Shown here: in pieces, positions 1-64,000 of the stretch
Position numbering within the stretch: the first letter of the stretch is position 1
Layout of the letters: each line of letters begins with the position of its first letter
Assembly (NCBI RefSeq): GCF_003003125.1
Contig: NZ_PVTZ01000012.1
Span: 1 to 64,000, forward strand
DNA from: Laceyella sediminis
Lineage (GTDB): Bacteria > Bacillota > Bacilli > Thermoactinomycetales > Thermoactinomycetaceae
Length of the DNA stretch: 64,000 nt
Direction: 5' to 3'
Translations under genes and position numbers: made by a program
The notes under the pieces: model-generated
The model's database searches: none
Told to the model about the DNA's origin: nothing
What the model saw: only the letters and a program-made list of their open reading frames with translations

Positions 1-83
1 GAGTACCGATTTCTTTTCATTTTTCTCATCCCCCATCACTAGTAGTGTAATCCACTTACACTCTTAGTGTCCAAAGTCATTAG

Positions 84-542
84 GGGGCTAAAGAGAGAAA
101 ATATTTAGGAGAATTAGATGTAAGAAATATTGTTGTTGGAACCGTGCATGCTTTACAGGGATCCGAATTTGAAGTGGTTATGTTTTCACCAACTTATACA
201 TCTCGAGATACTGAAAAACATTTTTTTGATCGTGAACCCTATATTTTAAATGTTGCTACCTCTAGAGCGAAAACCTCATTTCTTACCTTTGGAGATATGG
301 AGGTTTTCGGAGTTGATAAGAACGTACCTTCAGGAAAATTAAGAAGTTACAGCGTTGATGCAACTGAAACAATTATATTACCTGAGAGGGAAGAAGTAGA
401 TCACCTGCTTGAAACGATGAGAAAAGATTTTTTCAGAGAGTTACCTGGAAAGATTCATCAAATAAATAAAATTAATATTATTAACAGTGTCATTAGTCAG
501 TCGCAGGTTGGGAACAATGAGGGCGCTACTTTGTATTTATAA
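84..542 (+). pseudogene. C-terminal remnant of a superfamily-1 DNA/RNA helicase
   Basis: Only the end of the gene is present. The readable frame runs from a stop at 81-83 to 542, and the first possible start is GTG 144. Residues just after that start (VHALQGSEFEVV) match motif V of SF1 (UvrD/Dna2-like) helicases and LNVATSRAK matches motif VI; the NTPase Walker A/B half is missing. In-frame coding-like sequence continues upstream of GTG 144 to the stop, so this is a truncated gene rather than a small protein. The last ~25 residues form a tail, INSVISQSQVGNN, that resembles a segment at the start of the next gene (560-946). Loss of the N-terminal half makes helicase activity unlikely. Confidence 0.75.
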
Positions 543-559
543 ATAGGGAGGAATTTATC

Positions 560-946
560 ATGGAAAAAAATAATGTAACCATCAGCATCAGCGGTGGTGA
601 TATTAAAAGTAGCCAGATTGGTGATAATCGTCATGCAAAAATGGTTGTAAATACAGATACGGATGTACAAAATGATAAAATTGAAGAGCTAAAACAACAG
701 TTAGCTAAACTGATCCAATCAATTGAAGCCGAAACAGAAATCGATCAGGAAACGAAAGACGAATACCTTATGACTATTAGTGGAGCAAAAACTCAAATAG
801 AAAATGGGAAATGCTCTAAAGGAGTATTGAGAGGTTTAAACAAAACGTTAGACGAATTTAGTGGGGTAGTTACTGGAATGGGTGCTTTGGGGCAGGCCAT
901 TAGTGCGACGGTCGATGTTGTAGAGACGATGATGAAAAGCTTTTGA
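560..946 (+). CDS. Small protein with N-terminal RHIM/amyloid-like motif, helicase-associated
   Basis: A 128-residue soluble protein starting at ATG 560 behind GGGAGG with 8-nt spacing, 17 bp after the helicase remnant. Residues ~8-25 contain GDIKSSQIGDN, which repeats the Q-[VI]-G-[ND]-N pattern seen at the helicase C-terminus. The middle (about 38-80) is a charged helical segment and the C-terminus is Gly/Ala/Val-rich (GMGALGQAISATVDVV). Paired motifs of this kind at the end of one protein and the start of its neighbour are known from bacterial amyloid signalling sequences (BASS, RHIM-like), where they recruit a partner by templated assembly. The sequence shows the shared motif; the signalling role is inferred. 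No family name recognised. Confidence 0.6.
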   Translation: MEKNNVTISISGGDIKSSQIGDNRHAKMVVNTDTDVQNDKIEELKQQLAKLIQSIEAETEIDQETKDEYLMTISGAKTQIENGKCSKGVLRGLNKTLDEFSGVVTGMGALGQAISATVDVVETMMKSF

Positions 947-1005
947 ATGATATCGAAAAACAACCATCCCCCGTTTGCGAGGGAATGAATAAAGGAAATA
1001 ACAAG

Positions 1006-1030
1006 AAGACGGCGGTTTGGCCGTCTTTCT
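1006..1030 (+). terminator. Intrinsic terminator
   Basis: AAGACGGC and GCCGTCTT form an 8-bp stem over a 6-nt loop, followed by a T-rich tract. It closes the helicase-remnant/560-946 unit before the YrvL-like gene. Confidence 0.75.
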
Positions 1031-1057
1031 TCATTGATCGCGTAATGGGGGATTTCT

Positions 1058-1516
1058 GTGAAAGGAAAAAAAGAGAAACTTGGCTTATGGGGCAATGTGA
1101 TTGTTTTCGCTTTATTAGGTGTTTTAGTCGTGGTTATTCTGAGTATTCCTGTACTGATCAATATGGGGATTCTCTCTTTGCTTAAAAACGTTGTCACACT
1201 CGGCATTAAAGTCCAATCGACCACCGGTTTGATCTTGTTTGGAGTGGGTGTGTTATTTTATTTCATTCCAGCGATGACGGTGGGTTTTGTATTGGAGTTG
1301 GTAATACAATTTCTATTCGCTGAAAGGGAAAAGGTAAAAGACGGTTTGGATGCTGCTGCGAGTTTCTTCCTTGTTCTGTTTCATATGCATGTATTAGATG
1401 TGATGATTGAAGATCTCACTTTTTCTCTGTATGGGCTTTTGGTCTTGGCATTTGTTTATTCCTTGATATTTGACGCGATGGAACAAATGGATGGGCTTTG
1501 GAACAAGAAGGAATGA
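1058..1516 (+). CDS. YrvL-family membrane protein
   Basis: A 152-residue integral membrane protein starting at GTG 1058 behind a GGGGGA box. Four to five hydrophobic segments are visible (about residues 10-32, 52-75, 88-105, 112-135). Its length and the pattern of a long hydrophobic helix, an FxxAxREK loop and a C-terminal LLVLAFVYSLIFD segment resemble the YrvL family of Bacillus regulatory membrane proteins. That match is by eye and moderate. It stands alone between a terminator and the EcsC gene. A generic small membrane protein is the alternative. Confidence 0.5.
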   Translation: MKGKKEKLGLWGNVIVFALLGVLVVVILSIPVLINMGILSLLKNVVTLGIKVQSTTGLILFGVGVLFYFIPAMTVGFVLELVIQFLFAEREKVKDGLDAAASFFLVLFHMHVLDVMIEDLTFSLYGLLVLAFVYSLIFDAMEQMDGLWNKKE

Positions 1517-1588
1517 GCATCAACTTCTCAGCAACCGGGTATATATCACTGTCGCACATACCAGATTACATACGAAGGGTGAAGCTGA

Positions 1589-2320
1589 TTGGATTACGAA
1601 CAACGTGCGCGCCAAGAATGCATTGCTTGGCAGGCAGAAATGCAGAAGTCTCCAACGGTGTTGCAATGGGCAGCCAAGTCAATCCAGGATAAAATCAATG
1701 AGAAGATTCCGCAAAAGGTGCATGATGTGATAACTGAAAGCATCAAGCACCTGGTGCAAACGGTGCTCGTCGGTTCGGAGTGGACAACCAAATCGGCTAC
1801 CACCGCCGTTTCCTTAGAGGAAAAGGAAAAACAAGTGCTAGAAAAGATCAAGATGTACAAATACACAGCGACGGTGGAAGGAGCCGGGACGGGAATGGGC
1901 GGTTTGTTATTGGGGTTGGCCGATTTCCCGATGCTGCTCTCGATCAAGATGAAGTTTTTGTTTGATGCAGCTAGCTTGTACGGGTTTGATGTGAAAGATT
2001 ATCGTGAGCGGCTGTATATCCTGCACATCTTCCAGCTTGCGTTTTCAAGTGGGGAGGTTCGCATCGAGACGTTTCACAAGATGAAAAATTGGCATGAAAC
2101 GATCCGAGCTTACCCGTCCCATGCGGATTACTTAAAACAGCTGGATTGGCAGAAGTTCCAACAAACCTATCGTGATCACATCGATCTGGCTAAGATGTTG
2201 CAATTGGTGCCGGGATTGGGCGCAGTGGTGGGCGCCGCCGCCAATTACCAGTTTCTCGACGAGTTGGGACGTGCGGCTATGAATGCTTACCGGATGAGGC
2301 TTTTGCCTTTGCCCCGCTAG
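1589..2320 (+). CDS. EcsC family protein
   Basis: A 243-residue protein starting at TTG 1589 (GAAGGGTGAAG upstream). The central segment has the family signature: a glycine-rich amphipathic stretch GAGTGMGGLLLGLADFP (about residues 98-116), then SIKMKFLFDAASLYGFD and a Glu-Arg-Leu-Tyr-Ile-Leu helix; the C-terminal half has VPGLGAVVGAAANYQFLDELG. These are hallmarks of the EcsC family. EcsC in B. subtilis accompanies the EcsAB ABC transporter, but here no transporter is adjacent, so the role is unknown. A terminator follows the gene. Confidence 0.85.
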   Translation: MDYEQRARQECIAWQAEMQKSPTVLQWAAKSIQDKINEKIPQKVHDVITESIKHLVQTVLVGSEWTTKSATTAVSLEEKEKQVLEKIKMYKYTATVEGAGTGMGGLLLGLADFPMLLSIKMKFLFDAASLYGFDVKDYRERLYILHIFQLAFSSGEVRIETFHKMKNWHETIRAYPSHADYLKQLDWQKFQQTYRDHIDLAKMLQLVPGLGAVVGAAANYQFLDELGRAAMNAYRMRLLPLPR

Positions 2321-2372
2321 TCATGGAACGGCCTCTCCTACGAGAGATTCAACCGCCTTGCCACAATCAATG

Positions 2373-2409
2373 AAAAACGAGTCTGCCATGTGGAAGCAGA
2401 CTCGTTTTT
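2373..2409. terminator. Bidirectional terminator between convergent genes
   Basis: ACGAGTCTGC/GCAGACTCGT is a 10-bp stem flanked by an A-run on the left and a T-run on the right, so it can end both the EcsC transcript and the convergent DUF4173 transcript. Confidence 0.85.
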
Positions 2410-2417
2410 GTGTATGG

Positions 2418-3905
2418 TCAGTGGATATTTTTGACGATCTGTTCGGCCCGATGCCGGGAAAAATTAAATGTTTGCCACTCGGGCTGGGTTTCAAATTTCA
2501 AGCGGGACTTCATTTTCTTCAGCTCAGCCACCACCTTGTCGCCAATCTTGGGGTCTTGTTGCAGTTTGGCCAATTCCGGCACTACATCATAAGAGAGGCT
2601 ACCGATATAGTATAGGTCAATTTCACCTGTTTGTTGGTACCGCTGAATGTTGCTTTTGGCGATGATCAGATCCAGGTTGGCGTAGTTGAGGGTGACCAGC
2701 CACACCAAGGTGATGATGGTGTAGCATTTGTACAGGGAGACATTGCTTTTCCAGACTCGCACCAATGAGACGGCAAATAGGGATAAAAGCAAAATCATAA
2801 AGGCTTGGGGCAACAAGCGCAACAGAGTGAAGCCGTAGGCTTGTTCATACATGGTTAACCGGGTGAAGGCGGAGAAGAGGATGAACAGACTACATACCGT
2901 GAGAATGGTGAGCAAAACTTGGACGGCCCGGTATAAGCCTTTTTTCTGTTGCGAGGCAAAGTGAAGCAATAACAGCAACACGCCGATATTGATAAAGCTG
3001 ACAGTTAGCATTTCGCCGAATCCTTGGCGAGCGTACTCCGAATAGGTTACTCCCGCGGGCAAAGCGGATTCTGCCCCGCCAAACAAGAAAGAGATTTGGA
3101 TCACAGTGAAAATGACGTATACCAGGTTGAGCATGGTAAGGATGGTGACGGAAATGACACCGTCCAATTTTTTTGCTTTCCGGGTTTCTTCTTCGCTTGT
3201 CCCTGTTGGTTCCGGTTCTTTGGTGGGGTGGAGCAGGCTCCAGAAATAAGCGAATAAAATCAAGGTGATGAAGGTGGTGAGAATGATGTGAGCGGGAATT
3301 TCGCCGAAATCGATATCCAATAGTTGTTTGGGTATTTCAATCACGTATTTCAGAAAGATGCTGTCGGCAGAGGAGAGTAGCACAATGACCACCAATAACA
3401 AGGGGCAAGTGATAGCAATTCCCAAACCGACTTTGATGGCCACACTACTTGGCATGAGTCGAGATCGCACCACTGAGGAGAAGGGCTTTAACAAGTTGCT
3501 GAGGGTGTGGATGGTGACCCGTTCGGCCATTTCTATAAGAAATCCGATGTGGTGCCAAGGGTGCTTGTGGGTGCCGGTCACCAGCATCGTATGGGCGACA
3601 AACAGCAGGGGAACGAGGAAAAAGTTCAACACCAGAAACGCCGGATTGGAAAACAGGACAAAGGTGAGGCTCAGCAATAGAATCAGAGCGACCAGTAGCC
3701 ATGGGAAGGTGAACGACGGTTTGAGACGACCTTGGGAATGGAACAGCCAAGCGAACACGCCGTAGACTGCTACGACGAAGATCGGGTAAGCAATTCCGGC
3801 AAAGGTGGTGTCAAAGAACATGAAGTCATACAGCAGGCCAAGGGCGAAACACCATAACAAAAGCTTGCTTTCTTTAGTAACTTGATTTGCGTCTGAAACC
3901 CCCAT
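2418..3905 (-). CDS. DUF4173 (DUF4153-type) multi-spanning membrane protein
   Basis: About 495 residues from the ATG at 3905, chosen because AAAGGA lies 9-10 nt upstream; a longer frame to 3944 exists but lacks a ribosome site. The first two-thirds hold about twelve hydrophobic helices, including LLWCFALGLLYDFMFFD and VAIKVGLGIAITCPLLLVVIVLLSSADSIF, the latter typical of DUF4173. The C-terminal ~80 residues are soluble (NYANLDLIIAKSNIQRYQQTGEIDLYYIGSLSYDVVPEL). Members are found in Bacillus sporulation/stress contexts but have no defined biochemical function. The gene is monocistronic and convergent with EcsC. Confidence 0.8.
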   Translation of the reverse strand: MGVSDANQVTKESKLLLWCFALGLLYDFMFFDTTFAGIAYPIFVVAVYGVFAWLFHSQGRLKPSFTFPWLLVALILLLSLTFVLFSNPAFLVLNFFLVPLLFVAHTMLVTGTHKHPWHHIGFLIEMAERVTIHTLSNLLKPFSSVVRSRLMPSSVAIKVGLGIAITCPLLLVVIVLLSSADSIFLKYVIEIPKQLLDIDFGEIPAHIILTTFITLILFAYFWSLLHPTKEPEPTGTSEEETRKAKKLDGVISVTILTMLNLVYVIFTVIQISFLFGGAESALPAGVTYSEYARQGFGEMLTVSFINIGVLLLLLHFASQQKKGLYRAVQVLLTILTVCSLFILFSAFTRLTMYEQAYGFTLLRLLPQAFMILLLSLFAVSLVRVWKSNVSLYKCYTIITLVWLVTLNYANLDLIIAKSNIQRYQQTGEIDLYYIGSLSYDVVPELAKLQQDPKIGDKVVAELKKMKSRLKFETQPEWQTFNFSRHRAEQIVKNIH

Positions 3906-3985
3906 AATGAACTTCCTTTCTCTGTGTTTTCTTTTTTTATACATATCATTTCATATTTGAATTCTTTTGCAAAGTCTTATCTCTA

Positions 3986-4147
3986 ATGGCAACCGTCAAC
4001 CTGATTCGTCAGAAACGTGCTGAGGAGATGATTGATCACGATGAGGAGTTTACAAGCAAAGATGGAATGAACTGGCGGAAAGAGACCTGTTTTTCTTTAT
4101 TTGAAGGAGATTTGACTAATTCTACAGAAATATATCTTTTGATTTAA
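3986..4147 (+). other. Possible short coding remnant (53 codons)
   Basis: An open frame beginning ATG 3986 reads MATVNLIRQKRAEEMIDHDEEF and continues to TAA 4147. The residue mix looks protein-like, but there is no ribosome-binding site before the ATG, and the frame stays open upstream of it. It is most likely a gene fragment or chance; no family recognised. Confidence 0.25.
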
Positions 4148-4197
4148 TACATAAATAAGCATGGCAAAAAAATAATTTGATTGTCGAGGAGGTTGTT

Positions 4198-5415
4198 ATG
4201 GGCAAAACGATTGCACTGATTGGTGCATTGGATACCAAAGGTCCCGATTATGCATTTGTGAAGCAGGAGATTGAGAAGCGCGGCCATTACGCTCTCACCA
4301 TCAACACTGGGGTGCTAGGGGAGCCTTTGTTTGAACCGGATGTTCCCGCAGAGCGGGTGGCGGAAGCCGGTGGCATGTCCTTGGCTGAGCTGAGAAAAGT
4401 AAAAGACAAGTCTTTGGCCATGACGGTAATGACCAAAGGGATTGCCCGTGTGGTGAAAGAGTTGTTTGATCAGGGATTGATCGATGGTGGGTTATCCATG
4501 GGTGGTTCAAACGGAACCATGATCGGTACGTCAGGCTTGCGCGTGTTGCCTGTGGGGGTGCCCAAGGTGATGGTGAGCACGGTGGCTTCGGGGGACACAC
4601 AGCCTTATGTGGGCATCAGTGACATCGTCATGATTCCATCGATTTTGGATATAGCTGGGCTGAACCGCATCAGCGCCAAGATTTATTCCAATGCGGTGGG
4701 AACGGTGGTCGGCATGGTGGAAACGCAAGTGCCGAAGATTAAAACCAAGCCGCTTATCTCAGCCTCGATGTTTGGCAACACGACTGTGTTGGTGAATCAA
4801 TGCACAAAGCAACTGGAAGAAAACGGTTATGAAGTGCTGGTGTTTCATGCGACAGGTACCGGTGGCAAAACCATGGAATCGCTGATTGACCAAGGGTATA
4901 TCACCGGGGTGTTGGAAGTGACGACGACGGAGCTGGCGGATGAATTGGTTGGCGGTGTTTTGTCGGCGGGCCCCTCCCGCTTGGATGCTGCGGGCAAATG
5001 GGCGTTGCCCCAAGTGATCGCTCCCGGATGCTTGGATATGGTCAACTTCTGGAGCATGTCCACTGTTCCGGGGAAATACCGCGACCGCTTGCTGTACAGC
5101 TGGAATGACAATATCACTTTGATGCGGACCACGCCGGAAGAAAACGCCATCTTGGGGCGGATTTTGGCTGAAAAGGCCAATCGATCCAAAGGGGAATTAG
5201 CTATTTTCCTGCCTTTGCAAGGTTTGTCCGAGTTGGATGCGCCCGGCAAACTCTTTTGGTGGCCGGAAGCAAATCAGGCGTTGTTTGACGCCATCAAGGA
5301 GCACATCCGCAAGGATATCCCGGTCTACGAACTGGATTGCAACATCAATGATCCGCAATTCGCCAAAGCGGTGACGGATAAATTATTGGAAATGCTGAGA
5401 AACGAAGAAGAATAG
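4198..5415 (+). CDS. UPF0261 / Tm-1-like ATP-binding protein
   Basis: A 405-residue protein; the start chosen is ATG 4198 because GAGGAGG sits 5 nt upstream (an upstream in-frame codon at 4177 would precede that site). The N-terminus GKTIALIGALDTKGPDY is diagnostic of the UPF0261/Tm-1 N-domain. Conserved loops follow: GGSNGT near residue 102, GDTQPYVG near 140, HATGTGGKTME near 222. This family corresponds to the N-terminal inhibitory/ATP-binding half of tomato Tm-1. The next gene, 12 bp downstream, is the other half. The bacterial function is not established. Confidence 0.9.
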   Translation: MGKTIALIGALDTKGPDYAFVKQEIEKRGHYALTINTGVLGEPLFEPDVPAERVAEAGGMSLAELRKVKDKSLAMTVMTKGIARVVKELFDQGLIDGGLSMGGSNGTMIGTSGLRVLPVGVPKVMVSTVASGDTQPYVGISDIVMIPSILDIAGLNRISAKIYSNAVGTVVGMVETQVPKIKTKPLISASMFGNTTVLVNQCTKQLEENGYEVLVFHATGTGGKTMESLIDQGYITGVLEVTTTELADELVGGVLSAGPSRLDAAGKWALPQVIAPGCLDMVNFWSMSTVPGKYRDRLLYSWNDNITLMRTTPEENAILGRILAEKANRSKGELAIFLPLQGLSELDAPGKLFWWPEANQALFDAIKEHIRKDIPVYELDCNINDPQFAKAVTDKLLEMLRNEEE

Positions 5416-5427
5416 GAGCTGAGAAGC

Positions 5428-6261
5428 ATGCCATTCATATCAAGAGATGAATCTCTCCGCCGGTTGCGTGAGACGGTGAGCCAAGGATCCCCGGTTATCG
5501 GTTGTGGAGCGGGCACGGGCATATCCGCGAAATTCGCGGAACAAGGCGGTGCGGATCTGATCATCATCTATAACTCAGGCCGTTACCGGATGGCGGGCCG
5601 CGGTTCACTGGCTGGCCTAATGCCGTATGGGGATGCCAATGGGATTGTGGTGGAGATGGCGAGTGAGGTTTTGCCAGTGGTAAAAGACACTCCTGTGCTG
5701 GCGGGAGTGTGCGGAACGGACCCATTCCGACTGATGCCTGTATTCTTGAAAGAACTGAAAGAAATGGGTTTTGACGGTGTACAAAATTTCCCCACCGTGG
5801 GTTTGATCGACGGCACGTTCCGCCAAAACCTAGAGGAAACTGGCATGGGTTTCGAACTGGAAGTGGAAATGATCCGCTTGGCCCATGAATTGGACATGTT
5901 GACCTGCCCGTATGTGTTCAATGAGCGAGAAGCAGTGGCCATGGCAGAAGCGGGTGCCGATGTGCTGGTGGCCCATATGGGTTTGACCACCAAAGGCTCC
6001 ATCGGTGCGGAAACGGCATTGACTTTGGAGCAGTCTGCTGAGCGCATTCAACGGATCCATGATGCGGCCAAAGCAGTTAATCCCCATGTGTTGGTGTTGT
6101 GCCATGGCGGCCCCATCGCCGAGCCGGAAGATGTGCGCACAATCCTCTCGCTCACGAAGGGAATTGACGGCTTCTTCGGGGCTTCCAGCATGGAGCGGTT
6201 GCCTGTGGAGGTCGGAATCCGTGCCCAGGTGGAAAGCTTTAAGTCTTTGGTAAAAGTGTGA
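5428..6261 (+). CDS. Phosphoenolpyruvate hydrolase-family TIM-barrel protein (Tm-1 C-terminal half)
   Basis: A 277-residue protein with GGAG 9 nt before the [36 protein letters not shown] near the N-terminus, then [31 protein letters not shown] and a C-terminal [14 protein letters not shown], identify the PEP-hydrolase-like TIM-barrel family, which in plants is fused behind a UPF0261 domain in Tm-1. It sits 12 bp after the UPF0261 gene and before a terminator, so the two form a closed bicistronic operon. The catalytic assignment is by family only; the natural substrate is unknown. Confidence 0.88.
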
Positions 6262-6272
6262 GCAACATGGCA

Positions 6273-6306
6273 AAAGGAATGATCCGGCCAGGGTCATTCC
6301 TTTGTT
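6273..6306 (+). terminator. Intrinsic terminator of the Tm-1-like operon
   Basis: AAAGGAATGA/TCATTCCTTT forms a perfect 10-bp stem with an 11-nt loop and a short T-tract. Confidence 0.85.
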
Positions 6307-6332
6307 GTTTATGCGATTGTAGGAGAGAATTT

Positions 6333-6370
6333 TCACATAGTTGACAAATAGAAGTTGGTTATGTGAGAAT
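6333..6370 (+). promoter_or_regulatory. Probable hut promoter with inverted repeat
   Basis: TTGACA at 6341-6346 is followed after 18 nt by a weak extended -10 (TGTGAGAAT, 6362-6370). A 7-bp inverted repeat TCACATA (6333-6339)/TATGTGA (6360-6366) straddles the -35 and spacer, as expected for a repressor or activator site. No cognate regulator is encoded beside it. Confidence 0.45.
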
Positions 6371-6466
6371 AATATAACATAATAAAATTATCTGAAACCA
6401 ATAAAGCGAGTGGTTGCGATGAAGGTTAGCAAAACGCCAACAATACAATCGCATATACCCCTCTTG

Positions 6467-6517
6467 AAAAAGGGACTGTGTGGAAGTGAGTAACTTCTGC
6501 GCAGTCCCTTTTAGTTT
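6467..6517 (+). terminator. Leader terminator upstream of hutH
   Basis: AAAAGGGACTG (6468-6478) pairs with CAGTCCCTTTT (6502-6512), capped by an inner GAAGT/ACTTC stem and followed by TTTTAGTTT. It stands about 40 bp before hutH and downstream of the putative promoter, so it would act as an attenuator of the hut operon. CCCCTCTT just upstream (6458-6465) could pair with the AAGGGA of the stem and serve as an antiterminator arm. In B. subtilis HutP controls an equivalent terminator; no hutP is visible here. Confidence 0.7.
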
Positions 6518-6552
6518 GGTAAAGCGAAGAAAGAGGAAAGGGTGGGGCAGCG

Positions 6553-8115
6553 ATGTATGCTGAGCAAACAAAACCTGTTGGGCAATTGATGGGAATAGAG
6601 TTGGATGGGAACCAGATTACAGCGGAGGATGTGGCCGCGGTAGCAATCAACCGGGTTCCCGTCGTTTTGGGTGATGAGGCAATCAAGCGGGTAGTCGCTT
6701 GCCGGCGGATGGTAGAAGAATGGGTCAGTGCCGGCAAGGTGGTATACGGGGTGACCACTGGTTTTGGCAAGTTTAGCGATGTGCGCATTTCTGCGGAGGA
6801 TGCGGTGGCATTGCAAGTCAATTTGATTCGCAGCCATGCCTGCGCGGTGGGAAAGCCTCTGCCAGAACCAACGGTCAGGGCGCTGATGATGTTGCGGGCA
6901 AACGCGTTGGCCAAAGGGCACTCTGGCATTTGTTTAGAAACGTTGCAATTGTTGGTCGATTGCCTTAATCGGGGAGTCCATCCGGTGATTCCTGAGCAAG
7001 GGTCGCTGGGGGCGAGTGGTGACTTGGCGCCTTTGTCGCACTTGGCGTTGGTATTGATGGGAGAAGGGGAGGCGTTTTATGAGGGCGAACGCTTGCCAGG
7101 CGCCGAAGCGCTGGCCAAGGCGGGCTTGAAACCGATCACCCTGAAGGCCAAGGAAGGATTGGCCTTGATCAACGGCACCCAGGCGATGACCTCGATCGGT
7201 GTGCTAGCTTTGGCCAAAGCGGAAAGGTTAGCCAAAGTGGCTGATGCCATTGCCGCGCTGACGGTGGAATGCCTGAGGGGAATCCCCGATGCGTTTGCGG
7301 ATGAAGTGCATCGGGTGCGCCCTTATCCGGAGCAGAGCGGTGTGGCGAGAAATTTGCGGACTCTGCTGCGGGGGAGCAAGCTAGTCACCCGGCAAGGGGA
7401 ATTGCGGGTACAAGATGCGTATTCGCTACGCTGTTTGCCGCAGGTGCACGGGGCGACACGGCAAGCGTTGGCTTATGTGAAGGAGAAAATCGCGATTGAA
7501 ATCAACGCTGCAACCGACAACCCCCTGTTGTTTGTGGAAGAAGGCAAAGTGATATCAGGCGGCAATTTTCATGGCCAGCCAATTGCTTTGGCAATGGACT
7601 TCTTGAAAATCGGGTTAAGCGAATTGGCCAATATTTCCGAGCGCCGCACGGAGCGGTTGGTCAACCCTTCCTTGTCCGGCGGGCTACCCGCATTTTTGAG
7701 CCATCAGCCGGGAACCCAGTCTGGACTGATGATTTTGCAATATGTAAGCGCTTCGCTTGTGTCGGAAAACAAAGTTCTTGCCCATCCGGCTAGTGTGGAC
7801 TCCATTCCTTCATCGGCCAACCAAGAAGATCATGTGTCGATGGGAACCACTGCCGCCCGGCATGCGGCTCAGGTGGTAGATAATGTGGCCAAAGTGTTGG
7901 CCATTGAGCTGATCTGCGCCGCGGAAGCCGCCGACTTTGTGGGTATCGAAGGATTGGCCCCGGCCACTCGGGCTTTGTATGACCGGTTGCGCGCCATCGT
8001 GCCACCGGTTGCGGCAGACCGTTCCACCAGCCAAGAGATTGAAAGCGTGGCGGCAGCTCTCTTAGAAGGCGAATGGTTGCAAGCCGTGGAAGCGGTGTCC
8101 GGCCCGCTGTTTTAA
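6553..8115 (+). CDS. hutH: Histidine ammonia-lyase
   Basis: Deaminates L-histidine to trans-urocanate, the first step of histidine degradation. The 520-residue length is normal. The MIO prosthetic-group triad Ala154-Ser155-Gly156 is present in [14 protein letters not shown], and the family signatures YGVTTGFG (near residue 66), the Gln-rich [15 protein letters not shown] and [11 protein letters not shown] are intact. The ATG start follows a purine-rich GGAAAGGGTGGGG stretch. It heads hutH-hutG-hutU-hutI and is preceded by a leader terminator, so transcription into the operon is probably conditional. Confidence 0.97.
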
Positions 8116-8153
8116 AAAGGGTTTGGGTTCAATCAATGAAAGAGGTGATGCTG

Positions 8154-9128
8154 ATGAAACGATTCGCGTTGTTGAGTCCGCCAGAGCTTGTCCGACGCAC
8201 CAACTGGCGTGACCGGCACGAAACCAAAGTGGCCCACTGGTTAACGCCGTGGGACGGGCAAGCGGATGTAGAAGTGGGATTTATCGGGGTGCCCCTGTCC
8301 AAAACGTCGATCAGTGTGTCGGGAGCTTCCATGACACCCAATGCGCTCCGGGAATTATTCCCCACCATGACAACCTATGACATCGACCATGATGTGGATT
8401 TGCAGGTGCTACGGGCACATGATCTGGGAGACATCCAGATGCATGTGACTGATCTTCTGCGGTGCCACAGCAACATTGAACAAGGCTTGGCCGAGATTTA
8501 TCAGGCGATGCCGCGGATGTTTCCCATTATCGCGGGCGGAGACCATTCTATCACCTGCCCGTCGGTCAAAGCCTTTAGGACCCGATATTCGGGCAAAGTG
8601 GGCATCGTGCAACTGGATTCCCATATGGATGTAAGGAATCTGGAAGACGGAGGCCCGTCCAACGGAACCCCGATCCGCGGGCTGATTGAGTCGGGAACAG
8701 TCGAAGGAACCCACATCGCCCAAATCGGGCTACACAGCTTCGCCAACTCTAAGCCTTACCGGGAGTATGCCTTGTCCAAAGGAATTACCCAATTCACGGC
8801 CTCCCAAGTGGCCAAAGAAGGCATCGCCCCGCTGGTGGAGCAGGCATTAGCGGTGGCTGGCAATGGTACCGAGGCTATTTATGTCACGGTGGACATGGAT
8901 GTGTTGGATCAGGCGTATGCACCAGGAGTGCCCGCAATGGTGGCGGCGGGCATGACTTCGTGGCAGTTATTAGAGGCTGTGTACCTGTTGGGTGCACATC
9001 CAAAAGTGCAAGGGTTTGACATCGTCTGCGTCGATCCGGTACATGATGCGCGTCGGGCCACTGTGCGCATGACATTGCACACGATATTAACCTTCCTCTC
9101 AGGATATGCGAAACGGCTAGGCAGGTAA
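8154..9128 (+). CDS. hutG: Formimidoylglutamase (arginase/agmatinase superfamily)
   Basis: Hydrolyses N-formimidoyl-L-glutamate to glutamate and formamide, last step of the pathway. The start ATG 8154 is chosen because AGAGG lies 8 nt upstream; the gene is then 324 residues, the usual HutG size. Manganese-ligand motifs of the ureohydrolase fold are visible: GGDHS, a DSHMD variant of the usual DAHxD, and VDMDVLDQAYAPG. Placement directly after hutH in a hut operon argues for HutG rather than agmatinase or arginase. It sits second in the order, unlike B. subtilis where hutG follows hutI. Confidence 0.9.
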   Translation: MKRFALLSPPELVRRTNWRDRHETKVAHWLTPWDGQADVEVGFIGVPLSKTSISVSGASMTPNALRELFPTMTTYDIDHDVDLQVLRAHDLGDIQMHVTDLLRCHSNIEQGLAEIYQAMPRMFPIIAGGDHSITCPSVKAFRTRYSGKVGIVQLDSHMDVRNLEDGGPSNGTPIRGLIESGTVEGTHIAQIGLHSFANSKPYREYALSKGITQFTASQVAKEGIAPLVEQALAVAGNGTEAIYVTVDMDVLDQAYAPGVPAMVAAGMTSWQLLEAVYLLGAHPKVQGFDIVCVDPVHDARRATVRMTLHTILTFLSGYAKRLGR

Positions 9129-9218
9129 ATGGATGGCAAAAGGGAATGACGCGCCTGTCTCCGAGCAACCGGGTATGTGTTCAATCCAACTCAAAACCAA
9201 CGATGGGAGAGATGACAA

Positions 9219-10883
9219 ATGAGTAAAAAAACAAAAAGAATCGTCCGCGCTCCCCGCGGCACGCAGCTGAATACCAAAGGATGGCAACAAGAAGCGGTGT
9301 TGCGAATGTTGATGAACAACTTAGACCCCGAAGTAGCGGAACGCCCCGAAGACCTCGTTGTTTATGGCGGAATCGGCAAGGCGGCCCGGAACTGGGAGTG
9401 CTTTGATAAAATCGTGGAATGCTTGACCGACTTGGAGGCAGATGAAACGTTGCTGATCCAATCGGGGAAACCAGTAGGCATTTTCAAAACGCATCCTTTG
9501 GCGCCGCGCGTTCTTCTTTCCAACTCTGTGCTCGTCCCCGCTTACGCCAATTGGGAGACGTTTCATGAGCTAGATAAAAAAGGGCTGATGATGTACGGCC
9601 AAATGACAGCTGGAAGCTGGATTTACATCGGAACGCAAGGCATTTTGCAAGGCACCTATGAGACATTCGCCGAAGCTGCGCGCCAGCATGCCGGCGGGAC
9701 GTTGAAAGGCACTTTGACGCTGACCGCCGGGCTCGGTGGTATGGGTGGTGCACAACCGTTGGCTGTTACCATGAATGGCGGAGTGGTAATTGGGGTGGAG
9801 GTGGACCCGGCCCGCATTCAACGCCGTATTGACACCCGCTATTGCGATGTGATGGTTCACGATCTGGATGAAGCGTTGACGCTGGCGCAAGCGGCCAAGG
9901 AGGAAGGCAAGCCGTTGTCCATCGGCTTGGTCGGGAATGCGGCGGAGGTGTTCCCTGCATTTGTCCAACGGGGAGTGGTGCCTGACTTTGTGACCGATCA
10001 AACCTCGGCTCATGATCCACTAAATGGCTATGTGCCGGCTGGTTACTCACTTGAGGCCGCGGCGGAATTGCGTCGTGACGACCCGGCTACCTATGTGAAG
10101 TTGTCTAAACAATCGATGGCCGTTCATGTCCAGGCCATGCTCGACTTGCAAAAAATGGGGGCAGTCGTCTTCGATTACGGCAATAACATCCGCCAAGTGG
10201 CCTTTGATGAAGGGGTGAAAGACGCTTTCAATTTCCCCGGCTTCGTGCCCGCCTACATCCGGCCCCTCTTCTGCGAAGGGAAAGGCCCCTTCCGCTGGGC
10301 GGCGCTCTCCGGTGACCCGAAAGACATTCATAAAACAGATGAGTTGGTGTTAAAGCTGTTCCCGGAAAATGAACACCTGTGTCGCTGGATTAAGTTGGCC
10401 AGAGAAAAAGTGGCATTCCAGGGATTGCCGGCGCGAATCTGCTGGCTGGGCTACGGTGAACGCGTCAAGATGGGCTTGGCAATCAACGAAATGGTGCGCA
10501 CAGGGGAGATTTCCGCACCGATCGTAATTGGCCGCGACCATCTGGATTGCGGTTCCGTCGCCTCGCCCAACCGTGAGACGGAAGGAATGAAAGACGGTAG
10601 TGATGTCGTGGCTGACTGGGCGATCCTAAATGCGCTTGTCAACACTGCTTCTGGCGCCAGCTGGGTATCGGTGCACCATGGCGGTGGTGTGGGCATGGGT
10701 TACTCTTTGCATGCGGGCATGGTTGTTGTGGCTGATGGTTCCAAAGAAGCGGAAGAACGTCTGTCACGCGTGCTGAACACCGATCCGGGCATGGGTGTGA
10801 TCCGCCATGCGGATGCCGGATATGAATTGGCGGTGAAAACGGCCAAAGAGCGGGGAATCCGCGTACCCATGCTGGGAATTTGA
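9219..10883 (+). CDS. hutU: Urocanate hydratase
   Basis: Converts urocanate to 4-imidazolone-5-propionate using tightly bound NAD+. The 554-residue protein opens with [21 protein letters not shown], shows the dinucleotide-binding loop [12 protein letters not shown] and the conserved ICWLGYGER and [18 protein letters not shown] blocks, and ends RVPMLGI. GGGAGAG precedes the ATG at good distance. It lies 90 bp after hutG and 56 bp before hutI, in one transcription unit. Confidence 0.97.
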
Positions 10884-10939
10884 CCGAACGCTGCGGGCCT
10901 AGATGCGGGTCCGCAGCCATTTGGAAAAGGAGTGGTCCG

Positions 10940-12226
10940 ATGGAAAACAAAGCAATCGATTTGCTGGTGCATCACATTGGCGTTTTGGTGACCATGCGGG
11001 GGAAGGATGAGCCGCGCACCGGACGTGATATGGATGACGTGGGCGTTGTAGAACACGGGGCGGTTGCCATTCGGGACGGGAAAATTTTTGCCGTGGGCCA
11101 AGAAGAAGAGGTTCGTGCGCAAATTGCGGGCATGGCGGTGAAACAAGAGCTGGATGTCCAAGGCCGGTTGGTCACACCAGGACTGATCGACCCCCACACT
11201 CACTTGGTGCATGGTGGGTCACGGGAACATGAATTGTCACTCAAGTTAAAAGGGGTACCTTATCTCGAGATTTTAGCTCAGGGCGGCGGGATTTTGAGCA
11301 CGGTTCGGGCCACCCGCACCGCATCAGAAGAAGCCTTATATGAAAAAGCTAAAAAAAGCTTAGACCAGATGCTTCTTTATGGAGCGACGACGGTTGAAGT
11401 CAAAAGCGGTTATGGATTGCGGTTGGAGGATGAACTCAAGCAATTGCGGGTAGCCAAACGGCTGGATGAGACCCACCCGGTAGATGTGGTGTCTACGTTT
11501 ATGGGAGCGCACGCTGTGCCAGAGGAATATAAGGGACGCTCGGCGGAGTATGTGGATCTCGTTATTCACGAAATGTTACCCGAAGTGAAGCGGCAAGGCT
11601 TGGCAGAATTCTGCGATGTGTTTTGCGAGCATGGCGTTTTTTCGGTGGAGGAATCCCGCCGTATATTGTCGGCTGCTAAAGCGAACGGGTTTGGCCTCAA
11701 GATCCATGCAGATGAAATCGAACCGATGGGCGGGGCGCAACTGGCTGGAGAGCTGGGTTGCATCTCGGCGGAACATCTGTTGGCGGCCACGGACGAAGGC
11801 TTGGAAGCGATGCGCGATGCGGGAGTGATCGCCGTCTGCCTGCCCGCCACCTCATTTAATCTGCGTTTGACCTCCCATGCCCGGGCGCGGGCGATGATCG
11901 ACATGGGTGTGCCAGTAGCCTTGTCCACCGACTATAATCCGGGAAGTTCCCCCACCGAATCTTTGCAGTTGGTGATGACGCTCGGTTGCCTCAACTTGGG
12001 AATGACTCCAGAAGAAGTGTTGACGGCGATGACCATCAACGCGGCCCATGCTATTGGCCGGGCGGATACGGTTGGTAGCTTGGAAGTGGGCAAGCAAGCC
12101 GACTTGGTGATTTATGACGCCCACAATTTGGCTTATCTGCCTTATCATTTTGGGGTAAACCATGTAGACACGGTAGTCAAAAACGGAAAGGTGGTTGTCG
12201 CTGGTGGCCGGTTGACGGCTGACTGA
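10940..12226 (+). CDS. hutI: Imidazolonepropionase
   Basis: Opens the imidazolone ring to give N-formimidoyl-L-glutamate. The ATG at 10940 is chosen because AAAAGGAGTGG stands just before it; the longer frame to 10880 overlaps hutU and lacks a site. The 428-residue protein has the amidohydrolase metal ligands DPHTHLVHGG (His-x-His), KIHADEI (His) and LSTDYNPGS (Asp), and the GGGI loop followed by the Thr-Arg-Ala substrate region. It is the last gene of the operon; a strong terminator follows. Confidence 0.96.
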   Translation: MENKAIDLLVHHIGVLVTMRGKDEPRTGRDMDDVGVVEHGAVAIRDGKIFAVGQEEEVRAQIAGMAVKQELDVQGRLVTPGLIDPHTHLVHGGSREHELSLKLKGVPYLEILAQGGGILSTVRATRTASEEALYEKAKKSLDQMLLYGATTVEVKSGYGLRLEDELKQLRVAKRLDETHPVDVVSTFMGAHAVPEEYKGRSAEYVDLVIHEMLPEVKRQGLAEFCDVFCEHGVFSVEESRRILSAAKANGFGLKIHADEIEPMGGAQLAGELGCISAEHLLAATDEGLEAMRDAGVIAVCLPATSFNLRLTSHARARAMIDMGVPVALSTDYNPGSSPTESLQLVMTLGCLNLGMTPEEVLTAMTINAAHAIGRADTVGSLEVGKQADLVIYDAHNLAYLPYHFGVNHVDTVVKNGKVVVAGGRLTAD

Positions 12227-12260
12227 TGGGGCGAGCCATTTAATTTGCCAATAAGTCTTA

Positions 12261-12296
12261 CGGGAAGGACGCGTTTACCGGTCCTTCCCGTTTTTT
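12261..12296 (+). terminator. Terminator of the hut operon
   Basis: CGGGAAGGAC/GTCCTTCCCG makes a perfect 10-bp stem with a 10-nt loop and six T residues. Confidence 0.92.
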
Positions 12297-12362
12297 GATC
12301 ACTCCCGCAGGGGCGGGAAGCAATAGCATTCTTCCGCGAATGGCTTATGGGAGGGATGGCCG

Positions 12363-12929
12363 TCAATCGGCTGAGGCGGTGACTGTGGATCGGGGATGAA
12401 GCGGTTTCAGATGAGGGTTGGTGATATGCTTCACATATTCTTGCGCACTGAGAAAGATTTCTGTATCGGTTGCTTGGAGTGCATGATAAAAACTGAACAT
12501 CGGCAGGAAATTCAACCCATTCATGTTAGCCATCGCTTGATATGGACGCATCAATTCTTCCAATGTGAAATGATTGAACCCATCTGGCCCATAAGACGAT
12601 TGGGGCGCGCCAGTGGAGATAGCCAAAATGAGGTCTTTGCCGGACAATTGTTTGCCTTCCGTTTCCGACCATAGTGAGGCCAACACTTCATCTTGCCATT
12701 TTTTCAACAAGGCGGGTGCGCTAAACCAATACAAAGGAAATTGGAATACAATTCGATCATGATTAAACAGCATTTCTCTTTCCCGAACATGGTCGATGAT
12801 GCCGTCAGGATAAGTGGCGTATAAGTTGTGCACAGTGATATCTGGATGCTGCCGCAAGTACTGTTCCCAATAGCGATTCACTCTTGAGTGACGAAGGTCG
12901 GGATGGGCGATTAACACTAAAATCTTCAT
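12363..12929 (-). CDS. Flavodoxin-fold NAD(P)H-dependent oxidoreductase
   Basis: A 188-residue protein of the quinone reductase/KefF-KefG/MdaB fold. The ATG at 12929 follows AGGGGG on the minus strand; 34 further in-frame codons upstream lack support. The N-terminus KILVLIAHPDLRHSRVN is the FMN-phosphate loop, RIVFQFPLYWFSAPALLKKWQDEV is the family's FMN/quinone-site block, and ISTGAPQSSYGPDGFNHFTLEEL the second flavin loop. Substrate is likely quinones or electrophiles. It has no KefB/C partner nearby and is monocistronic. Confidence 0.88.
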   Translation of the reverse strand: MKILVLIAHPDLRHSRVNRYWEQYLRQHPDITVHNLYATYPDGIIDHVREREMLFNHDRIVFQFPLYWFSAPALLKKWQDEVLASLWSETEGKQLSGKDLILAISTGAPQSSYGPDGFNHFTLEELMRPYQAMANMNGLNFLPMFSFYHALQATDTEIFLSAQEYVKHITNPHLKPLHPRSTVTASAD

Positions 12930-13129
12930 GGTTTCCCCCTGTGTATCTCTTTGGAGTTGGAATATACTTTCTATACTTATATAATCACAAAATGCAATGG
13001 TTTTTTGATATAAAATGTTAATATTAATCATATTTTTAGGGGAATTATCCGTCTAGACATTCCTTCTTCGTGACTCACAGAAAAGGTAGAGAAAAGAGTC
13101 CACTTTCCGGGTGCTGGCGCTGGCGAAAA

Positions 13130-13158
13130 TTGAATTGGAAGCGATCCGGCTGTATAAT
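13130..13158 (+). promoter_or_regulatory. Sigma-A-type promoter for the methyltransferase-like gene
   Basis: TTGAAT (13130-13135), a 17-nt spacer, then a perfect TATAAT (13153-13158), 75 bp before the start at 13233. Apart from this promoter the 303-bp interval 12930-13232 holds nothing I can recognise. Confidence 0.65.
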
Positions 13159-13232
13159 TGTGCCAACTGGCTTGAAGCCGTGTCATACTGCCGCGCAGGC
13201 GTATGCGTTCAAGGAGAAAGGGACGTTAGCTC

Positions 13233-14195
13233 ATGTTAAGATCGTTATGGCAACAGCACGGTTTGTTTACAAAGCAAGGCGACAAAGGCCTCCTTTTGGT
13301 TCCACCGCCGACACTTGTCTCCGCTTTTATCGCCGAACAGGAGCGATATCAAGTGGAATTGGCGGCGATCTGTGCCGACGGAGAACAGTTGAACCAACAG
13401 GCCGCCGACTTCGCCCGCTTCACGATGGCGTCCTTGCTCGCCACCAATCAATATCTCAACTTCCGCCAACGCGATATTCGCCGGCTGGAACGGATGATGC
13501 GTTCATTACTGCTGGAATTGGCCGATCTTTGCCAGCAGGGAAAAGTTACCCCTGACCGGTTGACGCAAGTGTTCAACCAGCAAGCGCTCAAGGTGAGCCA
13601 ATGGTTGTTGAAGTCCAATGGCCTTCACGCCTTTCAGCTGGAGGGTGACCAGGTGCTGGTGCGGCGGGTTCCCTGTGCTGAATACGATGCTTCATTCCAA
13701 TTAGAATTATTGCAGATTGAGCTGGCTGACCTCCGAGAACCGGTGCTTGACATCGGTTGTGGAGCCCAGGCGCTGTTGGTTAACGCCCTTAGGGAGCGAG
13801 GCATTGATGCCTATGGATTGGAGCGCTTGGATCAGGAGGAGAACCCGTTTATTTACGCCGCCAACTGGCTCGATTTTCACTTTGTGCCCGACAAATGGGG
13901 TACGATTATCTCTAACATGGCCTTCTCCAACCACTTTTGGCATCATCACATCAGGAAAGACGGGGATTATGCCAGCTATGCGCAGAAATACATGGAAATC
14001 CTGCGTTCGCTCCAAGTGGGAGGCAGCTTCATCTACGCCCCGGGTCTGCCCTTCGTCGAAGATATCCTGACCGACAGCGGTGATGACTACACGGTTATCC
14101 GCCGTCCGCTGGACCCTTTCCCCTTCGCACAGGAGGAGACAGAAGAGTTGCATGGTTCACGCTGGTATGCGGTGTCCGTGCGGCGCAATCGGTAG
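13233..14195 (+). CDS. Class I SAM-dependent methyltransferase-like protein
   Basis: A 320-residue protein. Residues 1-165 are largely helical with no recognised domain. From about 168 a Rossmann methyltransferase begins: EPVLDIGCGAQALLVNALRERGIDAYGLERL holds motif I and the acidic residue after strand 2, and IISNMAFSNHFWHHH fits the post-motif II/IV region. VGGSFIYAPGLPFVEDIL follows as motif VI. AAGGGA precedes ATG 13233. A terminator follows and there are no operon partners. The substrate is unknown. Confidence 0.7.
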   Translation: MLRSLWQQHGLFTKQGDKGLLLVPPPTLVSAFIAEQERYQVELAAICADGEQLNQQAADFARFTMASLLATNQYLNFRQRDIRRLERMMRSLLLELADLCQQGKVTPDRLTQVFNQQALKVSQWLLKSNGLHAFQLEGDQVLVRRVPCAEYDASFQLELLQIELADLREPVLDIGCGAQALLVNALRERGIDAYGLERLDQEENPFIYAANWLDFHFVPDKWGTIISNMAFSNHFWHHHIRKDGDYASYAQKYMEILRSLQVGGSFIYAPGLPFVEDILTDSGDDYTVIRRPLDPFPFAQEETEELHGSRWYAVSVRRNR

Positions 14196-14253
14196 TGCTC
14201 ATAGTAGCCCTAAACCGGATTGATGAAGGTTGGGTTGAATTTGCCATAAGAAC

Positions 14254-14296
14254 GAAAAAAGCCGGTTCTCACATACCATTGAGGACAGGCTTTTTT
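14254..14296 (+). terminator. Intrinsic terminator
   Basis: AAAAAAGCC...GGCTTTTTT with a partially paired inner CTCA/TGAG stem and T-tail, closing the methyltransferase-like gene. Confidence 0.8.
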
Positions 14297-14398
14297 ATAT
14301 TTTGACCGAACCATGTTTGCAAGATCGGGTGGTTTGGGTATGAATGGATTGAAAATAAAGAAAGGTTTCATGAGACATCACGGAAGGAGACGAAGGAG

Positions 14399-14767
14399 AT
14401 GAGTGCGGAAGATACCGCCAAAAAGAAAAACGAAAAGACAATTAGCATACAGCGGGCTTGGTTGTATGTCCTTTTAGGAGGATTGTTGGAAATCGCGTGG
14501 GCTACAGGGCTTAAAACAGGAGGCATCAGCGGGATATTGATCGTCTTGATGATCATCAGTTTCGAGCTACTGGTCCGCGCCCTCAAAGCGCTTCCCATCG
14601 GAACCACTTACGCCGCCTTTACGGGGATTGGTACGGTCGGACTTATTATCGTTGATGCCCTGTACTTGCGCCAGCCCATGAGCGGGTTGCAAATCGTGCT
14701 GACCTTGGTGCTGATCGCCAGCATCATCGGCCTCAAACTAACCAGCGATACCAAAGGAAAGGAGTGA
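14399..14767 (+). CDS. SMR-family multidrug/guanidinium exporter subunit (YkkC-like)
   Basis: A 122-residue, four-helix small multidrug resistance protein. The conserved membrane glutamate lies in LLEIAWATGLK (helix 1), and PIGTTYAAFTGIGTVG is the family's central signature. A 17-residue charged N-terminal extension (SAEDTAKKKNEK) is longer than usual. The stop overlaps the ribosome site of the next gene, a second SMR protein, so the pair probably acts as a heterodimer like YkkCD. No ykkC-type guanidine riboswitch motif is seen upstream. Confidence 0.9.
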   Translation: MSAEDTAKKKNEKTISIQRAWLYVLLGGLLEIAWATGLKTGGISGILIVLMIISFELLVRALKALPIGTTYAAFTGIGTVGLIIVDALYLRQPMSGLQIVLTLVLIASIIGLKLTSDTKGKE

Positions 14768-14772
14768 GGGAC

Positions 14773-15087
14773 ATGGCTTGGGTTTACCTCATTATTGCCG
14801 GACTGTTCGAAGTCGTCGGAGTCATCGGTCTCAAACGCGTGTCTGAAAAGGATAATATCCTCAACAACGTCATCCTCATCGGTGGGTTCATTGCCAGCTT
14901 CAGCCTCTTATCTACGGCGATGAAAGAAATCCCTCTCTCCGTTGCCTACGCCGTCTGGACCGGCATCGGCACACTGGGCTCCACCGTGGTGGGGATGTTG
15001 TTTTTCAAAGAGTCAAAGAGCTGGATTCGGCTGGCCTGCATCCTGGGAATTGTGTTTTCGGTGATGGGGTTGAAGTTGGTGCATTAG
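14773..15087 (+). CDS. SMR-family exporter partner subunit (YkkD-like)
   Basis: A 104-residue four-helix SMR protein. ATG 14773 lies 8 nt after AAGGAG; an in-frame GTG at 14764 overlaps the upstream stop and is less likely. Helix 1 carries the essential glutamate in LFEVVGVIGLK; IPLSVAYAVWTGIGTLGS is the central signature. Tight linkage to the YkkC-like gene supports an obligate pair exporting cationic compounds by proton antiport. The pair is followed by the AT-rich restriction-modification island on the opposite strand. Confidence 0.92.
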   Translation: MAWVYLIIAGLFEVVGVIGLKRVSEKDNILNNVILIGGFIASFSLLSTAMKEIPLSVAYAVWTGIGTLGSTVVGMLFFKESKSWIRLACILGIVFSVMGLKLVH

Positions 15088-15238
15088 GGTAGGGGTAGAA
15101 ATCGCAGCATAATTGTAATAGGCTAGATAATTAGTTAACAAGGAGAAGTGCAAGTTTAATAAGACTCTTACAATATAGATGTAAGAGTCTTTAGTTATGA
15201 AGTTTTAACGACCAAATAGTTTTTTCTGTTAATACTAT

Positions 15239-16042
15239 TTATATTTGCATACCAAAATATTCTCTTCGAATTCTCTTCCAATAATCCTGTCCTACTTCTT
15301 CGAAAATTTGGAGGAGTTCATTGTAAGTGTTTGAATTGTTTCCAATTTTGTTCCATAGTGTTGAACCAATTAGTACAAATCTATCATCATCCATATCAAA
15401 GAAGCTATAGGGAACAGAATGCTTTGATTTTCTGTACATTTTTCCTTCCCCTGCAGGGTTGTACGGCAATGCGAAGAATGCTTCACAATTTGGAAAAGCG
15501 GTACGTAAGATAAGTAAATTTCTCTTAGCTTCAGCAGTTTGATCTTTATTAGGTTTTACTGTTTTGAATGAATAGAATTCTTCGTGTCCGTTAGGTCTGC
15601 GTATATAAAGATCAGAAACAATTGTGAAATTTTCTGTTCTATTTATACTTATATTTTTAAGGTCATTAATTTCCATTTCGATGTTAGGCTGTACGCCCTT
15701 TTCTTTCTTTTTTCTCTGATTTTCAATAATCATATTTATTTTATCAGTTTGGTGAGTGTTTAAAGTCAAGTGTCGCTTATATTGGTTAATTGCGTATGCT
15801 CCTGTACCTTCCGCTATGATTTTTCCGATTTGCTCAAAAATATTTTGGCCTAGAGTTGTAACAAAAGAACGTTCAAACTTGGCACCTTTCCAAACTTCTA
15901 TGGGAACTAGAAGATAACCAAAAGGATTTTTTTCTCGAATTTCATTTTCGTTAAAAGGTTCATCATTCACTCTCTTTGTTATAAGACTTTCTAATACCGA
16001 CGAAATGTGCTCTTTTATTCGGTTTTTAGTTGAAGAATCCAT
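15239..16042 (-). CDS. TdeIII-family type II restriction endonuclease
   Basis: A 267-residue protein; ATG 16042 is chosen because GAGGTG lies 5 nt upstream. The sequence (LGQNIFEQIGKIIAEGTGAYAINQYKR, the central NFTIVSDLYIRRPNGHEEFYSFKTVKPN, and NLLILRTAFPNCEAFFALPYNPAGEGK) resembles TdeIII-type enzymes. SDLYI...EFYSFKTVKP has the spacing of a PD-(D/E)xK core (Asp...Glu/Ser-x-Lys). By family the target would be GGNCC; that is not shown by the sequence. It is AT-rich against its neighbours and lies directly after a C5-methyltransferase gene, indicating a horizontally acquired R-M unit. Confidence 0.8.
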   Translation of the reverse strand: MDSSTKNRIKEHISSVLESLITKRVNDEPFNENEIREKNPFGYLLVPIEVWKGAKFERSFVTTLGQNIFEQIGKIIAEGTGAYAINQYKRHLTLNTHQTDKINMIIENQRKKKEKGVQPNIEMEINDLKNISINRTENFTIVSDLYIRRPNGHEEFYSFKTVKPNKDQTAEAKRNLLILRTAFPNCEAFFALPYNPAGEGKMYRKSKHSVPYSFFDMDDDRFVLIGSTLWNKIGNNSNTYNELLQIFEEVGQDYWKRIRREYFGMQI

Positions 16043-16070
16043 ATACACACCTCTTTATAAATAATAAAAG

Positions 16071-16109
16071 AGCTAGAGCTCTCTACCTATTTTAAGAGAT
16101 ACTCTAGCT
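16071..16109. repeat. Inverted repeat between methyltransferase and endonuclease genes
   Basis: AGCTAGAG (16071-16078) and CTCTAGCT (16102-16109) are a perfect 8-bp inverted repeat, with additional CTC/GAG pairing inside. It lies between the methylase stop (16125) and the endonuclease start (16042), so it could attenuate transcription or bind a controller and delay endonuclease expression. Confidence 0.55.
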
Positions 16110-16124
16110 ACAAACAATCTGTAA

Positions 16125-17228
16125 TTATACTAATTCGTATACTTTAAGTTTATTTATTATTGATAACCCTAATACTTTGGCAAGTTTAATTGGTACTGCG
16201 TTACCGATTTGTGTATATTGTTGTGACAAGCTGCCCTTAACAACATAATTTAGAGGAAATCCTTGTATTGCAAGATATTCCTCAATACTAAGTGGACGGT
16301 CTTCAAAAGGGTGGCCTAAGTTAGTACTCTTTTGTACAGGCACTGTCAACAAAGTAGGTGATGGCTTGTCTATATTGATACGGCGGAAGAACCCGACCTT
16401 TCCACCACCAGAATTATAAGCCCCCCCCATCGCATCTTCTACAACTGTCTTGGGTAAATCACGCCAGTTTCCTCCACCTTGAGGGATCATCTTCATGTAT
16501 TTTAATCGTTCAGGAGAATAGGGCATGTAATGGTGATGTTTAATTTTGAGGCTTTTTAATACATCACCGACAGTAATCCATGGCTTAGTATATAAATCAC
16601 CTTTTTCTGAGTGAGTTGGTTCCGGGAATTCATAATTTATCTTAAGATCCTTACGAGTTCCAACGATGAATACACGTTCTCTTTTTTGAGGAACTCCATA
16701 GTCAGCGGCGTTAAGGAGCTTGACCTTTACATCATAGTTTATAAATTGCTTTAATAAATGAGCCAGAGCGCTTCCAGGTGTTTCTTCATTACTTAGAGGT
16801 GCAAAGCCTTCACCTCTTTGTGAAATTGGACGATGTTTTAATGCAGCGGATAAAAGCCCTCTGACGTTTTCTAGTAGGAAGAATTTAGGTTTAACTTCAT
16901 TAACTATGTCCGCGAATTTCAGCATTGCTTGTCCACGAGGATCAGCAAACGCTTGTCTTTTCCCCGCGGTGCTAAAACTCTGGCACGGGCTACCTCCAAA
17001 TATAAGATCAACTTCATCAGTAGTATTGAGGTTAGCCTCTTTATATATACGTGACTTATTGTATTCCATGATGTCACCTTGTCGAACATTCATATCGGGG
17101 TAGTTGCTTTTTAATGTAGAGCAATATATTTTCTCTAATTCAACACTTAATTTAATATCGAATCCCGCTTGATGTATTCCTATATCTAGTCCGCCTGCAC
17201 CTGTAAAGAATGATATTGCGATAGGCAT
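16125..17228 (-). CDS. DNA (cytosine-5) methyltransferase
   Basis: Methylates cytosine C5 in the recognition site of the partner endonuclease. ATG 17228 follows GAGGTG by 8 nt; an upstream extension to 17270 has no such site. All key motifs are present in the 367 residues: I (SFFTGAGGLDIG), IV (GGSPCQSFS with the catalytic Cys), VI (LLENVRGL), VIII (PQKRERVFIVG), IX/X (PSPTLLTVP, QIGNAVPI). The target-recognition region spans roughly 210-300. The gene comes first in the M-then-R order, which lets protection precede cutting. Confidence 0.95.
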   Translation of the reverse strand: MPIAISFFTGAGGLDIGIHQAGFDIKLSVELEKIYCSTLKSNYPDMNVRQGDIMEYNKSRIYKEANLNTTDEVDLIFGGSPCQSFSTAGKRQAFADPRGQAMLKFADIVNEVKPKFFLLENVRGLLSAALKHRPISQRGEGFAPLSNEETPGSALAHLLKQFINYDVKVKLLNAADYGVPQKRERVFIVGTRKDLKINYEFPEPTHSEKGDLYTKPWITVGDVLKSLKIKHHHYMPYSPERLKYMKMIPQGGGNWRDLPKTVVEDAMGGAYNSGGGKVGFFRRINIDKPSPTLLTVPVQKSTNLGHPFEDRPLSIEEYLAIQGFPLNYVVKGSLSQQYTQIGNAVPIKLAKVLGLSIINKLKVYELV

Positions 17229-17412
17229 ATAATACACCTCACCAACAGATTGGTAAGGTAAGTATAACATTTAATTATCAGTCGGTCCAGTGTAATGTTA
17301 AACTCACTTTTTATATTTAACTAAATTTGTAATTTTTACATATTTAACAAAAATGAATTTTGTTATAGTATAATTTTGATTGTTCTATCTATTTGGGGAG
17401 GAGCCACCCGCC

Positions 17413-18255
17413 TTGGAAATACGCACATATGAACATTTCACCTTAAACGAACTGACGGTTTTATGGAACCGGGCGTTTTCCGGTTATTCCGTTAACTATG
17501 AAGTGGATGTCGATGCATTTGCCCGGCAATTGGCGAATTGGGGACTGGACCCAAGCCGGTCGTTGGTGGCGCTGGTGGACGGCAAGCCGGTGGGGTTCAT
17601 TCAGTCGGGAGTGAAAGATATTTCCGGACGGCGCTTGTCCTGGAACGGGGGAACGGCGATCGTGCCAGAGTACCGGGGGAAAGGGGTCGGGAAGCGGTTG
17701 ATGGTGGCGGCGATGGAAGTGTATCAGGAAGCGGGGGTGGATGTGGCCACGCTGGAGGTGTTGGTGGAGAACACCCCGGCCCTTCGGCTGTACGAATCCT
17801 TTGGCTTTCGACCGGTGAAGCGGCTGGTGACGTTGGAATGTAAGGCCGTGCGTCCGCTCCCGAGAAGGACACCGCTTGTCTACCAGTTGGCTTTGCCGCA
17901 AGCGGTGTCTGGGAAGTCATATTATGATCCTGATGCCCCTTGGTTGGCGCACTGGTGCAATCTCAATCAGGCGCAAGCGCTCCTGATCACCGACGGACAA
18001 GGAGTGGATCGGGGGTATGCGCTGTTCAGTATCAAGGAGGATGGCACAGTGACCTTGCACCAGTTTGTGCCCAATCCAGCGTGTGGGATGACGGAAGCGG
18101 AACTTTGCGATGCATTACAAATGATCTGGGACATGGGATCAGGCCGCGCGGTGTTGGACGATTTTCCGGTGCATGATAAGCGAATGTTGCCGTTGTTACA
18201 AGAGATGGGGTTTGTGTGGAAAAGAGAGCGGCATCTGATGCATTGTAGATTATAG
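17413..18255 (+). CDS. GNAT-family N-acetyltransferase with C-terminal extension
   Basis: Start TTG 17413 is chosen because GGGGAGGAG lies 9 nt upstream; an earlier TTG at 17380 precedes that box. The first ~150 of 280 residues are a GNAT fold: RGKGVGKRLM is the acetyl-CoA pyrophosphate loop (motif A) and LRLYESFGFRPVKRL motif B. The remaining ~130 residues look like a second, degenerate GNAT-like half (WLAHWCNLNQAQALLITDGQG, LLQEMGFVWKRERHLMHCRL). Substrate unknown. It stands between the R-M island and a terminator. Confidence 0.85.
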   Translation: MEIRTYEHFTLNELTVLWNRAFSGYSVNYEVDVDAFARQLANWGLDPSRSLVALVDGKPVGFIQSGVKDISGRRLSWNGGTAIVPEYRGKGVGKRLMVAAMEVYQEAGVDVATLEVLVENTPALRLYESFGFRPVKRLVTLECKAVRPLPRRTPLVYQLALPQAVSGKSYYDPDAPWLAHWCNLNQAQALLITDGQGVDRGYALFSIKEDGTVTLHQFVPNPACGMTEAELCDALQMIWDMGSGRAVLDDFPVHDKRMLPLLQEMGFVWKRERHLMHCRL

Positions 18256-18293
18256 AAAATAACTAATTGTTTCTTCATCGTTACGAGATTAAA

Positions 18294-18325
18294 AGGCCGA
18301 CTTTTTAGAGTTGGCTTTTTCTTTT
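18294..18325 (+). terminator. Intrinsic terminator
   Basis: GGCCGACT/AGTTGGC stem (with G-U pairs) followed by TTTTTCTTTTT. The rest of the 18256-18646 gap is AT-rich and shows nothing else I recognise. Confidence 0.7.
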
Positions 18326-18646
18326 TGTTTAGGTGGATTTGTCTTCATAGTTAAGAGAGATATTTTTTAGGGAAAAGAACAGGACTTACTAATGTTCCAC
18401 CTTGTACTCATAATCTGGATCATATATAGCGGAAGTTTTTCCAATAATTGAGCCTAAGGCATTTTAAATGTAGGCGGAGCACTTAGTTCCCCTCTCTTCA
18501 ATTGTTCATGAAATCCCTTGTATGACTTTATTATTTTCTGACACAAATTAGCCAAAAAATTTGAACCATAAACGCGCGATTAAGTAACGAATTAATTTAT
18601 ACAACAACAAAAACATATTGTATTTTTTAATAGTTAAAGGAGAGTA

Positions 18647-19495
18647 ATGGATATGAAAAAGATTTCTATTGCATCAGCAGCTATTGCGTTGGCACTGGCC
18701 AGCATGCCACTGGCCGCATTTGCAGAAGAGAATGCAGAAACCAAACCGGCTACGGACGTGACCACTTCCGCTCCAGAAACGGAACAAAAACCGGCCACGG
18801 CTGATGATAAACAAACCGGTGAAAAACCAGCGGGTGAAGAAACCAAGCCAGCTACAGGTAACGAAGGCAAAGACAACAACAATGACACTACCACACCGCC
18901 AGCAACGAATCCGGAGCAACCACAAAAGCCGGAAGAGCCAAAGCAACCGGCTGATGAGTGCAAAGCTGAGCCAGATGAGGATGACTTCCATGACATTACT
19001 ATTGTCGATATCAAAGACTTGGGCAACAACAAGGTGAAGATTATTGCAAAGCTGAATGGCAAAACTGCTAAAGGCACCTGGTACATTGCAGCTGGTTCGG
19101 AAGACGCCGAAGCTCCACAGATTGAAGCTGAAGTGAAAGGCAACAGTGTAAACTTTGAATATGTTTTGGACATCACAAAGCTGAATGCTGGCGAAAATGC
19201 GATCTTTGTTGCTTTTGAAGGAACCATCGACGGAAAAGCTTGCCAATTCGGCTTGGGTTACGAGTCCTTGCTTGTTGAAGAAGATGGAGGCAAAGGTGAC
19301 AGCACGGTTAAACCAAATCCTGACAAACCAAACACCAAGCCAAACCCGAAACAAGGTAAAGAGGGCGTGAAGCAAATCAAAGGCGGAAAATTGCCGAAAA
19401 CCGCTACTTCTTACCCAGTGGGTGCAGTAGCTGGTCTCGCTCTGTTGGCGGGTGGCGCAGCGCTGATGATTCGCAACCGTCGCGCGGCTGAATAA
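18647..19495 (+). CDS. LPxTG-anchored surface protein
   Basis: A 282-residue secreted, wall-anchored protein. AAAGGAG precedes ATG 18647; a second in-frame ATG at 18653 is equally plausible. Signal peptide residues 1-26 end at AFA. A Thr/Pro/Lys/Asn-rich stalk (about 27-105) is followed by a ~100-residue beta-like domain (ITIVDIKDLGNNKVKIIAKLNGKTAKG ... FGLGYESLLV) with one Cys on each side (DECKAE, GKACQF) that could form a disulfide. A second Pro/Lys stalk leads to LPKTA, a hydrophobic helix and RNRRAAE. The domain resembles none I can name. No sortase gene lies nearby. Confidence 0.9.
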   Translation: MDMKKISIASAAIALALASMPLAAFAEENAETKPATDVTTSAPETEQKPATADDKQTGEKPAGEETKPATGNEGKDNNNDTTTPPATNPEQPQKPEEPKQPADECKAEPDEDDFHDITIVDIKDLGNNKVKIIAKLNGKTAKGTWYIAAGSEDAEAPQIEAEVKGNSVNFEYVLDITKLNAGENAIFVAFEGTIDGKACQFGLGYESLLVEEDGGKGDSTVKPNPDKPNTKPNPKQGKEGVKQIKGGKLPKTATSYPVGAVAGLALLAGGAALMIRNRRAAE

Positions 19496-19503
19496 TGAAT
19501 GAC

Positions 19504-19537
19504 AAAAGGATGGGAGAGTTTTCCCATCCTTTTTTTG
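19504..19537 (+). terminator. Intrinsic terminator
   Basis: AAAGGATGGGA/TCCCATCCTTT stem with seven-T tail after the LPxTG gene. Confidence 0.9.
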
Positions 19538-19554
19538 TATTGTTGTGCATTGCT

Positions 19555-20316
19555 TTATTTAGTGTGAATGACACGGTTGTCGAAAAACAACAAGGGTGCG
19601 TTTTGTTCAAAAGAGGGGATCTGTATGCCCCATGATTCGACTGGAGACAGATTACAAGTATAGGAAAGGTAGCCGCCTACATGTGTTGCTCCTGCTTTGT
19701 CCGCGATTTTGACAATGAGATTGTCATGCAGGGGTTGAAATTTCATCAGACAATCAGCGAGCACTTGTTTGGCCTGGATTTCGTCCACTTCCGCGTGGAT
19801 GACCACTTCAAAGAGGGCGAGTTGTTCTGATTTGTATACCCGATTTGCTTGATATTTGGGAATGTCGGTAAAAGGGACACCGAGTTGCGCGAATCGCTGT
19901 TCATACTCTGTCTCTTTAGGAGAAGCCGGGAGTCTGTTCAGCTTTTTCACAATGAAAACAAAAATTCCTACTACTGTCCCCAGCACCACTATGAAGCTCA
20001 GACAGGTATACAGCCATGCTTGTGTTTCGGATACGATAGTTGTGAGTGCGAAAAAGAGAATCAGATGAATAGTGATAACCGCGATCGCCCCGCGGAAATA
20101 CCATTTTTTTAAACAAACTTCTTCCGAATTAGTAGATAATTCGAAGAAGGCATCCAGCAATATACCTGCTAAAGTGAAGATAAACAAAACCTTTACTGTG
20201 CTCCAATTGATCCATTGAAGTTTTTCATATAACACGTAAATCACAATGAAATATGTAAAAGTCAGTTCAATGGAGCTTTTGACGAGCCATTTTAAAAGAT
20301 TGACTGTCTTATTCAT
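19555..20316 (-). CDS. Membrane protein of unknown function
   Basis: A 253-residue protein; ATG 20316 lies 8 nt after AAAGGGA, and the upstream ATG at 20325 overlaps that site. Four hydrophobic helices (about 18-36, 41-60, 75-97, 103-125) are followed by a soluble C-terminal domain (RFAQLGVPFTDIPKYQANRVYKSEQLALFEVVIHAE ... FFDNRVIHTK). The soluble part has no motif I recognise. It is convergent with the LPxTG gene and stands alone. Confidence 0.7.
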   Translation of the reverse strand: MNKTVNLLKWLVKSSIELTFTYFIVIYVLYEKLQWINWSTVKVLFIFTLAGILLDAFFELSTNSEEVCLKKWYFRGAIAVITIHLILFFALTTIVSETQAWLYTCLSFIVVLGTVVGIFVFIVKKLNRLPASPKETEYEQRFAQLGVPFTDIPKYQANRVYKSEQLALFEVVIHAEVDEIQAKQVLADCLMKFQPLHDNLIVKIADKAGATHVGGYLSYTCNLSPVESWGIQIPSFEQNAPLLFFDNRVIHTK

Positions 20317-20535
20317 ATAGTACATCCCTTTATTTTTGCAAAATATTGTAGAAGCAATACGCTTTATGTTTGTTTATTAGTCAATTCATCCATAAATTTA
20401 TTGATATATTATATGGATCAACTCCTTTATAAACAAAAATATATTGAATCGAATATTCGGTAAACATTTATATGATATAATATATCTATTATAAATTAAA
20501 GTTAAATATTTTATATTAATGGGTTAAAACAAGTT

Positions 20536-20668
20536 AGGGCGTGCCTGATGAATATGCCAGCGGCTTCAAAACCATTTTCTCATTCGCTTCACGCGTGGCG
20601 AGGCGCTCTTCGAGAAAAGGTTTTTCCGCCGCTTCTTTCCCACCAACTTGATTTGTCAGACACACCCT
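20536..20668. repeat. Small interspersed palindromic element (long copy)
   Basis: A 133-bp segment with imperfect terminal inverted repeats AGGGCGTGCCTGA / TCAGACACACCCT and an inner fold-back (GCGGC...AACC...TTCTC pairing GAGAA...GGTT...GCCGC). The same left end and right end occur as a 41-bp short form at 32342-32382. It has no coding capacity, so it is probably a MITE- or REP-like non-autonomous element. The surrounding 20317-20742 interval otherwise holds only AT-rich sequence and the lipase terminator. Confidence 0.65.
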
Positions 20669-20681
20669 CATCTCCATATAA

Positions 20682-20723
20682 ATAACTATCCCCTTCCATA
20701 CTTATGTTGAAGGGGATAGTTAT
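20682..20723. terminator. Terminator of the lipase gene
   Basis: ATAACTATCCCCTTC/GAAGGGGATAGTTAT is a perfect 15-bp stem with a 12-nt loop, just beyond the stop of the minus-strand lipase gene; the downstream tract on that strand is U-rich. Confidence 0.85.
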
Positions 20724-20742
20724 AAGTTCATTTATTATTGTG

Positions 20743-22314
20743 CTACGGACGAACGTGGATGCGGCCTTGCTTGTCCACTGCCACTGATTTGACAATGGTG
20801 CGGGCAAAAGGAGCACCGCTTGTAGTGGTTCCGCGGATATTGATAGTCAGGTTGTAGGTGCCCGCTGATGTGACCGGAATCTGGATGGCGCGGGAATCGA
20901 TGGGGCCGCGTTTGCGGAGGATGATCCGTTCTTGTTTGTGGTTTGTGTGTGGATCGGGAATATATTGGATTTGCGCTTCTGTTTTGATTTCCTTGATCAG
21001 GTTGTGGCTTTTCCCTTTGTTGGTTGCAGTGACAAGGTATTCTGGAGCATAGGGTCTTTTTTGTTGTAAAGCGAGTTGGGCTGACAAGGGGGAGTTGAAG
21101 GTTGCGATCAGGGCATAGGCGCTTTTGCGGTCGGTAGAAGTGCGGATTTTCCAAGTGCCCGCCATCGGTTTGTTCAGCTGAGCGATATGTTGCCAAGCGC
21201 CTTTGAAAAGGGTTTGTTGGTCTTGCGTCACTTTGAACGAAGCCGGTTGCACTTGACCGTCAGGGCGGATGAGTTCTATGCGGTTGAGCGGGTGATTGCT
21301 CATCCAGTTAAGCGTGACGCTTTCCGTTCCGGGCTCAATCACAAGGGATTCCTCCAAGGTGCCTTCCTGTTCTCCGCCGGTAAGGTAGATATTGTTTTCT
21401 GCAAGGAGTGGAGAAACGCTTTCTGTCGTGTTATTGGCGGAAGCGGTTTGCCGGGTGGAGGTTAGATAGGGGCGGATCACATCAAAGGTCTCTTTCCCAT
21501 GATAAATGGAGAGATGATCCCAATTTCCTGTTTTTATATGGTTGCCGTAGGGGAGCTTGGTGCTGCGCAAGGGCACGACGCCATCACTGTCTTCCAGCAT
21601 GTAAAGTCCGCCAAACCAAGTCGGGGATAGGAAAGGGCCCCAGCTGTTACCAGCAACAGTGAAGTAAGCGTTTTCATTTATTTCCGGACGACTGTCGGTC
21701 TGGGTGCGGAAAGATTGCATAACGCCGGTTTGTAGACTGTATACGGCTTCGTTTCTTGTGCCGAGCAGGGATGACAGCCACCAGACCCAGTCGCTGTAAG
21801 CCAAGTCAGCTAGCGGACTGCCATAATGGGGTGAGCCGATGGTGATCACATTGGACACCAAAGGGTGTTTGCCATAGTGAACCAGCGCGGTTTGCGTGTC
21901 GATGCCCCCTTTGCTGTAACAGACCATGACCAACTTCTTGCCTGGGAAATGATCGGCGATCTTCTGTAACTGTTCGGCAAGCATCTTGCCGTTGTTCCAA
22001 TTGCTACGGGGATCGCCACCAGCATCATGCAACTCAACGAAAGCGGTTTCAAAACCAGCCTCCCGTGCACGCTGATACATGTCGTTCCCAGTGTGCCAGA
22101 TGCTGGATGCGTTGAACAAGCCTTGAACGAACACAATGACTGGTTTGGCGGGATCGGGTTGGGGTGGAGCGTCACCGATGTAAACGGTTCCAGGAACGCC
22201 GGGAATACCGATCACGATCGGAAAAATCGAACCGCCGTGTGATGTCGCTTGCGGGACGATCATGGAGAATAAAAGTAACAGGATGAGACAGCCGACAGCC
22301 CAAGTTTTTCGCAT
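20743..22314 (-). CDS. Secreted lipase/esterase (alpha/beta hydrolase)
   Basis: A 523-residue exported protein with a signal peptide (residues 1-25, AVGCLILLLLFSMIVPQATS). The hydrolase core shows VIVFVQGLFNASS (oxyanion region), the nucleophile elbow VCYSKGGIDTQTA (Ser in a CYSKG variant of GxSxG), then an Asp in LEDSDGVVPL and a His in NWDHLSIYH, completing a Ser-Asp-His triad. Residues ~300-523 are beta-rich, with repeats reminiscent of von Willebrand-type or pre-peptidase accessory domains (AGTWKIRTSTDRKSAYALIATFNSPL). Likely acts on extracellular lipids or esters. Monocistronic with a strong terminator. Confidence 0.88.
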   Translation of the reverse strand: MRKTWAVGCLILLLLFSMIVPQATSHGGSIFPIVIGIPGVPGTVYIGDAPPQPDPAKPVIVFVQGLFNASSIWHTGNDMYQRAREAGFETAFVELHDAGGDPRSNWNNGKMLAEQLQKIADHFPGKKLVMVCYSKGGIDTQTALVHYGKHPLVSNVITIGSPHYGSPLADLAYSDWVWWLSSLLGTRNEAVYSLQTGVMQSFRTQTDSRPEINENAYFTVAGNSWGPFLSPTWFGGLYMLEDSDGVVPLRSTKLPYGNHIKTGNWDHLSIYHGKETFDVIRPYLTSTRQTASANNTTESVSPLLAENNIYLTGGEQEGTLEESLVIEPGTESVTLNWMSNHPLNRIELIRPDGQVQPASFKVTQDQQTLFKGAWQHIAQLNKPMAGTWKIRTSTDRKSAYALIATFNSPLSAQLALQQKRPYAPEYLVTATNKGKSHNLIKEIKTEAQIQYIPDPHTNHKQERIILRKRGPIDSRAIQIPVTSAGTYNLTINIRGTTTSGAPFARTIVKSVAVDKQGRIHVRP

Positions 22315-22515
22315 GTGCGCAATCCCTCCTTATTAGAAAAATATTGAATGTAACTGTATTATAACAGATAGATAATTTATTGTTAATATTCATATTCTTC
22401 TTATTTTTATAAATAAGTTTACAAACATGGAGTGGTATACAATCTGACCAATGGATTGCTGAGGCAAGTTATTTCAACAGTTGGCTTTATAAGTGTCGAT
22501 GGGTGGTTGATAAAC

Positions 22516-22546
22516 CAAAAAAGGCGAGTCTCTGTAGGGACTCGCC
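22516..22546 (-). terminator. Terminator of small membrane protein gene
   Basis: GGCGAGTC/GACTCGCC 8-bp stem with a U-run on the minus strand. Confidence 0.85.
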
Positions 22547-22558
22547 TATGCTACCCCA

Positions 22559-22756
22559 TCATAAGAGATAGACGAACAAGATGCCGATGGTGGTGGCGAC
22601 CAGATAGATTATTGACAGCAAGATGATACTTTTCTTTCTGCTTTGGGTATAAGCTTCGTTTTTCTGATTGGACTGGGTCGCTCCCAAGCGGAAAGTGACG
22701 AAAAAGGCAATGAGGCATAGCAACCCGCACAGGATGATTGCAGCTGTAGTCATCAT
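22559..22756 (-). CDS. Small two-helix membrane protein
   Basis: A 65-residue protein starting at ATG 22756, 9 nt after AAAGGAG on the minus strand. Two hydrophobic helices (about 4-22 and 43-63) flank a charged, Gln/Asn/Lys-rich loop (TQSNQKNEAYTQSRKK). No family recognised. It lies between the lipase and DHA2 exporter genes with its own ribosome site and terminator. Confidence 0.7.
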   Translation of the reverse strand: MMTTAAIILCGLLCLIAFFVTFRLGATQSNQKNEAYTQSRKKSIILLSIIYLVATTIGILFVYLL

Positions 22757-22867
22757 TGCGACAAGCTCCTTTGATAATTGATAGGTTTACTCTCATTTAG
22801 CATACCATACCTAAACGCCTGTGCCCGCCCTTTTGGTTTCGGCTTTTTATCGGGGCGGCCTGATTTT

Positions 22868-24400
22868 TTAGGCTTCGCTTGGTTGGGTCGAAGGTTGTTT
22901 CGTTGTTTCCACTTTGCTATCGCCCATCAAGGCAATGGCAATGGCTGAGATGGCAATGGGAATCAAAGCCAGTAAAAAGGTATAGGTAATAGAGGAGGAC
23001 ATCGCATCTACGATTTTGTCCAAGACCATGGGCGGAATCTGCGCCCGCTCGCTCGCTTCAAAAATGGAACGCGCGTCATTGAGCTGGGCCGGATTGAAGG
23101 CGGCCGGGCCATGCATGTCTTTAAAAGCATCTGATAACTGATTGGTGAAGACTTTATTTTGGATGGTCCCGAATATGGTAATGCCCAGAGTCATGCCCAG
23201 CGATCGGAAGAACGAGTTGGTCGAGTTTGCCGATCCGCGGAAACGGGGCTCCATATTGTGAACAGTGGCTGTCGGCAGGAGTGAGAACGAAAAACCGACG
23301 CCGAAGCCGACCAGAATCATGTAGGCAGTCAACAACCAGCGTGTTGTGTCAGGGGTCATCGTGCTCAAAAGGAACATACCCGACAGATAAGCGATGACTG
23401 ATAGGATCATCAGGGTGCGGAAGCGAATTTTGGTTTGGAACACCCCAGCGACTGCGCTACCAGCCACTGATCCCAACATCATCGGAGTCAGCACCAAGCC
23501 AGCGTTGGTGGCCGATCCACCGTACACGGCTTGCACAAAAATCGGGATGAACACGGTTAAGATCACAAACGTGGCGCCGTACAAAAAAGCGATCACTTGT
23601 GATGTGGCGAACAGGCGCCGCTTAAACATCCAAAAAGAGATAATCGGATCGGAAGCTTTTCTTTCTGCAAAGATGAACAACAGGAAGAAGATCGCGAAGC
23701 AAGCGAACAACCCGATGATTTGGGTGGAATCCCATGCGAATTCCTTGCCTCCTAATTCCAGGGCGAACATCAGGCTGACGACGGCCACCACCAGCGTAAT
23801 CGCGCCCCACCAGTCGATTTTCTGCTCTCTGTGTTCTGTTGATTCCTTATAATATATGAAAATAAGAAACAGAGAAATTAAACCGAGCGGTACATTAACG
23901 TAAAAAATCCACTGCCAACTGATGTATTCAGTGATATATGCACCCAAAAGCGGGCCGAAGACGCTGGAAGTGCCAAAAACGGCGCCCAAGAGTCCAGTCA
24001 TTTTGCCCCGTTTTTCAGGCGGGAAGATGTCAAATACGATAGTGAAAGCGATGGGCATCAATGCGCCGCCACCAATTCCTTGGATTGCGCGGTAGATGCT
24101 GAGCTGAACGATGCTTTGCGCCGTACCACACAAGATTGACCCTAGCAAAAACAGAGCCAAGCCCAAGATGAAGAAACGTTTGCGACCGTACATATCGGAC
24201 AGTTTGCCGAAGATCGGCATGCCGGCCATCACCGTGACCATATAGGCGGAAGTGACCCAGACGAATTTGTCCAGCCCGCCCAGATCCGCCACGATGGTGC
24301 CCATGGCGGTGGCGACGATGGTATTGTCCATCGCCGACATCAAAATCGCCAACAGCAAGCCGACGACGACTAGACGGAGATTACTTTCTTTGGAAACCAT
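22868..24400 (-). CDS. DHA2 (14-helix) major facilitator drug exporter
   Basis: A 510-residue MFS antiporter of the EmrB/QacA type. LAILMSAMDNTIVATAMGTIVADLGG carries the membrane Asp (motif D1), GKLSDMYGRKRFF is motif A, and YRAIQGIGGGALMPIAF motif B; GAVFGTSSVFGPLLGAYI is motif C of exporters. Fourteen hydrophobic segments fit. Likely exports cationic drugs or a metabolite with proton antiport. No TetR/MarR gene is adjacent, although the 24401-24668 interval contains an inverted repeat GCAAGT...ACTTGC (24468-24496) that could be an operator. Confidence 0.93.
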   Translation of the reverse strand: MVSKESNLRLVVVGLLLAILMSAMDNTIVATAMGTIVADLGGLDKFVWVTSAYMVTVMAGMPIFGKLSDMYGRKRFFILGLALFLLGSILCGTAQSIVQLSIYRAIQGIGGGALMPIAFTIVFDIFPPEKRGKMTGLLGAVFGTSSVFGPLLGAYITEYISWQWIFYVNVPLGLISLFLIFIYYKESTEHREQKIDWWGAITLVVAVVSLMFALELGGKEFAWDSTQIIGLFACFAIFFLLFIFAERKASDPIISFWMFKRRLFATSQVIAFLYGATFVILTVFIPIFVQAVYGGSATNAGLVLTPMMLGSVAGSAVAGVFQTKIRFRTLMILSVIAYLSGMFLLSTMTPDTTRWLLTAYMILVGFGVGFSFSLLPTATVHNMEPRFRGSANSTNSFFRSLGMTLGITIFGTIQNKVFTNQLSDAFKDMHGPAAFNPAQLNDARSIFEASERAQIPPMVLDKIVDAMSSSITYTFLLALIPIAISAIAIALMGDSKVETTKQPSTQPSEA

Positions 24401-24620
24401 TTGTTTAGCTCCTTTTTAACCAGTAATGAAGTGATGAGAATATTTTATAGTTGGTTCGCCGATTCAGCAAGTGAAGGTGCCGCGCTGGTGACTTGCCAAG
24501 AGCGGCGAAGGTGGGGGCATCACATGCCATAGAGGGGAGGAGCGGGTGGTTATGTATCCGTTTGTCCGGGTAAAGATTGGCCTGGTGAGTGTCACTTGAT
24601 CTTGAGTTATCCTCTTTAAA

Positions 24621-24663
24621 AAAGAAAAAAGGCGTGACCAAGCCGGGGGGTGTACTCCCCGGC
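24621..24663 (-). terminator. Terminator of the 82-residue protein gene
   Basis: GCCGGGG/CCCCGGC stem nested in GGCGTG...; a U-rich run follows on the minus strand. Confidence 0.65.
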
Positions 24664-24668
24664 GCATT

Positions 24669-24917
24669 TTATATTTTTTCCCGTAAATGGTTAAGAAACT
24701 CTATGTGATAATCATCCCGGCGCTCCATGGCTTCATCGAGATAGGCGTTGATTTGCACTTGCAGATAGTGGGCTTCCTCTGCGGTGAGAATGATGTCAGG
24801 GTTGCTAAATTTATTCAAGATGGATGTGATCAATGACCGCTCTTGTCCGGCGTGGTTCAACGATCTCATCAATTTTTGGGCCAAGAAATACCGTTCTTTC
24901 AAATTGATGTAACTCAT
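24669..24917 (-). CDS. Small soluble hypothetical protein
   Basis: An 82-residue helical protein. ATG 24917 is preceded by GGGAGGGAG; the longer frame to 24995 has no ribosome site. The sequence is charged and Leu-rich with no Cys or membrane segment (SYINLKERYFLAQKLMRSLN near the start). No family recognised. It has its own terminator and faces the GNAT remnant. Confidence 0.65.
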   Translation of the reverse strand: MSYINLKERYFLAQKLMRSLNHAGQERSLITSILNKFSNPDIILTAEEAHYLQVQINAYLDEAMERRDDYHIEFLNHLREKI

Positions 24918-25100
24918 CAGGCTCCCTCCCTTTTGTCCAAATGAACTCAGGACAGGATAAGTTGTGACGTAACGCACCTTTTTCGTGAAATTCAATAAGA
25001 ATAGTAGGATTTTAATCTAATATAAAGTAACTATCCGTTAGAGTCAATATTGATACAATTATCTTTATATACATAAGGATGTGTAAAAGGGGGCGGGCAC

Positions 25101-25631
25101 GTGGTCATCAGATTATTGCGGGAGACAGACGCCGAAGCGTATCGCGACGTGCGACTGCGGGCGTTGCAGGAGTCTCCGGAAGCCTTTGGTAGCTCGTATG
25201 AAGAGGAAACGCAGTGGACAGTAGCCCAGTTTGCGGAGAAATTGGCGGTCACGCCGGAGCGTTGGATGTTGGGCGCCTTTGATGGGAAAGGCAAGCTGGT
25301 GGGTGTTATCGGATGGTATCGGGGGGCGCGATTGAAGATCCGGCATAAGTCCCATATCGTGGCTGTGTATGTGGAACCGGAGCACCGGGGAAAGGGGATT
25401 GCCAAGCAGTTGCTGTCGCAGGCGATTGACCGGGTGCGGACGGAAACGGATATAGAACAAAGGGCTGAAAGTGGGAGAGGGTTATGTAGATTTATGCCAT
25501 ATGGTTTTGCATATAGAAAAATAAGCGTGAGTAAAAGCGGTTCAGGTGCAAGCATGGAGAGGCGCCTAAACCGCTTTTTTCTGGAATTTTCGAAGAGCCT
25601 GTGCCATGTGAGTCAATTGGGACAGCAATGA
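25101..25631 (+). pseudogene. GNAT acetyltransferase with lost C-terminus
   Basis: GTG 25101 follows a G-rich box. Residues 1-~118 are a normal GNAT start: VIRLLRETDAEAYRDVRLRALQESPEAFGSSYEEE and the acetyl-CoA loop EHRGKGIAKQLLSQAI. After DRVRTETDIEQ the usual motif B (LYxxxGF) is absent. The frame instead runs through about 55 unrelated residues and straight across a strong intrinsic terminator at 25533-25580. A deletion or frameshift near 25455-25490 is the simplest explanation. Confidence 0.65.
25533..25580 (+). terminator. Intrinsic terminator lying inside the GNAT frame
   Basis: AAAAGCGGTT pairs with AACCGCTTTT around an inner AGGTGC/GCGCCT stem, followed by a T-run. Its position inside the open frame supports the view that the original stop codon has been lost. 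Confidence 0.85.
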
Positions 25632-25859
25632 GATGGGATGGATTCCCAGAAAAGTGGCGGCAATCCATTGACGTGCCTTAGTGTGATGTGAAATGATGGG
25701 CGTGTTATATAAAATTCTAAGAAATATCTCATATATCATGCATCAGATGACATGATTTGATGGGCTGGGATGAATGTGTTTGGCTGTGCGCTGGGAAAGA
25801 GCATTGCAATCCTATGGCGAGAAATACAGATTTTAAGTAAAGGAGAATCATAGATACTT

Positions 25860-26915
25860 ATGACATCATTGCTCCATGAATTAAAACAGATTGCATCAGA
25901 AGTGGAGGCTGGGGTTTCCGAAGAGAGGCGGAGAGAGTGGATTGAAGAATTGTCGCTAAAGTGTGGCGAGTGGATGGGCCATGCGGACGCAGAGGTGCGG
26001 TGGACGGCGGCATCGATTTTGTATTGGTTGGGAATTGATGCCGAATATGCGGGCGATTTGCTGGAAGTGCGGAAGGAGGCGCTCAGAGTGTTGCACGAGC
26101 ATCCTCTTTTTTGCAATCCGGTGGCGGAAGCGCTGCTCAGTGGATGGGATGAGCTGGATTGGGGAGCATTGCATCATGCGTTTGGCACGGCGGAGGATGT
26201 GCCGATCCACTTGAAGGCGATGTGTGCGGAAGACGAACGGCTTCGTGAACGGGGATTGACTCGCCTAGTTGATCATGTGCGCCACCAAGGGGGTTACTGT
26301 CAAGCGCTTCCCTATGCACTCCGTTTTCTGCTTCGCTTGCTGGCGGAAGAATATCCTTATCCGGATACGCAAAAAGAGATCATCGGCGTGCTGTTGACTC
26401 GCTTCGTTGATGATGAGGCGATTGTTTACGGCAAGGCCGGGCAGGTGCTTCGGGAAGGGATGATTTTGTATCTCCCTTATTTAAACCATGAGGAATTGGC
26501 GGTTCAAGATCAGGTGATCACCTTGTTGGGGAAAGTAGGCAAGGATCATCCGCTGGCGCACCGGGCCTTGATGGATATCATCGAAAGGTCTCCTTGGGAA
26601 TATCAGCAGTCGCTCGCTCTTTACGCATTTGGGCATTTGCGGCACTGGTCGCCGGAGCATGAACAGTTGGTGCATGATTGGCTCAGTTTTCACCCATCTC
26701 GTGATTGGCAACGGGATGCTGCAGCGGCGCTCATCTTTTACCACGGAGGCAAAGGCCCAGCCGCGGCTTGGCAGAATATCCTCGATTATTTTCTTCATTA
26801 TGGGCATGAATCGTCGCCGTCTGATCAACTTTTTATCAACTGGTGGACGAATTACACTAGGGAATCCCTCCCAACTGATTTAGAAGAGATCATTTATCGA
26901 ATCTCTGATTTATAA
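25860..26915 (+). CDS. HEAT-repeat-like helical scaffold protein
   Basis: A 351-residue soluble, entirely helical protein with repeated ~35-residue units, for example HADAEVRWTAASILYWLGID, EELAVQDQVITLLGKVGKDHPLAHRALMDII and SPWEYQQSLALYAFGHLRHWSP, the pattern of HEAT/ARM repeats. AAAGGAGA stands 14 nt before the ATG, rather far. About 150 bp separate it from the Hsp90-family gene on the same strand, so it may belong to the same functional group. Its own partner is unknown. Confidence 0.65.
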   Translation: MTSLLHELKQIASEVEAGVSEERRREWIEELSLKCGEWMGHADAEVRWTAASILYWLGIDAEYAGDLLEVRKEALRVLHEHPLFCNPVAEALLSGWDELDWGALHHAFGTAEDVPIHLKAMCAEDERLRERGLTRLVDHVRHQGGYCQALPYALRFLLRLLAEEYPYPDTQKEIIGVLLTRFVDDEAIVYGKAGQVLREGMILYLPYLNHEELAVQDQVITLLGKVGKDHPLAHRALMDIIERSPWEYQQSLALYAFGHLRHWSPEHEQLVHDWLSFHPSRDWQRDAAAALIFYHGGKGPAAAWQNILDYFLHYGHESSPSDQLFINWWTNYTRESLPTDLEEIIYRISDL

Positions 26916-27064
26916 CCTTTCTTTCTTTTTTTAGGGGTGGCTGGGTGAATACCATGCAGTGATGATCTTTTTATTGACCAGTCAGTTTTTTTTCTACTCA
27001 CCGGATTTTTTTCTATATAAAATGGTGAAGAGCAATAATCTTTATATTAGTCAGGTGAGAAAAG

Positions 27065-28831
27065 ATGAGCGATTTCCACTTTAAAGTGAATCTTAAAGGC
27101 ATGATTGATCTGTTGTCCAATCACTTATACAGTACACCCCAAGTGTTTGTCCGCGAGCTGTTGCAAAATGCAGTGGATGCCATCACCGCCCGCAAACAGC
27201 TTGAGCCGGATCATGATGGGAAAGTGGGCATGGAGGTGTTTACCGCCGAGGAGATGGCGCCCACCTTGTATGTGGAGGACAATGGTGTCGGCCTGACAGA
27301 AGAGGAAGTGCACCGTTTTTTGGCCCAGATTGGACAGACGTCAAAGCGGTCGGAGTATGAGACGGATTTCATCGGTCGGTTTGGGGTGGGGCTTCTGTCC
27401 TGTTTTATCGTCAGTGAGGAAATCGTTGTGATCTCGCGTTCTATCAAAAGCGAAGAAACGATCGAGTGGCGGGGACGCCCGGACGGAAGCTATCAGATTC
27501 GCAAATTGACGCAGACGATGTCCCCGGGCACCCGCATTTATATTCAAAGCAAAGAGGGATTTGAGCGTTATTTTGCACCTGAGCGGGTGCAAGAGTTTGC
27601 TAGGTATTATGGAGAGTTTTTGCCGTACCCGATTTTCTTCTACGGGGAGAAAGCGATTCGGCTGACAGCCGATCAAGCTCCGTGGGAGATGAGCTCCATC
27701 GATGCATTGGTGTATGGGAAAGAAAAGTGGCATGTCGACTTTATCGATGTGATTCCTCTACATTCACCGCTCGGTGATGCGCAAGGCATCGCTTACATTC
27801 TGCCGCATTCGGTCACTGTCAACGCCAAGCGAAAACACCGCGTTTATGTGAAACAGATGCTTTTGTCGGAGACGGTGGAGAAGATTTTGCCGGACTGGTC
27901 CTTCTTCGTTACCTGTGTGCTGAATGTGAATCATTTGAAGCCGACGGCCTCCCGCGAGGAGTTTTATGATGACGCGCTCTTGGAGTTGGTGAAAAAAGAG
28001 CTGGGCGATTGCATCAAACGTTATCTCCGACAATTGGCAGAACGGAAATCGCCGCTACTTGGGGAGATTATTCGCGTTCATTATTCCTCCCTGAAACTGC
28101 TGGCGTTGGAGGATGATGAATTGTATGCGCTGTTCATCGACTGGCTACCCTTTGAAACGTCACTGGGCACGATGACGATGGGGGAGATCCGCCGCCTGAC
28201 GCCAACGATCTGCTATACGCCAGGCGTGGATGAGTTTCGGCAGATCAGCAAAGTGGCCAAAGCCCAATCGCGTTGCGTGATCAACGGGGGATACATGTAC
28301 GATCTGGAGTTGATTGAAAAGCTGGGGCGCGTGTTTCCAGACACCCATGTTGAACGGATCGATTCTGCGGCATTTACGCAAGGATTTACCGAATTATCCA
28401 TTGAAGAGCGAGAGTTAGCCTATTCTTTCATCCGATTGGCCAATGCGGTGTTGTTGCCTTACCGGTGCAAAGCGGAGATTAAGAAGTTCTATCCTCTTGA
28501 TCTACCGGCGTTGTACACGACAAGCGAAGAAGGATTGTTTTTACGTATGGCCGAGCAAACCAAAGAAGAGGCCAATCCCCTGTTTGCATCGATCATTGAG
28601 CGGGTGACGACAAATCAGGCCGGACAGGATTATGCTCAATTATGTTTTAACTTTGAAAATGAGATCATTCAAAAAGTGATTCGGGTGCAAGATCCTGAGC
28701 TGTGCCAGTTAATTGTGGAAACGCTTTATGTGCAGGCGTTGCTGATGGGTCATTATCCCTTGAAGTCGCAAGAGATGAGTCTGCTGAATAGCGGGTTGGT
28801 TCGTTTCATTGAACGAGGCTTAGACGCTTAG
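27065..28831 (+). CDS. Hsp90-family ATPase (HtpG-like, divergent)
   Basis: A 588-residue GHKL ATPase, slightly shorter than HtpG (~625). The N-terminal ATP lid and pocket are intact: FVRELLQNAVDAI (helix with the catalytic Glu and Mg-binding Asn), VEDNGVGL (G1 box), GRFGVGLLSCFIV (G2 box) and PGTRIYI (Thr at the end of the pocket). A middle domain with FVTCVLNVNHLKPTASREEFYDD follows, and a reduced C-terminal dimerisation region. There is no MEEVD tail. It ends 13 bp before a TPR/Sel1-repeat gene. Divergence and linkage suggest a dedicated chaperone for its neighbours rather than the housekeeping HtpG. Confidence 0.9.
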   Translation: MSDFHFKVNLKGMIDLLSNHLYSTPQVFVRELLQNAVDAITARKQLEPDHDGKVGMEVFTAEEMAPTLYVEDNGVGLTEEEVHRFLAQIGQTSKRSEYETDFIGRFGVGLLSCFIVSEEIVVISRSIKSEETIEWRGRPDGSYQIRKLTQTMSPGTRIYIQSKEGFERYFAPERVQEFARYYGEFLPYPIFFYGEKAIRLTADQAPWEMSSIDALVYGKEKWHVDFIDVIPLHSPLGDAQGIAYILPHSVTVNAKRKHRVYVKQMLLSETVEKILPDWSFFVTCVLNVNHLKPTASREEFYDDALLELVKKELGDCIKRYLRQLAERKSPLLGEIIRVHYSSLKLLALEDDELYALFIDWLPFETSLGTMTMGEIRRLTPTICYTPGVDEFRQISKVAKAQSRCVINGGYMYDLELIEKLGRVFPDTHVERIDSAAFTQGFTELSIEERELAYSFIRLANAVLLPYRCKAEIKKFYPLDLPALYTTSEEGLFLRMAEQTKEEANPLFASIIERVTTNQAGQDYAQLCFNFENEIIQKVIRVQDPELCQLIVETLYVQALLMGHYPLKSQEMSLLNSGLVRFIERGLDA

Positions 28832-28844
28832 GAGGGAACAAGTG

Positions 28845-30986
28845 ATGAAAGAACAATTTGACTCGTTGATGAAGCGAGCAAAGGATTTGCCTGACGGTGA
28901 AGCGAAAATCGCCCTGTTGGAAGAAGCGGTGCGGCTGGCCGACACGTACCAACAGACGGAACTTGGGTTTTCAGCCCGCATGGAGCTAACGAAGGCGACG
29001 GTGTATGCTGGCAGAGCGGACAAGGCATTTACGACGTTTGGTTGGTGCTTGGCTCACTATGACAAACAGCCCGAGGCGTACAACAGCCTGGCTGTCATGT
29101 GGCAGTATAAATGGATTGTGGACAAGCTGGACCGGTTCCCGACGATCAGTCTGGAGCAAATGGAAGCGATGCTGGAAGATCTTAAGCAAAGGTACACAGC
29201 ACTGGGTTACAATGAGCGCTTTTATCATCAGACCAAATTTGTTTTTGCCTGGAGAAGAGGCGACTGGGAAACGGCCGAACGGGAGTATGAGCGGTGGTTA
29301 GCAGTACCTCGCGACTCGATATCTGACTGTGTGGCGTGTGAGCTTGATCTTCAACTGGATTATTTGTTGAGCCGTGATCAGTTTGTGGAAGCGTATGAGC
29401 GGGTGCGGCCGATTGTGACCGGGCAATTGAGTTGTAGCCAATCCGTTCCGCATATCACCTTTGCCAATTTTCTGCTCCCCTTGTTACAGGAAGGTCGGCT
29501 GGAGGAAGCGGCCATGTTCCACGAACGGGGTTACCGCTTAATTCTTGACCAGCCAGGCTATATCTCCTCGAAAGCAAAGCATTTGAAGTATCTGACGATT
29601 ATCGACCACGCACGGGCTATTTCTTGTTTGGAGAAGGGATTGCCAGAAGCGTTGGCTTCAGCAGACCCCCATTCTAAGTTCGAATATTTCTTGGCGGCTT
29701 CCGTACTGTTCGCCTATTTGGATGATCGGGAAAAGCAGGTGCTCCATATTCCCGAATATGTAACGGAAGCATGGTTGCAGGAGCAAACGGAGATGCTGGC
29801 ACGCCAATTTGATGAACGCAACGGCACCACCCGCTACAGCGACCGCATCAGGGAAGAATTGCGGGAAGTGACATTGCTCGCCGGACGGGTGCGCGCTTGG
29901 CAGATGGAACAACAGGCGGGCCAGGAAGAGGGGGAAGCGGAGGCGCGAGCCGCATGGGAGGCACTGATGCGGGGCGTGGAAGCCCACGATCCGGAAGCGA
30001 TGTTCCGGCTTGCGCTAGCCTTGCTCGAAGGCGGCCCGGAAGAGCAGCAGGAAGGTATCGCTTGGTTGCGCCGGGCGGCTGAGGCCGGCAGATTGGATGC
30101 GGCTCATGTGTTGGCGGAGCAATTGTTTGAGCGACAAGCAGCTGAAGAGGGGGCTGCGCTATTGCGGCAAACTGCGCAGGCGGGGGATCCCCAGGCGATG
30201 AATCAACTGGGCTACCGGTTGTTGTTCGGTGTAGGCTTGCCTGCCAACCAAGAAGAAGGAAGAGACTGGCTGCGCAAGTCGGCTGAAGCAGGTGCGTTGA
30301 GCGGCATGTTCCAATATGGGTTGTGTTTGCTTGATGGTCTGGGAGGGGCGCAGGAGCTTGAGCAAAGCGAGTTCTGGCTCCAACGCGCAGCCGAAGCGGG
30401 CCATGCAGTGGCGATGCAGGTGCTGGGTACGCTCTTGTTGGAAGGCAATCTATTCCCGCACCGGCAGGAAGAAGGGGAACACTGGCTCCGCCGATCAGCG
30501 GAGGAAGGGTATCCACCTGCCATGCATCAGTTGGGAAGCCGCTTGATCACGGGCCATGTGCTTACCGCGCAACCCGAGGAAGGGAAGCAGTGGTTGAAAC
30601 GGGCCTCGGAAGCCGAGTATGGACCTGCTATGCATGAACTGGGCTACCGGCTGCTTGAAGGGGATGGCCTCGCCAAGAGCAGTTTGGAGGGTGAAGTGTT
30701 GTTGCGCCGGGCAGCCATGGTGGGAGAGGAAGGCGCCATGTTGGAGCTGGCCGGGCGGCTGTTGCAAGGAGATGGGGTCGCATTTCGCTGGGAAGAAGGG
30801 TTTGAGTGGTTGCGGAAGGCAGCTGCCACCGAACTGCCGGAAGCCATGTTTTTGCTAAGTTGCTATCTGCTGGACTATCCCGATTTAGCCACCCATGAGG
30901 GCGAGGCGGTAGAATGGCTACGCAAAGCGGCTCTCACTGGCCATGAAAAAGCGCAAGCCTTGTTGGATGAGTTGGGAAAAGCATAA
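28845..30986 (+). CDS. TPR/Sel1-like repeat protein partnered with Hsp90-family gene
   Basis: A 713-residue protein; ATG 28845 lies 8 nt after GGAGGG, which overlaps the Hsp90 stop, so the two genes are translationally linked. Residues ~1-340 are TPR-like helices (EAKIALLEEAVRLADTYQQTELGFSARMELTKAT). From ~370 to the end there are about nine Sel1 repeats of ~36 residues, each of the form AMxxLGxxLLxGxGxxxxxEEGxxWLRRAAEAG. Sel1/TPR repeats bind proteins, and in eukaryotes TPR proteins are Hsp90 cochaperones. A cochaperone role here is inference from operon structure. No signal peptide. Confidence 0.88.
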   Translation: MKEQFDSLMKRAKDLPDGEAKIALLEEAVRLADTYQQTELGFSARMELTKATVYAGRADKAFTTFGWCLAHYDKQPEAYNSLAVMWQYKWIVDKLDRFPTISLEQMEAMLEDLKQRYTALGYNERFYHQTKFVFAWRRGDWETAEREYERWLAVPRDSISDCVACELDLQLDYLLSRDQFVEAYERVRPIVTGQLSCSQSVPHITFANFLLPLLQEGRLEEAAMFHERGYRLILDQPGYISSKAKHLKYLTIIDHARAISCLEKGLPEALASADPHSKFEYFLAASVLFAYLDDREKQVLHIPEYVTEAWLQEQTEMLARQFDERNGTTRYSDRIREELREVTLLAGRVRAWQMEQQAGQEEGEAEARAAWEALMRGVEAHDPEAMFRLALALLEGGPEEQQEGIAWLRRAAEAGRLDAAHVLAEQLFERQAAEEGAALLRQTAQAGDPQAMNQLGYRLLFGVGLPANQEEGRDWLRKSAEAGALSGMFQYGLCLLDGLGGAQELEQSEFWLQRAAEAGHAVAMQVLGTLLLEGNLFPHRQEEGEHWLRRSAEEGYPPAMHQLGSRLITGHVLTAQPEEGKQWLKRASEAEYGPAMHELGYRLLEGDGLAKSSLEGEVLLRRAAMVGEEGAMLELAGRLLQGDGVAFRWEEGFEWLRKAAATELPEAMFLLSCYLLDYPDLATHEGEAVEWLRKAALTGHEKAQALLDELGKA

Positions 30987-31003
30987 ATTACGCATCAGTC
31001 GGA

Positions 31004-31040
31004 GGCTGGCCACCCATGAGGGAGGCCGGCCGTTTTCATT
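31004..31040 (+). terminator. Probable terminator of the Hsp90-Sel1 operon
   Basis: GGCTGGCC/GGCCGGCC stem followed by GTTTTC, a modest U-tract. The remaining 31041-31311 interval shows no feature I recognise. Confidence 0.6.
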
Positions 31041-31311
31041 TGGTCTTTACTTCCTGATTTGCACATTTTTTAAACAAAAAGGAATTTAAGAGAGAATGGA
31101 GAATTAACAGCGTGAATGTACGGATGACTCATTGATATTTGCTTGGGGTTGTCTGATAAATCAAGTTGATACATATGAAGTGGCGGAGACATCTTTTCCT
31201 GATAAGCACCGATGGGCAAGGAAAGCGAAGGGAAAGTGGTGTTGGATTCGCCGGGGATACGCACCAGACGCACCCTGAAAACCAGATGGATGAACAAAGG
31301 GGAGATGTGCA

Positions 31312-31803
31312 ATGCGTTTGAGAATGGTATGGCTGTCCGTTATCGTGGGCTTGTCGTGGATGTTGGTGGGATGGACGAATCCGCCGGCGCCAGCAGATGC
31401 GGAGGTTCCGTCCAAGTGGCAAGCCGCTCAGGGGAAGGCATTGACAGTGAGGCTAGAGCCAAGCAAAAACAAGCAGGAAGCGGTGTCCGATGTGGTGATC
31501 ACATACAAACCGGATGTCGTATTGGCTTATGGGCGGGCGAAGTTTCATTTGCCTAAAGGGTTTTCTGCGGTGGCCGGAGATCTGATCAATGGCCAACCAT
31601 TGACGGCGGACTATATTCAAAACGGGGGGCAAACGGTGACTCTGCCGTTCGGCGTGGATATAGGGGCGATGCGCATATTTGAGTTGCGGCTGGTCGGGAA
31701 AAAGTTGCCCTCGGCGGGACAGTATAAGTTCAGAGCGGAATATTGGGGCATTGGCATCGGCATTTACAATACGGCCGAAGCGGTGCTAGAGTTGAGAAAT
31801 TAA
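31312..31803 (+). CDS. Small secreted protein of unknown function
   Basis: A 163-residue protein; GGGGAGA precedes ATG 31312. A hydrophobic signal segment (residues ~5-22, VWLSVIVGLSWMLVGW) is followed by a predicted beta-rich domain (ALTVRLEPSKNKQEAVSDVVITYKPD ... GQYKFRAEYWGIGIGIYNTAEAVLEL). There is no lipobox Cys and no anchor, so it is probably released or surface-associated. No family recognised; terminator follows. Confidence 0.7.
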   Translation: MRLRMVWLSVIVGLSWMLVGWTNPPAPADAEVPSKWQAAQGKALTVRLEPSKNKQEAVSDVVITYKPDVVLAYGRAKFHLPKGFSAVAGDLINGQPLTADYIQNGGQTVTLPFGVDIGAMRIFELRLVGKKLPSAGQYKFRAEYWGIGIGIYNTAEAVLELRN

Positions 31804-31807
31804 GTGC

Positions 31808-31842
31808 ATCACCCCCAGTCTTATGCGGTCGGGGGTGTTTTC
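31808..31842 (+). terminator. Intrinsic terminator
   Basis: CACCCCC/GGGGGTG stem and TTTTCT tail. Confidence 0.8.
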
Positions 31843-31905
31843 TATTGCGCCGATCATTTAAAATGAATGGCAACGGATGGTTCAATCAAGTGAGGAGGCG
31901 AAAGC

Positions 31906-32292
31906 GTGTCCATTCGCAAAATCGAACATGTCGGCGTGATGGTAAAAGATATGGATGCTTCACTAGCTTTTTATCAACAGGTGGTGGGGATGGAATTGAT
32001 CCGCCGCATTACGGTGCCTGCTGGGGGATTGGAATTGGCGTTTCTCGGTTTTCCGGGCGCAGAGGAGACGCAGGTGGAACTGATTCAGGGATATCCGAAA
32101 GCATTGCCGGAGGAGGGCAAAGTCCACCACATTGCATTTACTGTGGATGATATCGAAGAGGAATGGAATCGGTTGAAGCAACTGAATGTCTCTTTTCAAG
32201 ACGAGGAGATCACCACCCTGCCCGTTGGTCGCTATTTCTTTGTACACGGCCCTGATGGGGAGTGGATCGAATTTTTTGAACCGAAGAAGTGA
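31906..32292 (+). CDS. VOC-superfamily (glyoxalase-like) metalloprotein
   Basis: A 128-residue single-domain VOC protein starting at GTG 31906 behind GAGGAGG. Metal ligands of the vicinal oxygen chelate fold are visible: IEHVGVMVKDMD (His8), VELIQGYP (Glu), VHHIAFTVDD (His) and WIEFFEP (Glu), matching the His-Glu-His-Glu set of glyoxalase I and methylmalonyl-CoA epimerase. Which reaction it performs cannot be told from this alone. It is monocistronic with a terminator. Confidence 0.9.
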   Translation: MSIRKIEHVGVMVKDMDASLAFYQQVVGMELIRRITVPAGGLELAFLGFPGAEETQVELIQGYPKALPEEGKVHHIAFTVDDIEEEWNRLKQLNVSFQDEEITTLPVGRYFFVHGPDGEWIEFFEPKK

Positions 32293-32301
32293 CGACAGAA
32301 C

Positions 32302-32327
32302 GCCATGCTTTCCAGCATGGTGTTTTT
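32302..32327 (+). terminator. Intrinsic terminator
   Basis: CCATGCT/AGCATGG 7-bp stem with a 4-nt loop and TGTTTTT tail. Confidence 0.85.
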
Positions 32328-32341
32328 CAAGTCATTATGCT

Positions 32342-32382
32342 AGAGCGTGTCTGATGAATAGGCCAGCGGCCAGACACACCCT
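32342..32382. repeat. Small interspersed palindromic element (short copy)
   Basis: 41 bp with termini AGAGCGTGTCTG / CAGACACACCCT; its first 28 bases match the left end of the element at 20536 at all but three or four positions, then jump directly to the right end. It looks like an internal-deletion derivative of the same element. Confidence 0.65.
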
Positions 32383-32449
32383 AGTGGCATTTGCTGTGTT
32401 CATTGTATAATGAAGAGGGAGCGAAACAACTGATGACTTCGCAGAAGAA

Positions 32450-34159
32450 ATGAGTGAAACCATGAGTAAACCATCGATGAAACGGGTATTGCCGGCTTTT
32501 GTTATGGTTGTATTTGTGATATTTTTCACAAATGATCTGGTGGAGCAATTATTGCTGTGGGCGATCGGTGTGACCGTGCCATTGACGCTCTGCCTGACAG
32601 AAACGAGGAATCGTTTGGGACAGATTGATCGTGTGTATCAATGGTGTTGGCGCAGTTATCCGTGGTGTGCAGGACTGGGGGCGGCTTCATTTCTTTTGCC
32701 CAAGGGTAATCTTGCTGGGCTTCTCTCTGTGCCGTGGCTCGTCTTCACCGTGGTGGTGGCGGTGTACGGATGCAAACGCCTGCTTGAGCGAAATCGCCAT
32801 GCATTGGAAGAGCTGGCGATGGATTGCGGTTTGCTCTACCTGGCTATCGGCGGGGGATGGTTGGCGGCAAGCCGTTTTGGGATGCCTGTTCTTCATTTCA
32901 GTGAAGAGATTGTAGCGTTGACTGGCATCCATTTTCATTATTCCGCCTTTGTGGTGCCGATCTTTGTCGGCTTATTAGGCCGTGCAGTGGACTGGCGTGC
33001 CCAATTCCCTCTTCGGTACCGGTTGATGTCCGTGGGAGTGATCACCGGCCCGATGTTGGTGGCCATGGGCATCACTTTCTCCACCGTACTAGAGTTTGTC
33101 GCAGTTGTTTGGTTTGTCGGAGCCTTGCTACTTTATACCGCACTGCTTCTCCCCGTGGTTTGGAAGCGGGAACAGCGTGGAGGGATTCGGGCCTTGTTTT
33201 TGCTTTCTTCAGTGACTATATGGGGGACAATGGCTTTGTCTGTCATTTATAGCTTGGGGCGGATGATGCAGATTTCTTTTTTCACCATTGAGGAAATGGT
33301 TCTCCTGCATGGGATTGCCAACGCATTTGGCTTTGTGACAGCCGGAGCGTGGGCTTGGTGTGCGAGTTTGCCTCCAGAGCGCGGATTGCCGTCTGGGATT
33401 CCGCATAGTTTGCTTGCGGGAAAGGGGCGGATTGGTGCCGACATCTTGACCCGCTTGGGATGGGTTGATGAAGCACGCTACGTGCGGGGGCTGGTAGATG
33501 ATTTTGCTGTTTTCGCCCGGCCTGATTTTGATCCGGATGCCGTTCATCCTTCGATTCGATCTTTTTATGAGGATACGCTGGCCTACCGACTGGAGGCGAA
33601 AGTAGAGTGGCAAAAAGGATTCCGGCGTTTTTCCGCATGGTTTAGCCGGTTAACTGGCCGCATCGGGCAATGTCATCTTCCTCCAGCTGGTGAAAAGGTG
33701 ACGGAAATGAACAGTAGACTGGCAGCAGTGAAAGAAGTGTGCGACAGGAGAGTGGCGCCCCGCGCTTGGGTTCGCACGCATGCTGGAACGGGCCGGACGG
33801 TATTCGTGGCGGTTTACTCCATTCATACCTTCGCAGAGGAGACATATATGAACATTGCCCTGCCGTTTCCCGGGGGCAACTTGACCGGCGTGTTGCGGCT
33901 GGAGCATGGTACGGGGGCGAAAGGGAAAAGCGATGGGTTGGTTCTGACGAGCATTCAAGGAGTGAAGCCGGGTGATCAGGGGCTTTATTGGACCTCACGC
34001 TGGGGTTTGGTGGTTTTACCTTTGCGTGAACGGTTCCATGTCTGGGTGGATGAAGAAGGCAGGATGCAAGCTGAGCATGAGATGTGGATATGGAAATGGC
34101 GGTTTCTTCACATCCACTATCAGTTGATCCGTGAGGAGGCTGCCCAAGGGAAGCCTTAG
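32450..34159 (+). CDS. YndJ-like multi-spanning membrane protein
   Basis: A 569-residue protein. The first ~320 residues contain about nine to ten transmembrane helices and LHGIANAFGF near residue 285, a hallmark of the YndJ family; the C-terminal ~240 residues are soluble (HSLLAGKGRIGADILTRLGW ... WIWKWRFLHIHYQLIREE). No clear ribosome site precedes ATG 32450; ATG 32462 is an alternative start. The B. subtilis homologue has no known function. It lies just after the short palindromic element, which may overlap its promoter. Confidence 0.75.
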   Translation: MSETMSKPSMKRVLPAFVMVVFVIFFTNDLVEQLLLWAIGVTVPLTLCLTETRNRLGQIDRVYQWCWRSYPWCAGLGAASFLLPKGNLAGLLSVPWLVFTVVVAVYGCKRLLERNRHALEELAMDCGLLYLAIGGGWLAASRFGMPVLHFSEEIVALTGIHFHYSAFVVPIFVGLLGRAVDWRAQFPLRYRLMSVGVITGPMLVAMGITFSTVLEFVAVVWFVGALLLYTALLLPVVWKREQRGGIRALFLLSSVTIWGTMALSVIYSLGRMMQISFFTIEEMVLLHGIANAFGFVTAGAWAWCASLPPERGLPSGIPHSLLAGKGRIGADILTRLGWVDEARYVRGLVDDFAVFARPDFDPDAVHPSIRSFYEDTLAYRLEAKVEWQKGFRRFSAWFSRLTGRIGQCHLPPAGEKVTEMNSRLAAVKEVCDRRVAPRAWVRTHAGTGRTVFVAVYSIHTFAEETYMNIALPFPGGNLTGVLRLEHGTGAKGKSDGLVLTSIQGVKPGDQGLYWTSRWGLVVLPLRERFHVWVDEEGRMQAEHEMWIWKWRFLHIHYQLIREEAAQGKP

Positions 34160-34202
34160 GTTGATCCGTCCTAAGGTTGTTCTAAAAAAAATAGACAAAG
34201 CG

Positions 34203-34883
34203 TTAAGAGATGCGCTTTGCCTTACTTATGTTAGTAGATGGGGTAAGTTTCGCCAAACAAATTTCCGGCTGGGTAGACATGAGTGAATGAATAAAGCGAT
34301 TGGTTAACAGAATGTAACGTTTTCCTTGCTTTTGGAAATAATCAATCTTGCACTCGCGCCGCAATTGGCTCAGACAGCGGGTGATGGTGGCGCGAGTGGA
34401 GAGGATGGCGGCAGCCAGCTCTTCATGCGTGATGGGAAAGGGCAGGGCAAGCTGATGCTCGGTGGTCTTGGATTGGAATGGCTGAGCAAGGAAGAAAAGA
34501 AATTGGATGAGTCGATCCTCCACAAATTTGTTATGTTTGATCATTTGCAAAGTTTGTACGCGGGTCCAATATTTTCGCAATTCAGCGATAACGGAAGCGG
34601 CGATTGGAGAGTGGAGAACCTCCCGCCAATCACAGATGGAGACCTGGACGGGGCTGTGGGGGCGAAACTCACAGGTCCGATCTGGGATGAACGGTACCTC
34701 AAATATGCTTCCTTCCTGCAAGACATCCAACAAGACATGGTTGCCATCCTCTTTGGTTTCCCACAAGGTGCCATAACCGGCTTGGATTATGTACACCTTT
34801 TCGGGTTCCATTTGGACGGGGTGATGTTCAATCCACTGATCGTTGGGGCATTGACTCAAGAATGTTTGTATGGTTTTCTCCAC
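34203..34883 (-). CDS. Crp/Fnr-family transcription regulator
   Basis: A 226-residue regulator starting at GTG 34883, with GGAGG 8 nt upstream on the minus strand. Residues ~25-110 are a cyclic-nucleotide-binding-type beta barrel (VYIIQAGYGTLWETKEDGNHVLLDVLQEGSIFEVPF). A dimerisation helix and a winged HTH (ITHEELAAAILSTRATITRCLSQLRRE, about 145-172) follow. The barrel lacks the canonical GExFGE...RxA phosphate cassette, so it probably senses something other than cAMP; no Cys cluster for an Fe-S centre. Targets unknown. Confidence 0.88.
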   Translation of the reverse strand: MEKTIQTFLSQCPNDQWIEHHPVQMEPEKVYIIQAGYGTLWETKEDGNHVLLDVLQEGSIFEVPFIPDRTCEFRPHSPVQVSICDWREVLHSPIAASVIAELRKYWTRVQTLQMIKHNKFVEDRLIQFLFFLAQPFQSKTTEHQLALPFPITHEELAAAILSTRATITRCLSQLRRECKIDYFQKQGKRYILLTNRFIHSLMSTQPEICLAKLTPSTNISKAKRIS

Positions 34884-34959
34884 GCCTATGCCTCCGCGAA
34901 AAAAAGCTGAGAGGAGATTGCGTTTTTATTATAAAAAGGACGCAAAGTTTAGTGCAATG

Positions 34960-35331
34960 AGTTAAATCTAGATATATTTACTGAATATGAACCTTTATTT
35001 AACGAACCCGATTTGATGAAATACCGTTGTACTTGGGTTGTGGGGTCGTTTGAGCGAGAAAAGATCATCAAAAATGGTTAAATGAGTTGGTTAAATTGTC
35101 GTTTGAAACAGCTATGAATTCCTGTCATTTAACCATTCGGATTAACTAGATTTCAGATGATGAAAATGATTTAATTTTTATATGAATAGAAAAGCGGTTT
35201 GACGACTCACTTGAGTGGCGTAGCAAGAAGGCAGTGATCAGAGTTTTCCGCCATTATAACCCACTTATTTCAAAAAAACGATATAAAAAGGAAATTTCGT
35301 TGTTCAACGAGCGCCGTAGACAAGTGATCTG
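34960..35331 (+). pseudogene. Degenerate coding remnants in a 530-bp gap
   Basis: Two separate open stretches look coding but lack starts and ribosome sites: one near 34980-35085 (containing EYEPLFNEPDLMKYRCTWVV) and one at 35186-35331 (RFDDSLEWRSKKAVIRVFRH onward, ending FNERRRQVI). Both begin after stops in their frames. They appear to be fragments of a lost gene or genes. I do not recognise the family. Confidence 0.35.
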
Positions 35332-35416
35332 AAAAAGGGGCACGGTTTTGAAACCTAAGGGGGATGCCGCGCATCTATTCATCAGACAAAGTACCAGTGA
35401 GAAAGGAGAGGTTTCG

Positions 35417-35566
35417 ATGGAAAAGCAGCCGATGCCGACCGTTGGCGGCAAAAAGAGGGAAAGCAAGGAAATCCTCAAAAACAAAAAGCCGCAAAAACCA
35501 GGGACGGATGATGTGACCACTAAAGGCGATCAACCTCCTCCAGGCGGTATGCCGTCTGAAGATTGA
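35417..35566 (+). CDS. Small Lys/Pro-rich peptide
   Basis: A 49-residue peptide from ATG 35417, 8 nt after AAAGGAGAGG; the longer frame from 35348 has no ribosome site. The sequence (EKQPMPTVGGKKRESKEILK ... GDQPPPGGMPSED) is polar, disordered-looking, without signal peptide or membrane segment. The strong ribosome site is the main reason to believe it. It is convergent with the XRE-TPR regulator gene. It does not look like a secreted pheromone precursor. Confidence 0.55.
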   Translation: MEKQPMPTVGGKKRESKEILKNKKPQKPGTDDVTTKGDQPPPGGMPSED

Positions 35567-35593
35567 TGTTGGGATAACGGCACCCCATATGGT

Positions 35594-35635
35594 GACAGCG
35601 AAAACTGAACCTGAAATGGATCAGCTTTCGCTGTC
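35594..35635. terminator. Hairpin between convergent genes
   Basis: GACAGCGAAA...CTGA...CC pairs with GG...TCAG...TTTCGCTGTC, a long near-perfect stem. It overlaps the last codons of the XRE-TPR gene and lacks a clear U-tract, so its terminator role is uncertain. Confidence 0.5.
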
Positions 35636-36925
35636 TGCCAAGGTGGTGGGTGCGTGCAACAGGGCCTCAAACCGCAGGGCCATATCGTAAAAATCAGCCG
35701 CCTTTTTGTAAGCGTTTTTCTCGTAGTAATGTCGCCCCAAATCGTGGGCCATTTTTTTTGCCAAGTTCAGCTGGTTCTTTTCGACAGCCATATCAATCAG
35801 TCTCTGCGTTTCTTTTTCATACAGCTGTTCTTGAAAGTGGGATTTGTACAATAGCGCTTTAAACATGTGAAACTCGACATAGTGATACCATTGTTGATAG
35901 GTTTCCGCGATTCGCAGGCCCTCTTTCAAATATTGATCCACTTTCCCCAAATCTTTGCGTTCCATGTAGATGAGAATCAATTCCCGGTATGTGTGCACTT
36001 TCGGTTGTTCCGCGCCGATTTTACTCCGTAGCTGGAGGCATGTCTCATAGTGCTTGATGGCGGTGTCAATTTCCCCTTTTGATTGGTATGCGCGGCCGTA
36101 ATTGTATTCAATCATGCCGAGGAAGTTGACGTTTTCCGTTTTTAGCACGATTTCCAACGCCTCATCCAAACACTTGATCGCTTGGTTGTATTGGTGATTT
36201 AAGTTGTATTGCGTCGCTTTGGTGATCAGCACTTTGGCCTGATCCACTTCATTGCCCAGCTTTTTATGTATATCTAAGCTTTTTTGCGAATAGTGCAGGC
36301 AGATCGTTTTGTCCTGCGATAGATGCTGTTTAACAAGGCTGAGATTGTAAAATAGGATCGCTAAGTCTTTTTCTCCAACCCGGTTAGACAAGCGCTCAGC
36401 CAGTTCGTAATAATGGGTCGCTTTGATGTAATCTTGGGTGCTGAAAAAGATGTTGCCGCAGTTGAGATAGTAGTAGAAAAATTCGATGGTCAGGTCGGGT
36501 GGGACCTCGTCGGGAACCGATTTCTTGGACAATTGAAACACTTGCTGCGCTTCACTAATTCGGTTGTCGGTCAGATAGTGCCGAATCAATATCGTGTAAA
36601 TGTTGATTCGTGTGTCCAGCAGGTGCGATTCAAACAGGGAAATTTTCAGCAGATATTCATCCGTTTCATTAAGAATGCGTGTTTTTTTGTACTGGCTGAT
36701 GATGTTGGCGATCCGTTGCTTTTTCTTGTTGGAATCATCGTCGCAGATGTCATCGGGAACAATGCCAAGCTTCTGGCATACGGCGCGGATGAATGGGGCG
36801 GAAGGTTTGGTTTTGCCATTTTCGATGCGGCTGAGATAAGCAACCGAACAAATGCCTTCGACCAATTCACTCTGTCGCATATTCTTCATCATGCGAAGCT
36901 GTCTTATTTTTTCTCCGATATGCAT
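35621..36925 (-). CDS. XRE-family HTH regulator with TPR domain (RRNPP-like)
   Basis: A 434-residue protein; ATG 36925 is chosen because AGGTGG lies 8 nt upstream. Residues 1-65 are an XRE helix-turn-helix (IRQLRMMKNMRQSELVEGICSVAYLSRIENG...), the rest about nine TPR units (ALEIVLKTENVNFLGMIEYNYGRAYQSKGEID). HTH plus C-terminal TPRs is the architecture of PlcR/NprR/Rap-type peptide-responsive regulators, and also of stand-alone sporulation-linked regulators. No peptide gene of the usual kind follows it on the same strand, so a peptide ligand is unproven. Confidence 0.85.
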   Translation of the reverse strand: MHIGEKIRQLRMMKNMRQSELVEGICSVAYLSRIENGKTKPSAPFIRAVCQKLGIVPDDICDDDSNKKKQRIANIISQYKKTRILNETDEYLLKISLFESHLLDTRINIYTILIRHYLTDNRISEAQQVFQLSKKSVPDEVPPDLTIEFFYYYLNCGNIFFSTQDYIKATHYYELAERLSNRVGEKDLAILFYNLSLVKQHLSQDKTICLHYSQKSLDIHKKLGNEVDQAKVLITKATQYNLNHQYNQAIKCLDEALEIVLKTENVNFLGMIEYNYGRAYQSKGEIDTAIKHYETCLQLRSKIGAEQPKVHTYRELILIYMERKDLGKVDQYLKEGLRIAETYQQWYHYVEFHMFKALLYKSHFQEQLYEKETQRLIDMAVEKNQLNLAKKMAHDLGRHYYEKNAYKKAADFYDMALRFEALLHAPTTLADSES

Positions 36926-37203
36926 GGCCACGGCCACCTACTCTGTTAGTCAATTCTTTAATTTTAATATACCAAAATATTGTACCAATAAACATTATTA
37001 AGTGGAATGATGGAAATGCATTTGCTACTTATGATTATCATCTTTTGCACATGATTGATAGTGATTAAAACACGATGTTCACTATGATGGGCGGGTAGTC
37101 AAGCAGGGAGGGGCGCCACCGCTAAATGGTTCTCTTTCTCTTGGATGAGATTTCTTCTATATTAGAAAATGGATAGGCTGGACACGATAGGAGAATGGAG
37201 ACA

Positions 37204-37710
37204 ATGAAGAAATCAATTTTCGTAGGGGCTTTGCTCTTGATTTTGATTGGTATCGCCATCTTGCAGAAGGGATTGCCAGGCTCATCAGAGCTTGGTCCAG
37301 GGGACCCGGCGCCCGCTTTTACGCTTGAGACCATTGACGGTCAGAAATACGCATACAGCCATGCCAAAGGCAAACCAGCGATCATCAGTTTTTTCGCCAC
37401 GTGGTGTGATCCATGCCATAAGGAGGCTCCGCTGTTGGTGGAGTGGCATCGGAAGTACGGTTCGCAAGTGGAGTTTGTGTTTGTCAATTGGACAAAACGG
37501 GATGATGTGAAATCAGCCCAATTCTTTGCCAAAGATTATGGGATTCGGTTTCCTGTGGTGATGGATCAACAAGACCGTGTATCAAACCAGTTTCAGATTA
37601 AAGTGATTCCGACCACTTATTTTATTAATCGGGACGGGAAAATCGAGCGGATTGTCAAGGGTGTGCGTCCGGCCGATACAGAAGCATGGTTGCGTGCACA
37701 GGTCAAGTAG
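37204..37710 (+). CDS. TlpA/ResA-like membrane-anchored thiol-disulfide oxidoreductase
   Basis: A 168-residue protein; ATG 37204 lies 9 nt after AGGAGA (ATG 37195 is alternative). An N-terminal hydrophobic anchor (FVGALLLILIGIAILQKG) places a thioredoxin fold outside the membrane. The redox centre is WCDPC in SFFATWCDPCHKEAP, and the cis-Pro loop is IPTTYFINRDGKI. GDPAPAFTLETIDG is the usual AhpC-TSA/redoxin lead-in. Likely reduces extracytoplasmic disulfides, as in cytochrome c maturation, but no cyt c genes are nearby. Confidence 0.9.
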   Translation: MKKSIFVGALLLILIGIAILQKGLPGSSELGPGDPAPAFTLETIDGQKYAYSHAKGKPAIISFFATWCDPCHKEAPLLVEWHRKYGSQVEFVFVNWTKRDDVKSAQFFAKDYGIRFPVVMDQQDRVSNQFQIKVIPTTYFINRDGKIERIVKGVRPADTEAWLRAQVK

Positions 37711-37895
37711 TTATCCTGAGACGGAGATGGACGGGTGTGGCAAAGAAGGATAACCATCTTTTTTCAATAGGTTTTGTTTCGTTTCATAACGGATAATCTA
37801 TGTCGTAAGTAGATGAGGTGATAGTATCATAGGTGTCAAAGTCATGGTTTCATAGCTTTTAAAAATCACATGACACAAAGGAAGGGAATGGTAAC

Positions 37896-38513
37896 ATGTT
37901 AGGAAAAGTGGCATCCGATGTGCTTGGCCTGAGCGATGTGGGGATTGTTATCAAGCCAGAAGATTACAACAAGGTAGATACGGACGATTATGTGATGCAT
38001 GAAGATAATGAGCGGATCTACTTCCTCATCAAGTCGAAGGCCGATGAGTATTGCTTCACCAACAGAGCGTTGATTCACTTGGATGGAAGCAGCGCATCGA
38101 GCAAAAAACGCACACTGTACCGGTATGACTATTGCAACTATCGCATCTCCAATGTTACCTTGGAAACCGCTGGCATGATGGATATGGACGCGGAGATCAA
38201 GTTTATGCTCGGCAAAAACATGGAGTACTCGATCGATGTACATAAAAAACATATCAATGAGTTGAAAGACCTGTACAAATCACTCGTTCGCATCTCCATC
38301 GTGCAGGCGGACAGCGAAGCGTTGCTGGGTTTGTCCAGAAAGAGCATCGAGATGGCCTCCAACACCCTGAGCCAAATCAGAAGTACAGAAGGCATGCTCA
38401 GCCAACAATTTAAGGAATTGAACCAAATCGCGTTTGATTGGCTCGCCAGCACAAGAAGTCGTTACATGGTGACAGATTTCGGCTTTGTGTTTGATCGTTA
38501 CATCAACAACTGA
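37896..38513 (+). CDS. YvbH-like PH-domain protein
   Basis: A 205-residue soluble protein with GGAAGGG before ATG 37896. Residues ~1-125 fit the bacterial PH (bPH_1) fold seen in YvbH (VMHEDNERIYFLIKSKADEYCFTNRALIHLDG, YDYCNYRISNVTLETAG). Residues ~140-200 match the YvbH extension (SIVQADSEALLGLSRKSIEMAS..., WLASTRSRYMVTDFGFVF). Length is typical. Function unknown. Terminator follows. Confidence 0.82.
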   Translation: MLGKVASDVLGLSDVGIVIKPEDYNKVDTDDYVMHEDNERIYFLIKSKADEYCFTNRALIHLDGSSASSKKRTLYRYDYCNYRISNVTLETAGMMDMDAEIKFMLGKNMEYSIDVHKKHINELKDLYKSLVRISIVQADSEALLGLSRKSIEMASNTLSQIRSTEGMLSQQFKELNQIAFDWLASTRSRYMVTDFGFVFDRYINN

Positions 38514-38529
38514 TAACGGATCATTGTCC

Positions 38530-38564
38530 GCCCGTGCATCGAATGCTCGATCACGGGTTTTTTT
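38530..38564 (+). terminator. Intrinsic terminator
   Basis: GCCCGTG...ATCGA / TCGAT...CACGGG stem followed by seven T residues. Confidence 0.9.
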
Positions 38565-38703
38565 CAGGCGAACAAAGGGGCCGACTTGGGGCGAGGAACA
38601 TAAGATAACGATTGAAATGAAGCACTAGATGCGCGAAAATAAATATAAAAGTTCTTAATCGAAAGCGTTTGCAAGAGCGGATGAACTGTGAAGGGAGCGG
38701 ACG

Positions 38704-38958
38704 ATGGTGGATGATCCGAGGAGTCGGATGTGGGGAGTGGGGCTCCTGTTTCTGGCTTTTGTCTTGGCTCTGCTGCTGAAACAAGCGTTTTTTGCGCATC
38801 TCTTGGGAGTCGGATTGGCGATGGTGGTCTGGACGAAGCTTGCCGCTTTGTTCCCGCGCAAACTATCTGACTTTTCACTCGCGCAAAAGGTGCTGTATGT
38901 CTTTTTGATGCTGTCGGTCTTCGGTTTGACTATGGCGTTGGTGACAAACCGAGGGTGA
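38704..38958 (+). CDS. Small membrane protein
   Basis: An 84-residue protein with GAAGGGAG before ATG 38704. Three hydrophobic segments (about 10-25, 28-48, 60-78) surround one charged loop (FPRKLSDFSLAQK). No family recognised. A very strong terminator follows at 39009-39054. Confidence 0.65.
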   Translation: MVDDPRSRMWGVGLLFLAFVLALLLKQAFFAHLLGVGLAMVVWTKLAALFPRKLSDFSLAQKVLYVFLMLSVFGLTMALVTNRG

Positions 38959-39008
38959 CCGTTTGATTGGCATACGAATGGGAAGGCGCGCTTTCGCCAG
39001 TATGTGAT

Positions 39009-39054
39009 GGGAAGTGCCACACGCACTCTAGCTGTGTGGCACTTCCCGTTTTCC
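39009..39054 (+). terminator. Intrinsic terminator
   Basis: GGGAAGTGCCACAC/GTGTGGCACTTCCC is a perfect 14-bp stem followed by GTTTTCC. Confidence 0.85.
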
Positions 39055-39084
39055 ATTTGTGGTTCGGGTGGGGGGGTGAGTCTT

Positions 39085-39114
39085 GCTATTTTTTGCTTGG
39101 GTGCAAAAAATAGC
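39085..39114 (-). terminator. Terminator beyond the DinB-like remnant
   Basis: GCTATTTTTTGC/GCAAAAAATAGC, perfect 12-bp stem with a 6-nt loop, directly after the minus-strand stop at 39120. Confidence 0.6.
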
Positions 39115-39119
39115 GATCC

Positions 39120-39308
39120 TTACGCGGCGTGAGCGGCGATAAACTCGTCCAGCCGTTTCTTTTGCCGCAAATGGTGGGCGAAATGCATCACGATGTGATG
39201 ATACCATTCTTGGACGTTGATATAGCCGAAATACGGGTGTTTCACCTTACGGCCAGGCCATCGGAAATCACTGGACTCGTCGCTGATAAAAAAATTGTTG
39301 CATTCTTG
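39120..39308 (-). pseudogene. C-terminal remnant of a DinB/YfiT-like protein
   Basis: On the minus strand a 62-codon open stretch ends in a stop at 39120 and includes HPYFGYINVQEWYHHIVMHF and AHHLRQKKRLDEFIAAHAA, the C-terminal helix pair with conserved metal-binding histidines of DinB-superfamily proteins. A stop (39309-39311) lies immediately upstream, and no start or N-terminal half is present. A truncated gene; its own terminator survives. Confidence 0.6.
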
Positions 39309-39336
39309 TCATAAAATCACTTAACATAAAAGAAAG

Positions 39337-39351
39337 TTGGAAGCGCTTAGA
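39337..39351 (+). promoter_or_regulatory. Catabolite-responsive element (cre-like) upstream of glpT
   Basis: TTGGAAGCGCTTAGA matches the CcpA cre consensus WTGNAANCGNWWNCW at every defined position but one. It lies 150 bp before glpT, where CcpA repression of glycerol-phosphate uptake would be expected. Confidence 0.6.
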
Positions 39352-39392
39352 TCGTTTCTGTATTTGTAAGTTAATAATGGTGATGAGGATAG

Positions 39393-39455
39393 GAGACCAC
39401 TAATTTAAACTCTTTGCGACGTTGCAAAAGGGTTGTATTTGTGGTCTCTTTTTTT
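39393..39455 (+). terminator. Leader terminator of glpTQ
   Basis: GAGACCAC (39393-39400) pairs with GTGGTCTC (39441-39448), with an inner CTCTTTGC/GCAAAAGGG stem, followed by eight T residues, 34 bp before glpT. In B. subtilis glp leaders carry such a terminator and are opened by the antiterminator GlpP with glycerol-3-phosphate; I infer the same control here. Confidence 0.75.
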
Positions 39456-39488
39456 CATCCCAATATTTAGCATGGGAGGGAATTGCCG

Positions 39489-40838
39489 ATGAATTGGCTT
39501 TTGACATTGTTCAAGCCAGCTCCTCATATTGAGAGGTTGCCAGCGGACAAGATTGATTCAACTTATCGTCGGCTTCGGCTACAAGTGTTTTTGGGCATTT
39601 TTATTGGTTATGCTGGCTATTATTTGGTGCGGAAAAACTTTTCCCTGGCCATTCCCGATTTGGTGCGGGAAGGCTTCTCCAAAGGTGAGTTGGGACTGGT
39701 GCTGTCAGCCATTTCCATCGCATATGGTATCAGCAAGTTTTTGATGGGGATCGTTTCCGACCGGAGCAACCCCAGGTACTTCCTAGCGACGGGCCTTATT
39801 TTATCAGCTCTGATCAACATGGCGTTCGGTTTGATTCCCGCTATTACATCCAGCATCACAGTGATGTTTGTGCTGATGTTTTTAAACGGCTGGGCGCAAG
39901 GCATGGGATGGCCCCCTAGCGGAAAAACGGTGGTGCATTGGTTTTCCATCAGTGAACGGGGCACAAAAATGTCTTTGTGGAACATCGCCCATAATATTGG
40001 GGGCGGGCTGGTGGCTCCGTTGATGACACTAGGCATCGCGATTTTCGCCACCTGGAAAAGCGTGTTCTTCTTCCCAGCAATGATTGCGCTGGTGATCGCC
40101 CTGTTCATCTTATTGACAGTACGCGACACGCCGCAGTCGGTGGGCTTGCCGCCGATTGAAGAATACAAAAACGACTATCCGCAAGGAAGCGAAAACGAAG
40201 ATTACGACAAGGATTTGACCACGAAGGAAATTCTGTTCAAGTATGTGTTGAACAACAAGTTCTTGTGGTATATCGCCCTCGCCAATATCTTTGTGTATTT
40301 TGTACGCTATGGTGTCATCGACTGGGCACCCACTTATCTCACGGAAGCGAAGGGCTTTTCTCCAGAGGGTTCTAGATGGGCGTACTTCCTGTATGAATAT
40401 GCTGGCATTCCAGGCATGCTGCTGAGCGGATGGATGAGCGACAAGCTGTTCAAAGGGCGGCGCGCACCGGCAAGTGTCATATTCATGGCCGGCGTATTGA
40501 TCGCCGTATTAATCTACTGGCTAAATCCGGCGGGCAATCCCTTGTTGGATAACATTGCCCTGGTAGCGATCGGGTTCTTGATTTATGGTCCAGTTATGAT
40601 GATTGGTTTGCACGCATTGGACTTGGTGCCCAAAAAAGCTGCAGGCACCGCGGCTGGCTTGACTGGATTTTTTGGGTACCTCTTTGGAACCGCTTTCGCC
40701 AGCGCCATTGTTGGCTATGTCGTTGACGGCTTTGGTTGGGATGGGATGTTTACACTGTTGGTTGTTTCTTGTGTTTTAGCCATCCTTTTCTTGGCTCTGA
40801 CATGGAACACAGGCAAATCTGAGCAAAAAACGGTTTAA
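39489..40838 (+). CDS. glpT: Glycerol-3-phosphate transporter
   Basis: Imports glycerol-3-phosphate in exchange for phosphate. The 449-residue, 12-helix MFS protein starts at ATG 39489, 8 nt after GGGAGGG. Family signatures include [35 protein letters not shown] (first helix with the substrate-binding Arg region), SRGNP-like [31 protein letters not shown] and [15 protein letters not shown]. It is followed 39 bp later by glpQ, making a glycerophosphodiester uptake operon with a cre-like site and a leader terminator upstream. Confidence 0.95.
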
Positions 40839-40877
40839 ACCGTCATTTGACTACTGACATCAATGGGGGAACAGCAA

Positions 40878-41798
40878 ATGAAAAAGTCAATGAAACGTGT
40901 AGCCATGACCATCGCCGCATTAGGACTCAGCTTTGCAGTCGGGGTGACCAGCGCTTTCGCCGCACCAGATGCAGCTCGGGCGGGCAAAGGACACAAGGAT
41001 CTTTTGTCACCCGACCGGATCCTGAATGTGGCCCATCGGGGGGCTTCCGGCCATGCGCCTGAGCATACCATCGTCGCTTATCAGCTGGCGAAAAAGATGA
41101 AAGCGGACTACATTGAAATCGATTTGCAGATGACCAAAGACGGCCACCTCATCGCCATGCACGATGAAACGCTGGATCGGACCACGAACGGCACCGGACT
41201 GGTAAAAGATCACACCTTGGCTGAAATCAAGCGGTTGGATGCCGGATCATGGTTCAACGAAGCATATCCGGATAAAGCGAAGCCGGACTACAAAGGATTA
41301 AAAGTACCGACGCTTGATGAAGTGCTTCACCATTTTGGCCACAGTGCCAATTACTACATCGAAACCAAAGCGCCGGAAATCTACCCGGGCATGGAAGAAA
41401 AATTGCTGAAGACCTTGGAAGCTCATCGACTCATTGGCAAGCACGCCAAGCGTGGAAAGGTGATCATCCAATCTTTCAGCCCAGAAAGCTTGAAAAAAAT
41501 CCATGCTCTGAACCCAGAGATCCCCTTGGTTACCCTGCTGTGGTATGAAAACGAACAAGGCCACATCACGAAACGGGAACTGGATGAGATCAAAACCTAC
41601 GCCATCGGGGTTGGTGCCAACTTCGACCGCATTGACCGCGCGTACGTCCAAAAGGTGCGCAAGAGTGGCTTGCTGTTCCACCCTTACACCGTCAACGAAA
41701 AACCGGATATGAAGCGCATGCTCGATTGGGGCGCGACCGGCATGTTCACCAACTACGCCGACCGCTTGACTGACCTTTTAAAAAAGAATTGCAACTAG
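40878..41798 (+). CDS. glpQ: Secreted glycerophosphodiester phosphodiesterase
   Basis: Cleaves glycerophosphodiesters (from phospholipids or teichoic acid) to glycerol-3-phosphate for GlpT. ATG 40878 lies 7 nt after GGGGGA; the upstream ATG at 40863 precedes that box. A signal peptide ([19 protein letters not shown]) exports it. The GDPD catalytic set is intact: [13 protein letters not shown] (His, Arg), [26 protein letters not shown] (Glu-x-Asp and the general-acid His), and the C-terminal [10 protein letters not shown]. 306 residues, normal length. A strong terminator follows. Confidence 0.95.
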
Positions 41799-41821
41799 TT
41801 GCCGGAAGATCCAGGATGGTG

Positions 41822-41862
41822 AAAAAAACTCTTCTCACAAGCTTGTGAGAAGAGTTTTTTTT
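41822..41862. terminator. Bidirectional terminator after glpQ
   Basis: AAAAAACTCTTCTCACAAGC/GCTTGTGAGAAGAGTTTTTT is a near-perfect long palindrome with T- and A-runs on either side. A slightly diverged copy occurs at 43148-43189 as part of the flanking direct repeat. Confidence 0.92.
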
Positions 41863-42117
41863 GTTCGGTATCACAATATTAATTTTTTCCTTGCTGACTC
41901 TTTACGTATTGGATTAGTTGTGGTTGATTACTTTCTTTTGCTATGGTTTCAGTTAATGCTATCGTAACTAATCATCCTATTAATTTCGGCATGTTTTAAG
42001 GGTGAGATTTTTTACTATCTGATGCAAACATGTTTCCTTCTAAATACGCTATCACAAAATCTTTATACTCTTCCCATTCCCATTGGGTTACGGGCAAAAG
42101 ACTGATAATTTCTTGGA
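41822..42117. repeat. Left copy of a ~296-bp direct repeat
   Basis: Nearly identical (about eight differences and one single-base indel) to 43148-43442. It includes a terminator hairpin, a spacer, and on the minus strand the last ~40 codons of the gene now found intact at 43321-43959. This copy is therefore a fragment. The two repeats bracket the zinc-ribbon/AFLDGYKP cassette. The 41863-42199 interval holds nothing else. Confidence 0.9.
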
Positions 42118-42199
42118 CAAAGAATACGAGTTACACAAGAAAAATCAAGATTATTTATATAATTTTTTAAAAAATATTTAATATTATGGTTATAGGTAC

Positions 42200-42205
42200 T
42201 ATAAT
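42200..42205 (+). promoter_or_regulatory. Promoter -10 element of the cassette (P1)
   Basis: A perfect TATAAT 73 bp before the zinc-ribbon start; the -35 (TTTAAT at 17 nt) is weak. The paralogous cassette at 58 kb also has a TATAAT in the same relative place. Confidence 0.5.
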
Positions 42206-42278
42206 AAAACTGTAGCCGCAACATACGTTCTCTACCCACACTATCTATTCTGGTTAAATAACCGAGGGGGGTATGACG

Positions 42279-42452
42279 ATGCGCGGAAAATGGTTTGTTC
42301 TAAAAGGTATGGGTATCGAAGGCCGTATTGCAAAAAAATTCAGGGCACCAAAACCTAGTGCCTGCTGGTCATGTGGCAAAGACGACAAACTGTCATGGAG
42401 CAACGGGGAGTGGAAATGCTCCCGCTGTGAAGTTGTCGTCGAGCCTGATTAA
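42279..42452 (+). CDS. Small zinc-ribbon protein, cassette gene 1 (copy A)
   Basis: A 57-residue protein (MRGKWFVLKGMGIEG...) from ATG 42279, 7 nt after GAGGGGGG; an ATG at 42273 is too close to that site. Two CxxC pairs, CWSCGKDD and CSRCEVVVEPD, separated by KLSWSNGEWK, form a zinc ribbon. It is 75% or so identical over its last 35 residues to the protein at 58389-58529, including APKPS, LSWSNGEWKC and VVVEPD at the C-terminus. It precedes a conserved partner gene in both places. Function unknown; a nucleic-acid-binding or regulatory role is a guess. Confidence 0.85.
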   Translation: MRGKWFVLKGMGIEGRIAKKFRAPKPSACWSCGKDDKLSWSNGEWKCSRCEVVVEPD

Positions 42453-42473
42453 TCTGATTATTTAAAAAATAGG

Positions 42474-42535
42474 TTGATGACAGTCTAATGTTTGACGTAT
42501 ACTTGAACCAGTCTCATATTTGGGACTGGCTTTTT
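42474..42535 (+). promoter_or_regulatory. Internal promoter and terminator-like hairpin between cassette genes (copy A)
   Basis: TTGATG (42474-42479), 18-nt spacer, TATACT (42498-42503) would start transcription near 42510. It is followed at once by CCAGTC/GACTGG (42508-42529) and CTTTTT, which can end the zinc-ribbon transcript or attenuate the downstream gene. The paralogous locus also has TATACT with an 18-nt spacer. Confidence 0.5.
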
Positions 42536-42563
42536 ATTGATACCAATAAGGAGAGTAGTCCTC

Positions 42564-43115
42564 ATGAAAAAGCGTTGGTACCAAGCCTTTTTAGACGGCT
42601 ACAAACCGGCTGTGTTAGAATTGAACACCCTTCAAACTTACAGCCAATTAAAAGAGTATCCACACATTACACACGTTCTACCGCATGAGCCGCGCAGCTG
42701 TCTGTTCTTTCAAAATGACACCTTGATGAATGACTTTAAAAACAGAATGGACGGTGTACAAGCCTACTCTGGTGCATACCATTATCATCTCGGTATCGCC
42801 CTTGGATTTCCTGAACGATCCGTGCAGTACTATGCACACATGCGGGAAATTGAGGAGTTGGTCGGTGAATATCCAATCGACGAGGTTGAGAACGGCGTAG
42901 GCGTTGTTTGGGCTGGCTTTTACTTTTCTTCTCACAAAGCATTTGTCGTAGATGAGATCAATTGGCTTTGGAAAACATACACCCACAAAGAAGCAGTGAA
43001 ACACCCACTGTATCTAACTGACAAAAAAACGGACAAGACCCTAGAGATTCGTTATGGCGACTTTGACAGCGTTAAAGACTTTGCTAAAACACATCTGGTT
43101 CCTGCCCATATATAA
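42564..43115 (+). CDS. AFLDGYKP-family protein, cassette gene 2 (copy A)
   Basis: A 183-residue soluble protein; ATG 42564 follows AAGGAGA by 9 nt. It is a clear paralogue of 58623-59192. Shared blocks are QAFLDGYKP (residue ~6), EYPHI/QYPYI, FFQN, ALGFPERSVQYYAHMREIEE with GEYP, the most conserved GVxWAGFxF, EIxWLWxTYxHKEAV, EIRYGDFD and LVPAHI at the end. The aromatic-rich, mixed alpha/beta pattern and lack of signal peptide suggest a cytoplasmic protein. No Pfam family comes to mind. Linked in both loci to the zinc-ribbon gene. A hairpin terminator (CCCCG/CGGGG) follows. Confidence 0.8.
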   Translation: MKKRWYQAFLDGYKPAVLELNTLQTYSQLKEYPHITHVLPHEPRSCLFFQNDTLMNDFKNRMDGVQAYSGAYHYHLGIALGFPERSVQYYAHMREIEELVGEYPIDEVENGVGVVWAGFYFSSHKAFVVDEINWLWKTYTHKEAVKHPLYLTDKKTDKTLEIRYGDFDSVKDFAKTHLVPAHI

Positions 43116-43140
43116 CCCCGAAACGGGGCTATTTTGTTTT
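43116..43140 (+). terminator. Terminator of the cassette (copy A)
   Basis: CCCCG-AAA-CGGGG followed by CTATTTTGTTTT. Confidence 0.75.
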
Positions 43141-43147
43141 ATAATCC

Positions 43148-43442
43148 AAAAAAACTCTTCTCACAAGCTTGTTAGAAGAGTTTTTTTGGTCGGCATCACA
43201 ATGTTAATTTTTTCCTTGCTGACTCTTTACGTATTGGATTAGTTGTGGTTGATTACTTTCTTTTGCTATGGTTTCAGTTAATGCTATCGTAACTAATCAT
43301 CCTGTTAATTTTGGCATGTTTTAAGGGTGAGATTTTTTACTATCTGATGCAAACATGTTTCCTTCTAAATACGCTATCACAAAATCTTTATACTCTTCCC
43401 ATTCCCATTGGGTTACGGGCAAAAGACTAATAATTTCTTGGA
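43148..43442. repeat. Right copy of the ~296-bp direct repeat
   Basis: Matches 41822-42117. Here the repeat is joined to the complete gene 43321-43959, so this is probably the original end, with the left copy derived from it. It starts with a terminator palindrome at 43148-43189. Confidence 0.9.
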
Positions 43443-43959
43443 TGAGTTGTTTTAGTTTGGGTGCGTTCATTCGTGCCATTTCCTCTGTTCGTTTATCACG
43501 GATCCAGCGGAATGGTACAAAGATATCTGTGTTTACCTTGATATATAGCCCCCAATCTTCTCCGTCAGCCTCGGTATAGAATGAGAGTGTGATGGCTTCT
43601 CCAAATACTTCCCATTCGAAATTGTCATTATAACAAGTAGTTCCCAAATCAATGTGCATTTCGGTGATATCGCCATTTTGCTCTATAAAGGAAACCAGAT
43701 CTTCGGTTGGATGTGATGTGGTTACTTTCATTTGATTGTGCGAGGCCAAAGTTCGTGTCTCTTGTACATTGAAGGATTTTCTAAATGCATCGTCACCAGC
43801 AGAAACTGTAACCATTTCTATATAACTTACATATCCAAATGATTGAGCGGCCAAGAATATTTTATGAATGAGATCTAAGTTTGTTGTTTTGTGTTTGTCT
43901 ATTTCAACATAGATTGCTCCTGCTATAGAGGGATCATGCCGATGATAGAGTCTTTCCAT
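43321..43959 (-). CDS. Putative immunity protein, divergent member of a local five-gene family
   Basis: A 212-residue soluble protein starting at ATG 43959. It aligns along its whole length with the four paralogues at 44407-48243 (GAIYVEIDKHKTTNLDLIHKIF, SAGDDAF, TEDLVSFIEQNGDI, VNTDIFVPF..., NAPKLKQLIQEIISLLPVTQWEWEE) but is the most diverged, perhaps 35% identical. The 3' end of this gene is duplicated in the left direct repeat. Tandem paralogues beside toxin fragments are typical of polymorphic-toxin immunity arrays; that role is inferred and no family name is recognised. Confidence 0.6.
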   Translation of the reverse strand: MERLYHRHDPSIAGAIYVEIDKHKTTNLDLIHKIFLAAQSFGYVSYIEMVTVSAGDDAFRKSFNVQETRTLASHNQMKVTTSHPTEDLVSFIEQNGDITEMHIDLGTTCYNDNFEWEVFGEAITLSFYTEADGEDWGLYIKVNTDIFVPFRWIRDKRTEEMARMNAPKLKQLIQEIISLLPVTQWEWEEYKDFVIAYLEGNMFASDSKKSHP

Positions 43960-44093
43960 TTGGATCGGCTCCTATATCATTGATATTTACTATATTCATA
44001 TGATTTTAAAACGATGTGATTTTTAAGCAAGCTAACCTTGATCAGTTGGATTAACATGTTGTCAAGTTAATAACTGTTAGCCAAGAATAATAC

Positions 44094-44410
44094 CTAATCC
44101 ATGTCTGGGTTTGAAACATTGACTCTAGGACAAAATTTTTCGTTACGGTTATCTTCTAATACTTCAACGATCTGTTTATTTTCAAAAACTTGACGCTCTA
44201 GGAACTCGATTTCACCGACCCTTCCCAGCCAAGCTGCTTCATTTTTTTGCTAGAAGAATTATTTCTAAAGTTAATGAATTTTTCTTCCGCGTAGCCTGTA
44301 AGATAAGGTCTGAGCGCCTGCATTCTGTCTTCAAAAGAGGCTGCTCTGTGAACTTCCCAATCAAGTTTGGTCTGTGCAGCATCTCGATAAACAGGTAGCT
44401 TATTTGTCAA
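44094..44410 (-). pseudogene. Toxin-domain remnant A (nuclease-like)
   Basis: From TTG 44410, overlapping the stop of the upstream paralogue (translation coupling, TTGA), it reads KLPVYRDAAQTKLDWEVHRA and on to FINFRNNSSSKK. After an A7 run the sensible sequence continues in the -1 frame (AAWLGRVGEIEFLERQVFEN, then VEVLEDN...SNPDMD) until a stop at 44094. The 0 frame stops at 44198. The second copy at 46086-46894 extends further and shows a PD...EVK nuclease-like core, so this copy is truncated before the catalytic part. Confidence 0.6.
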
Positions 44411-45045
44411 TTAATGTTTGCCTCGCTGTTGTGTAATAGGTTATTTAACGGATAGTTGAGATATTCTTTCATATGAGGTAGGGTTTCTTGCCACTCCCAA
44501 TCAGTGACAGGGAAGATGGTTAAGCAATTCTCGAGTAATTGTTTAAGGATAGGTGAGTTTGCTCGTGCCATCGCTTCTGTACAACCATCTTTTTTCCGGT
44601 AAAAGGGGACAAAAATATCCGTATTGATAAATATGTTCATGCCCCACTCTTCGTCAGGATATAGATAAAAAATTAGAAGTACTGCTCCGCCTAACAGAAT
44701 GGTTCGATCATGCTCATCTACACCTGTTGTGCTTAGGTAGAAGTAAAGCTTACAGACATCATGGTGTTCTTCTATAAACGCAATAAAGTCTTTGGTGGGG
44801 GATTCTGTGGTAATGTTCATTTTTTCGATGGGTTGAAAGACTTGTTCTTTTTGTAGATTAATAGATTCAACAAAGGCATCGTCACCTGCTGTCTCGGTGG
44901 TGACTTCAATTCGAGTAACAAATCCGAAGTCCTTCGCTATGTCAAATACCTTTTGGGTTAAGTCCATTATCGAGGTTTTGCTCTTGTCTAATTCGGCATA
45001 AATCGTTCCAAGACCATAGTTTGAACGCCAGACACGTTGTGCCAA
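44407..45045 (-). CDS. Putative immunity protein paralogue 2
   Basis: 212 residues from TTG 45045; the same GTGATGAAAA leader precedes the starts of most family members. Family core: RVWRSNYGLGTIYAELDKSK near the N-terminus, ETAGDDAFVE, TKDFIAFIEEHHDV, FINTDIFVPF and a C-terminal LLENCLTIFPVTDWEWQE. No membrane segment. Its stop overlaps the start of toxin remnant A, so the pair was a bicistron. It differs from its neighbours mainly in the C-terminal tail (LNYPLNNLLHNSEANIN). Confidence 0.65.
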   Translation of the reverse strand: MAQRVWRSNYGLGTIYAELDKSKTSIMDLTQKVFDIAKDFGFVTRIEVTTETAGDDAFVESINLQKEQVFQPIEKMNITTESPTKDFIAFIEEHHDVCKLYFYLSTTGVDEHDRTILLGGAVLLIFYLYPDEEWGMNIFINTDIFVPFYRKKDGCTEAMARANSPILKQLLENCLTIFPVTDWEWQETLPHMKEYLNYPLNNLLHNSEANIN

Positions 45046-45313
45046 TTTTCATCACATCTTTCTGTAAGATAGGTTCCTTAGTGTCTGCATCCTGTCTTCA
45101 GGAGTGGCCGTTCGGTAGCTTTCCAATCAAGTTTGGTATGTGTAGCAGTTGTTTAACGTAATAAATTTAAATACTTTTCCAAATAACATGGTGTTTCTTC
45201 TTGCCACTCGGTAACAGGAAGCTAGGATAAATCGCCTTACATGCATGAAGCGAATGGGAAATAAGGCAATTGTGTTAGACCCTCATTCCGTTCGCCTCGC
45301 TGTTGATAGTAGA
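45046..45313 (-). pseudogene. Scrambled fragments of toxin remnant and immunity-like gene
   Basis: On the minus strand, 45085-45150 resembles the start of the toxin remnant (the KLDW...EDRMQ region), and 45165-45225 resembles the C-terminal end of the immunity-like genes (a run matching the WEW-coding segment). Both are short and out of frame. This shows that the array has lost members by deletion. Confidence 0.45.
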
Positions 45314-45922
45314 TTACTTAACGGATAGTTTGAGATATTCTTCCATATAAGGCAGAGGGTCAAGCCACTCCCACTCGGTGACAGGGAAGCGGGTTAAGCA
45401 ATTCTCAAGCAATTGCTTCAGGATGGGGGCGTTTTTTTGTGCCATTGCTTCTGTGCAGTCATTTTTTTCCCAAAAGAATGGAACGAAAATGTCAGTATTA
45501 ATATGGATATTAATCCACCACTCCTCGTCAGGTTCAAGAAAGAGGACTAGTTGTACGGCACGTCCCAAAAGAACGGTGTTTCCATATTCATTTATACCGG
45601 TGGTGCATAAGGAGAAGTAAAGCCTGCTGACATCGTGATTTTTTTCTACAAACGCAATGAGTTCTTTTGTCGGTGTTTTGGTAGTAATATTCAACTTTTC
45701 AATTGGTTGTTCAAATGGTTCTACCCCTTGTAAATTATAGGTTTCAACAAAAGCGTCATCACCGATTGATTCGGTGGTTACTTCAACTCGATTGATATAT
45801 CCGAAGTCTTCTGCTACACTGAATACTTTTTGAATCAGATCCATTATCGAGGTTTTGCTTTTGTCCAACTCGGCATAAATCGTTCCAAGTCCGTAGTTAT
45901 AACGCCATACACGTATTGCCAA
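45314..45922 (-). CDS. Putative immunity protein paralogue 3
   Basis: 202 residues from TTG 45922 with AAGGTG upstream. RVWRYNYGLGTIYAELDKSK, IGDDAFVE, NTDIFVPFFWEKNDCTEAM and LLENCLTRFPVTEWEWLD are shared with paralogues 4 and 5 at high identity. It is cytoplasmic and acidic. It stands between scrambled fragments and toxin remnant B. Confidence 0.65.
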   Translation of the reverse strand: MAIRVWRYNYGLGTIYAELDKSKTSIMDLIQKVFSVAEDFGYINRVEVTTESIGDDAFVETYNLQGVEPFEQPIEKLNITTKTPTKELIAFVEKNHDVSRLYFSLCTTGINEYGNTVLLGRAVQLVLFLEPDEEWWINIHINTDIFVPFFWEKNDCTEAMAQKNAPILKQLLENCLTRFPVTEWEWLDPLPYMEEYLKLSVK

Positions 45923-46085
45923 TTTTCATCACACCTTTTTAATTTAATAATTCAATTATAATCTAAAATATGTTTTTGTGAATATTTCAGATGATGTAGA
46001 AATCGACAAAAGTTTCCTTAAAGAGCTTTTTACGCTCGGAGACAGGAAACCATAACAGACATGGTTGTTCCTGCCTTTGGTGTTA

Positions 46086-46894
46086 TTAACCTGCAGATTG
46101 GTTGTTGTCCACTGCAAATAATCCAGACTTATCCAAATCATCCAACTCGCGCTTAATTTCGGCCAAAGCCGCTTCGATGGACTCCGCTTCTTTCTCTTGC
46201 TTAGATTCCATTGCAGTCAAATCAAGCTCAGTGATTTCATCAATAACATCACTCAGCGAATTCCATCCATCTGAAGTGTCTTCTGTTGTTCTTTCTTTTA
46301 CTGGAGCGGTTTTCTTTTTCTTCTGCTCTTGCATTTCCTGCTCAATCCGGTTGCGCTCGGCTTCCGGTTTGCTTTGGTAAAGGTCGAAGCGACAACTTTA
46401 GCTCTTTCCCGATAAATTGCAGCGATGCGATGCCCTGTGGCTGTTGATCATCAGTATAAGTAGGAGTATCATAGCCGGAGCTTTTTATTTTTGTATTGGC
46501 TTTTTCCAATTGACCAGTGATTGCACTTTTTTCCCTGAAATGTTATTGATCCCTTTCACTTCATATATTTCTTGTTCAATTCGAAAATCAGGGTTTGAAA
46601 TTTTGGTATCTGGATAAATGTGTATATCACGGTCGTCTTCTAATACTTCAACGATCTGTTTATTTTCAAAAACTTGACGCTCTAGGAACTCGATCTCACC
46701 GACCGTTCCCAGCCAAGCTGCTTCATTTTTTTGCTAGAAGAATTATTTCTAAAGTTAATGAATTTTTCTTCCGCGTAGCCTGTAAGATAAGGTCTGAGCG
46801 CCTGCATTCTGTCTTCAAAAGAGGCTACTCTGTGAGCTTCCCAATCAAGTTTGGTCTGTGCAGCATCTCGATAAACAGGTAGCTTAGGTGTCAA
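46086..46894 (-). pseudogene. Toxin-domain remnant B with PD...EVK nuclease-like core
   Basis: Starts like remnant A (TTG 46894, KLPVYRDAAQTKLDWEAHRV) and shares its A7 frameshift. The shifted frame continues GTVGEIEFLERQVFEN, then SNPDFRIEQEIYEVKGINNI, which has the Asp...Glu-x-Lys spacing of PD-(D/E)xK nucleases and of CdiA-type toxin ends. At least two more frameshifts follow before a third frame gives a charged tail (KKKKTAPVKERTTED ... to a stop at 46086). Most of the body of the parent toxin is missing. A hairpin lies beyond it at 46036-46078. Confidence 0.6.
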
Positions 46895-46924
46895 TAGATG
46901 TTCGTCTTGCTATTAGATAGTAGG

Positions 46925-47536
46925 TTACTTGTTCTTTACGGAAAGGTTAAGATACGTTTCCGTATAATATAGGGTGTCTAGCCACTCCCACTCTGTGACA
47001 GGGAAGCGGGTTAAGCAGTTTTCAAGCAATCGTTTCAGGACAGGGGCATTTGTTTCTGCCATTGCTTCAGTACAAGAATCTTTTACCCGAGACAAAGGGA
47101 CGAAAATATCTGTATTGATAAATATGTTCATCCCCCACTCTTCGTCGGGGTTGAGATAAATGATTAGATCCACGGCTCCGCCTATTAGAACAGTCTGGCC
47201 CTTATCGTTTATTCCTGTTGTGCTTAATGAGAAGCAAAGTTCATTGACATCAGGGTGTTTTTTTATAAAGGTTAAAAACTCTTCAGTCGGGGCTTTGGTA
47301 GTGATATGTAACTGATCGATTGGTTTAAACGCTCCTGTTCCTTGCACATTATATTGTTCAACAAATGCATCTTCACCGATTGATTCAGTAGCTACTTCGA
47401 CTCGACTGATAAATCCAAAATCTTCCGCTATGGCGAATGCATTCTTGATTATGTCCATCATCGAGGTTTTGCTTTTGTCCAACTCGGCATAAATCGTTCC
47501 AAGACCATAGTTATAACGCCAGATACGTATTGCCAA
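46925..47536 (-). CDS. Putative immunity protein paralogue 4
   Basis: 203 residues from TTG 47536. Very close to paralogue 5: both have ESIGEDAFVEQYNVQGTGAF, KPIDQLHITTKAPTEEF, FINTDIFVPL and LLENCLTRFPVTEWEWLDTL. Differences concentrate in the middle (HPDVNELCFSLSTTGINDKG) and around the NTD loop, the region expected to contact a toxin if these are immunity proteins. Confidence 0.65.
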   Translation of the reverse strand: MAIRIWRYNYGLGTIYAELDKSKTSMMDIIKNAFAIAEDFGFISRVEVATESIGEDAFVEQYNVQGTGAFKPIDQLHITTKAPTEEFLTFIKKHPDVNELCFSLSTTGINDKGQTVLIGGAVDLIIYLNPDEEWGMNIFINTDIFVPLSRVKDSCTEAMAETNAPVLKRLLENCLTRFPVTEWEWLDTLYYTETYLNLSVKNK

Positions 47537-47637
47537 TTTTCATCACACCTTTCTGTATAGGGTCGCTGTATCATCTTCACGATGTGCAGTGTATAACTTA
47601 TTAGTTAATACATGTTTGCCTCGCTGTTGATAGTAGT

Positions 47638-48243
47638 TTACTTAACGGATAGATTGAGATATGTTTCTGTGTAATGCAAGGTGTCTAACCACTCCCATTC
47701 GGTGACAGGGAAGCGGGTTAAGCAATTTTCAAGTAATCGTTTCAGGACAGGAGCGTTAGTTTCGGCCATTGCTTCTGTGCGGGCATCTTTGATCCAAAAC
47801 AAGGGGATGAAAATATCTGTATTGATAAAGATGTTCATGCCCCACTCTTCGTCGGGTTCAAGATAGATAGTCAGATCTACGGCTCCACCTATAAGAACAG
47901 TGCGACCATGATCATCTACTCCGGTTGTGCTTAATGAGAAATTAAGTTTTCTAACATCAGGATGTTTTTTTATAAATGCAATGAATTCTTCAGTTGGGGC
48001 TTTAGTTGTGATATGTAACTGATCGATTGGTTTAAATGCTCCTGTTCCTTGTACATTATATTGTTCAACAAATGCATCTTCGCCAATTGATTCAGTGGTG
48101 ATTTCGACTCGACTGATATATCCGAAGTCATCTGCAATAGCGAATGCTTTCTGAATTAGATCCATCATCGAGGTTTTGCTTTTGTCCAACTCGGCATAAA
48201 TCGTTCCAAGTCCATAGTCATACCGCCAGACACGTCGTGCCAT
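47638..48243 (-). CDS. Putative immunity protein paralogue 5
   Basis: 201 residues from ATG 48243, the only array member besides the most divergent one that starts with ATG. Same core motifs as paralogue 4, ending FPVTEWEWLDTLHYTETYLN. It is first in the transcription order of the array, downstream of the remnant at 48301-48453. No dedicated promoter was identified. Confidence 0.65.
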   Translation of the reverse strand: MARRVWRYDYGLGTIYAELDKSKTSMMDLIQKAFAIADDFGYISRVEITTESIGEDAFVEQYNVQGTGAFKPIDQLHITTKAPTEEFIAFIKKHPDVRKLNFSLSTTGVDDHGRTVLIGGAVDLTIYLEPDEEWGMNIFINTDIFIPLFWIKDARTEAMAETNAPVLKRLLENCLTRFPVTEWEWLDTLHYTETYLNLSVK

Positions 48244-48300
48244 TTTTCATCACATCTTTCTGTAAGGTTTCAATGACGGATTGTCTCATTAGTATATATA

Positions 48301-48453
48301 TTAGTTCCCGTTTTTTTCGACCAAGGCAAACTTGAGAATGAGCTCTTTTTCGTAATACACCTGAACATTTTTATTGAAAGCACGAATAAAGGACACAGTG
48401 GTTTTTGCCAGGTCATCCTTGAATGTACTCCAAGCACTCAAGTCATATGTTCT
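48301..48453 (-). pseudogene. C-terminal remnant of another protein at the array head
   Basis: A 50-codon open stretch, bounded by stops, reads SAWSTFKDDLAKTTVSFIRA and then FNKNVQVYYEKELILKFALV to a stop at 48301, 58 bp before the first immunity-like gene. It has no start. It may be the tail of the toxin whose immunity gene is 47638-48243. The remaining 48454-48784 is AT-rich with no recognised feature. Confidence 0.45.
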
Positions 48454-48784
48454 CTACGCATTTAAAATTGTTAATTATATAACATATACAATTTATAATT
48501 ATTTTGAATAAAGTTCAACGTGTTTATATATTGTGATCGTTTTTTGGAAAAAAATAAATTATTGTGCGAAAAAGAATGGAGAGGAATTAATGAAGGTGGG
48601 CTGTTCATTAGATTGTGGAGATAGAAAAGGCTAAGCATACGAATAAATTCATGTTAGAATGACAAAATCAGTTATAATATATTTGTTTTTATAACAATCA
48701 GTATTGCATGCATAGATTTTCTTTGCAATACAACGGTTGTTAAATGTATCTTGATACAAAGATGCAGTGGGAGTGGAGGATAGC

Positions 48785-49711
48785 ATGATGTCACGAGATC
48801 CAGGTGTATCACGTTTTCATGGATGTCTATTTATGTTTTTAGCCATCTGTGTTGTTTCGATCATCTTTCCGCTGGTATTGTTTTTTTTCTTTTTCAATGG
48901 AATGGGACCGACTGTGTTTTTCTATGTCATCCCTGTATTATATGTCATCTTTATTAATGTGTACTGTTTCCTCCTGGTGGGGCGGGAGCGGAATCAAGAA
49001 TCAATTGAAGAAGAAGAACGGTTGAGAACTTTTGCCTATTTCCGACCTTCCGGAGGGCGTCTGTTTTTATGGTCTCTGCTCGGTGGGGCATTGGGAACCT
49101 TAATCGGGCGGATGGTCTTCAAGTATCAAACACATGACAAATTGTTTAAGTGGGGCCTTGTTTTTCTCTTGTTTTTGAATGTGGGAGGATGTGTGCAAGT
49201 GTTTAGCATCCTTGGTGTAGCAAGCGATTATTTTATAGAGGAAGACAAACGTGCGCAACAACATGAACAATGGGTAAACTCGAAGGAAGTTGCCCACACC
49301 TTGGTGCAAGTGATAAACACCTATGTCAAGCAAAAAGAAGATGCCATTAATCGGCGTGATCCTTCCCTGATGAAGAATGTTGACTGGGAAGCGTATGAAA
49401 TGGACAAGCTGCGGTTGAAAATCGAGAACGCCGACCCAGGGTTACGCATAGATATTAAAGGCACCAAGATCTATTTGGATGGGAAAGTGAACGCTACATA
49501 CAGCGGAAATGAAGAGTTTTCTGTCATTGTCGAAATGATGCAAACATTCCGCGATCCCTCCGATTCTTTCGATGGAGATCCAGTGCGAGAGATTCACCTT
49601 TATTATGATAAGAATCAACAAAAATGGATAATCAATAATGATGTGTCCACTGACAGAACGATCGCTGTGGCCGAGCAAAAAGGAAAGCCGGTAGTAACTT
49701 CTTTTGATTGA
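48785..49711 (+). CDS. DUF1294-like membrane protein with C-terminal extracellular-type domain
   Basis: A 308-residue protein; ATG 48785 follows GTGGAGG by about 5 nt. Helices at ~10-35 and 42-65, then FRPSGGRLFLWSLLGGALGTLIGRMVFKYQTHDKLFKWG, which is the DUF1294 signature, and another helix. The C-terminal ~160 residues are soluble (KEVAHTLVQVINTYVKQKED ... WIINNDVSTDR). The soluble part is unrelated to anything I recognise. Monocistronic. Confidence 0.7.
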   Translation: MMSRDPGVSRFHGCLFMFLAICVVSIIFPLVLFFFFFNGMGPTVFFYVIPVLYVIFINVYCFLLVGRERNQESIEEEERLRTFAYFRPSGGRLFLWSLLGGALGTLIGRMVFKYQTHDKLFKWGLVFLLFLNVGGCVQVFSILGVASDYFIEEDKRAQQHEQWVNSKEVAHTLVQVINTYVKQKEDAINRRDPSLMKNVDWEAYEMDKLRLKIENADPGLRIDIKGTKIYLDGKVNATYSGNEEFSVIVEMMQTFRDPSDSFDGDPVREIHLYYDKNQQKWIINNDVSTDRTIAVAEQKGKPVVTSFD

Positions 49712-49853
49712 TGTACATCTGGTACAAGTGTAGTGGACATGTAGAAAGAAGCAGAAAAGGTAAATTGAGAGAAGAATCTTATATCATAAATGGGAAGGAG
49801 GTGTATAGTTTACAATCTACGACCACCAGTAGTAAACCTTGTACCCAATGAGC

Positions 49854-49889
49854 CTTTTCAGGCTTTGAAGTGATGAAAAGGTTTTTGAA
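49854..49889 (+). terminator. Possible terminator
   Basis: CCTTTTCA/TGAAAAGG 8-bp stem with TTTTTG tail, 140 bp after the DUF1294-like gene. The rest of 49712-50140 shows nothing else convincing. Confidence 0.55.
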
Positions 49890-50140
49890 TGTGGCTTCTT
49901 CAGCTGTTTTTATTCATTAGGCGGTCTCCTAGGCATATACCCATATCATTTCAAAAAAAATCCTTTATTAGCGCAATCGCTCGATTTGACTGGTCAGTCT
50001 AGTTTAGAGCCTGTTCTGTAGCGCCTAAAAATGGTAATAAACGGAATGAAAGGGTGATTTTGTTCGTGTGTTTTTGGGGATCTTCCCTTACACTGGTTCA
50101 AGGGATATGATGACCCCTGTTACTGCGGGAGGCGGAAGGT

Positions 50141-51025
50141 ATGAAACGTCAAGGACTTATTTGGTTATTATCCGGTTTGATTCTATTGATCGTGATGGCG
50201 GGATGTAGCTCGTTGGCGGGTGCCAAGAGTGACGTCACTTTGCGCATGGGCGTTGTACCCAAAGGGGATCCGGCGGAGATGCGCGAGCGTTATGAAAGCC
50301 TTATTGCTTATTTGGAGAAAGAGCTGAGCGTTGACATTGAATTGTATATGCCGAACAATTATGACGGCGTGATTGCGGCGATGAAGGAGCGGAAGATTGA
50401 TTTCGCGCTGTTTGGCTCTTATTCTTATGTGAAAGCGGAGAAAGAAATCGGCGCCGTTCCTTTGGTGATGGAATCATATCCACAAACGGGAAGCGGATAC
50501 CGTAGTTTGATCGTCACCCGCCGGGGCAATGGCATCACTTCGATTGCAGACTTGCGGGACAAGCCGTTTGCTTTTGTGGATCGCACTTCCACATCCGGCT
50601 TTTTGATGCCCAATGCCTACTTTCAATTATTGCATATCCAGTCGCACCAATTCTTCAGTGAAGCGCGGTTCATGGGAAGTCATGACGCGGTGGCGAAAGC
50701 GGTGAAGAGCGGCCGGGCTGTGGCAGGGGCGCTGGACAATCAATCCTATGAGCAAATGCTGAAAAGCGGAGAGATCAGCCCAGATGATTTGACCATTCTT
50801 TGGAAATCAGAGTTAATTCCTGGCTCACCCATTGCTGCCCACCCGGAGATGGATGCCCAGTTGCGGGCGAAGTTGACCGAAGCATTGCTTACGGCTCACA
50901 CCCGCGAACCAGATGCGGTGGAGGATTTGGGGTTGGCCAAATATGTTAAAGCGGATCGCGGGATGTATCAGTCTGTACGTGATGCGATGTTTTTGATTGA
51001 CGCAGGCTATACGTTAAATCGATAG
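50141..51025 (+). CDS. PhnD-like phosphonate/phosphate-type ABC substrate-binding lipoprotein
   Basis: A 294-residue lipoprotein: signal helix with lipobox VMAGC (Cys at residue ~22). The mature part fits the PhnD/SsuA-type periplasmic-binding fold: LRMGVVPKGDPAEMRERYESLIAYLEKEL, YDGVIAAMKERKIDFALFGSYSYV, and the FVDRTSTSGFLMPNAYF loop typical of oxyanion binding by PhnD. No permease or ATPase gene is adjacent, so it is an orphan binding protein. A terminator follows. Confidence 0.88.
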   Translation: MKRQGLIWLLSGLILLIVMAGCSSLAGAKSDVTLRMGVVPKGDPAEMRERYESLIAYLEKELSVDIELYMPNNYDGVIAAMKERKIDFALFGSYSYVKAEKEIGAVPLVMESYPQTGSGYRSLIVTRRGNGITSIADLRDKPFAFVDRTSTSGFLMPNAYFQLLHIQSHQFFSEARFMGSHDAVAKAVKSGRAVAGALDNQSYEQMLKSGEISPDDLTILWKSELIPGSPIAAHPEMDAQLRAKLTEALLTAHTREPDAVEDLGLAKYVKADRGMYQSVRDAMFLIDAGYTLNR

Positions 51026-51138
51026 TTTTAGTGAGGCGGCAAGCGGGAATATGGTCTTGTCGCCTTGTTCTATGCGCTTGTCCCATAGTAATGCCCATCC
51101 CCCATATGGTTTGCTGGTGGGAAGCGTGACCGGAACAT

Positions 51139-51172
51139 AGGCACTCATCCAATAAGGAAAGAGTGCCTTTTC
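51139..51172 (+). terminator. Intrinsic terminator
   Basis: AGGCACTC/GAGTGCCT 8-bp stem followed by TTTTC. Confidence 0.75.
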
Positions 51173-51264
51173 ATTCTTTATTTTAATTTTTGCAACTGTT
51201 TTCAGTTTGGTTTTCTGCTAAGATGAAGAAATGTCAGGAGAAACATGGAAAAGGAGTGAGTACG

Positions 51265-52545
51265 ATGGGCCGTCGCTTTGTGTCGGATGATATCAATGAT
51301 GATTTGATGCAAGATAAGGCTGAAGATGAGCTTGAGTACAAACCGGTAAATCGGGACAAGCCGAAGCGCAAGCGTTTGAAGCGCTTTTTTTCGTTTTTGT
51401 TCGGGGTGATTCTCATTCCTACGGTGATGTCGATCGTATTGACGGCATACGAGGGAAAAGCGAAAGAATGGGTATGGGATCTGTTGGGGATAGAACAGGC
51501 GAAAGAAACCGAGATGGATCAATTGAAACGATTGGTTAAGGATGGGAACTTGATCCATTACGATTGCGGCGTGTTGGGCTCTACCGTGCGCGGCGTGGTG
51601 GACAACTGTGGTGAACCCGCATTGAGTAGAAGAACGATCTTATCTGATGCGATAACTCAAACTCTGGGCTATCAAAAAGGCGATCATCATATCATTTTAC
51701 TTGATTTTAATAATGAGAGATTGAAACGGATATCTGTGATCGACAACATGTTTCTGTCGACGACGTTGGACGATATCAGGCGCACGTTTGGCGTAACAAA
51801 TAATAAGCCGTTTGAATTCGAGAAAACAGAGGGCAAAGAGAAAATTAAAACGCAGACATTCACATACAACATGGAAGGCGGACAAGAATTAAAATTTACT
51901 GTTCGCAAGGATAACAAAAAGTTGTTACAAATCGATTTAGAAGATCCCAAACAATACCCTTATATCAAGAAGTATGACCCATTTAACCGAGTTCATCGGG
52001 CGCCTGCTCACAAAGAAGCGAGAGGTGGCATGGATGCGGTGGTCAAGTTGAAGGCGGCCTTTGACAAAGGGGATATGATTAACTACGACTGCGGCCCGTT
52101 GGGAAGCAGTTTGGCAGAGGTGTACAAGAAGTGCGGCGCCCTCGTTTCTGCAAAAGGCTACGACATGGGAGAAGAAACCCAATATGTGAATTGGGCCTTC
52201 AAAAACAGAGAGATCAAGACCAAGTTTTATCGTGGGGTGTTGGCTTCCATTTCTGTGAACACCTTCTCTTATTCGGAGAAAAATTTTAAAACGGTGGAGA
52301 GACCTTCGCTCGCCATTACGCCGGAACAAGTGAAGCAAGTGTTTGGTAAGCCAATGCAGGAGAAAGAGAGCACGTTGTTTGATACCAAATCCTTTTATCT
52401 TACATACAAGATAGATGGGAAAGAGATTACTTTCTCTTTCAGCGATAACAAGTGCCAAGACATTTGGTTACGCCGAGCCGATATGTTTGAGCCGAATTTT
52501 GGCTATATCAAAAGGGAGTTTAAAGAGAAACAAACCTATCGCTAA
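51265..52545 (+). CDS. Membrane-anchored protein with two Cys-Gly-x-Leu-Gly domains (DUF4309-like)
   Basis: A 426-residue protein; ATG 51265 lies 8 nt after AAAGGAG. A basic cytoplasmic N-terminus (RDKPKRKRLKRFF) leads to one membrane helix (SFLFGVILIPTVMSIVL), the rest outside. Two repeats of ~170 residues each begin with YDCGVLGSTVRGVVDNCGEP and YDCGPLGSSLAEVYKKCGA: a Cys pair 13 residues apart suited to a disulfide. The fold resembles DUF4309 (YjgB) by eye only. It forms an operon with a paralogue 21 bp downstream. Confidence 0.65.
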   Translation: MGRRFVSDDINDDLMQDKAEDELEYKPVNRDKPKRKRLKRFFSFLFGVILIPTVMSIVLTAYEGKAKEWVWDLLGIEQAKETEMDQLKRLVKDGNLIHYDCGVLGSTVRGVVDNCGEPALSRRTILSDAITQTLGYQKGDHHIILLDFNNERLKRISVIDNMFLSTTLDDIRRTFGVTNNKPFEFEKTEGKEKIKTQTFTYNMEGGQELKFTVRKDNKKLLQIDLEDPKQYPYIKKYDPFNRVHRAPAHKEARGGMDAVVKLKAAFDKGDMINYDCGPLGSSLAEVYKKCGALVSAKGYDMGEETQYVNWAFKNREIKTKFYRGVLASISVNTFSYSEKNFKTVERPSLAITPEQVKQVFGKPMQEKESTLFDTKSFYLTYKIDGKEITFSFSDNKCQDIWLRRADMFEPNFGYIKREFKEKQTYR

Positions 52546-52566
52546 TGGCAAGGGAGGGAAATGATC

Positions 52567-53667
52567 ATGTCGAAAAAAAGGAAATGGTTGTCCGCGATCT
52601 TTGGCGTGCTGTTGATCCCAGGGATCTTGAGTGTAATTTTGATTGCGTTCGAGGACCAAACCAACCAATGGGTGATGCAGATTGCCGGAAATGAGCCGGT
52701 AGAGGTGAAGACCAAACGATTGGCACAGAAGAATGAATTGATCTACGGCGATTGCGGCGCACTGGGGGATCGCTTAGAAGATGTGATGAAAGAGTGCCCA
52801 AACTATGTGTACCAATTGCGTTCGCAATCAACGACTGCCCCGTTTGAATTGAGACATGAAGTGCGGATCAAAGGGGAAGCAGGTCGGACGGTGTCGTATT
52901 TCTTCACCAACCAAGTGCTGACGGAGATGGAAGTAACTGATCCTGCTTTCGCACAGGTGACTTTCAATAAGGTGAAAAAAGAATTTAATGACACGAAACA
53001 CAATGGCCTTAATGATGAAGTGAGCGAATATGCCTATCCTGTGGGCAAGAACAAAGTGACCTTCGTGTATGATCCAGACAAGCGGTTGTTGCGCACAATC
53101 CGCTTGGAAGGAAGCAGCATCAGACCTAAGGGGGAGAACAAATCCGTTCCGGCTTTGCAAAAGGAATACAAAGCGAGCCCAGATAAAGAGTTGCCCCTGG
53201 CTGGTGGGGAACCCGCAGCGCAAAAGCTGAAGCAATACATGCAAGCTGGGGATTTGCCAGCGTATGGTTGCGGCGCTTTGGGTACTACTTATGACCAGGT
53301 ACTGACCACCTGCGGCAAGGACTTGGTGTATGAAGAGCAAGATAAAGAGCAGAAAATCAAACGCATCGGCTATGAATACAAGAATCAAGCGATCAGATTA
53401 ACTTTCCACGAAGACAGACTCACCCGAATCGAAGTGGAGCAAAAGGATAAACCTTGGAAAATTGCAGGAGTGAATAAGGTATTTGGCAATCCGGTCAAAA
53501 GAGAAGTGAAACAATCTTACTACCAATTGGGCCAACATGTGGTGGTGCTCAGCTACAATGATACGATGCAATTGAACAAAGTGGCCGTCGCCGATGCGAA
53601 GTGGCACAAGCAAGAATTGCAAAAGAAAAAATCAGATGAATTCAATCTGGAAGACTTGATCTTTTAG
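52567..53667 (+). CDS. Membrane-anchored paralogue with two Cys-Gly-x-Leu-Gly domains
   Basis: A 366-residue protein; ATG 52567 lies 9 nt after GGGAGG (ATG 52561 is too close). Same layout as its neighbour: short basic tail, one helix (WLSAIFGVLLIPGILSVILIAFED), then two repeats opening GDCGALGDRLEDVMKECPNY and YGCGALGTTYDQVLTTCGKD. The spacing of the Cys pair is conserved in all four domains of the two proteins, indicating duplication within and between genes. Function unknown; terminator follows. Confidence 0.65.
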   Translation: MSKKRKWLSAIFGVLLIPGILSVILIAFEDQTNQWVMQIAGNEPVEVKTKRLAQKNELIYGDCGALGDRLEDVMKECPNYVYQLRSQSTTAPFELRHEVRIKGEAGRTVSYFFTNQVLTEMEVTDPAFAQVTFNKVKKEFNDTKHNGLNDEVSEYAYPVGKNKVTFVYDPDKRLLRTIRLEGSSIRPKGENKSVPALQKEYKASPDKELPLAGGEPAAQKLKQYMQAGDLPAYGCGALGTTYDQVLTTCGKDLVYEEQDKEQKIKRIGYEYKNQAIRLTFHEDRLTRIEVEQKDKPWKIAGVNKVFGNPVKREVKQSYYQLGQHVVVLSYNDTMQLNKVAVADAKWHKQELQKKKSDEFNLEDLIF

Positions 53668-53669
53668 CA

Positions 53670-53712
53670 AAAAGCCCACGGTAGGTTGTTCCGTGGGCTT
53701 TGGCTTTTTTAT
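53670..53712 (+). terminator. Intrinsic terminator
   Basis: AAAGCCCACGG/CCGTGGGCTTT perfect 11-bp stem with a T-rich tail. Confidence 0.9.
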
Positions 53713-53754
53713 TGTTCGTTATAATTTAAACATTACTATGTCAACTAGGCTGAA

Positions 53755-54534
53755 TTATGTGATTGCTATCACCGTCGGCGTATAATCGATCAGCAACATG
53801 CCGCGCTCTGCGATGCTACCGTTGGGGCCGCAAGTGACAGGGCTGACATAGTGGCTGACCATCCTGTCGCAAACGCCGTAGGAGTCCAGTGGTTCGGTCA
53901 AGGTGAATCGCGTGTGAACCAGATGTTCCGGAACCTCATCCAACTGCTTGCCAGTACAGTCGGGATGGGCAATGGCATTAAGGCCACCCTTCACATTGCG
54001 GTATGTGATAAGATGAGCAAATGTGAACGGCTCGCCGTCCTGATGGATGTGGTTGGGGGATGCGAATGCTTCTTCACCTGGTTTCACAAGAAAATTGACC
54101 AAATGCACACCGACATGAATGGGCATCACCAAGTCGCGCGCTTCCCAAAACGTTTGCTCGTAATCATGGAGGATGATGTTATGTAACAGGGGATTGGCCT
54201 TGGTCGCTTCAGACAGCGGTGCGAATGCCCGGTAGGTATCCACATGCTCGGCATTAAAGGTCCCTTGAAAATATTCGCAGACTTCCACGCCATCTTCCCG
54301 AATATGGTTTGGTAGCCAGTAAAACGTGCTATCCCATGGCAAGATAATAGCCCGGGAATAGCGGCGGAAACGTGTGTGATTTGGAGCATAAGGATCAGGC
54401 GGCAGATCGGCGAACGCCTGTTGCAATTGTGACAACTCTTCCCCCAGTGTCGGATATGACCACATTTGTTTAAGGTCGAAACGAATGAACCCGTTTTCTT
54501 GTAATGGTTTAGATTGAGTGAGTAACTTTTCCAT
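53755..54534 (-). CDS. 2-oxoglutarate/Fe(II) dioxygenase family protein (PF10014 type)
   Basis: A 259-residue protein starting at ATG 54534, 9 nt after AGGAGG. The core IHQDGEPFTFAHLITYRNVKGG supplies the His-x-Asp iron ligands, and DRMVSHYVSPV the distal His; this arrangement matches the 2OG-Fe_Oxy_2 family that includes Bacillus L-isoleucine 4-hydroxylase. RRYSRAIILPW near residue 57 is also conserved. A free amino acid hydroxylase is plausible, but the substrate cannot be read from sequence. Monocistronic, next to the tRNA-Ala/mobile-element junction. Confidence 0.88.
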   Translation of the reverse strand: MEKLLTQSKPLQENGFIRFDLKQMWSYPTLGEELSQLQQAFADLPPDPYAPNHTRFRRYSRAIILPWDSTFYWLPNHIREDGVEVCEYFQGTFNAEHVDTYRAFAPLSEATKANPLLHNIILHDYEQTFWEARDLVMPIHVGVHLVNFLVKPGEEAFASPNHIHQDGEPFTFAHLITYRNVKGGLNAIAHPDCTGKQLDEVPEHLVHTRFTLTEPLDSYGVCDRMVSHYVSPVTCGPNGSIAERGMLLIDYTPTVIAIT

Positions 54535-54778
54535 GTCGACAAACCTCCTGTAAGCATCATACCATGCCGCTTAGATGCAGAGGGGAATTTTGCGAAGTCT
54601 GAATCTTGGGATGATGAGAGGAGCCTGCTGTGATGGCAGGAAGAAGCGAGGTGGGTAGATAATATGTTTGTATGAAAGGCTTTGTTAGTGGAATAAAATA
54701 ACTTTCCCGGAATGGGTATTTTGTTGTTGACATGGGTGTTCCATCTGGATACAATAACTATTGTAGTCAATTGAATAC

Positions 54779-54854
54779 GGGGCATTAGCTCAGCTGGGAG
54801 AGCGCTACACTGGCAGTGTAGAGGTCAGCGGTTCGAGCCCGCTATGCTCCACCA
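54779..54854 (+). tRNA. tRNA-Ala (anticodon GGC)
   Basis: 76 nt with CCA encoded. Acceptor stem GGGGCAT/ATGCTCC includes the G3-U70 pair that identifies alanine tRNAs; D-arm GCTCAGCTGGGAGAGC, anticodon arm CTACA-CTGGCAG-TGTAG with anticodon GGC, and T-arm AGCGG-TTCGAGC-CCGCT are all intact. Its 3' end is the apparent integration site of the downstream mobile element. Confidence 0.97.
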
Positions 54855-54871
54855 CACGGTTTAAAAGCGTT

Positions 54872-54939
54872 GGTGTACCGTTATTTTACCGGAGTGTTAA
54901 CGTTCATTCACTCGGTAAGGTAGCGGTACACCTTTTTTT
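54872..54939 (+). terminator. First hairpin terminator after tRNA-Ala
   Basis: GGTGTACCG...TTACCG...AGTG pairs with CACT...CGGTAA...CGGTACACC, a long stem followed by seven T residues; isolates the recombinase from tRNA transcription. Confidence 0.85.
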
Positions 54940-54950
54940 GTGCCGTCCTT

Positions 54951-54995
54951 AACCCTCTTGACACGTTATTTGCGCGTGTTAAGGGGGGTTTTTTT
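54951..54995 (+). terminator. Second hairpin with embedded recombinase ribosome site
   Basis: AACCCTCTTGACACG pairs with CGTGTTAAGGGGGGTT, followed by a T-run. The AAGGGGGG ribosome site of the recombinase lies in the 3' arm, so this hairpin can both terminate read-through transcripts and hide the site. Confidence 0.75.
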
Positions 54996-54996
54996 G

Positions 54997-56019
54997 TTGC
55001 CGAAAAACGGAAGACGCGGCCGCGCGAAGCTAGAGCGGGCGTTAAGTCGTTCTAATGAAACGTTAGCAAGCCTACCGGAACTATTCGAAATGTACATTTA
55101 CGCCAAACAAGCGGAGGGCACCGCGAAAGGCACGTTAACTAACAAGCGGCTAGCCGTTAACAAGTTCTTACAGTTCGTCGAAGACAACGGACATCAAGAC
55201 GTATCATTGCGGGCGTTAAGCGTTCAGACCGTTCGGGAGTTCATTTCCTATCTACGGTATAACCACGTAAAACACGAAAATAACCAATTTGTCGATGACG
55301 ACTATAAAACGGCGGGTTTATCGCCTTCCACGGTTAACACGCATTTGAAACATTTGCGCGATTTCTTTAACTTCCTAAAATCCGAAAAATACACCGATGA
55401 CAACCCTTTCCATGCTGTCAAGCTCGTTAAAGAACCCGTGGACGCGGTAGAGGCGCTAACGATGGATGAAATAAAGCGGCTGGTACGCATTCCTGATACT
55501 AAGCGATTCGCTGGATTTCGGGATTACGTTCTAATCGTTCTACTACTAGACACCGGGTTGAGAATCAGTGAGGCACTCGCGCTTACCGCTGATGATATCG
55601 ACTTTAAGACACAAAACATTACCGTTAAAGCCGAGAACGCTAAGAGCGGTAAATTCCGGTTCGTACCGTTCAGCCCCAAGACCGGGCGGTTACTAAAAGA
55701 GCTAATAGCCGAGGTAAAGGAAATAGATTGCGTTTATCTGTTCTGCACGGTCTACGGGAATCCGCTAGAACGGGAGATATTCCGCAAGCGATTAAAGAGG
55801 TACGCGGAAGAAGCGGGGATTACGCGGAAAGTATCGCCGCACGTTCTACGTCATAGCTTTGCGACGCAATACCTTCTGAATAACGGCGACGTAATGTCAT
55901 TGCAGAAGATTCTAGGTCATTCTTCCATCTCAATGGTTCGGCGATATGTACAGATGACCGACGCGGACATATCGAAGACACACGCCAAGTTTTCGCCTAT
56001 ACAAAATATCCGAGTTTAG
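54997..56019 (+). CDS. Tyrosine recombinase / integrase
   Basis: A 340-residue site-specific recombinase. TTG 54997 is chosen because AAGGGGGG lies 8 nt upstream (TTG 54994 is also in frame). The N-terminal SAM-like core-binding domain spans ~25-140, the catalytic domain ~150-340 with TGLRISEAL (Arg I), HVLRHSFATQYL (His-x-x-Arg), LGHSS (His) and RRYVQM (nucleophile Tyr). It is XerC/D-like in length and probably integrates the element into tRNA-Ala. Two terminators shield it from tRNA read-through. Confidence 0.93.
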   Translation: MPKNGRRGRAKLERALSRSNETLASLPELFEMYIYAKQAEGTAKGTLTNKRLAVNKFLQFVEDNGHQDVSLRALSVQTVREFISYLRYNHVKHENNQFVDDDYKTAGLSPSTVNTHLKHLRDFFNFLKSEKYTDDNPFHAVKLVKEPVDAVEALTMDEIKRLVRIPDTKRFAGFRDYVLIVLLLDTGLRISEALALTADDIDFKTQNITVKAENAKSGKFRFVPFSPKTGRLLKELIAEVKEIDCVYLFCTVYGNPLEREIFRKRLKRYAEEAGITRKVSPHVLRHSFATQYLLNNGDVMSLQKILGHSSISMVRRYVQMTDADISKTHAKFSPIQNIRV

Positions 56020-56152
56020 CCATTCAGACATAAAAAAAGCGCCGAGCATAAGCCCGACGACACACAACGACACAAAACACATTAAAGAGGTTTTTATTAT
56101 AGCAAGTGGGCGGGATATGCTTCAATACCGCTACACTAATAATCGTGTGTTA

Positions 56153-56184
56153 GTCGGGGCTCTCGGTAAAGGGGAGCCGACAGC
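56153..56184 (+). promoter_or_regulatory. Hairpin covering the ribosome site of the winged-helix gene
   Basis: GTCGG-GGCTC pairs with GAGCC-GAC around a loop containing GGTAAAGGG; the AAAGGGGAG ribosome site sits partly in the stem, immediately before ATG 56185. Likely reduces translation unless melted. Confidence 0.5.
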
Positions 56185-56979
56185 ATGAGCAAAACCGCTA
56201 ATAAAACCGCTAATAAAACCGCTAATAACTACGCGCAACTCGCAAAGAAATACTCGCTATTCAAAAACGTTGAACACTTGAACGGAACTGTCGCCAAGCA
56301 CTTGTATCATAAAACGCACTTACTCAATAAAAACGCTATCGCTGTTTATAAGCTACTAGCACGCTACGCGGTCAAATTCTGCGGTACCGCGTTCATTAAA
56401 CATGACACTTTAGCCGAAAGTATCGGAATCAGTCGCCGGACGGTTATCCGCGCGATTGACCGACTCATCGAATTGCGCATTATTGCGAAGAAGAACGTAT
56501 TACGAGAAAAAGCGGGCGGCTACGGCTCGAATTTATATATTCTATTGCCATATTCTACTAATGACACAGCGCATTTGTCACAACGGGAAGAACCGGAACA
56601 GCCAAGCGAGACAAGCGATAAGACCGTCGAAAATGACGACGAAGCAGTAATTTCTAAAAGCATCATAGAGAAGTTTAATAAACGTTTTTCTAGAAAAAAC
56701 CCGTACAACCGATTCAAAAGTCTAGTACTCAATCATACAGGAGATAAAAAGCTATTATACAAAATTTACGGCGTGTTTCTGATGAATATTAAATGGTTAC
56801 GCTCTGGTTACGACATTAACGAGCTAACCGATATAGGATTGTATGCGTTAAGAGAATCATTTAAGGCATTCAAGAAAGGAAAAGTACGCTCGTTAACGGG
56901 CTATTATAACGGAGTTTTGCGCAACTGTTTAGACGCTCTCTATGAAGAGACTATGACCGGATGTGAATATTACGCCTGA
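56185..56979 (+). CDS. Winged-helix replication-initiation-type protein
   Basis: A 264-residue protein. Its first codons are three perfect 12-bp tandem repeats (56191-56226) encoding KTAN units. Residues ~70-115 form a winged HTH (AFIKHDTLAESIGISRRTVI ... IDRLIELRIIAKKN); the rest is a helical, basic domain (KFNKRFSRKNPYNRFKSLVL ... ALRESFKAFKKGKVRSLTG). Size and architecture resemble HTH/DnaD-like proteins of Firmicute plasmids and prophages. Replication function is inferred from layout and the tandem repeats. Confidence 0.6.
   Translation: MSKTANKTANKTANNYAQLAKKYSLFKNVEHLNGTVAKHLYHKTHLLNKNAIAVYKLLARYAVKFCGTAFIKHDTLAESIGISRRTVIRAIDRLIELRIIAKKNVLREKAGGYGSNLYILLPYSTNDTAHLSQREEPEQPSETSDKTVENDDEAVISKSIIEKFNKRFSRKNPYNRFKSLVLNHTGDKKLLYKIYGVFLMNIKWLRSGYDINELTDIGLYALRESFKAFKKGKVRSLTGYYNGVLRNCLDALYEETMTGCEYYA
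56191..56226 (+). repeat. Three perfect 12-bp tandem repeats
   Basis: The unit AAAACCGCTAAT occurs three times in a row inside the start of the winged-helix gene, in codon phase. They could be iterons bound by the encoded protein, or a coding micro-satellite. Confidence 0.8.
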
Positions 56980-57029
56980 TATGGCGGACTAAAACAAATA
57001 CGCTTAACAGCGGATATGGAGGAGATAAT

Positions 57030-58049
57030 ATGAAACTGTTAAACACCTTATCAGCGCTGTTAGTTCTGGTATGCGCGGTATATATTAGCGTTAATCATAC
57101 ACATGATTTGTTTATGGGCGTAGGGTACACGTCGCGGCAGGCGTGGGTTGCTACCATTATGAGCGAAACAATGTTCATTGTCGGGGGAATCAATCTAGCG
57201 GCGGCACGTCTACGCGGGTATAAGCCAGGAACTCCCGCATACCTGGGATTTATTCAAGGCGTCGCGCTCGTTGGCTGGTCTAATATCGCCGCCACATATA
57301 AATACGGAATTGACGGGTGGTTGCTCGGAAGCTCTATAGTCTCCGCCGTTTTGATTATGGAAGCGATTATGACTAACGCCACGAAGAAGGCGGACGAGAA
57401 CGCGGAACAGGAACCGGAGGAGAAGGCGGAAAACGACCAACCGAAAAAACCAACCGCCCGACCAGACCGCCACGACCAACCGGAGCAACCAGACCACCCA
57501 AACCATCCAACCACCCAACGAGAACAGACCGACCAACCGACCAATCAACCGGAACAACCAACCGCCCAACCAGAAGACAACGACAAAGCCGACCAACCGG
57601 ATGAAACCGCCCAAGTAGCGGATACTGCCCAAACCAACCAAGCGGATGAGACCAACCAAGACGTCGCCAAGTCGGAAGAATCCGCCCAACCGCTACCGAC
57701 CGCCCAAGCGGAAGCAACCAACCGACCAACGAATAACAACCAACCGACCAACCAACCGGGAGGAACCGCCCAACCTGAACAACCGGAGGAGGTAACTGAC
57801 CAACCAACCGACCAGCCAACGGGTGCCACCCAAACCACCCAAAACGACGAAACCGCCCAAGCGGATGGAATCGAGGAGACCGACCAAACCGACAAACCTA
57901 CCACGCCGTATGAGTGGGCGGTACACGAATACAAGAGAACGGGAAAAGTTCCCACCCGTCGAGGGTTGGCGAAATTGGCGGGCTGTTCCGAGTGGAAGGC
58001 AGGCAACGCGAAGAAACAACTAGAAGAGGAACTCGGATTAGCCGGATAA
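57030..58049 (+). CDS. Membrane protein with low-complexity linker and C-terminal DNA-binding-like module
   Basis: A 339-residue protein with GGAGGAG before ATG 57030. Four hydrophobic helices (about 5-20, 38-58, 72-90, 98-116) resemble DUF2637-type membrane domains. Residues ~125-295 are an extreme Pro/Gln/Thr/Asn/Asp/Glu low-complexity linker (QPTNQPEQPTAQPE-type units). The last ~40 residues (YEWAVHEYKRTGKVPTRRGLAK, then LAGCSEWKAGNAKKQLEEEL) look like a small helix-turn-helix. The layout suggests a membrane tether for DNA, as in actinobacterial plasmid proteins. Confidence 0.65.
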   Translation: MKLLNTLSALLVLVCAVYISVNHTHDLFMGVGYTSRQAWVATIMSETMFIVGGINLAAARLRGYKPGTPAYLGFIQGVALVGWSNIAATYKYGIDGWLLGSSIVSAVLIMEAIMTNATKKADENAEQEPEEKAENDQPKKPTARPDRHDQPEQPDHPNHPTTQREQTDQPTNQPEQPTAQPEDNDKADQPDETAQVADTAQTNQADETNQDVAKSEESAQPLPTAQAEATNRPTNNNQPTNQPGGTAQPEQPEEVTDQPTDQPTGATQTTQNDETAQADGIEETDQTDKPTTPYEWAVHEYKRTGKVPTRRGLAKLAGCSEWKAGNAKKQLEEELGLAG

Positions 58050-58051
58050 CG

Positions 58052-58078
58052 AGTAAACGGCGCACACCGCGCCTTTAC
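58052..58078 (+). terminator. Weak hairpin after the membrane/HTH gene
   Basis: GTAAA-GGCGC pairs with GCGCC-TTTAC but no clear T-run follows; terminator role uncertain. Confidence 0.4.
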
Positions 58079-58115
58079 TATAAATCTATTTCTATTACTG
58101 AAAGGATGATGTTAA

Positions 58116-58310
58116 ATGTTAGCGGAGAAACAGGCGCAAGTATTCCATAACGCGCAGGACGCTATTAAATCGACCGCCAGCGAGATGAGCCGGAAGTATC
58201 CGGCGGTGGGTTTTTATCTGCTGACCAATCCGCTATTCAACTTAAAAGTAACGCTACATATGCCGGGATTTTCCCGGCATTTTTTATTTCCTTTATCCGA
58301 TACATTATAA
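58116..58310 (+). pseudogene. Short, probably truncated element gene
   Basis: A 64-codon frame from ATG 58116 with AAAGGA upstream. The start (MLAEKQAQVFHNAQDAIKST, then ASEMSRKYPAVGFYL) looks like real protein, but the frame then reads straight through an intrinsic terminator at 58260-58286. The 3' part was probably lost by deletion, as in a degenerating cargo gene. No family recognised. Confidence 0.4.
58260..58286 (+). terminator. Intrinsic terminator
   Basis: ATGCCGGGA/TCCCGGCAT perfect 9-bp stem and TTTTTT tail. A TATAAT, likely promoter P1 of the next cassette, lies just downstream at about 58308-58313. Confidence 0.85.
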
Positions 58311-58388
58311 TAAGAATATACAGAAATGAATGAACTCTATCCGCGCTACCGAATTTACCACATCCTCAATAGAAAGGAGGTAATGGAG

Positions 58389-58529
58389 GTGCGTAGAAAG
58401 TTTGTTTTCGTCCGCTATAAAGCACCTAAACCGTCGCAATGTCATGTTTGTAAAAAAGACGACCAACTATCTTGGAGTAATGGGGAATGGAAATGTGCTA
58501 GATGCTCGGTTGTAGTAGAACCAGATTAA
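58389..58529 (+). CDS. Small zinc-ribbon protein, cassette gene 1 (copy B)
   Basis: A 46-residue protein. GTG 58389 lies 8 nt after AAAGGAGG, whereas ATG 58383 is only 2 nt away; GTG also gives the MR[RG]K start shared with copy A. CHVCKKDD and CARCSVVVEPD supply two CxxC pairs of a zinc ribbon, with DQLSWSNGEWK between them, nearly identical to copy A. It lacks the ~11-residue insertion (GMGIEGRIAKK) of copy A. Placed directly ahead of the second AFLDGYKP gene. Confidence 0.85.
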   Translation: MRRKFVFVRYKAPKPSQCHVCKKDDQLSWSNGEWKCARCSVVVEPD

Positions 58530-58553
58530 TCGATAATTAGACAAAATATTCCG

Positions 58554-58616
58554 TGGATAACACCCTCTCTATTAAGTTATACTAGCACTAGCTTTACACT
58601 CTTAATAGGGAGGGCG
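58554..58616 (+). promoter_or_regulatory. Internal promoter inside a ribosome-site-masking hairpin (copy B)
   Basis: CCCTCTCTATTAAG (58563-58576) pairs with CTTAATAGGGAGGG (58601-58614) in a 14-bp stem with one G-U pair. The loop holds TATACT (58578-58583), with TGGATA 18 nt upstream. Transcripts reading through from the zinc-ribbon gene would hide the GGGAGGG ribosome site, while transcripts starting at the loop promoter lack the 5' arm and leave it open. Confidence 0.5.
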
Positions 58617-58622
58617 TTTCTT

Positions 58623-59192
58623 TTGGGCAAGAGGTATGAGCAAGCGTTTTTAGACGGGTACAAACCGGTGACGTTAGGCTGGAAGGGTAAGCTATTCAAT
58701 GAAATTTACTACGAACAGCTTATTCAGTACCCATATATCAATCCGTATGAAGGTAATCCTAACGGGTATATCTTCTTCCAAAACGGTCAGCTAAAAGAGA
58801 TGTACTTAGAGCGTATGAACGTTGCAAAAAACGAGTATGAGAAACACATTGTTTTAGGGGAAATGCTAGGTTTTCCCGTAAAGTCGGTTAAAAAGTATGC
58901 TGAAATGCGTGTTTTGGAAGATGAATTAGGAGAGTACCCGGAAATAGAAAGGAAACAAGCGGTAGGCGTTGAGTGGGCGGGATTCTTTTTTACTACATAC
59001 CTTGATTTCATCGAAAATGAAATTAAATGGTTATGGGAAACATACCAACACCCGAAAGCGGTAAACAATCTGCTATGCCTATGGTCAAAAGATATAGACG
59101 CTATGGAAATTAAGTACGGGGACTATGTTGCATTAGACAAAGCAGTGCGATTTATTAAGGAAAAAAGAAATTTGGTACCTATCAACATTTAA
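58623..59192 (+). CDS. AFLDGYKP-family protein, cassette gene 2 (copy B)
   Basis: A 189-residue protein from TTG 58623, 8 nt after GGGAGGG. Paralogue of 42564-43115: RYEQAFLDGYKP, IQYPYINPY, FFQNGQL, MLGFPVKSVKKYAEMRVLEDELGEYP, GVEWAGFFFTTY, EIKWLWETYQHPKAV, EIKYGDYVALDKAV and LVPINI align in order. Identity is roughly 40%. The invariant WAGF and WLW-TY-H blocks point to a conserved active or binding site, but no known enzyme motif is apparent. Terminator at 59192. Confidence 0.8.
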   Translation: MGKRYEQAFLDGYKPVTLGWKGKLFNEIYYEQLIQYPYINPYEGNPNGYIFFQNGQLKEMYLERMNVAKNEYEKHIVLGEMLGFPVKSVKKYAEMRVLEDELGEYPEIERKQAVGVEWAGFFFTTYLDFIENEIKWLWETYQHPKAVNNLLCLWSKDIDAMEIKYGDYVALDKAVRFIKEKRNLVPINI

Positions 59193-59219
59193 ACTGTCTT
59201 CTAGGCAGTTATTTTTTTT
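59192..59219 (+). terminator. Terminator of the cassette (copy B)
   Basis: AACTG/CAGTT short stem with an 8-T tail overlapping the stop codon. Confidence 0.65.
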
Positions 59220-60287
59220 GTTCGTAGACCGTCGCCTCTTATATTTTTGCCGTTTCGTCTTACTGCTATAGTGAAGGGGTATTTTACGATATTCCGACTC
59301 ACACACGAAATAAATTTAACTTTTTTCCGGTAAACCCTTATAAAAGGCACCTACTTGTGTTTGTACTCAATAGAGAGGTATTTTTTCGAGGTGAGCGGGG
59401 TTAACCCGTATCACAAAAATAATCTTAATCGTTTTTTACTCGTATCTTATCGCTTACTTGTATCCGTGTAACGCTTCATTATCCAGCGCGACACCGAGCG
59501 GGGAACCGTTCATGAGCGCATCAACCAAGTATTTTATACGTTGCAAGGCGTGGGCTTGCGTGGCTCGCGTCTTTTTTGTTTGCGCTGATAATCAATTTTT
59601 TACAGATAAAACCGAAAGTTATTTCGCTGAATAGTGTGCGAAACAGCGTTCTCATCGGTAAGGTATCATATACGGATTTTTTCGCGGGAGGCGATAACGA
59701 TTTTAGCATTTTATATAAAGAAAATTGGCGTCTAGGTGTGCGAAACGGCCTATTTCCCAGTAATGTATAGTGACGGTTTTTTTCATGAAAGGTGCTGGCG
59801 ACTCCTCCGGGTGGCTACGCTCTTTTCTATGAAAAAGACTTCCCGAACAATAGACCCCGCCCGGTAAATAACGAGAGGGCGCGGCTATCGGTATCTTTTA
59901 GCGGCATCTTTTACCCGAAAGATATACCGGAAAGGAAGTGATTGTAGCCAGCCGAAGCGCTAGCGAAGGATGGCAGGGCGAAGCCCTTAAACATCTTTTT
60001 CTTCTGTGCACCTAAAAAGTGCACAAATGCTTAAAAAGTCCAGTATTCATGCGGGTTTTCGACTCCATTCCTTAAAAGAAATAATAGTACTTTTTAAAAG
60101 TGCTAAAGCACTTTATAAAGGCTATCGCCTTTATTACTAACACTAAACAATTGTTAGATACTCGGTAATAAAACCTAAGTAGTAATAAGCGGTAATAAGC
60201 GAAGGAGTCGCCGCGCCGTTACAAAGTGAGGGCATTCACGCCGTCGCTTATTTGACATTCAAAAAATAAAAAAGGAGATGGTCGATA
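59220..60287. other. 1.1-kb gene-poor, repeat-rich region, possible replication origin
   Basis: No convincing gene; a 64-codon frame at 59576-59770 has no ribosome site. Folding sequences cluster at 60006-60155: GTGCAC/GTGCAC (60006-60024), AAAGTGC-TAAA-GCACTTT (60097-60114) directly abutting ATAAAGGC-TATC-GCCTTTAT (60115-60134), and AACAATTGTT (60146-60155). Direct repeats GTAATAAGCG occur twice at 60182-60201 with a partial third at 60164. This precedes the helicase-like gene, where an origin would be expected. Confidence 0.5.
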
Positions 60288-61481
60288 GTGATTACGGTAG
60301 TTGATTCAATCATGGGAAGCGGAAAAACGTCGTGGGCTATTCAGTACATGAGCGAAGCGGGCACCGACCAACGTTTTATTTATATTACGCCGTTCCTTGA
60401 CGAAGTTAAGCGTGTAATGGATAAAACAAAGGTATTTAAAGACTTTTTGTCTCCGCAAATCAAACGCGGTTCCAAAATGAACAATCTAAAAGAATTGATT
60501 GCGGAAGGTAAAAACATCGTAGCCACGCACAGCCTTTTCCAAGCGGCGGACGACGAATTAATTGAACTCCTCGACGGTGCGGGCTACACGCTGATTCTAG
60601 ATGAAGTAATGACCGTTATAGAACAGGCACCCGTTAAAGTAAGCGACGTCAAATTGTTAATAGAAAAAGAAATCGTGCGAGTCGAAAATAATCGGGTTAT
60701 CTGGCAGTTATACCCTTATGACGACGGGTTGTTCGCCGATATTAAGCGGCTAGCAGAATCCGGGAATCTGTTCATGCACCGTAACCAATTTTTAATTTGG
60801 AGTTTTCCGGCAAGGATTTTCCCAACGTTTGACAACGTGTTTATCCTTACGTACTTATTTGACGGTCAGATTCAGCGCTATTACTACGATTTACACGGCA
60901 TCAAATACGAATATAAGAGCGTCAAGCGGAACGGCGACAGATACGATTTGACCGAGTATAACAGGGACAACGAAGACCGCGAGAGCTTGAAACAGCTTAT
61001 CACGATTTACGAGGGCAAGTTAAACGAGATTGGAGACCGACGGAACGCGCTTTCCGCTACGTGGTTGAAGAACGCCAACGATAAAACAATAGACCGATTG
61101 AAGAAAAACCTTTACACGTTCTTCAGAAGACATTGCGGCTCAAAAACTAACGAAAATCTATGGACGACGCTAAAAGCGAGACAAAACGCGCTAAAAGGTA
61201 AGGGTTACGCTAAAAGTTTCTTACACGTAACGGCGCGCGCTACTAATGAGTATGGAGACCGCCAATATCTAGCATATGTATACAACCGTTTTATGTCACC
61301 GATTGAAAAAGCGTTCTTTGAAGACGCTGGTGTTAGAGTAAATGAAGATTTGTTAGCGTTGAGCGACTTGTTACAGTGGGTATGGCGTGCGCGGATTAGA
61401 AACGGCGAAAGCATTACCGTTTATATTCCGTCTAGCCGCATGCGCAACCTGTTTAAATATTATCTCGATAAAAAAATCTAA
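60288..61481 (+). CDS. P-loop helicase-like NTPase of the mobile element
   Basis: A 397-residue protein from GTG 60288, 10 nt after AAGGAG. Walker A is VDSIMGSGKTSWAIQYM at the very N-terminus, the DExx box is TLILDEVMTVIE (near residue 100), and WVWRARIRNGESITVYIPSSRMRNLF near the end resembles helicase motif VI with its arginines. Between them are FIYITPFLDEVKRV and NIVATHSLFQ, typical of motifs Ia and Ib. It is smaller than most replicative helicases. Probably unwinds element DNA during replication; no primase domain visible. Confidence 0.75.
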   Translation: MITVVDSIMGSGKTSWAIQYMSEAGTDQRFIYITPFLDEVKRVMDKTKVFKDFLSPQIKRGSKMNNLKELIAEGKNIVATHSLFQAADDELIELLDGAGYTLILDEVMTVIEQAPVKVSDVKLLIEKEIVRVENNRVIWQLYPYDDGLFADIKRLAESGNLFMHRNQFLIWSFPARIFPTFDNVFILTYLFDGQIQRYYYDLHGIKYEYKSVKRNGDRYDLTEYNRDNEDRESLKQLITIYEGKLNEIGDRRNALSATWLKNANDKTIDRLKKNLYTFFRRHCGSKTNENLWTTLKARQNALKGKGYAKSFLHVTARATNEYGDRQYLAYVYNRFMSPIEKAFFEDAGVRVNEDLLALSDLLQWVWRARIRNGESITVYIPSSRMRNLFKYYLDKKI

Positions 61482-61494
61482 GGAGGCGATTGCC

Positions 61495-61761
61495 ATGAAT
61501 AACAAACGGTTGACGATTCTCATGACAAGACGCGATTTGGACGTCTTATGCTCGCTCTTATCCATCACCCGCCGCGAACTAGCGAAACGCGTCGGCTACT
61601 CGGAATCCCACATTTCACATAGTCGCAAACGTGAGATTCCCGCACGGATGTCGCGTAAGATTGCCGAGCGGTTCGGCCTTACAGACTCGCATGTGCTGGA
61701 GTTGCGGCGTTTGCAGACTCTTTTCGATAGCATCACTAAAGCGGAAGGAGAAGGCGAATAA
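61495..61761 (+). CDS. Small XRE-like HTH protein
   Basis: An 88-residue protein; ATG 61495 follows AAGGAGG by 8 nt, 14 bp after the helicase-like gene. LCSLLSITRRELAKRVGYSE, followed by SHISHSRKREIPARMSRKIAERFGL, is a compact helix-turn-helix of XRE/phage-regulator type. It ends in a helical tail. Its stop overlaps the next start by one base (TAATG), so the two are translationally coupled. Likely a control protein of the element. Confidence 0.75.
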   Translation: MNNKRLTILMTRRDLDVLCSLLSITRRELAKRVGYSESHISHSRKREIPARMSRKIAERFGLTDSHVLELRRLQTLFDSITKAEGEGE

Positions 61762-61961
61762 TGAGAATTCCGACGAGTCCTAAAGAGTATTGGGAACTAT
61801 CACGCGAAGAGCGTAAGCGCCTATTTGAAGAATATGGTATCTCTCATTGGATGATGCCAACGGCAGAGGAACAGCGCGAAGTAATTACAGCGGAGCATAA
61901 GAAGGAAAGATATGGACACTCTCCGTTAGTCGCGCAGTATCTAGAACAAAGCATGAGTTAA
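61761..61961 (+). CDS. Small coupled protein of unknown function
   Basis: A 66-residue protein whose ATG overlaps the upstream stop. It is charged and helical (SPKEYWELSREERKRLFEEYGI; EEQREVITAEHKKERYG), with no Cys or membrane segment. No family recognised. A terminator follows at 61961. Confidence 0.65.
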   Translation: MRIPTSPKEYWELSREERKRLFEEYGISHWMMPTAEEQREVITAEHKKERYGHSPLVAQYLEQSMS

Positions 61962-61995
61962 AAGGCTTTCCGATTAAACACCGGGAGCCTTTTTT
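61961..61995 (+). terminator. Intrinsic terminator
   Basis: AAAGGCT/AGCCTTT stem with TTTTTT tail. Confidence 0.75.
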
Positions 61996-62032
61996 AAATA
62001 CAACGAAACCGATTAAACGGGAGGTATGACGC

Positions 62033-62200
62033 ATGGAAAACGGTAAGGAGCCGGAACAACGACTATTTACACAAGCCGAGTTAAACGAAATCGTGAAGAA
62101 GCGGCTAGCCCGCGAAAAACAGAAGATAGCCGATTTGAAGTATTACATTGCGTATCTGGAAGCGCGCTTACAAGAAAACAAAGGGAGCGATAAACGATGA
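62033..62200 (+). CDS. Small coiled-coil-like protein
   Basis: A 55-residue protein from ATG 62033; GGGAGG lies about 10 nt upstream. LFTQAELNEIVKKRLAREKQ, continuing KIADLKYYIAYLEARLQEN, is a continuous amphipathic helix, and the opening FTQxELNxIVKKRLAREK resembles the start of phage scaffolding-type proteins, though this one is far shorter. Its stop overlaps the next start (ATGA). Function unknown. Confidence 0.65.
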   Translation: MENGKEPEQRLFTQAELNEIVKKRLAREKQKIADLKYYIAYLEARLQENKGSDKR

Positions 62201-62556
62201 GTAAAGAATACATTATCGATTTACGCCTTATCCGTGACGGAGGGCTGAAAGCCGTTGCGCTTATTACCGACGCGGAAGGTAATGAGATAGACATTATAAC
62301 CTTTGAATCGCTCTACATGCATAAATCGGGGATTTGTCACTCGACGCTAGACAAAGCGGCGAAGGCAGTAGCGGAACACGGCGGCAAGTATATCAGCCTT
62401 AAGACGAATTTTATTCCGCTTCATAAGGATTTTTCACAGCGTAGGAACAACTTCCCACTAACGAAAATCACACGTCAACGACTGCAAGAATACGGCGTTA
62501 CCATTAAAGACGCTGAGTTAATCAACAACGACCCGGAAACGGGGCTAGTACTCTAA
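62197..62556 (+). CDS. Element protein of unknown function
   Basis: A 119-residue soluble protein whose ATG overlaps the upstream stop. It opens with a beta-like segment (IDLRLIRDGGLKAVALITDAEG) followed by mixed alpha/beta sequence (YISLKTNFIPLHKDFSQRRN, LQEYGVTIKDAELINNDP). No motif recognised. Coupled to the preceding and followed 26 bp later by the next gene. Confidence 0.65.
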   Translation: MSKEYIIDLRLIRDGGLKAVALITDAEGNEIDIITFESLYMHKSGICHSTLDKAAKAVAEHGGKYISLKTNFIPLHKDFSQRRNNFPLTKITRQRLQEYGVTIKDAELINNDPETGLVL

Positions 62557-62582
62557 TAACAAATTTTCGGAGGTAGATATTT

Positions 62583-63380
62583 ATGAAAAGCCAAACGATT
62601 CACGTTAACCAAGAAACCGGAGAGAAAATGGTTGAGCAATCCGTTTTCGTAACGGAAAGCACGACGGCACAAGACGGAAGACGTTACGAACGCGGAAATA
62701 TCTATACGGTAGAACAACATCGCGCGGAAGCGTTAATTAAAGAGGGCAAAGCCTCTAGCGTTTCCTTCCCTGCACTCGAAGCGATTTCCGTTACTATCGA
62801 TAACCGCTTGAACCAATTCAAAAAGCAATACGACGAAATCAAACACCACGAGCGTTACGCGGACAACGAGGCGGAGCGCCGCTTTCAACTCCGACAGCTT
62901 GAGGCGATTCTCGAAGAAGATATGAACGCATTAAAACAGAAATACACGGAAGAACTTACGAAACTTCAGCGGGAGCTTGCGCGGGAATCGCTTTCCGTAC
63001 CGTTCGAAGCGTCGGAAACTGTTAACGCCTACGCCGATAACCTCATTGCAGAAGCGCAATACACGGACGACAAAGAAGGATTAGCGGATTTGCTCGCTAT
63101 TAAGGTATCCGCGATGGACGACAACGAGCGGTTAACCCTTCTGCGTCGCTTTGGTCGGATTGCCGCCGCTTTGACAGAAGGAGCCGCAGGGAACAGCAAG
63201 ACACGGATTAAAGAGAAGCTCGGTAAAATTCATGCGGAGTTGAAATCCGCGCATAAGCAAAATGAATACGATTTAAAACTTCGTCAATTGGCGGCGATTA
63301 AACAGAATGACCCGCTTACCAACTACCGCTTATATAAGATGGCCGTAAAACGCAACGACGCAAGCCGCTTTAACTTCTAA
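62583..63380 (+). CDS. Element protein with long helical body
   Basis: A 265-residue protein with CGGAGG before ATG 62583. The N-terminal ~60 residues look beta-like (VFVTESTTAQDGRRYERGNIY), with RRYERGNIYTVEQHRAEALIKEGKA resembling the short domain found in phage head-tail/accessory proteins. From ~75 the protein is helical with a coiled coil (RFQLRQLEAILEEDMNALKQ...TKLQRELARE). No catalytic motif. Phage-like in style but not assigned. Confidence 0.6.
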   Translation: MKSQTIHVNQETGEKMVEQSVFVTESTTAQDGRRYERGNIYTVEQHRAEALIKEGKASSVSFPALEAISVTIDNRLNQFKKQYDEIKHHERYADNEAERRFQLRQLEAILEEDMNALKQKYTEELTKLQRELARESLSVPFEASETVNAYADNLIAEAQYTDDKEGLADLLAIKVSAMDDNERLTLLRRFGRIAAALTEGAAGNSKTRIKEKLGKIHAELKSAHKQNEYDLKLRQLAAIKQNDPLTNYRLYKMAVKRNDASRFNF

Positions 63381-63396
63381 ACGGAGGTGCTAACGG

Positions 63397-63972
63397 ATGA
63401 CAGACCGGAATGATAACGCGGAGCGCGGATTTATCGAAATAGAACAATACACCGCACTGCGGAAAGAACACATGAACGCGCAAGTCGAGATTGAGAAACT
63501 ACGGGCGGAGCTTGAACGGCTCGCGCCCTTCAAAACGAAATGGCTAGATAAGGTAAAAAATGACCTGATGAACGAGTATAACATACCTGATGAACAACGG
63601 GAATATTGGGCGGAACGAATTACGGGAGACAGCGAAGAAGAACTAAAAGACGCGGTTGAACGGTTGTGGCGTGAATTGAAGCTAGACGCCCGCCCTGCTT
63701 ACGTAGACCCAGTGAGCCGGAACCCATGCGCTTATATGCCGTCTAGCAACGTTAAAAAGGCGTTATATGACATCGGACGACAAGCGGCAGAAAAGGCGCT
63801 AGGGATGAATGAAGGCGGTTCGCGCGTCGTAGAGCGTGGGGGCGTCGGGGCTAGACGTAGCGTAATACCAACGAATAAACCGATGGGTAACCCTCCGATG
63901 AAGTTACCGCCCCGGAATTCGGTACACGGTTCCAGCGGATGGGCGAAACTCTTTAAGTTCTTCGGTAAGTAA
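63397..63972 (+). CDS. Element protein with coiled-coil N-terminus
   Basis: A 191-residue protein; ACGGAGG precedes ATG 63397, 16 bp after the previous gene. Residues ~20-60 form a coiled coil (RKEHMNAQVEIEKLRAELERLA); a middle helical part (IPDEQREYWAERITGDSEEE) follows; the C-terminal ~50 residues are Gly/Pro/Arg-rich and probably disordered, ending AKLFKFFGK. No family recognised. It is the last gene seen before the window ends. Confidence 0.65.
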   Translation: MTDRNDNAERGFIEIEQYTALRKEHMNAQVEIEKLRAELERLAPFKTKWLDKVKNDLMNEYNIPDEQREYWAERITGDSEEELKDAVERLWRELKLDARPAYVDPVSRNPCAYMPSSNVKKALYDIGRQAAEKALGMNEGGSRVVERGGVGARRSVIPTNKPMGNPPMKLPPRNSVHGSSGWAKLFKFFGK

Positions 63973-64000
63973 ACTCTAATAAAACAGACGCGAATAAAGG

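Follow-up and report, generated by a model that had tools for sequence, protein, structure and literature searches.

The 64,000-nt stretch of Laceyella sediminis DNA analyzed here (contig NZ_PVTZ01000012.1, from a genome of 3.39 Mb; hereafter the window) contains, at two places, a small zinc-ribbon gene accompanied by a larger gene whose product carries the motif FLxGxKP. This raises the question of whether the two genes act as one unit and, if so, in what setting. An earlier note had described these pairs as paralogous cassettes, and both were found where it had placed them, on the plus strand. In pair 1 a 59-aa zinc-ribbon protein with the pattern C-x2-C-x14-C-x2-C is encoded from the ATG at 42273 (42273-42452); an alternative ATG at 42279 has a better ribosome-site spacing. 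A terminator-like hairpin with a T-run (42508-42536) separates this ORF from the gene for the larger, 183-aa protein (42564-43115), and another terminator-like hairpin, read directly, follows at 43116-43134. Cassette 2 extends from the -10 region to just beyond the terminator (58300-59234). Its zinc-ribbon ORF begins at an ATG at 58383 or a GTG at 58389 and ends at 58529, and its larger gene (58623-59192) encodes 189 aa and is followed by a terminator-like hairpin, also read directly, at 59192-59220. In the gap of pair 2 there is a long hairpin (58563-58622, with arms at 58563-58576 and 58601-58614) that ends in a T-rich run abutting the TTG start of the larger gene, and its 3' arm likely contains the ribosome site of that gene. 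The pairs are true paralogues, as had been proposed, with 44% identity between the larger proteins (E=4e-44) and 74% identity over 38 aa between the zinc ribbons (E=4e-22). The further claim that the promoter layout is kept holds in part: in both cassettes the zinc ORF is preceded by a strong ribosome site and by a TATAAT-like box, and a hairpin separates the two genes; the -10 region and 5' leader are recognizably common to some further copies of the family.

Both pairs had been assigned to mobile settings, an assignment that is sound for the second pair but weak for the first. Pair 2 is cargo of an element with a tRNA-Ala (54779-54854) and an adjoining tyrosine integrase (54940-56019) at its left end (54779-56019, plus strand). 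This element, which runs from 54779 to about 69300, also encodes an HTH_36 protein, a threonine/glutamine/proline-rich membrane-like protein (57030-58049), a P-loop protein (60288-61481), and HNH-, GIY-YIG-, serine-recombinase-like and second-integrase-like genes. The nearest relative of pair 2 is found in Laceyella sacchari at an unrelated locus, beside a chromosomal metal-dependent-hydrolase-like gene; the alignable stretch is limited to 58300-59234, at about 80% identity, so that the L. sacchari counterpart is a bare block of about 0.93 kb. Pair 1 does lie between 296-bp direct repeats that are 97.3% identical (41822-42117 on the left and 43148-43442 on the right, with no strand assigned). 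These repeats contain the 3' end of the adjoining gene of about 212 aa and are therefore what remains of a duplication and not obvious transposon ends. The same repeat-flanked layout is present in L. sacchari, where the nearest named record, DSM 43356, agrees to 99% in protein sequence and is collinear over long flanks, so that pair 1 is syntenic between the two species. Beside pair 1, on the minus strand (43321-48243), is a tandem array of five paralogues of about 200-212 aa, with repeated ORFs of about 70 aa between some members. One gene of this array has its 3' end duplicated on either side of the pair, and three of the five paralogues were scanned and had no Pfam match. Over the family as a whole, most copies sit among ordinary chromosomal genes, and scans of their neighbors revealed diverse genes with no dominant defense or mobility gene.

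The L. sediminis genome contains 11 copies of the larger protein, including the two in the window. A profile of this protein matches in 21 of 23 Thermoactinomycetaceae genomes, with 1 to 15 matches in each, many of them decayed, and over 80 near-complete copies are present in this family of heat-loving bacteria from soil. The profile search found none in 379 other Bacilli genomes (from a set of 399 that included 20 Thermoactinomycetaceae) or in 347 other Bacillota genomes. The earlier note recognized neither family, and neither protein belongs to a family known in Pfam, NCBIfam or PADLOC, and in these collections neither matches a toxin or antitoxin family above the cut-off. Against the defense models of PADLOC-DB 2.0.0 the larger proteins yielded nothing and the zinc ribbons merely a weak match to Cas12 zinc ribbons. 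Against PDB sequences the larger family had no significant match and the zinc ribbon matched generic ribbons only, such as those of TFIIB, L37Ae and uS14. The larger protein is, however, covered by two phage protein families without an assigned function, with matches over most of the protein: phrog_12543 is matched by all 27 aligned members (best E=2.6e-22) and phrog_22464 by 22 of the 27. The family is undescribed and missed by the common annotation libraries, and it has a dedicated zinc-ribbon partner.

The distant relatives behind these matches are carried by the Bacillus Herelleviridae phiAGATE, SBSphiJ1, Goe17 and KKP_4050 and by phage G, and these homologues match the family profile with E=4e-21 to 3e-14. 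The two larger proteins of the window, used as queries, had no match in phages, plasmids or IMG/VR, and the Bacillus phage relatives were reached only with more central family members as queries. Structural models of the phage proteins match the model of the larger protein at TM 0.52-0.70 (Foldseek E 3e-10 to 2e-4). The phage genes sit within runs of unrelated hypothetical genes, and no zinc-ribbon ORF was present among the neighboring genes that were read. As far as tested, the larger family is found in a single bacterial family and in large Bacillus phages, and nowhere else.

How closely is the zinc ribbon tied to the larger protein? When both sides and both strands of each copy were scanned, with a ribosome-site requirement mostly applied, a zinc ORF was found to adjoin 53 of 84 copies, compared with 4 of 480 control genes. 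Of these 53 zinc ORFs, 43 are upstream and on the same strand, 7 divergent and 3 convergent. A separate count, in the loci analyzed, of zinc ORFs that end 5-170 nt upstream gave 43 of 86 near-complete copies and 5 of 707 other genes (P=3.5e-41). The larger protein does not, then, occur mostly without the zinc ribbon, a pattern that the earlier note had named as evidence against a unit. About a third of the copies had no zinc ORF; among these 31, at least three (L061 6297, L073 and L079) have one by looser scans, which places the true paired share nearer two thirds, and in L070 the zinc ORF is frameshifted. The reverse association is tighter. In a search of the 23 genomes, the best 30 zinc-ribbon matches are all directly upstream of a family gene, as are 34 of the best 35, with a profile that was built from paired copies but several of whose matches were outside that set. 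The distances among zinc ribbons and among larger proteins are correlated (r=0.70 for 41 pairs; the best of 2000 permutations reached 0.22), a co-divergence that linkage alone may also produce. On a quick tree at least 14 changes are needed to account for upstream pairing, so the zinc partner must have been lost or moved many times.

Both proteins are under strong purifying selection. When pair 2 was compared with its L. sacchari relative, the zinc ORF had a dN/dS of 0.028 and the larger gene one of 0.067, rough estimates since dS exceeds 1, but low and not suggestive of diversification. In the same comparison the gap between the genes is 78.5% identical, whereas third codon positions of the larger gene are 62% identical, which argues that the intergenic gap is itself constrained. 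Adjacency in three orientations, co-divergence, purifying selection and a two-gene block common to unrelated loci together lend strong support to the conclusion that the two proteins work together as one unit, as the earlier note had suggested, with a toxin-antitoxin, defense or superinfection module named there as possible forms.

The nature of the constraint on the gap is suggested by its folding. Relative to shuffled sequences, same-strand gaps have a median z of -3.0, with 74% below -2, and control gaps have a median z of -0.6, with 29% below -2 (P=6e-8 for the difference). Within the 110 nt before the larger gene, the strongest hairpin reaches -12 kcal/mol in 88% of same-strand zinc copies, compared with 51% of other copies and 55% of controls. 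Hairpin strength thus differs from controls for the same-strand copies (P=8.5e-7) but not for the others (P=0.47), and divergent and convergent copies are unable to use an intergenic hairpin. In many copies the T-run begins 20-25 nt 5' of the start codon of the larger gene. Where it lies at or near that codon there is no space for a promoter downstream of the hairpin, and we infer that the larger gene is reached by readthrough or from a transcription start upstream of or inside the hairpin. The hairpin could instead simply terminate transcription of the zinc gene. An internal promoter at a TTGACA box that precedes the hairpin is not claimed here, since that box is about 13 nt from a TATAAT-like box, a spacing unfit for sigma-A. 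Neither the leader nor the intergenic hairpin had an Rfam match at the gathering score.

An AlphaFold2 model built with 27 family members depicts the larger protein as a single domain (pLDDT 94.6, pTM 0.88), in which an invariant G-x2-LG-F/Y-P stretch connects two helices in the fashion of a helix-turn-helix. In this model the LGFP region looks HTH-like. A Foldseek search against the PDB gave no match below E=1e-3, and no toxin fold, including one like that of ToxN, was found. The top structure, 2GUK from Porphyromonas gingivalis, is of unknown function and matches with E=6.6e-3 and TM 0.36/0.53; the match is partial, with 98 columns at 19% identity. A remote kinship with DUF3793 (PF12672, mostly from Clostridia) is suggested by profile-profile comparison (probability 88.6, E=2.7e-6), in which the GxKPA and LGxxLGYPxKxV motifs are aligned, and by the similar order of helices and strands in the two models. 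Only 2 of the 27 family members match DUF3793, weakly (best 1.3e-4), and none is above the Pfam gathering cut-off. A fold search with the DUF3793 model does not return the phage relatives, and PF12672 has no match in the L. sediminis genome. Several DUF3793 genes in Clostridia-type genomes (L093, L096, L100, L105) adjoin a flavodoxin-like gene, and none of the DUF3793 loci examined was seen with a zinc ribbon.

The cassettes also turn over rapidly. Copy number is irregular, ranging from 0 to 15 per genome, and decayed copies are present. In Thermoflavimicrobium daqui three cassettes (L066 1-1519; L068, minus strand; L161 4224-6724) have a near-identical upstream gene, leader and first 35 or so zinc codons (MFKNEFDQVHLSGLSMM...). 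Identity at this 5' end is about 95-100% and then falls off sharply across the zinc ribbon and the larger gene, where patches match different siblings, so that these are mosaic paralogues. An N-terminal motif, HLxGL(S/A), is present in zinc partners from three genera (L061, L062, L063, L064, L066, L071). In about 1 Mb it occurs in zinc proteins only, except for one chance match inside a larger protein, and it is possibly a recruitment motif.

We tentatively favor, at somewhat below an even probability, the explanation that the cassette is an accessory unit with an HTH-like core and a zinc-ribbon partner, throttled by the hairpin when the genes are co-transcribed, and that it most likely operates in conflict with phages or mobile elements. 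The larger protein, with its single domain and its LGFP region resembling a helix-turn-helix, would be the core actor, and the zinc-ribbon protein of 45-85 aa its dedicated partner, most likely binding either the larger protein or its nucleic-acid target and so tuning activity or expression. Translation would begin with the zinc ORF in same-strand copies, and the hairpin would pass only part of the transcription, or of the ribosome access, to the larger gene, leaving the small partner in excess. Within one bacterial family, copies of the cassette would be quickly gained, moved, recombined and lost. The data show adjacency, co-divergence, selection on both proteins, the association with the hairpin, turnover and the phage relatives; from these we infer that the two proteins interact physically, that the small one is made in excess and that the unit acts in conflict. 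The relatives in large Bacillus phages make conflict the most likely setting, so that a role in phage conflict is plausible, and irregular copy number, decay, mosaics and phage relatives favor conflict over plain housekeeping. A more specific form of this explanation, which seems to us unlikely to hold in all its parts, is an undescribed phage-conflict or self-regulating module with a phage-kin HTH-like core, a zinc-ribbon partner, dosage control by the hairpin, up to 15 copies per genome, and recombination that keeps the 5' end constant while swapping the zinc ribbon and effector. Should the cassette serve in conflict, it would represent a new defense or counter-defense system with relatives in well-studied phages of B. 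subtilis (SBSphiJ, phiAGATE).

The purifying selection and the neutral neighborhoods of most copies keep alive another explanation, to which we assign a low but appreciable probability: that this is a chromosomal regulatory pair without a conflict role, in which the larger protein would regulate by binding DNA or RNA, with the zinc ribbon as co-regulator. The HTH-like element of the predicted model would fit such a role, as would the many diverged paralogues per genome among ordinary genes. By analogy, the expansion in these mycelial spore-formers might resemble that of BldB/WhiJ/AbaA-type pairs in Streptomyces; Streptomyces venezuelae has 10 bldB paralogues adjoining whiJ and abaA paralogues (PMC10294661). 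These actinobacterial pairs and the XRE-DUF397 pairs, which have been proposed as toxin-antitoxin systems and as developmental regulators (PMC2701414, PMC10294661, PMC6262351), are like the cassette lineage-specific and multicopy, and they combine a small with a larger protein. They belong, however, to another phylum and share no sequence family with the cassette, whose partner is a zinc ribbon and whose proteins have no Pfam match to XRE HTH or DUF397 domains. A purely regulatory role is also less easily reconciled with relatives in lytic Bacillus phages, with the irregular, decayed and mosaic copies, and with the failure to find a conserved neighbor or target gene.

The cassette has a feature of type II toxin-antitoxin systems, in that two small adjacent genes are co-inherited, and toxicity could be assigned to either protein. 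A harmful zinc ribbon restrained by the larger protein would account for the asymmetry of the pairing, in which the zinc ribbon is practically never without the larger gene and the larger gene is often alone, and for the occurrence of the pair as a unit at unrelated loci. We nevertheless consider it improbable: the zinc ribbon resembles no known toxin, its gene precedes the other and is probably expressed at the higher level, and the family is centered on the larger protein, which has phage relatives of its own. The converse assignment, a toxic larger protein whose gene is limited by a terminator in the manner of ToxIN, where the terminator between toxI and toxN sets stoichiometry (PMC5772629), is very unlikely. 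The likeness is real in that the cassette is a discrete unit with a small first element, a terminator hairpin and a larger gene, an order found in most of the 43 same-strand copies and in these only. However, the first element of the cassette is a translated ORF under purifying selection rather than a tandem-repeat RNA, and the larger protein matches nothing in PADLOC, nor was a toxin fold found for it. Further, intact larger genes persist without a zinc ORF, and strong zinc matches are never alone, which makes it unlikely that the larger protein acts as a toxin restrained by the zinc protein as a cis antitoxin. Genome G009, for example, has two complete larger genes, both without a zinc ORF, and no zinc match; trans protection by an unrelated gene is possible there. 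Also very unlikely is that the genes are mere neighbors separated by the first gene's terminator: the third of copies and the phage relatives that lack a zinc ORF do indicate separable proteins, but adjacency persists over deep divergence and in three orientations, no zinc ribbon is found without its partner, the gap is conserved beyond third codon positions, and the two-gene block is common to unrelated loci.

With its same-strand, divergent, convergent and zinc-less forms, the larger gene offers a clean natural experiment. The divergent form occurs on a single branch of the tree only. Some 30 nt separate its two start codons, which flank a common palindromic ribosome site, so that both leaders must overlap; such copies are found at L059 6540-6690, where this site is CTCCTTAGGAG, and in L060, L057/L195, L163 and L194. 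In L. sacchari (L075 7606-12833) two DnaI-like genes are interspersed among three family copies that have no zinc ORF beside them, an arrangement that suggests repeated duplication of a block.
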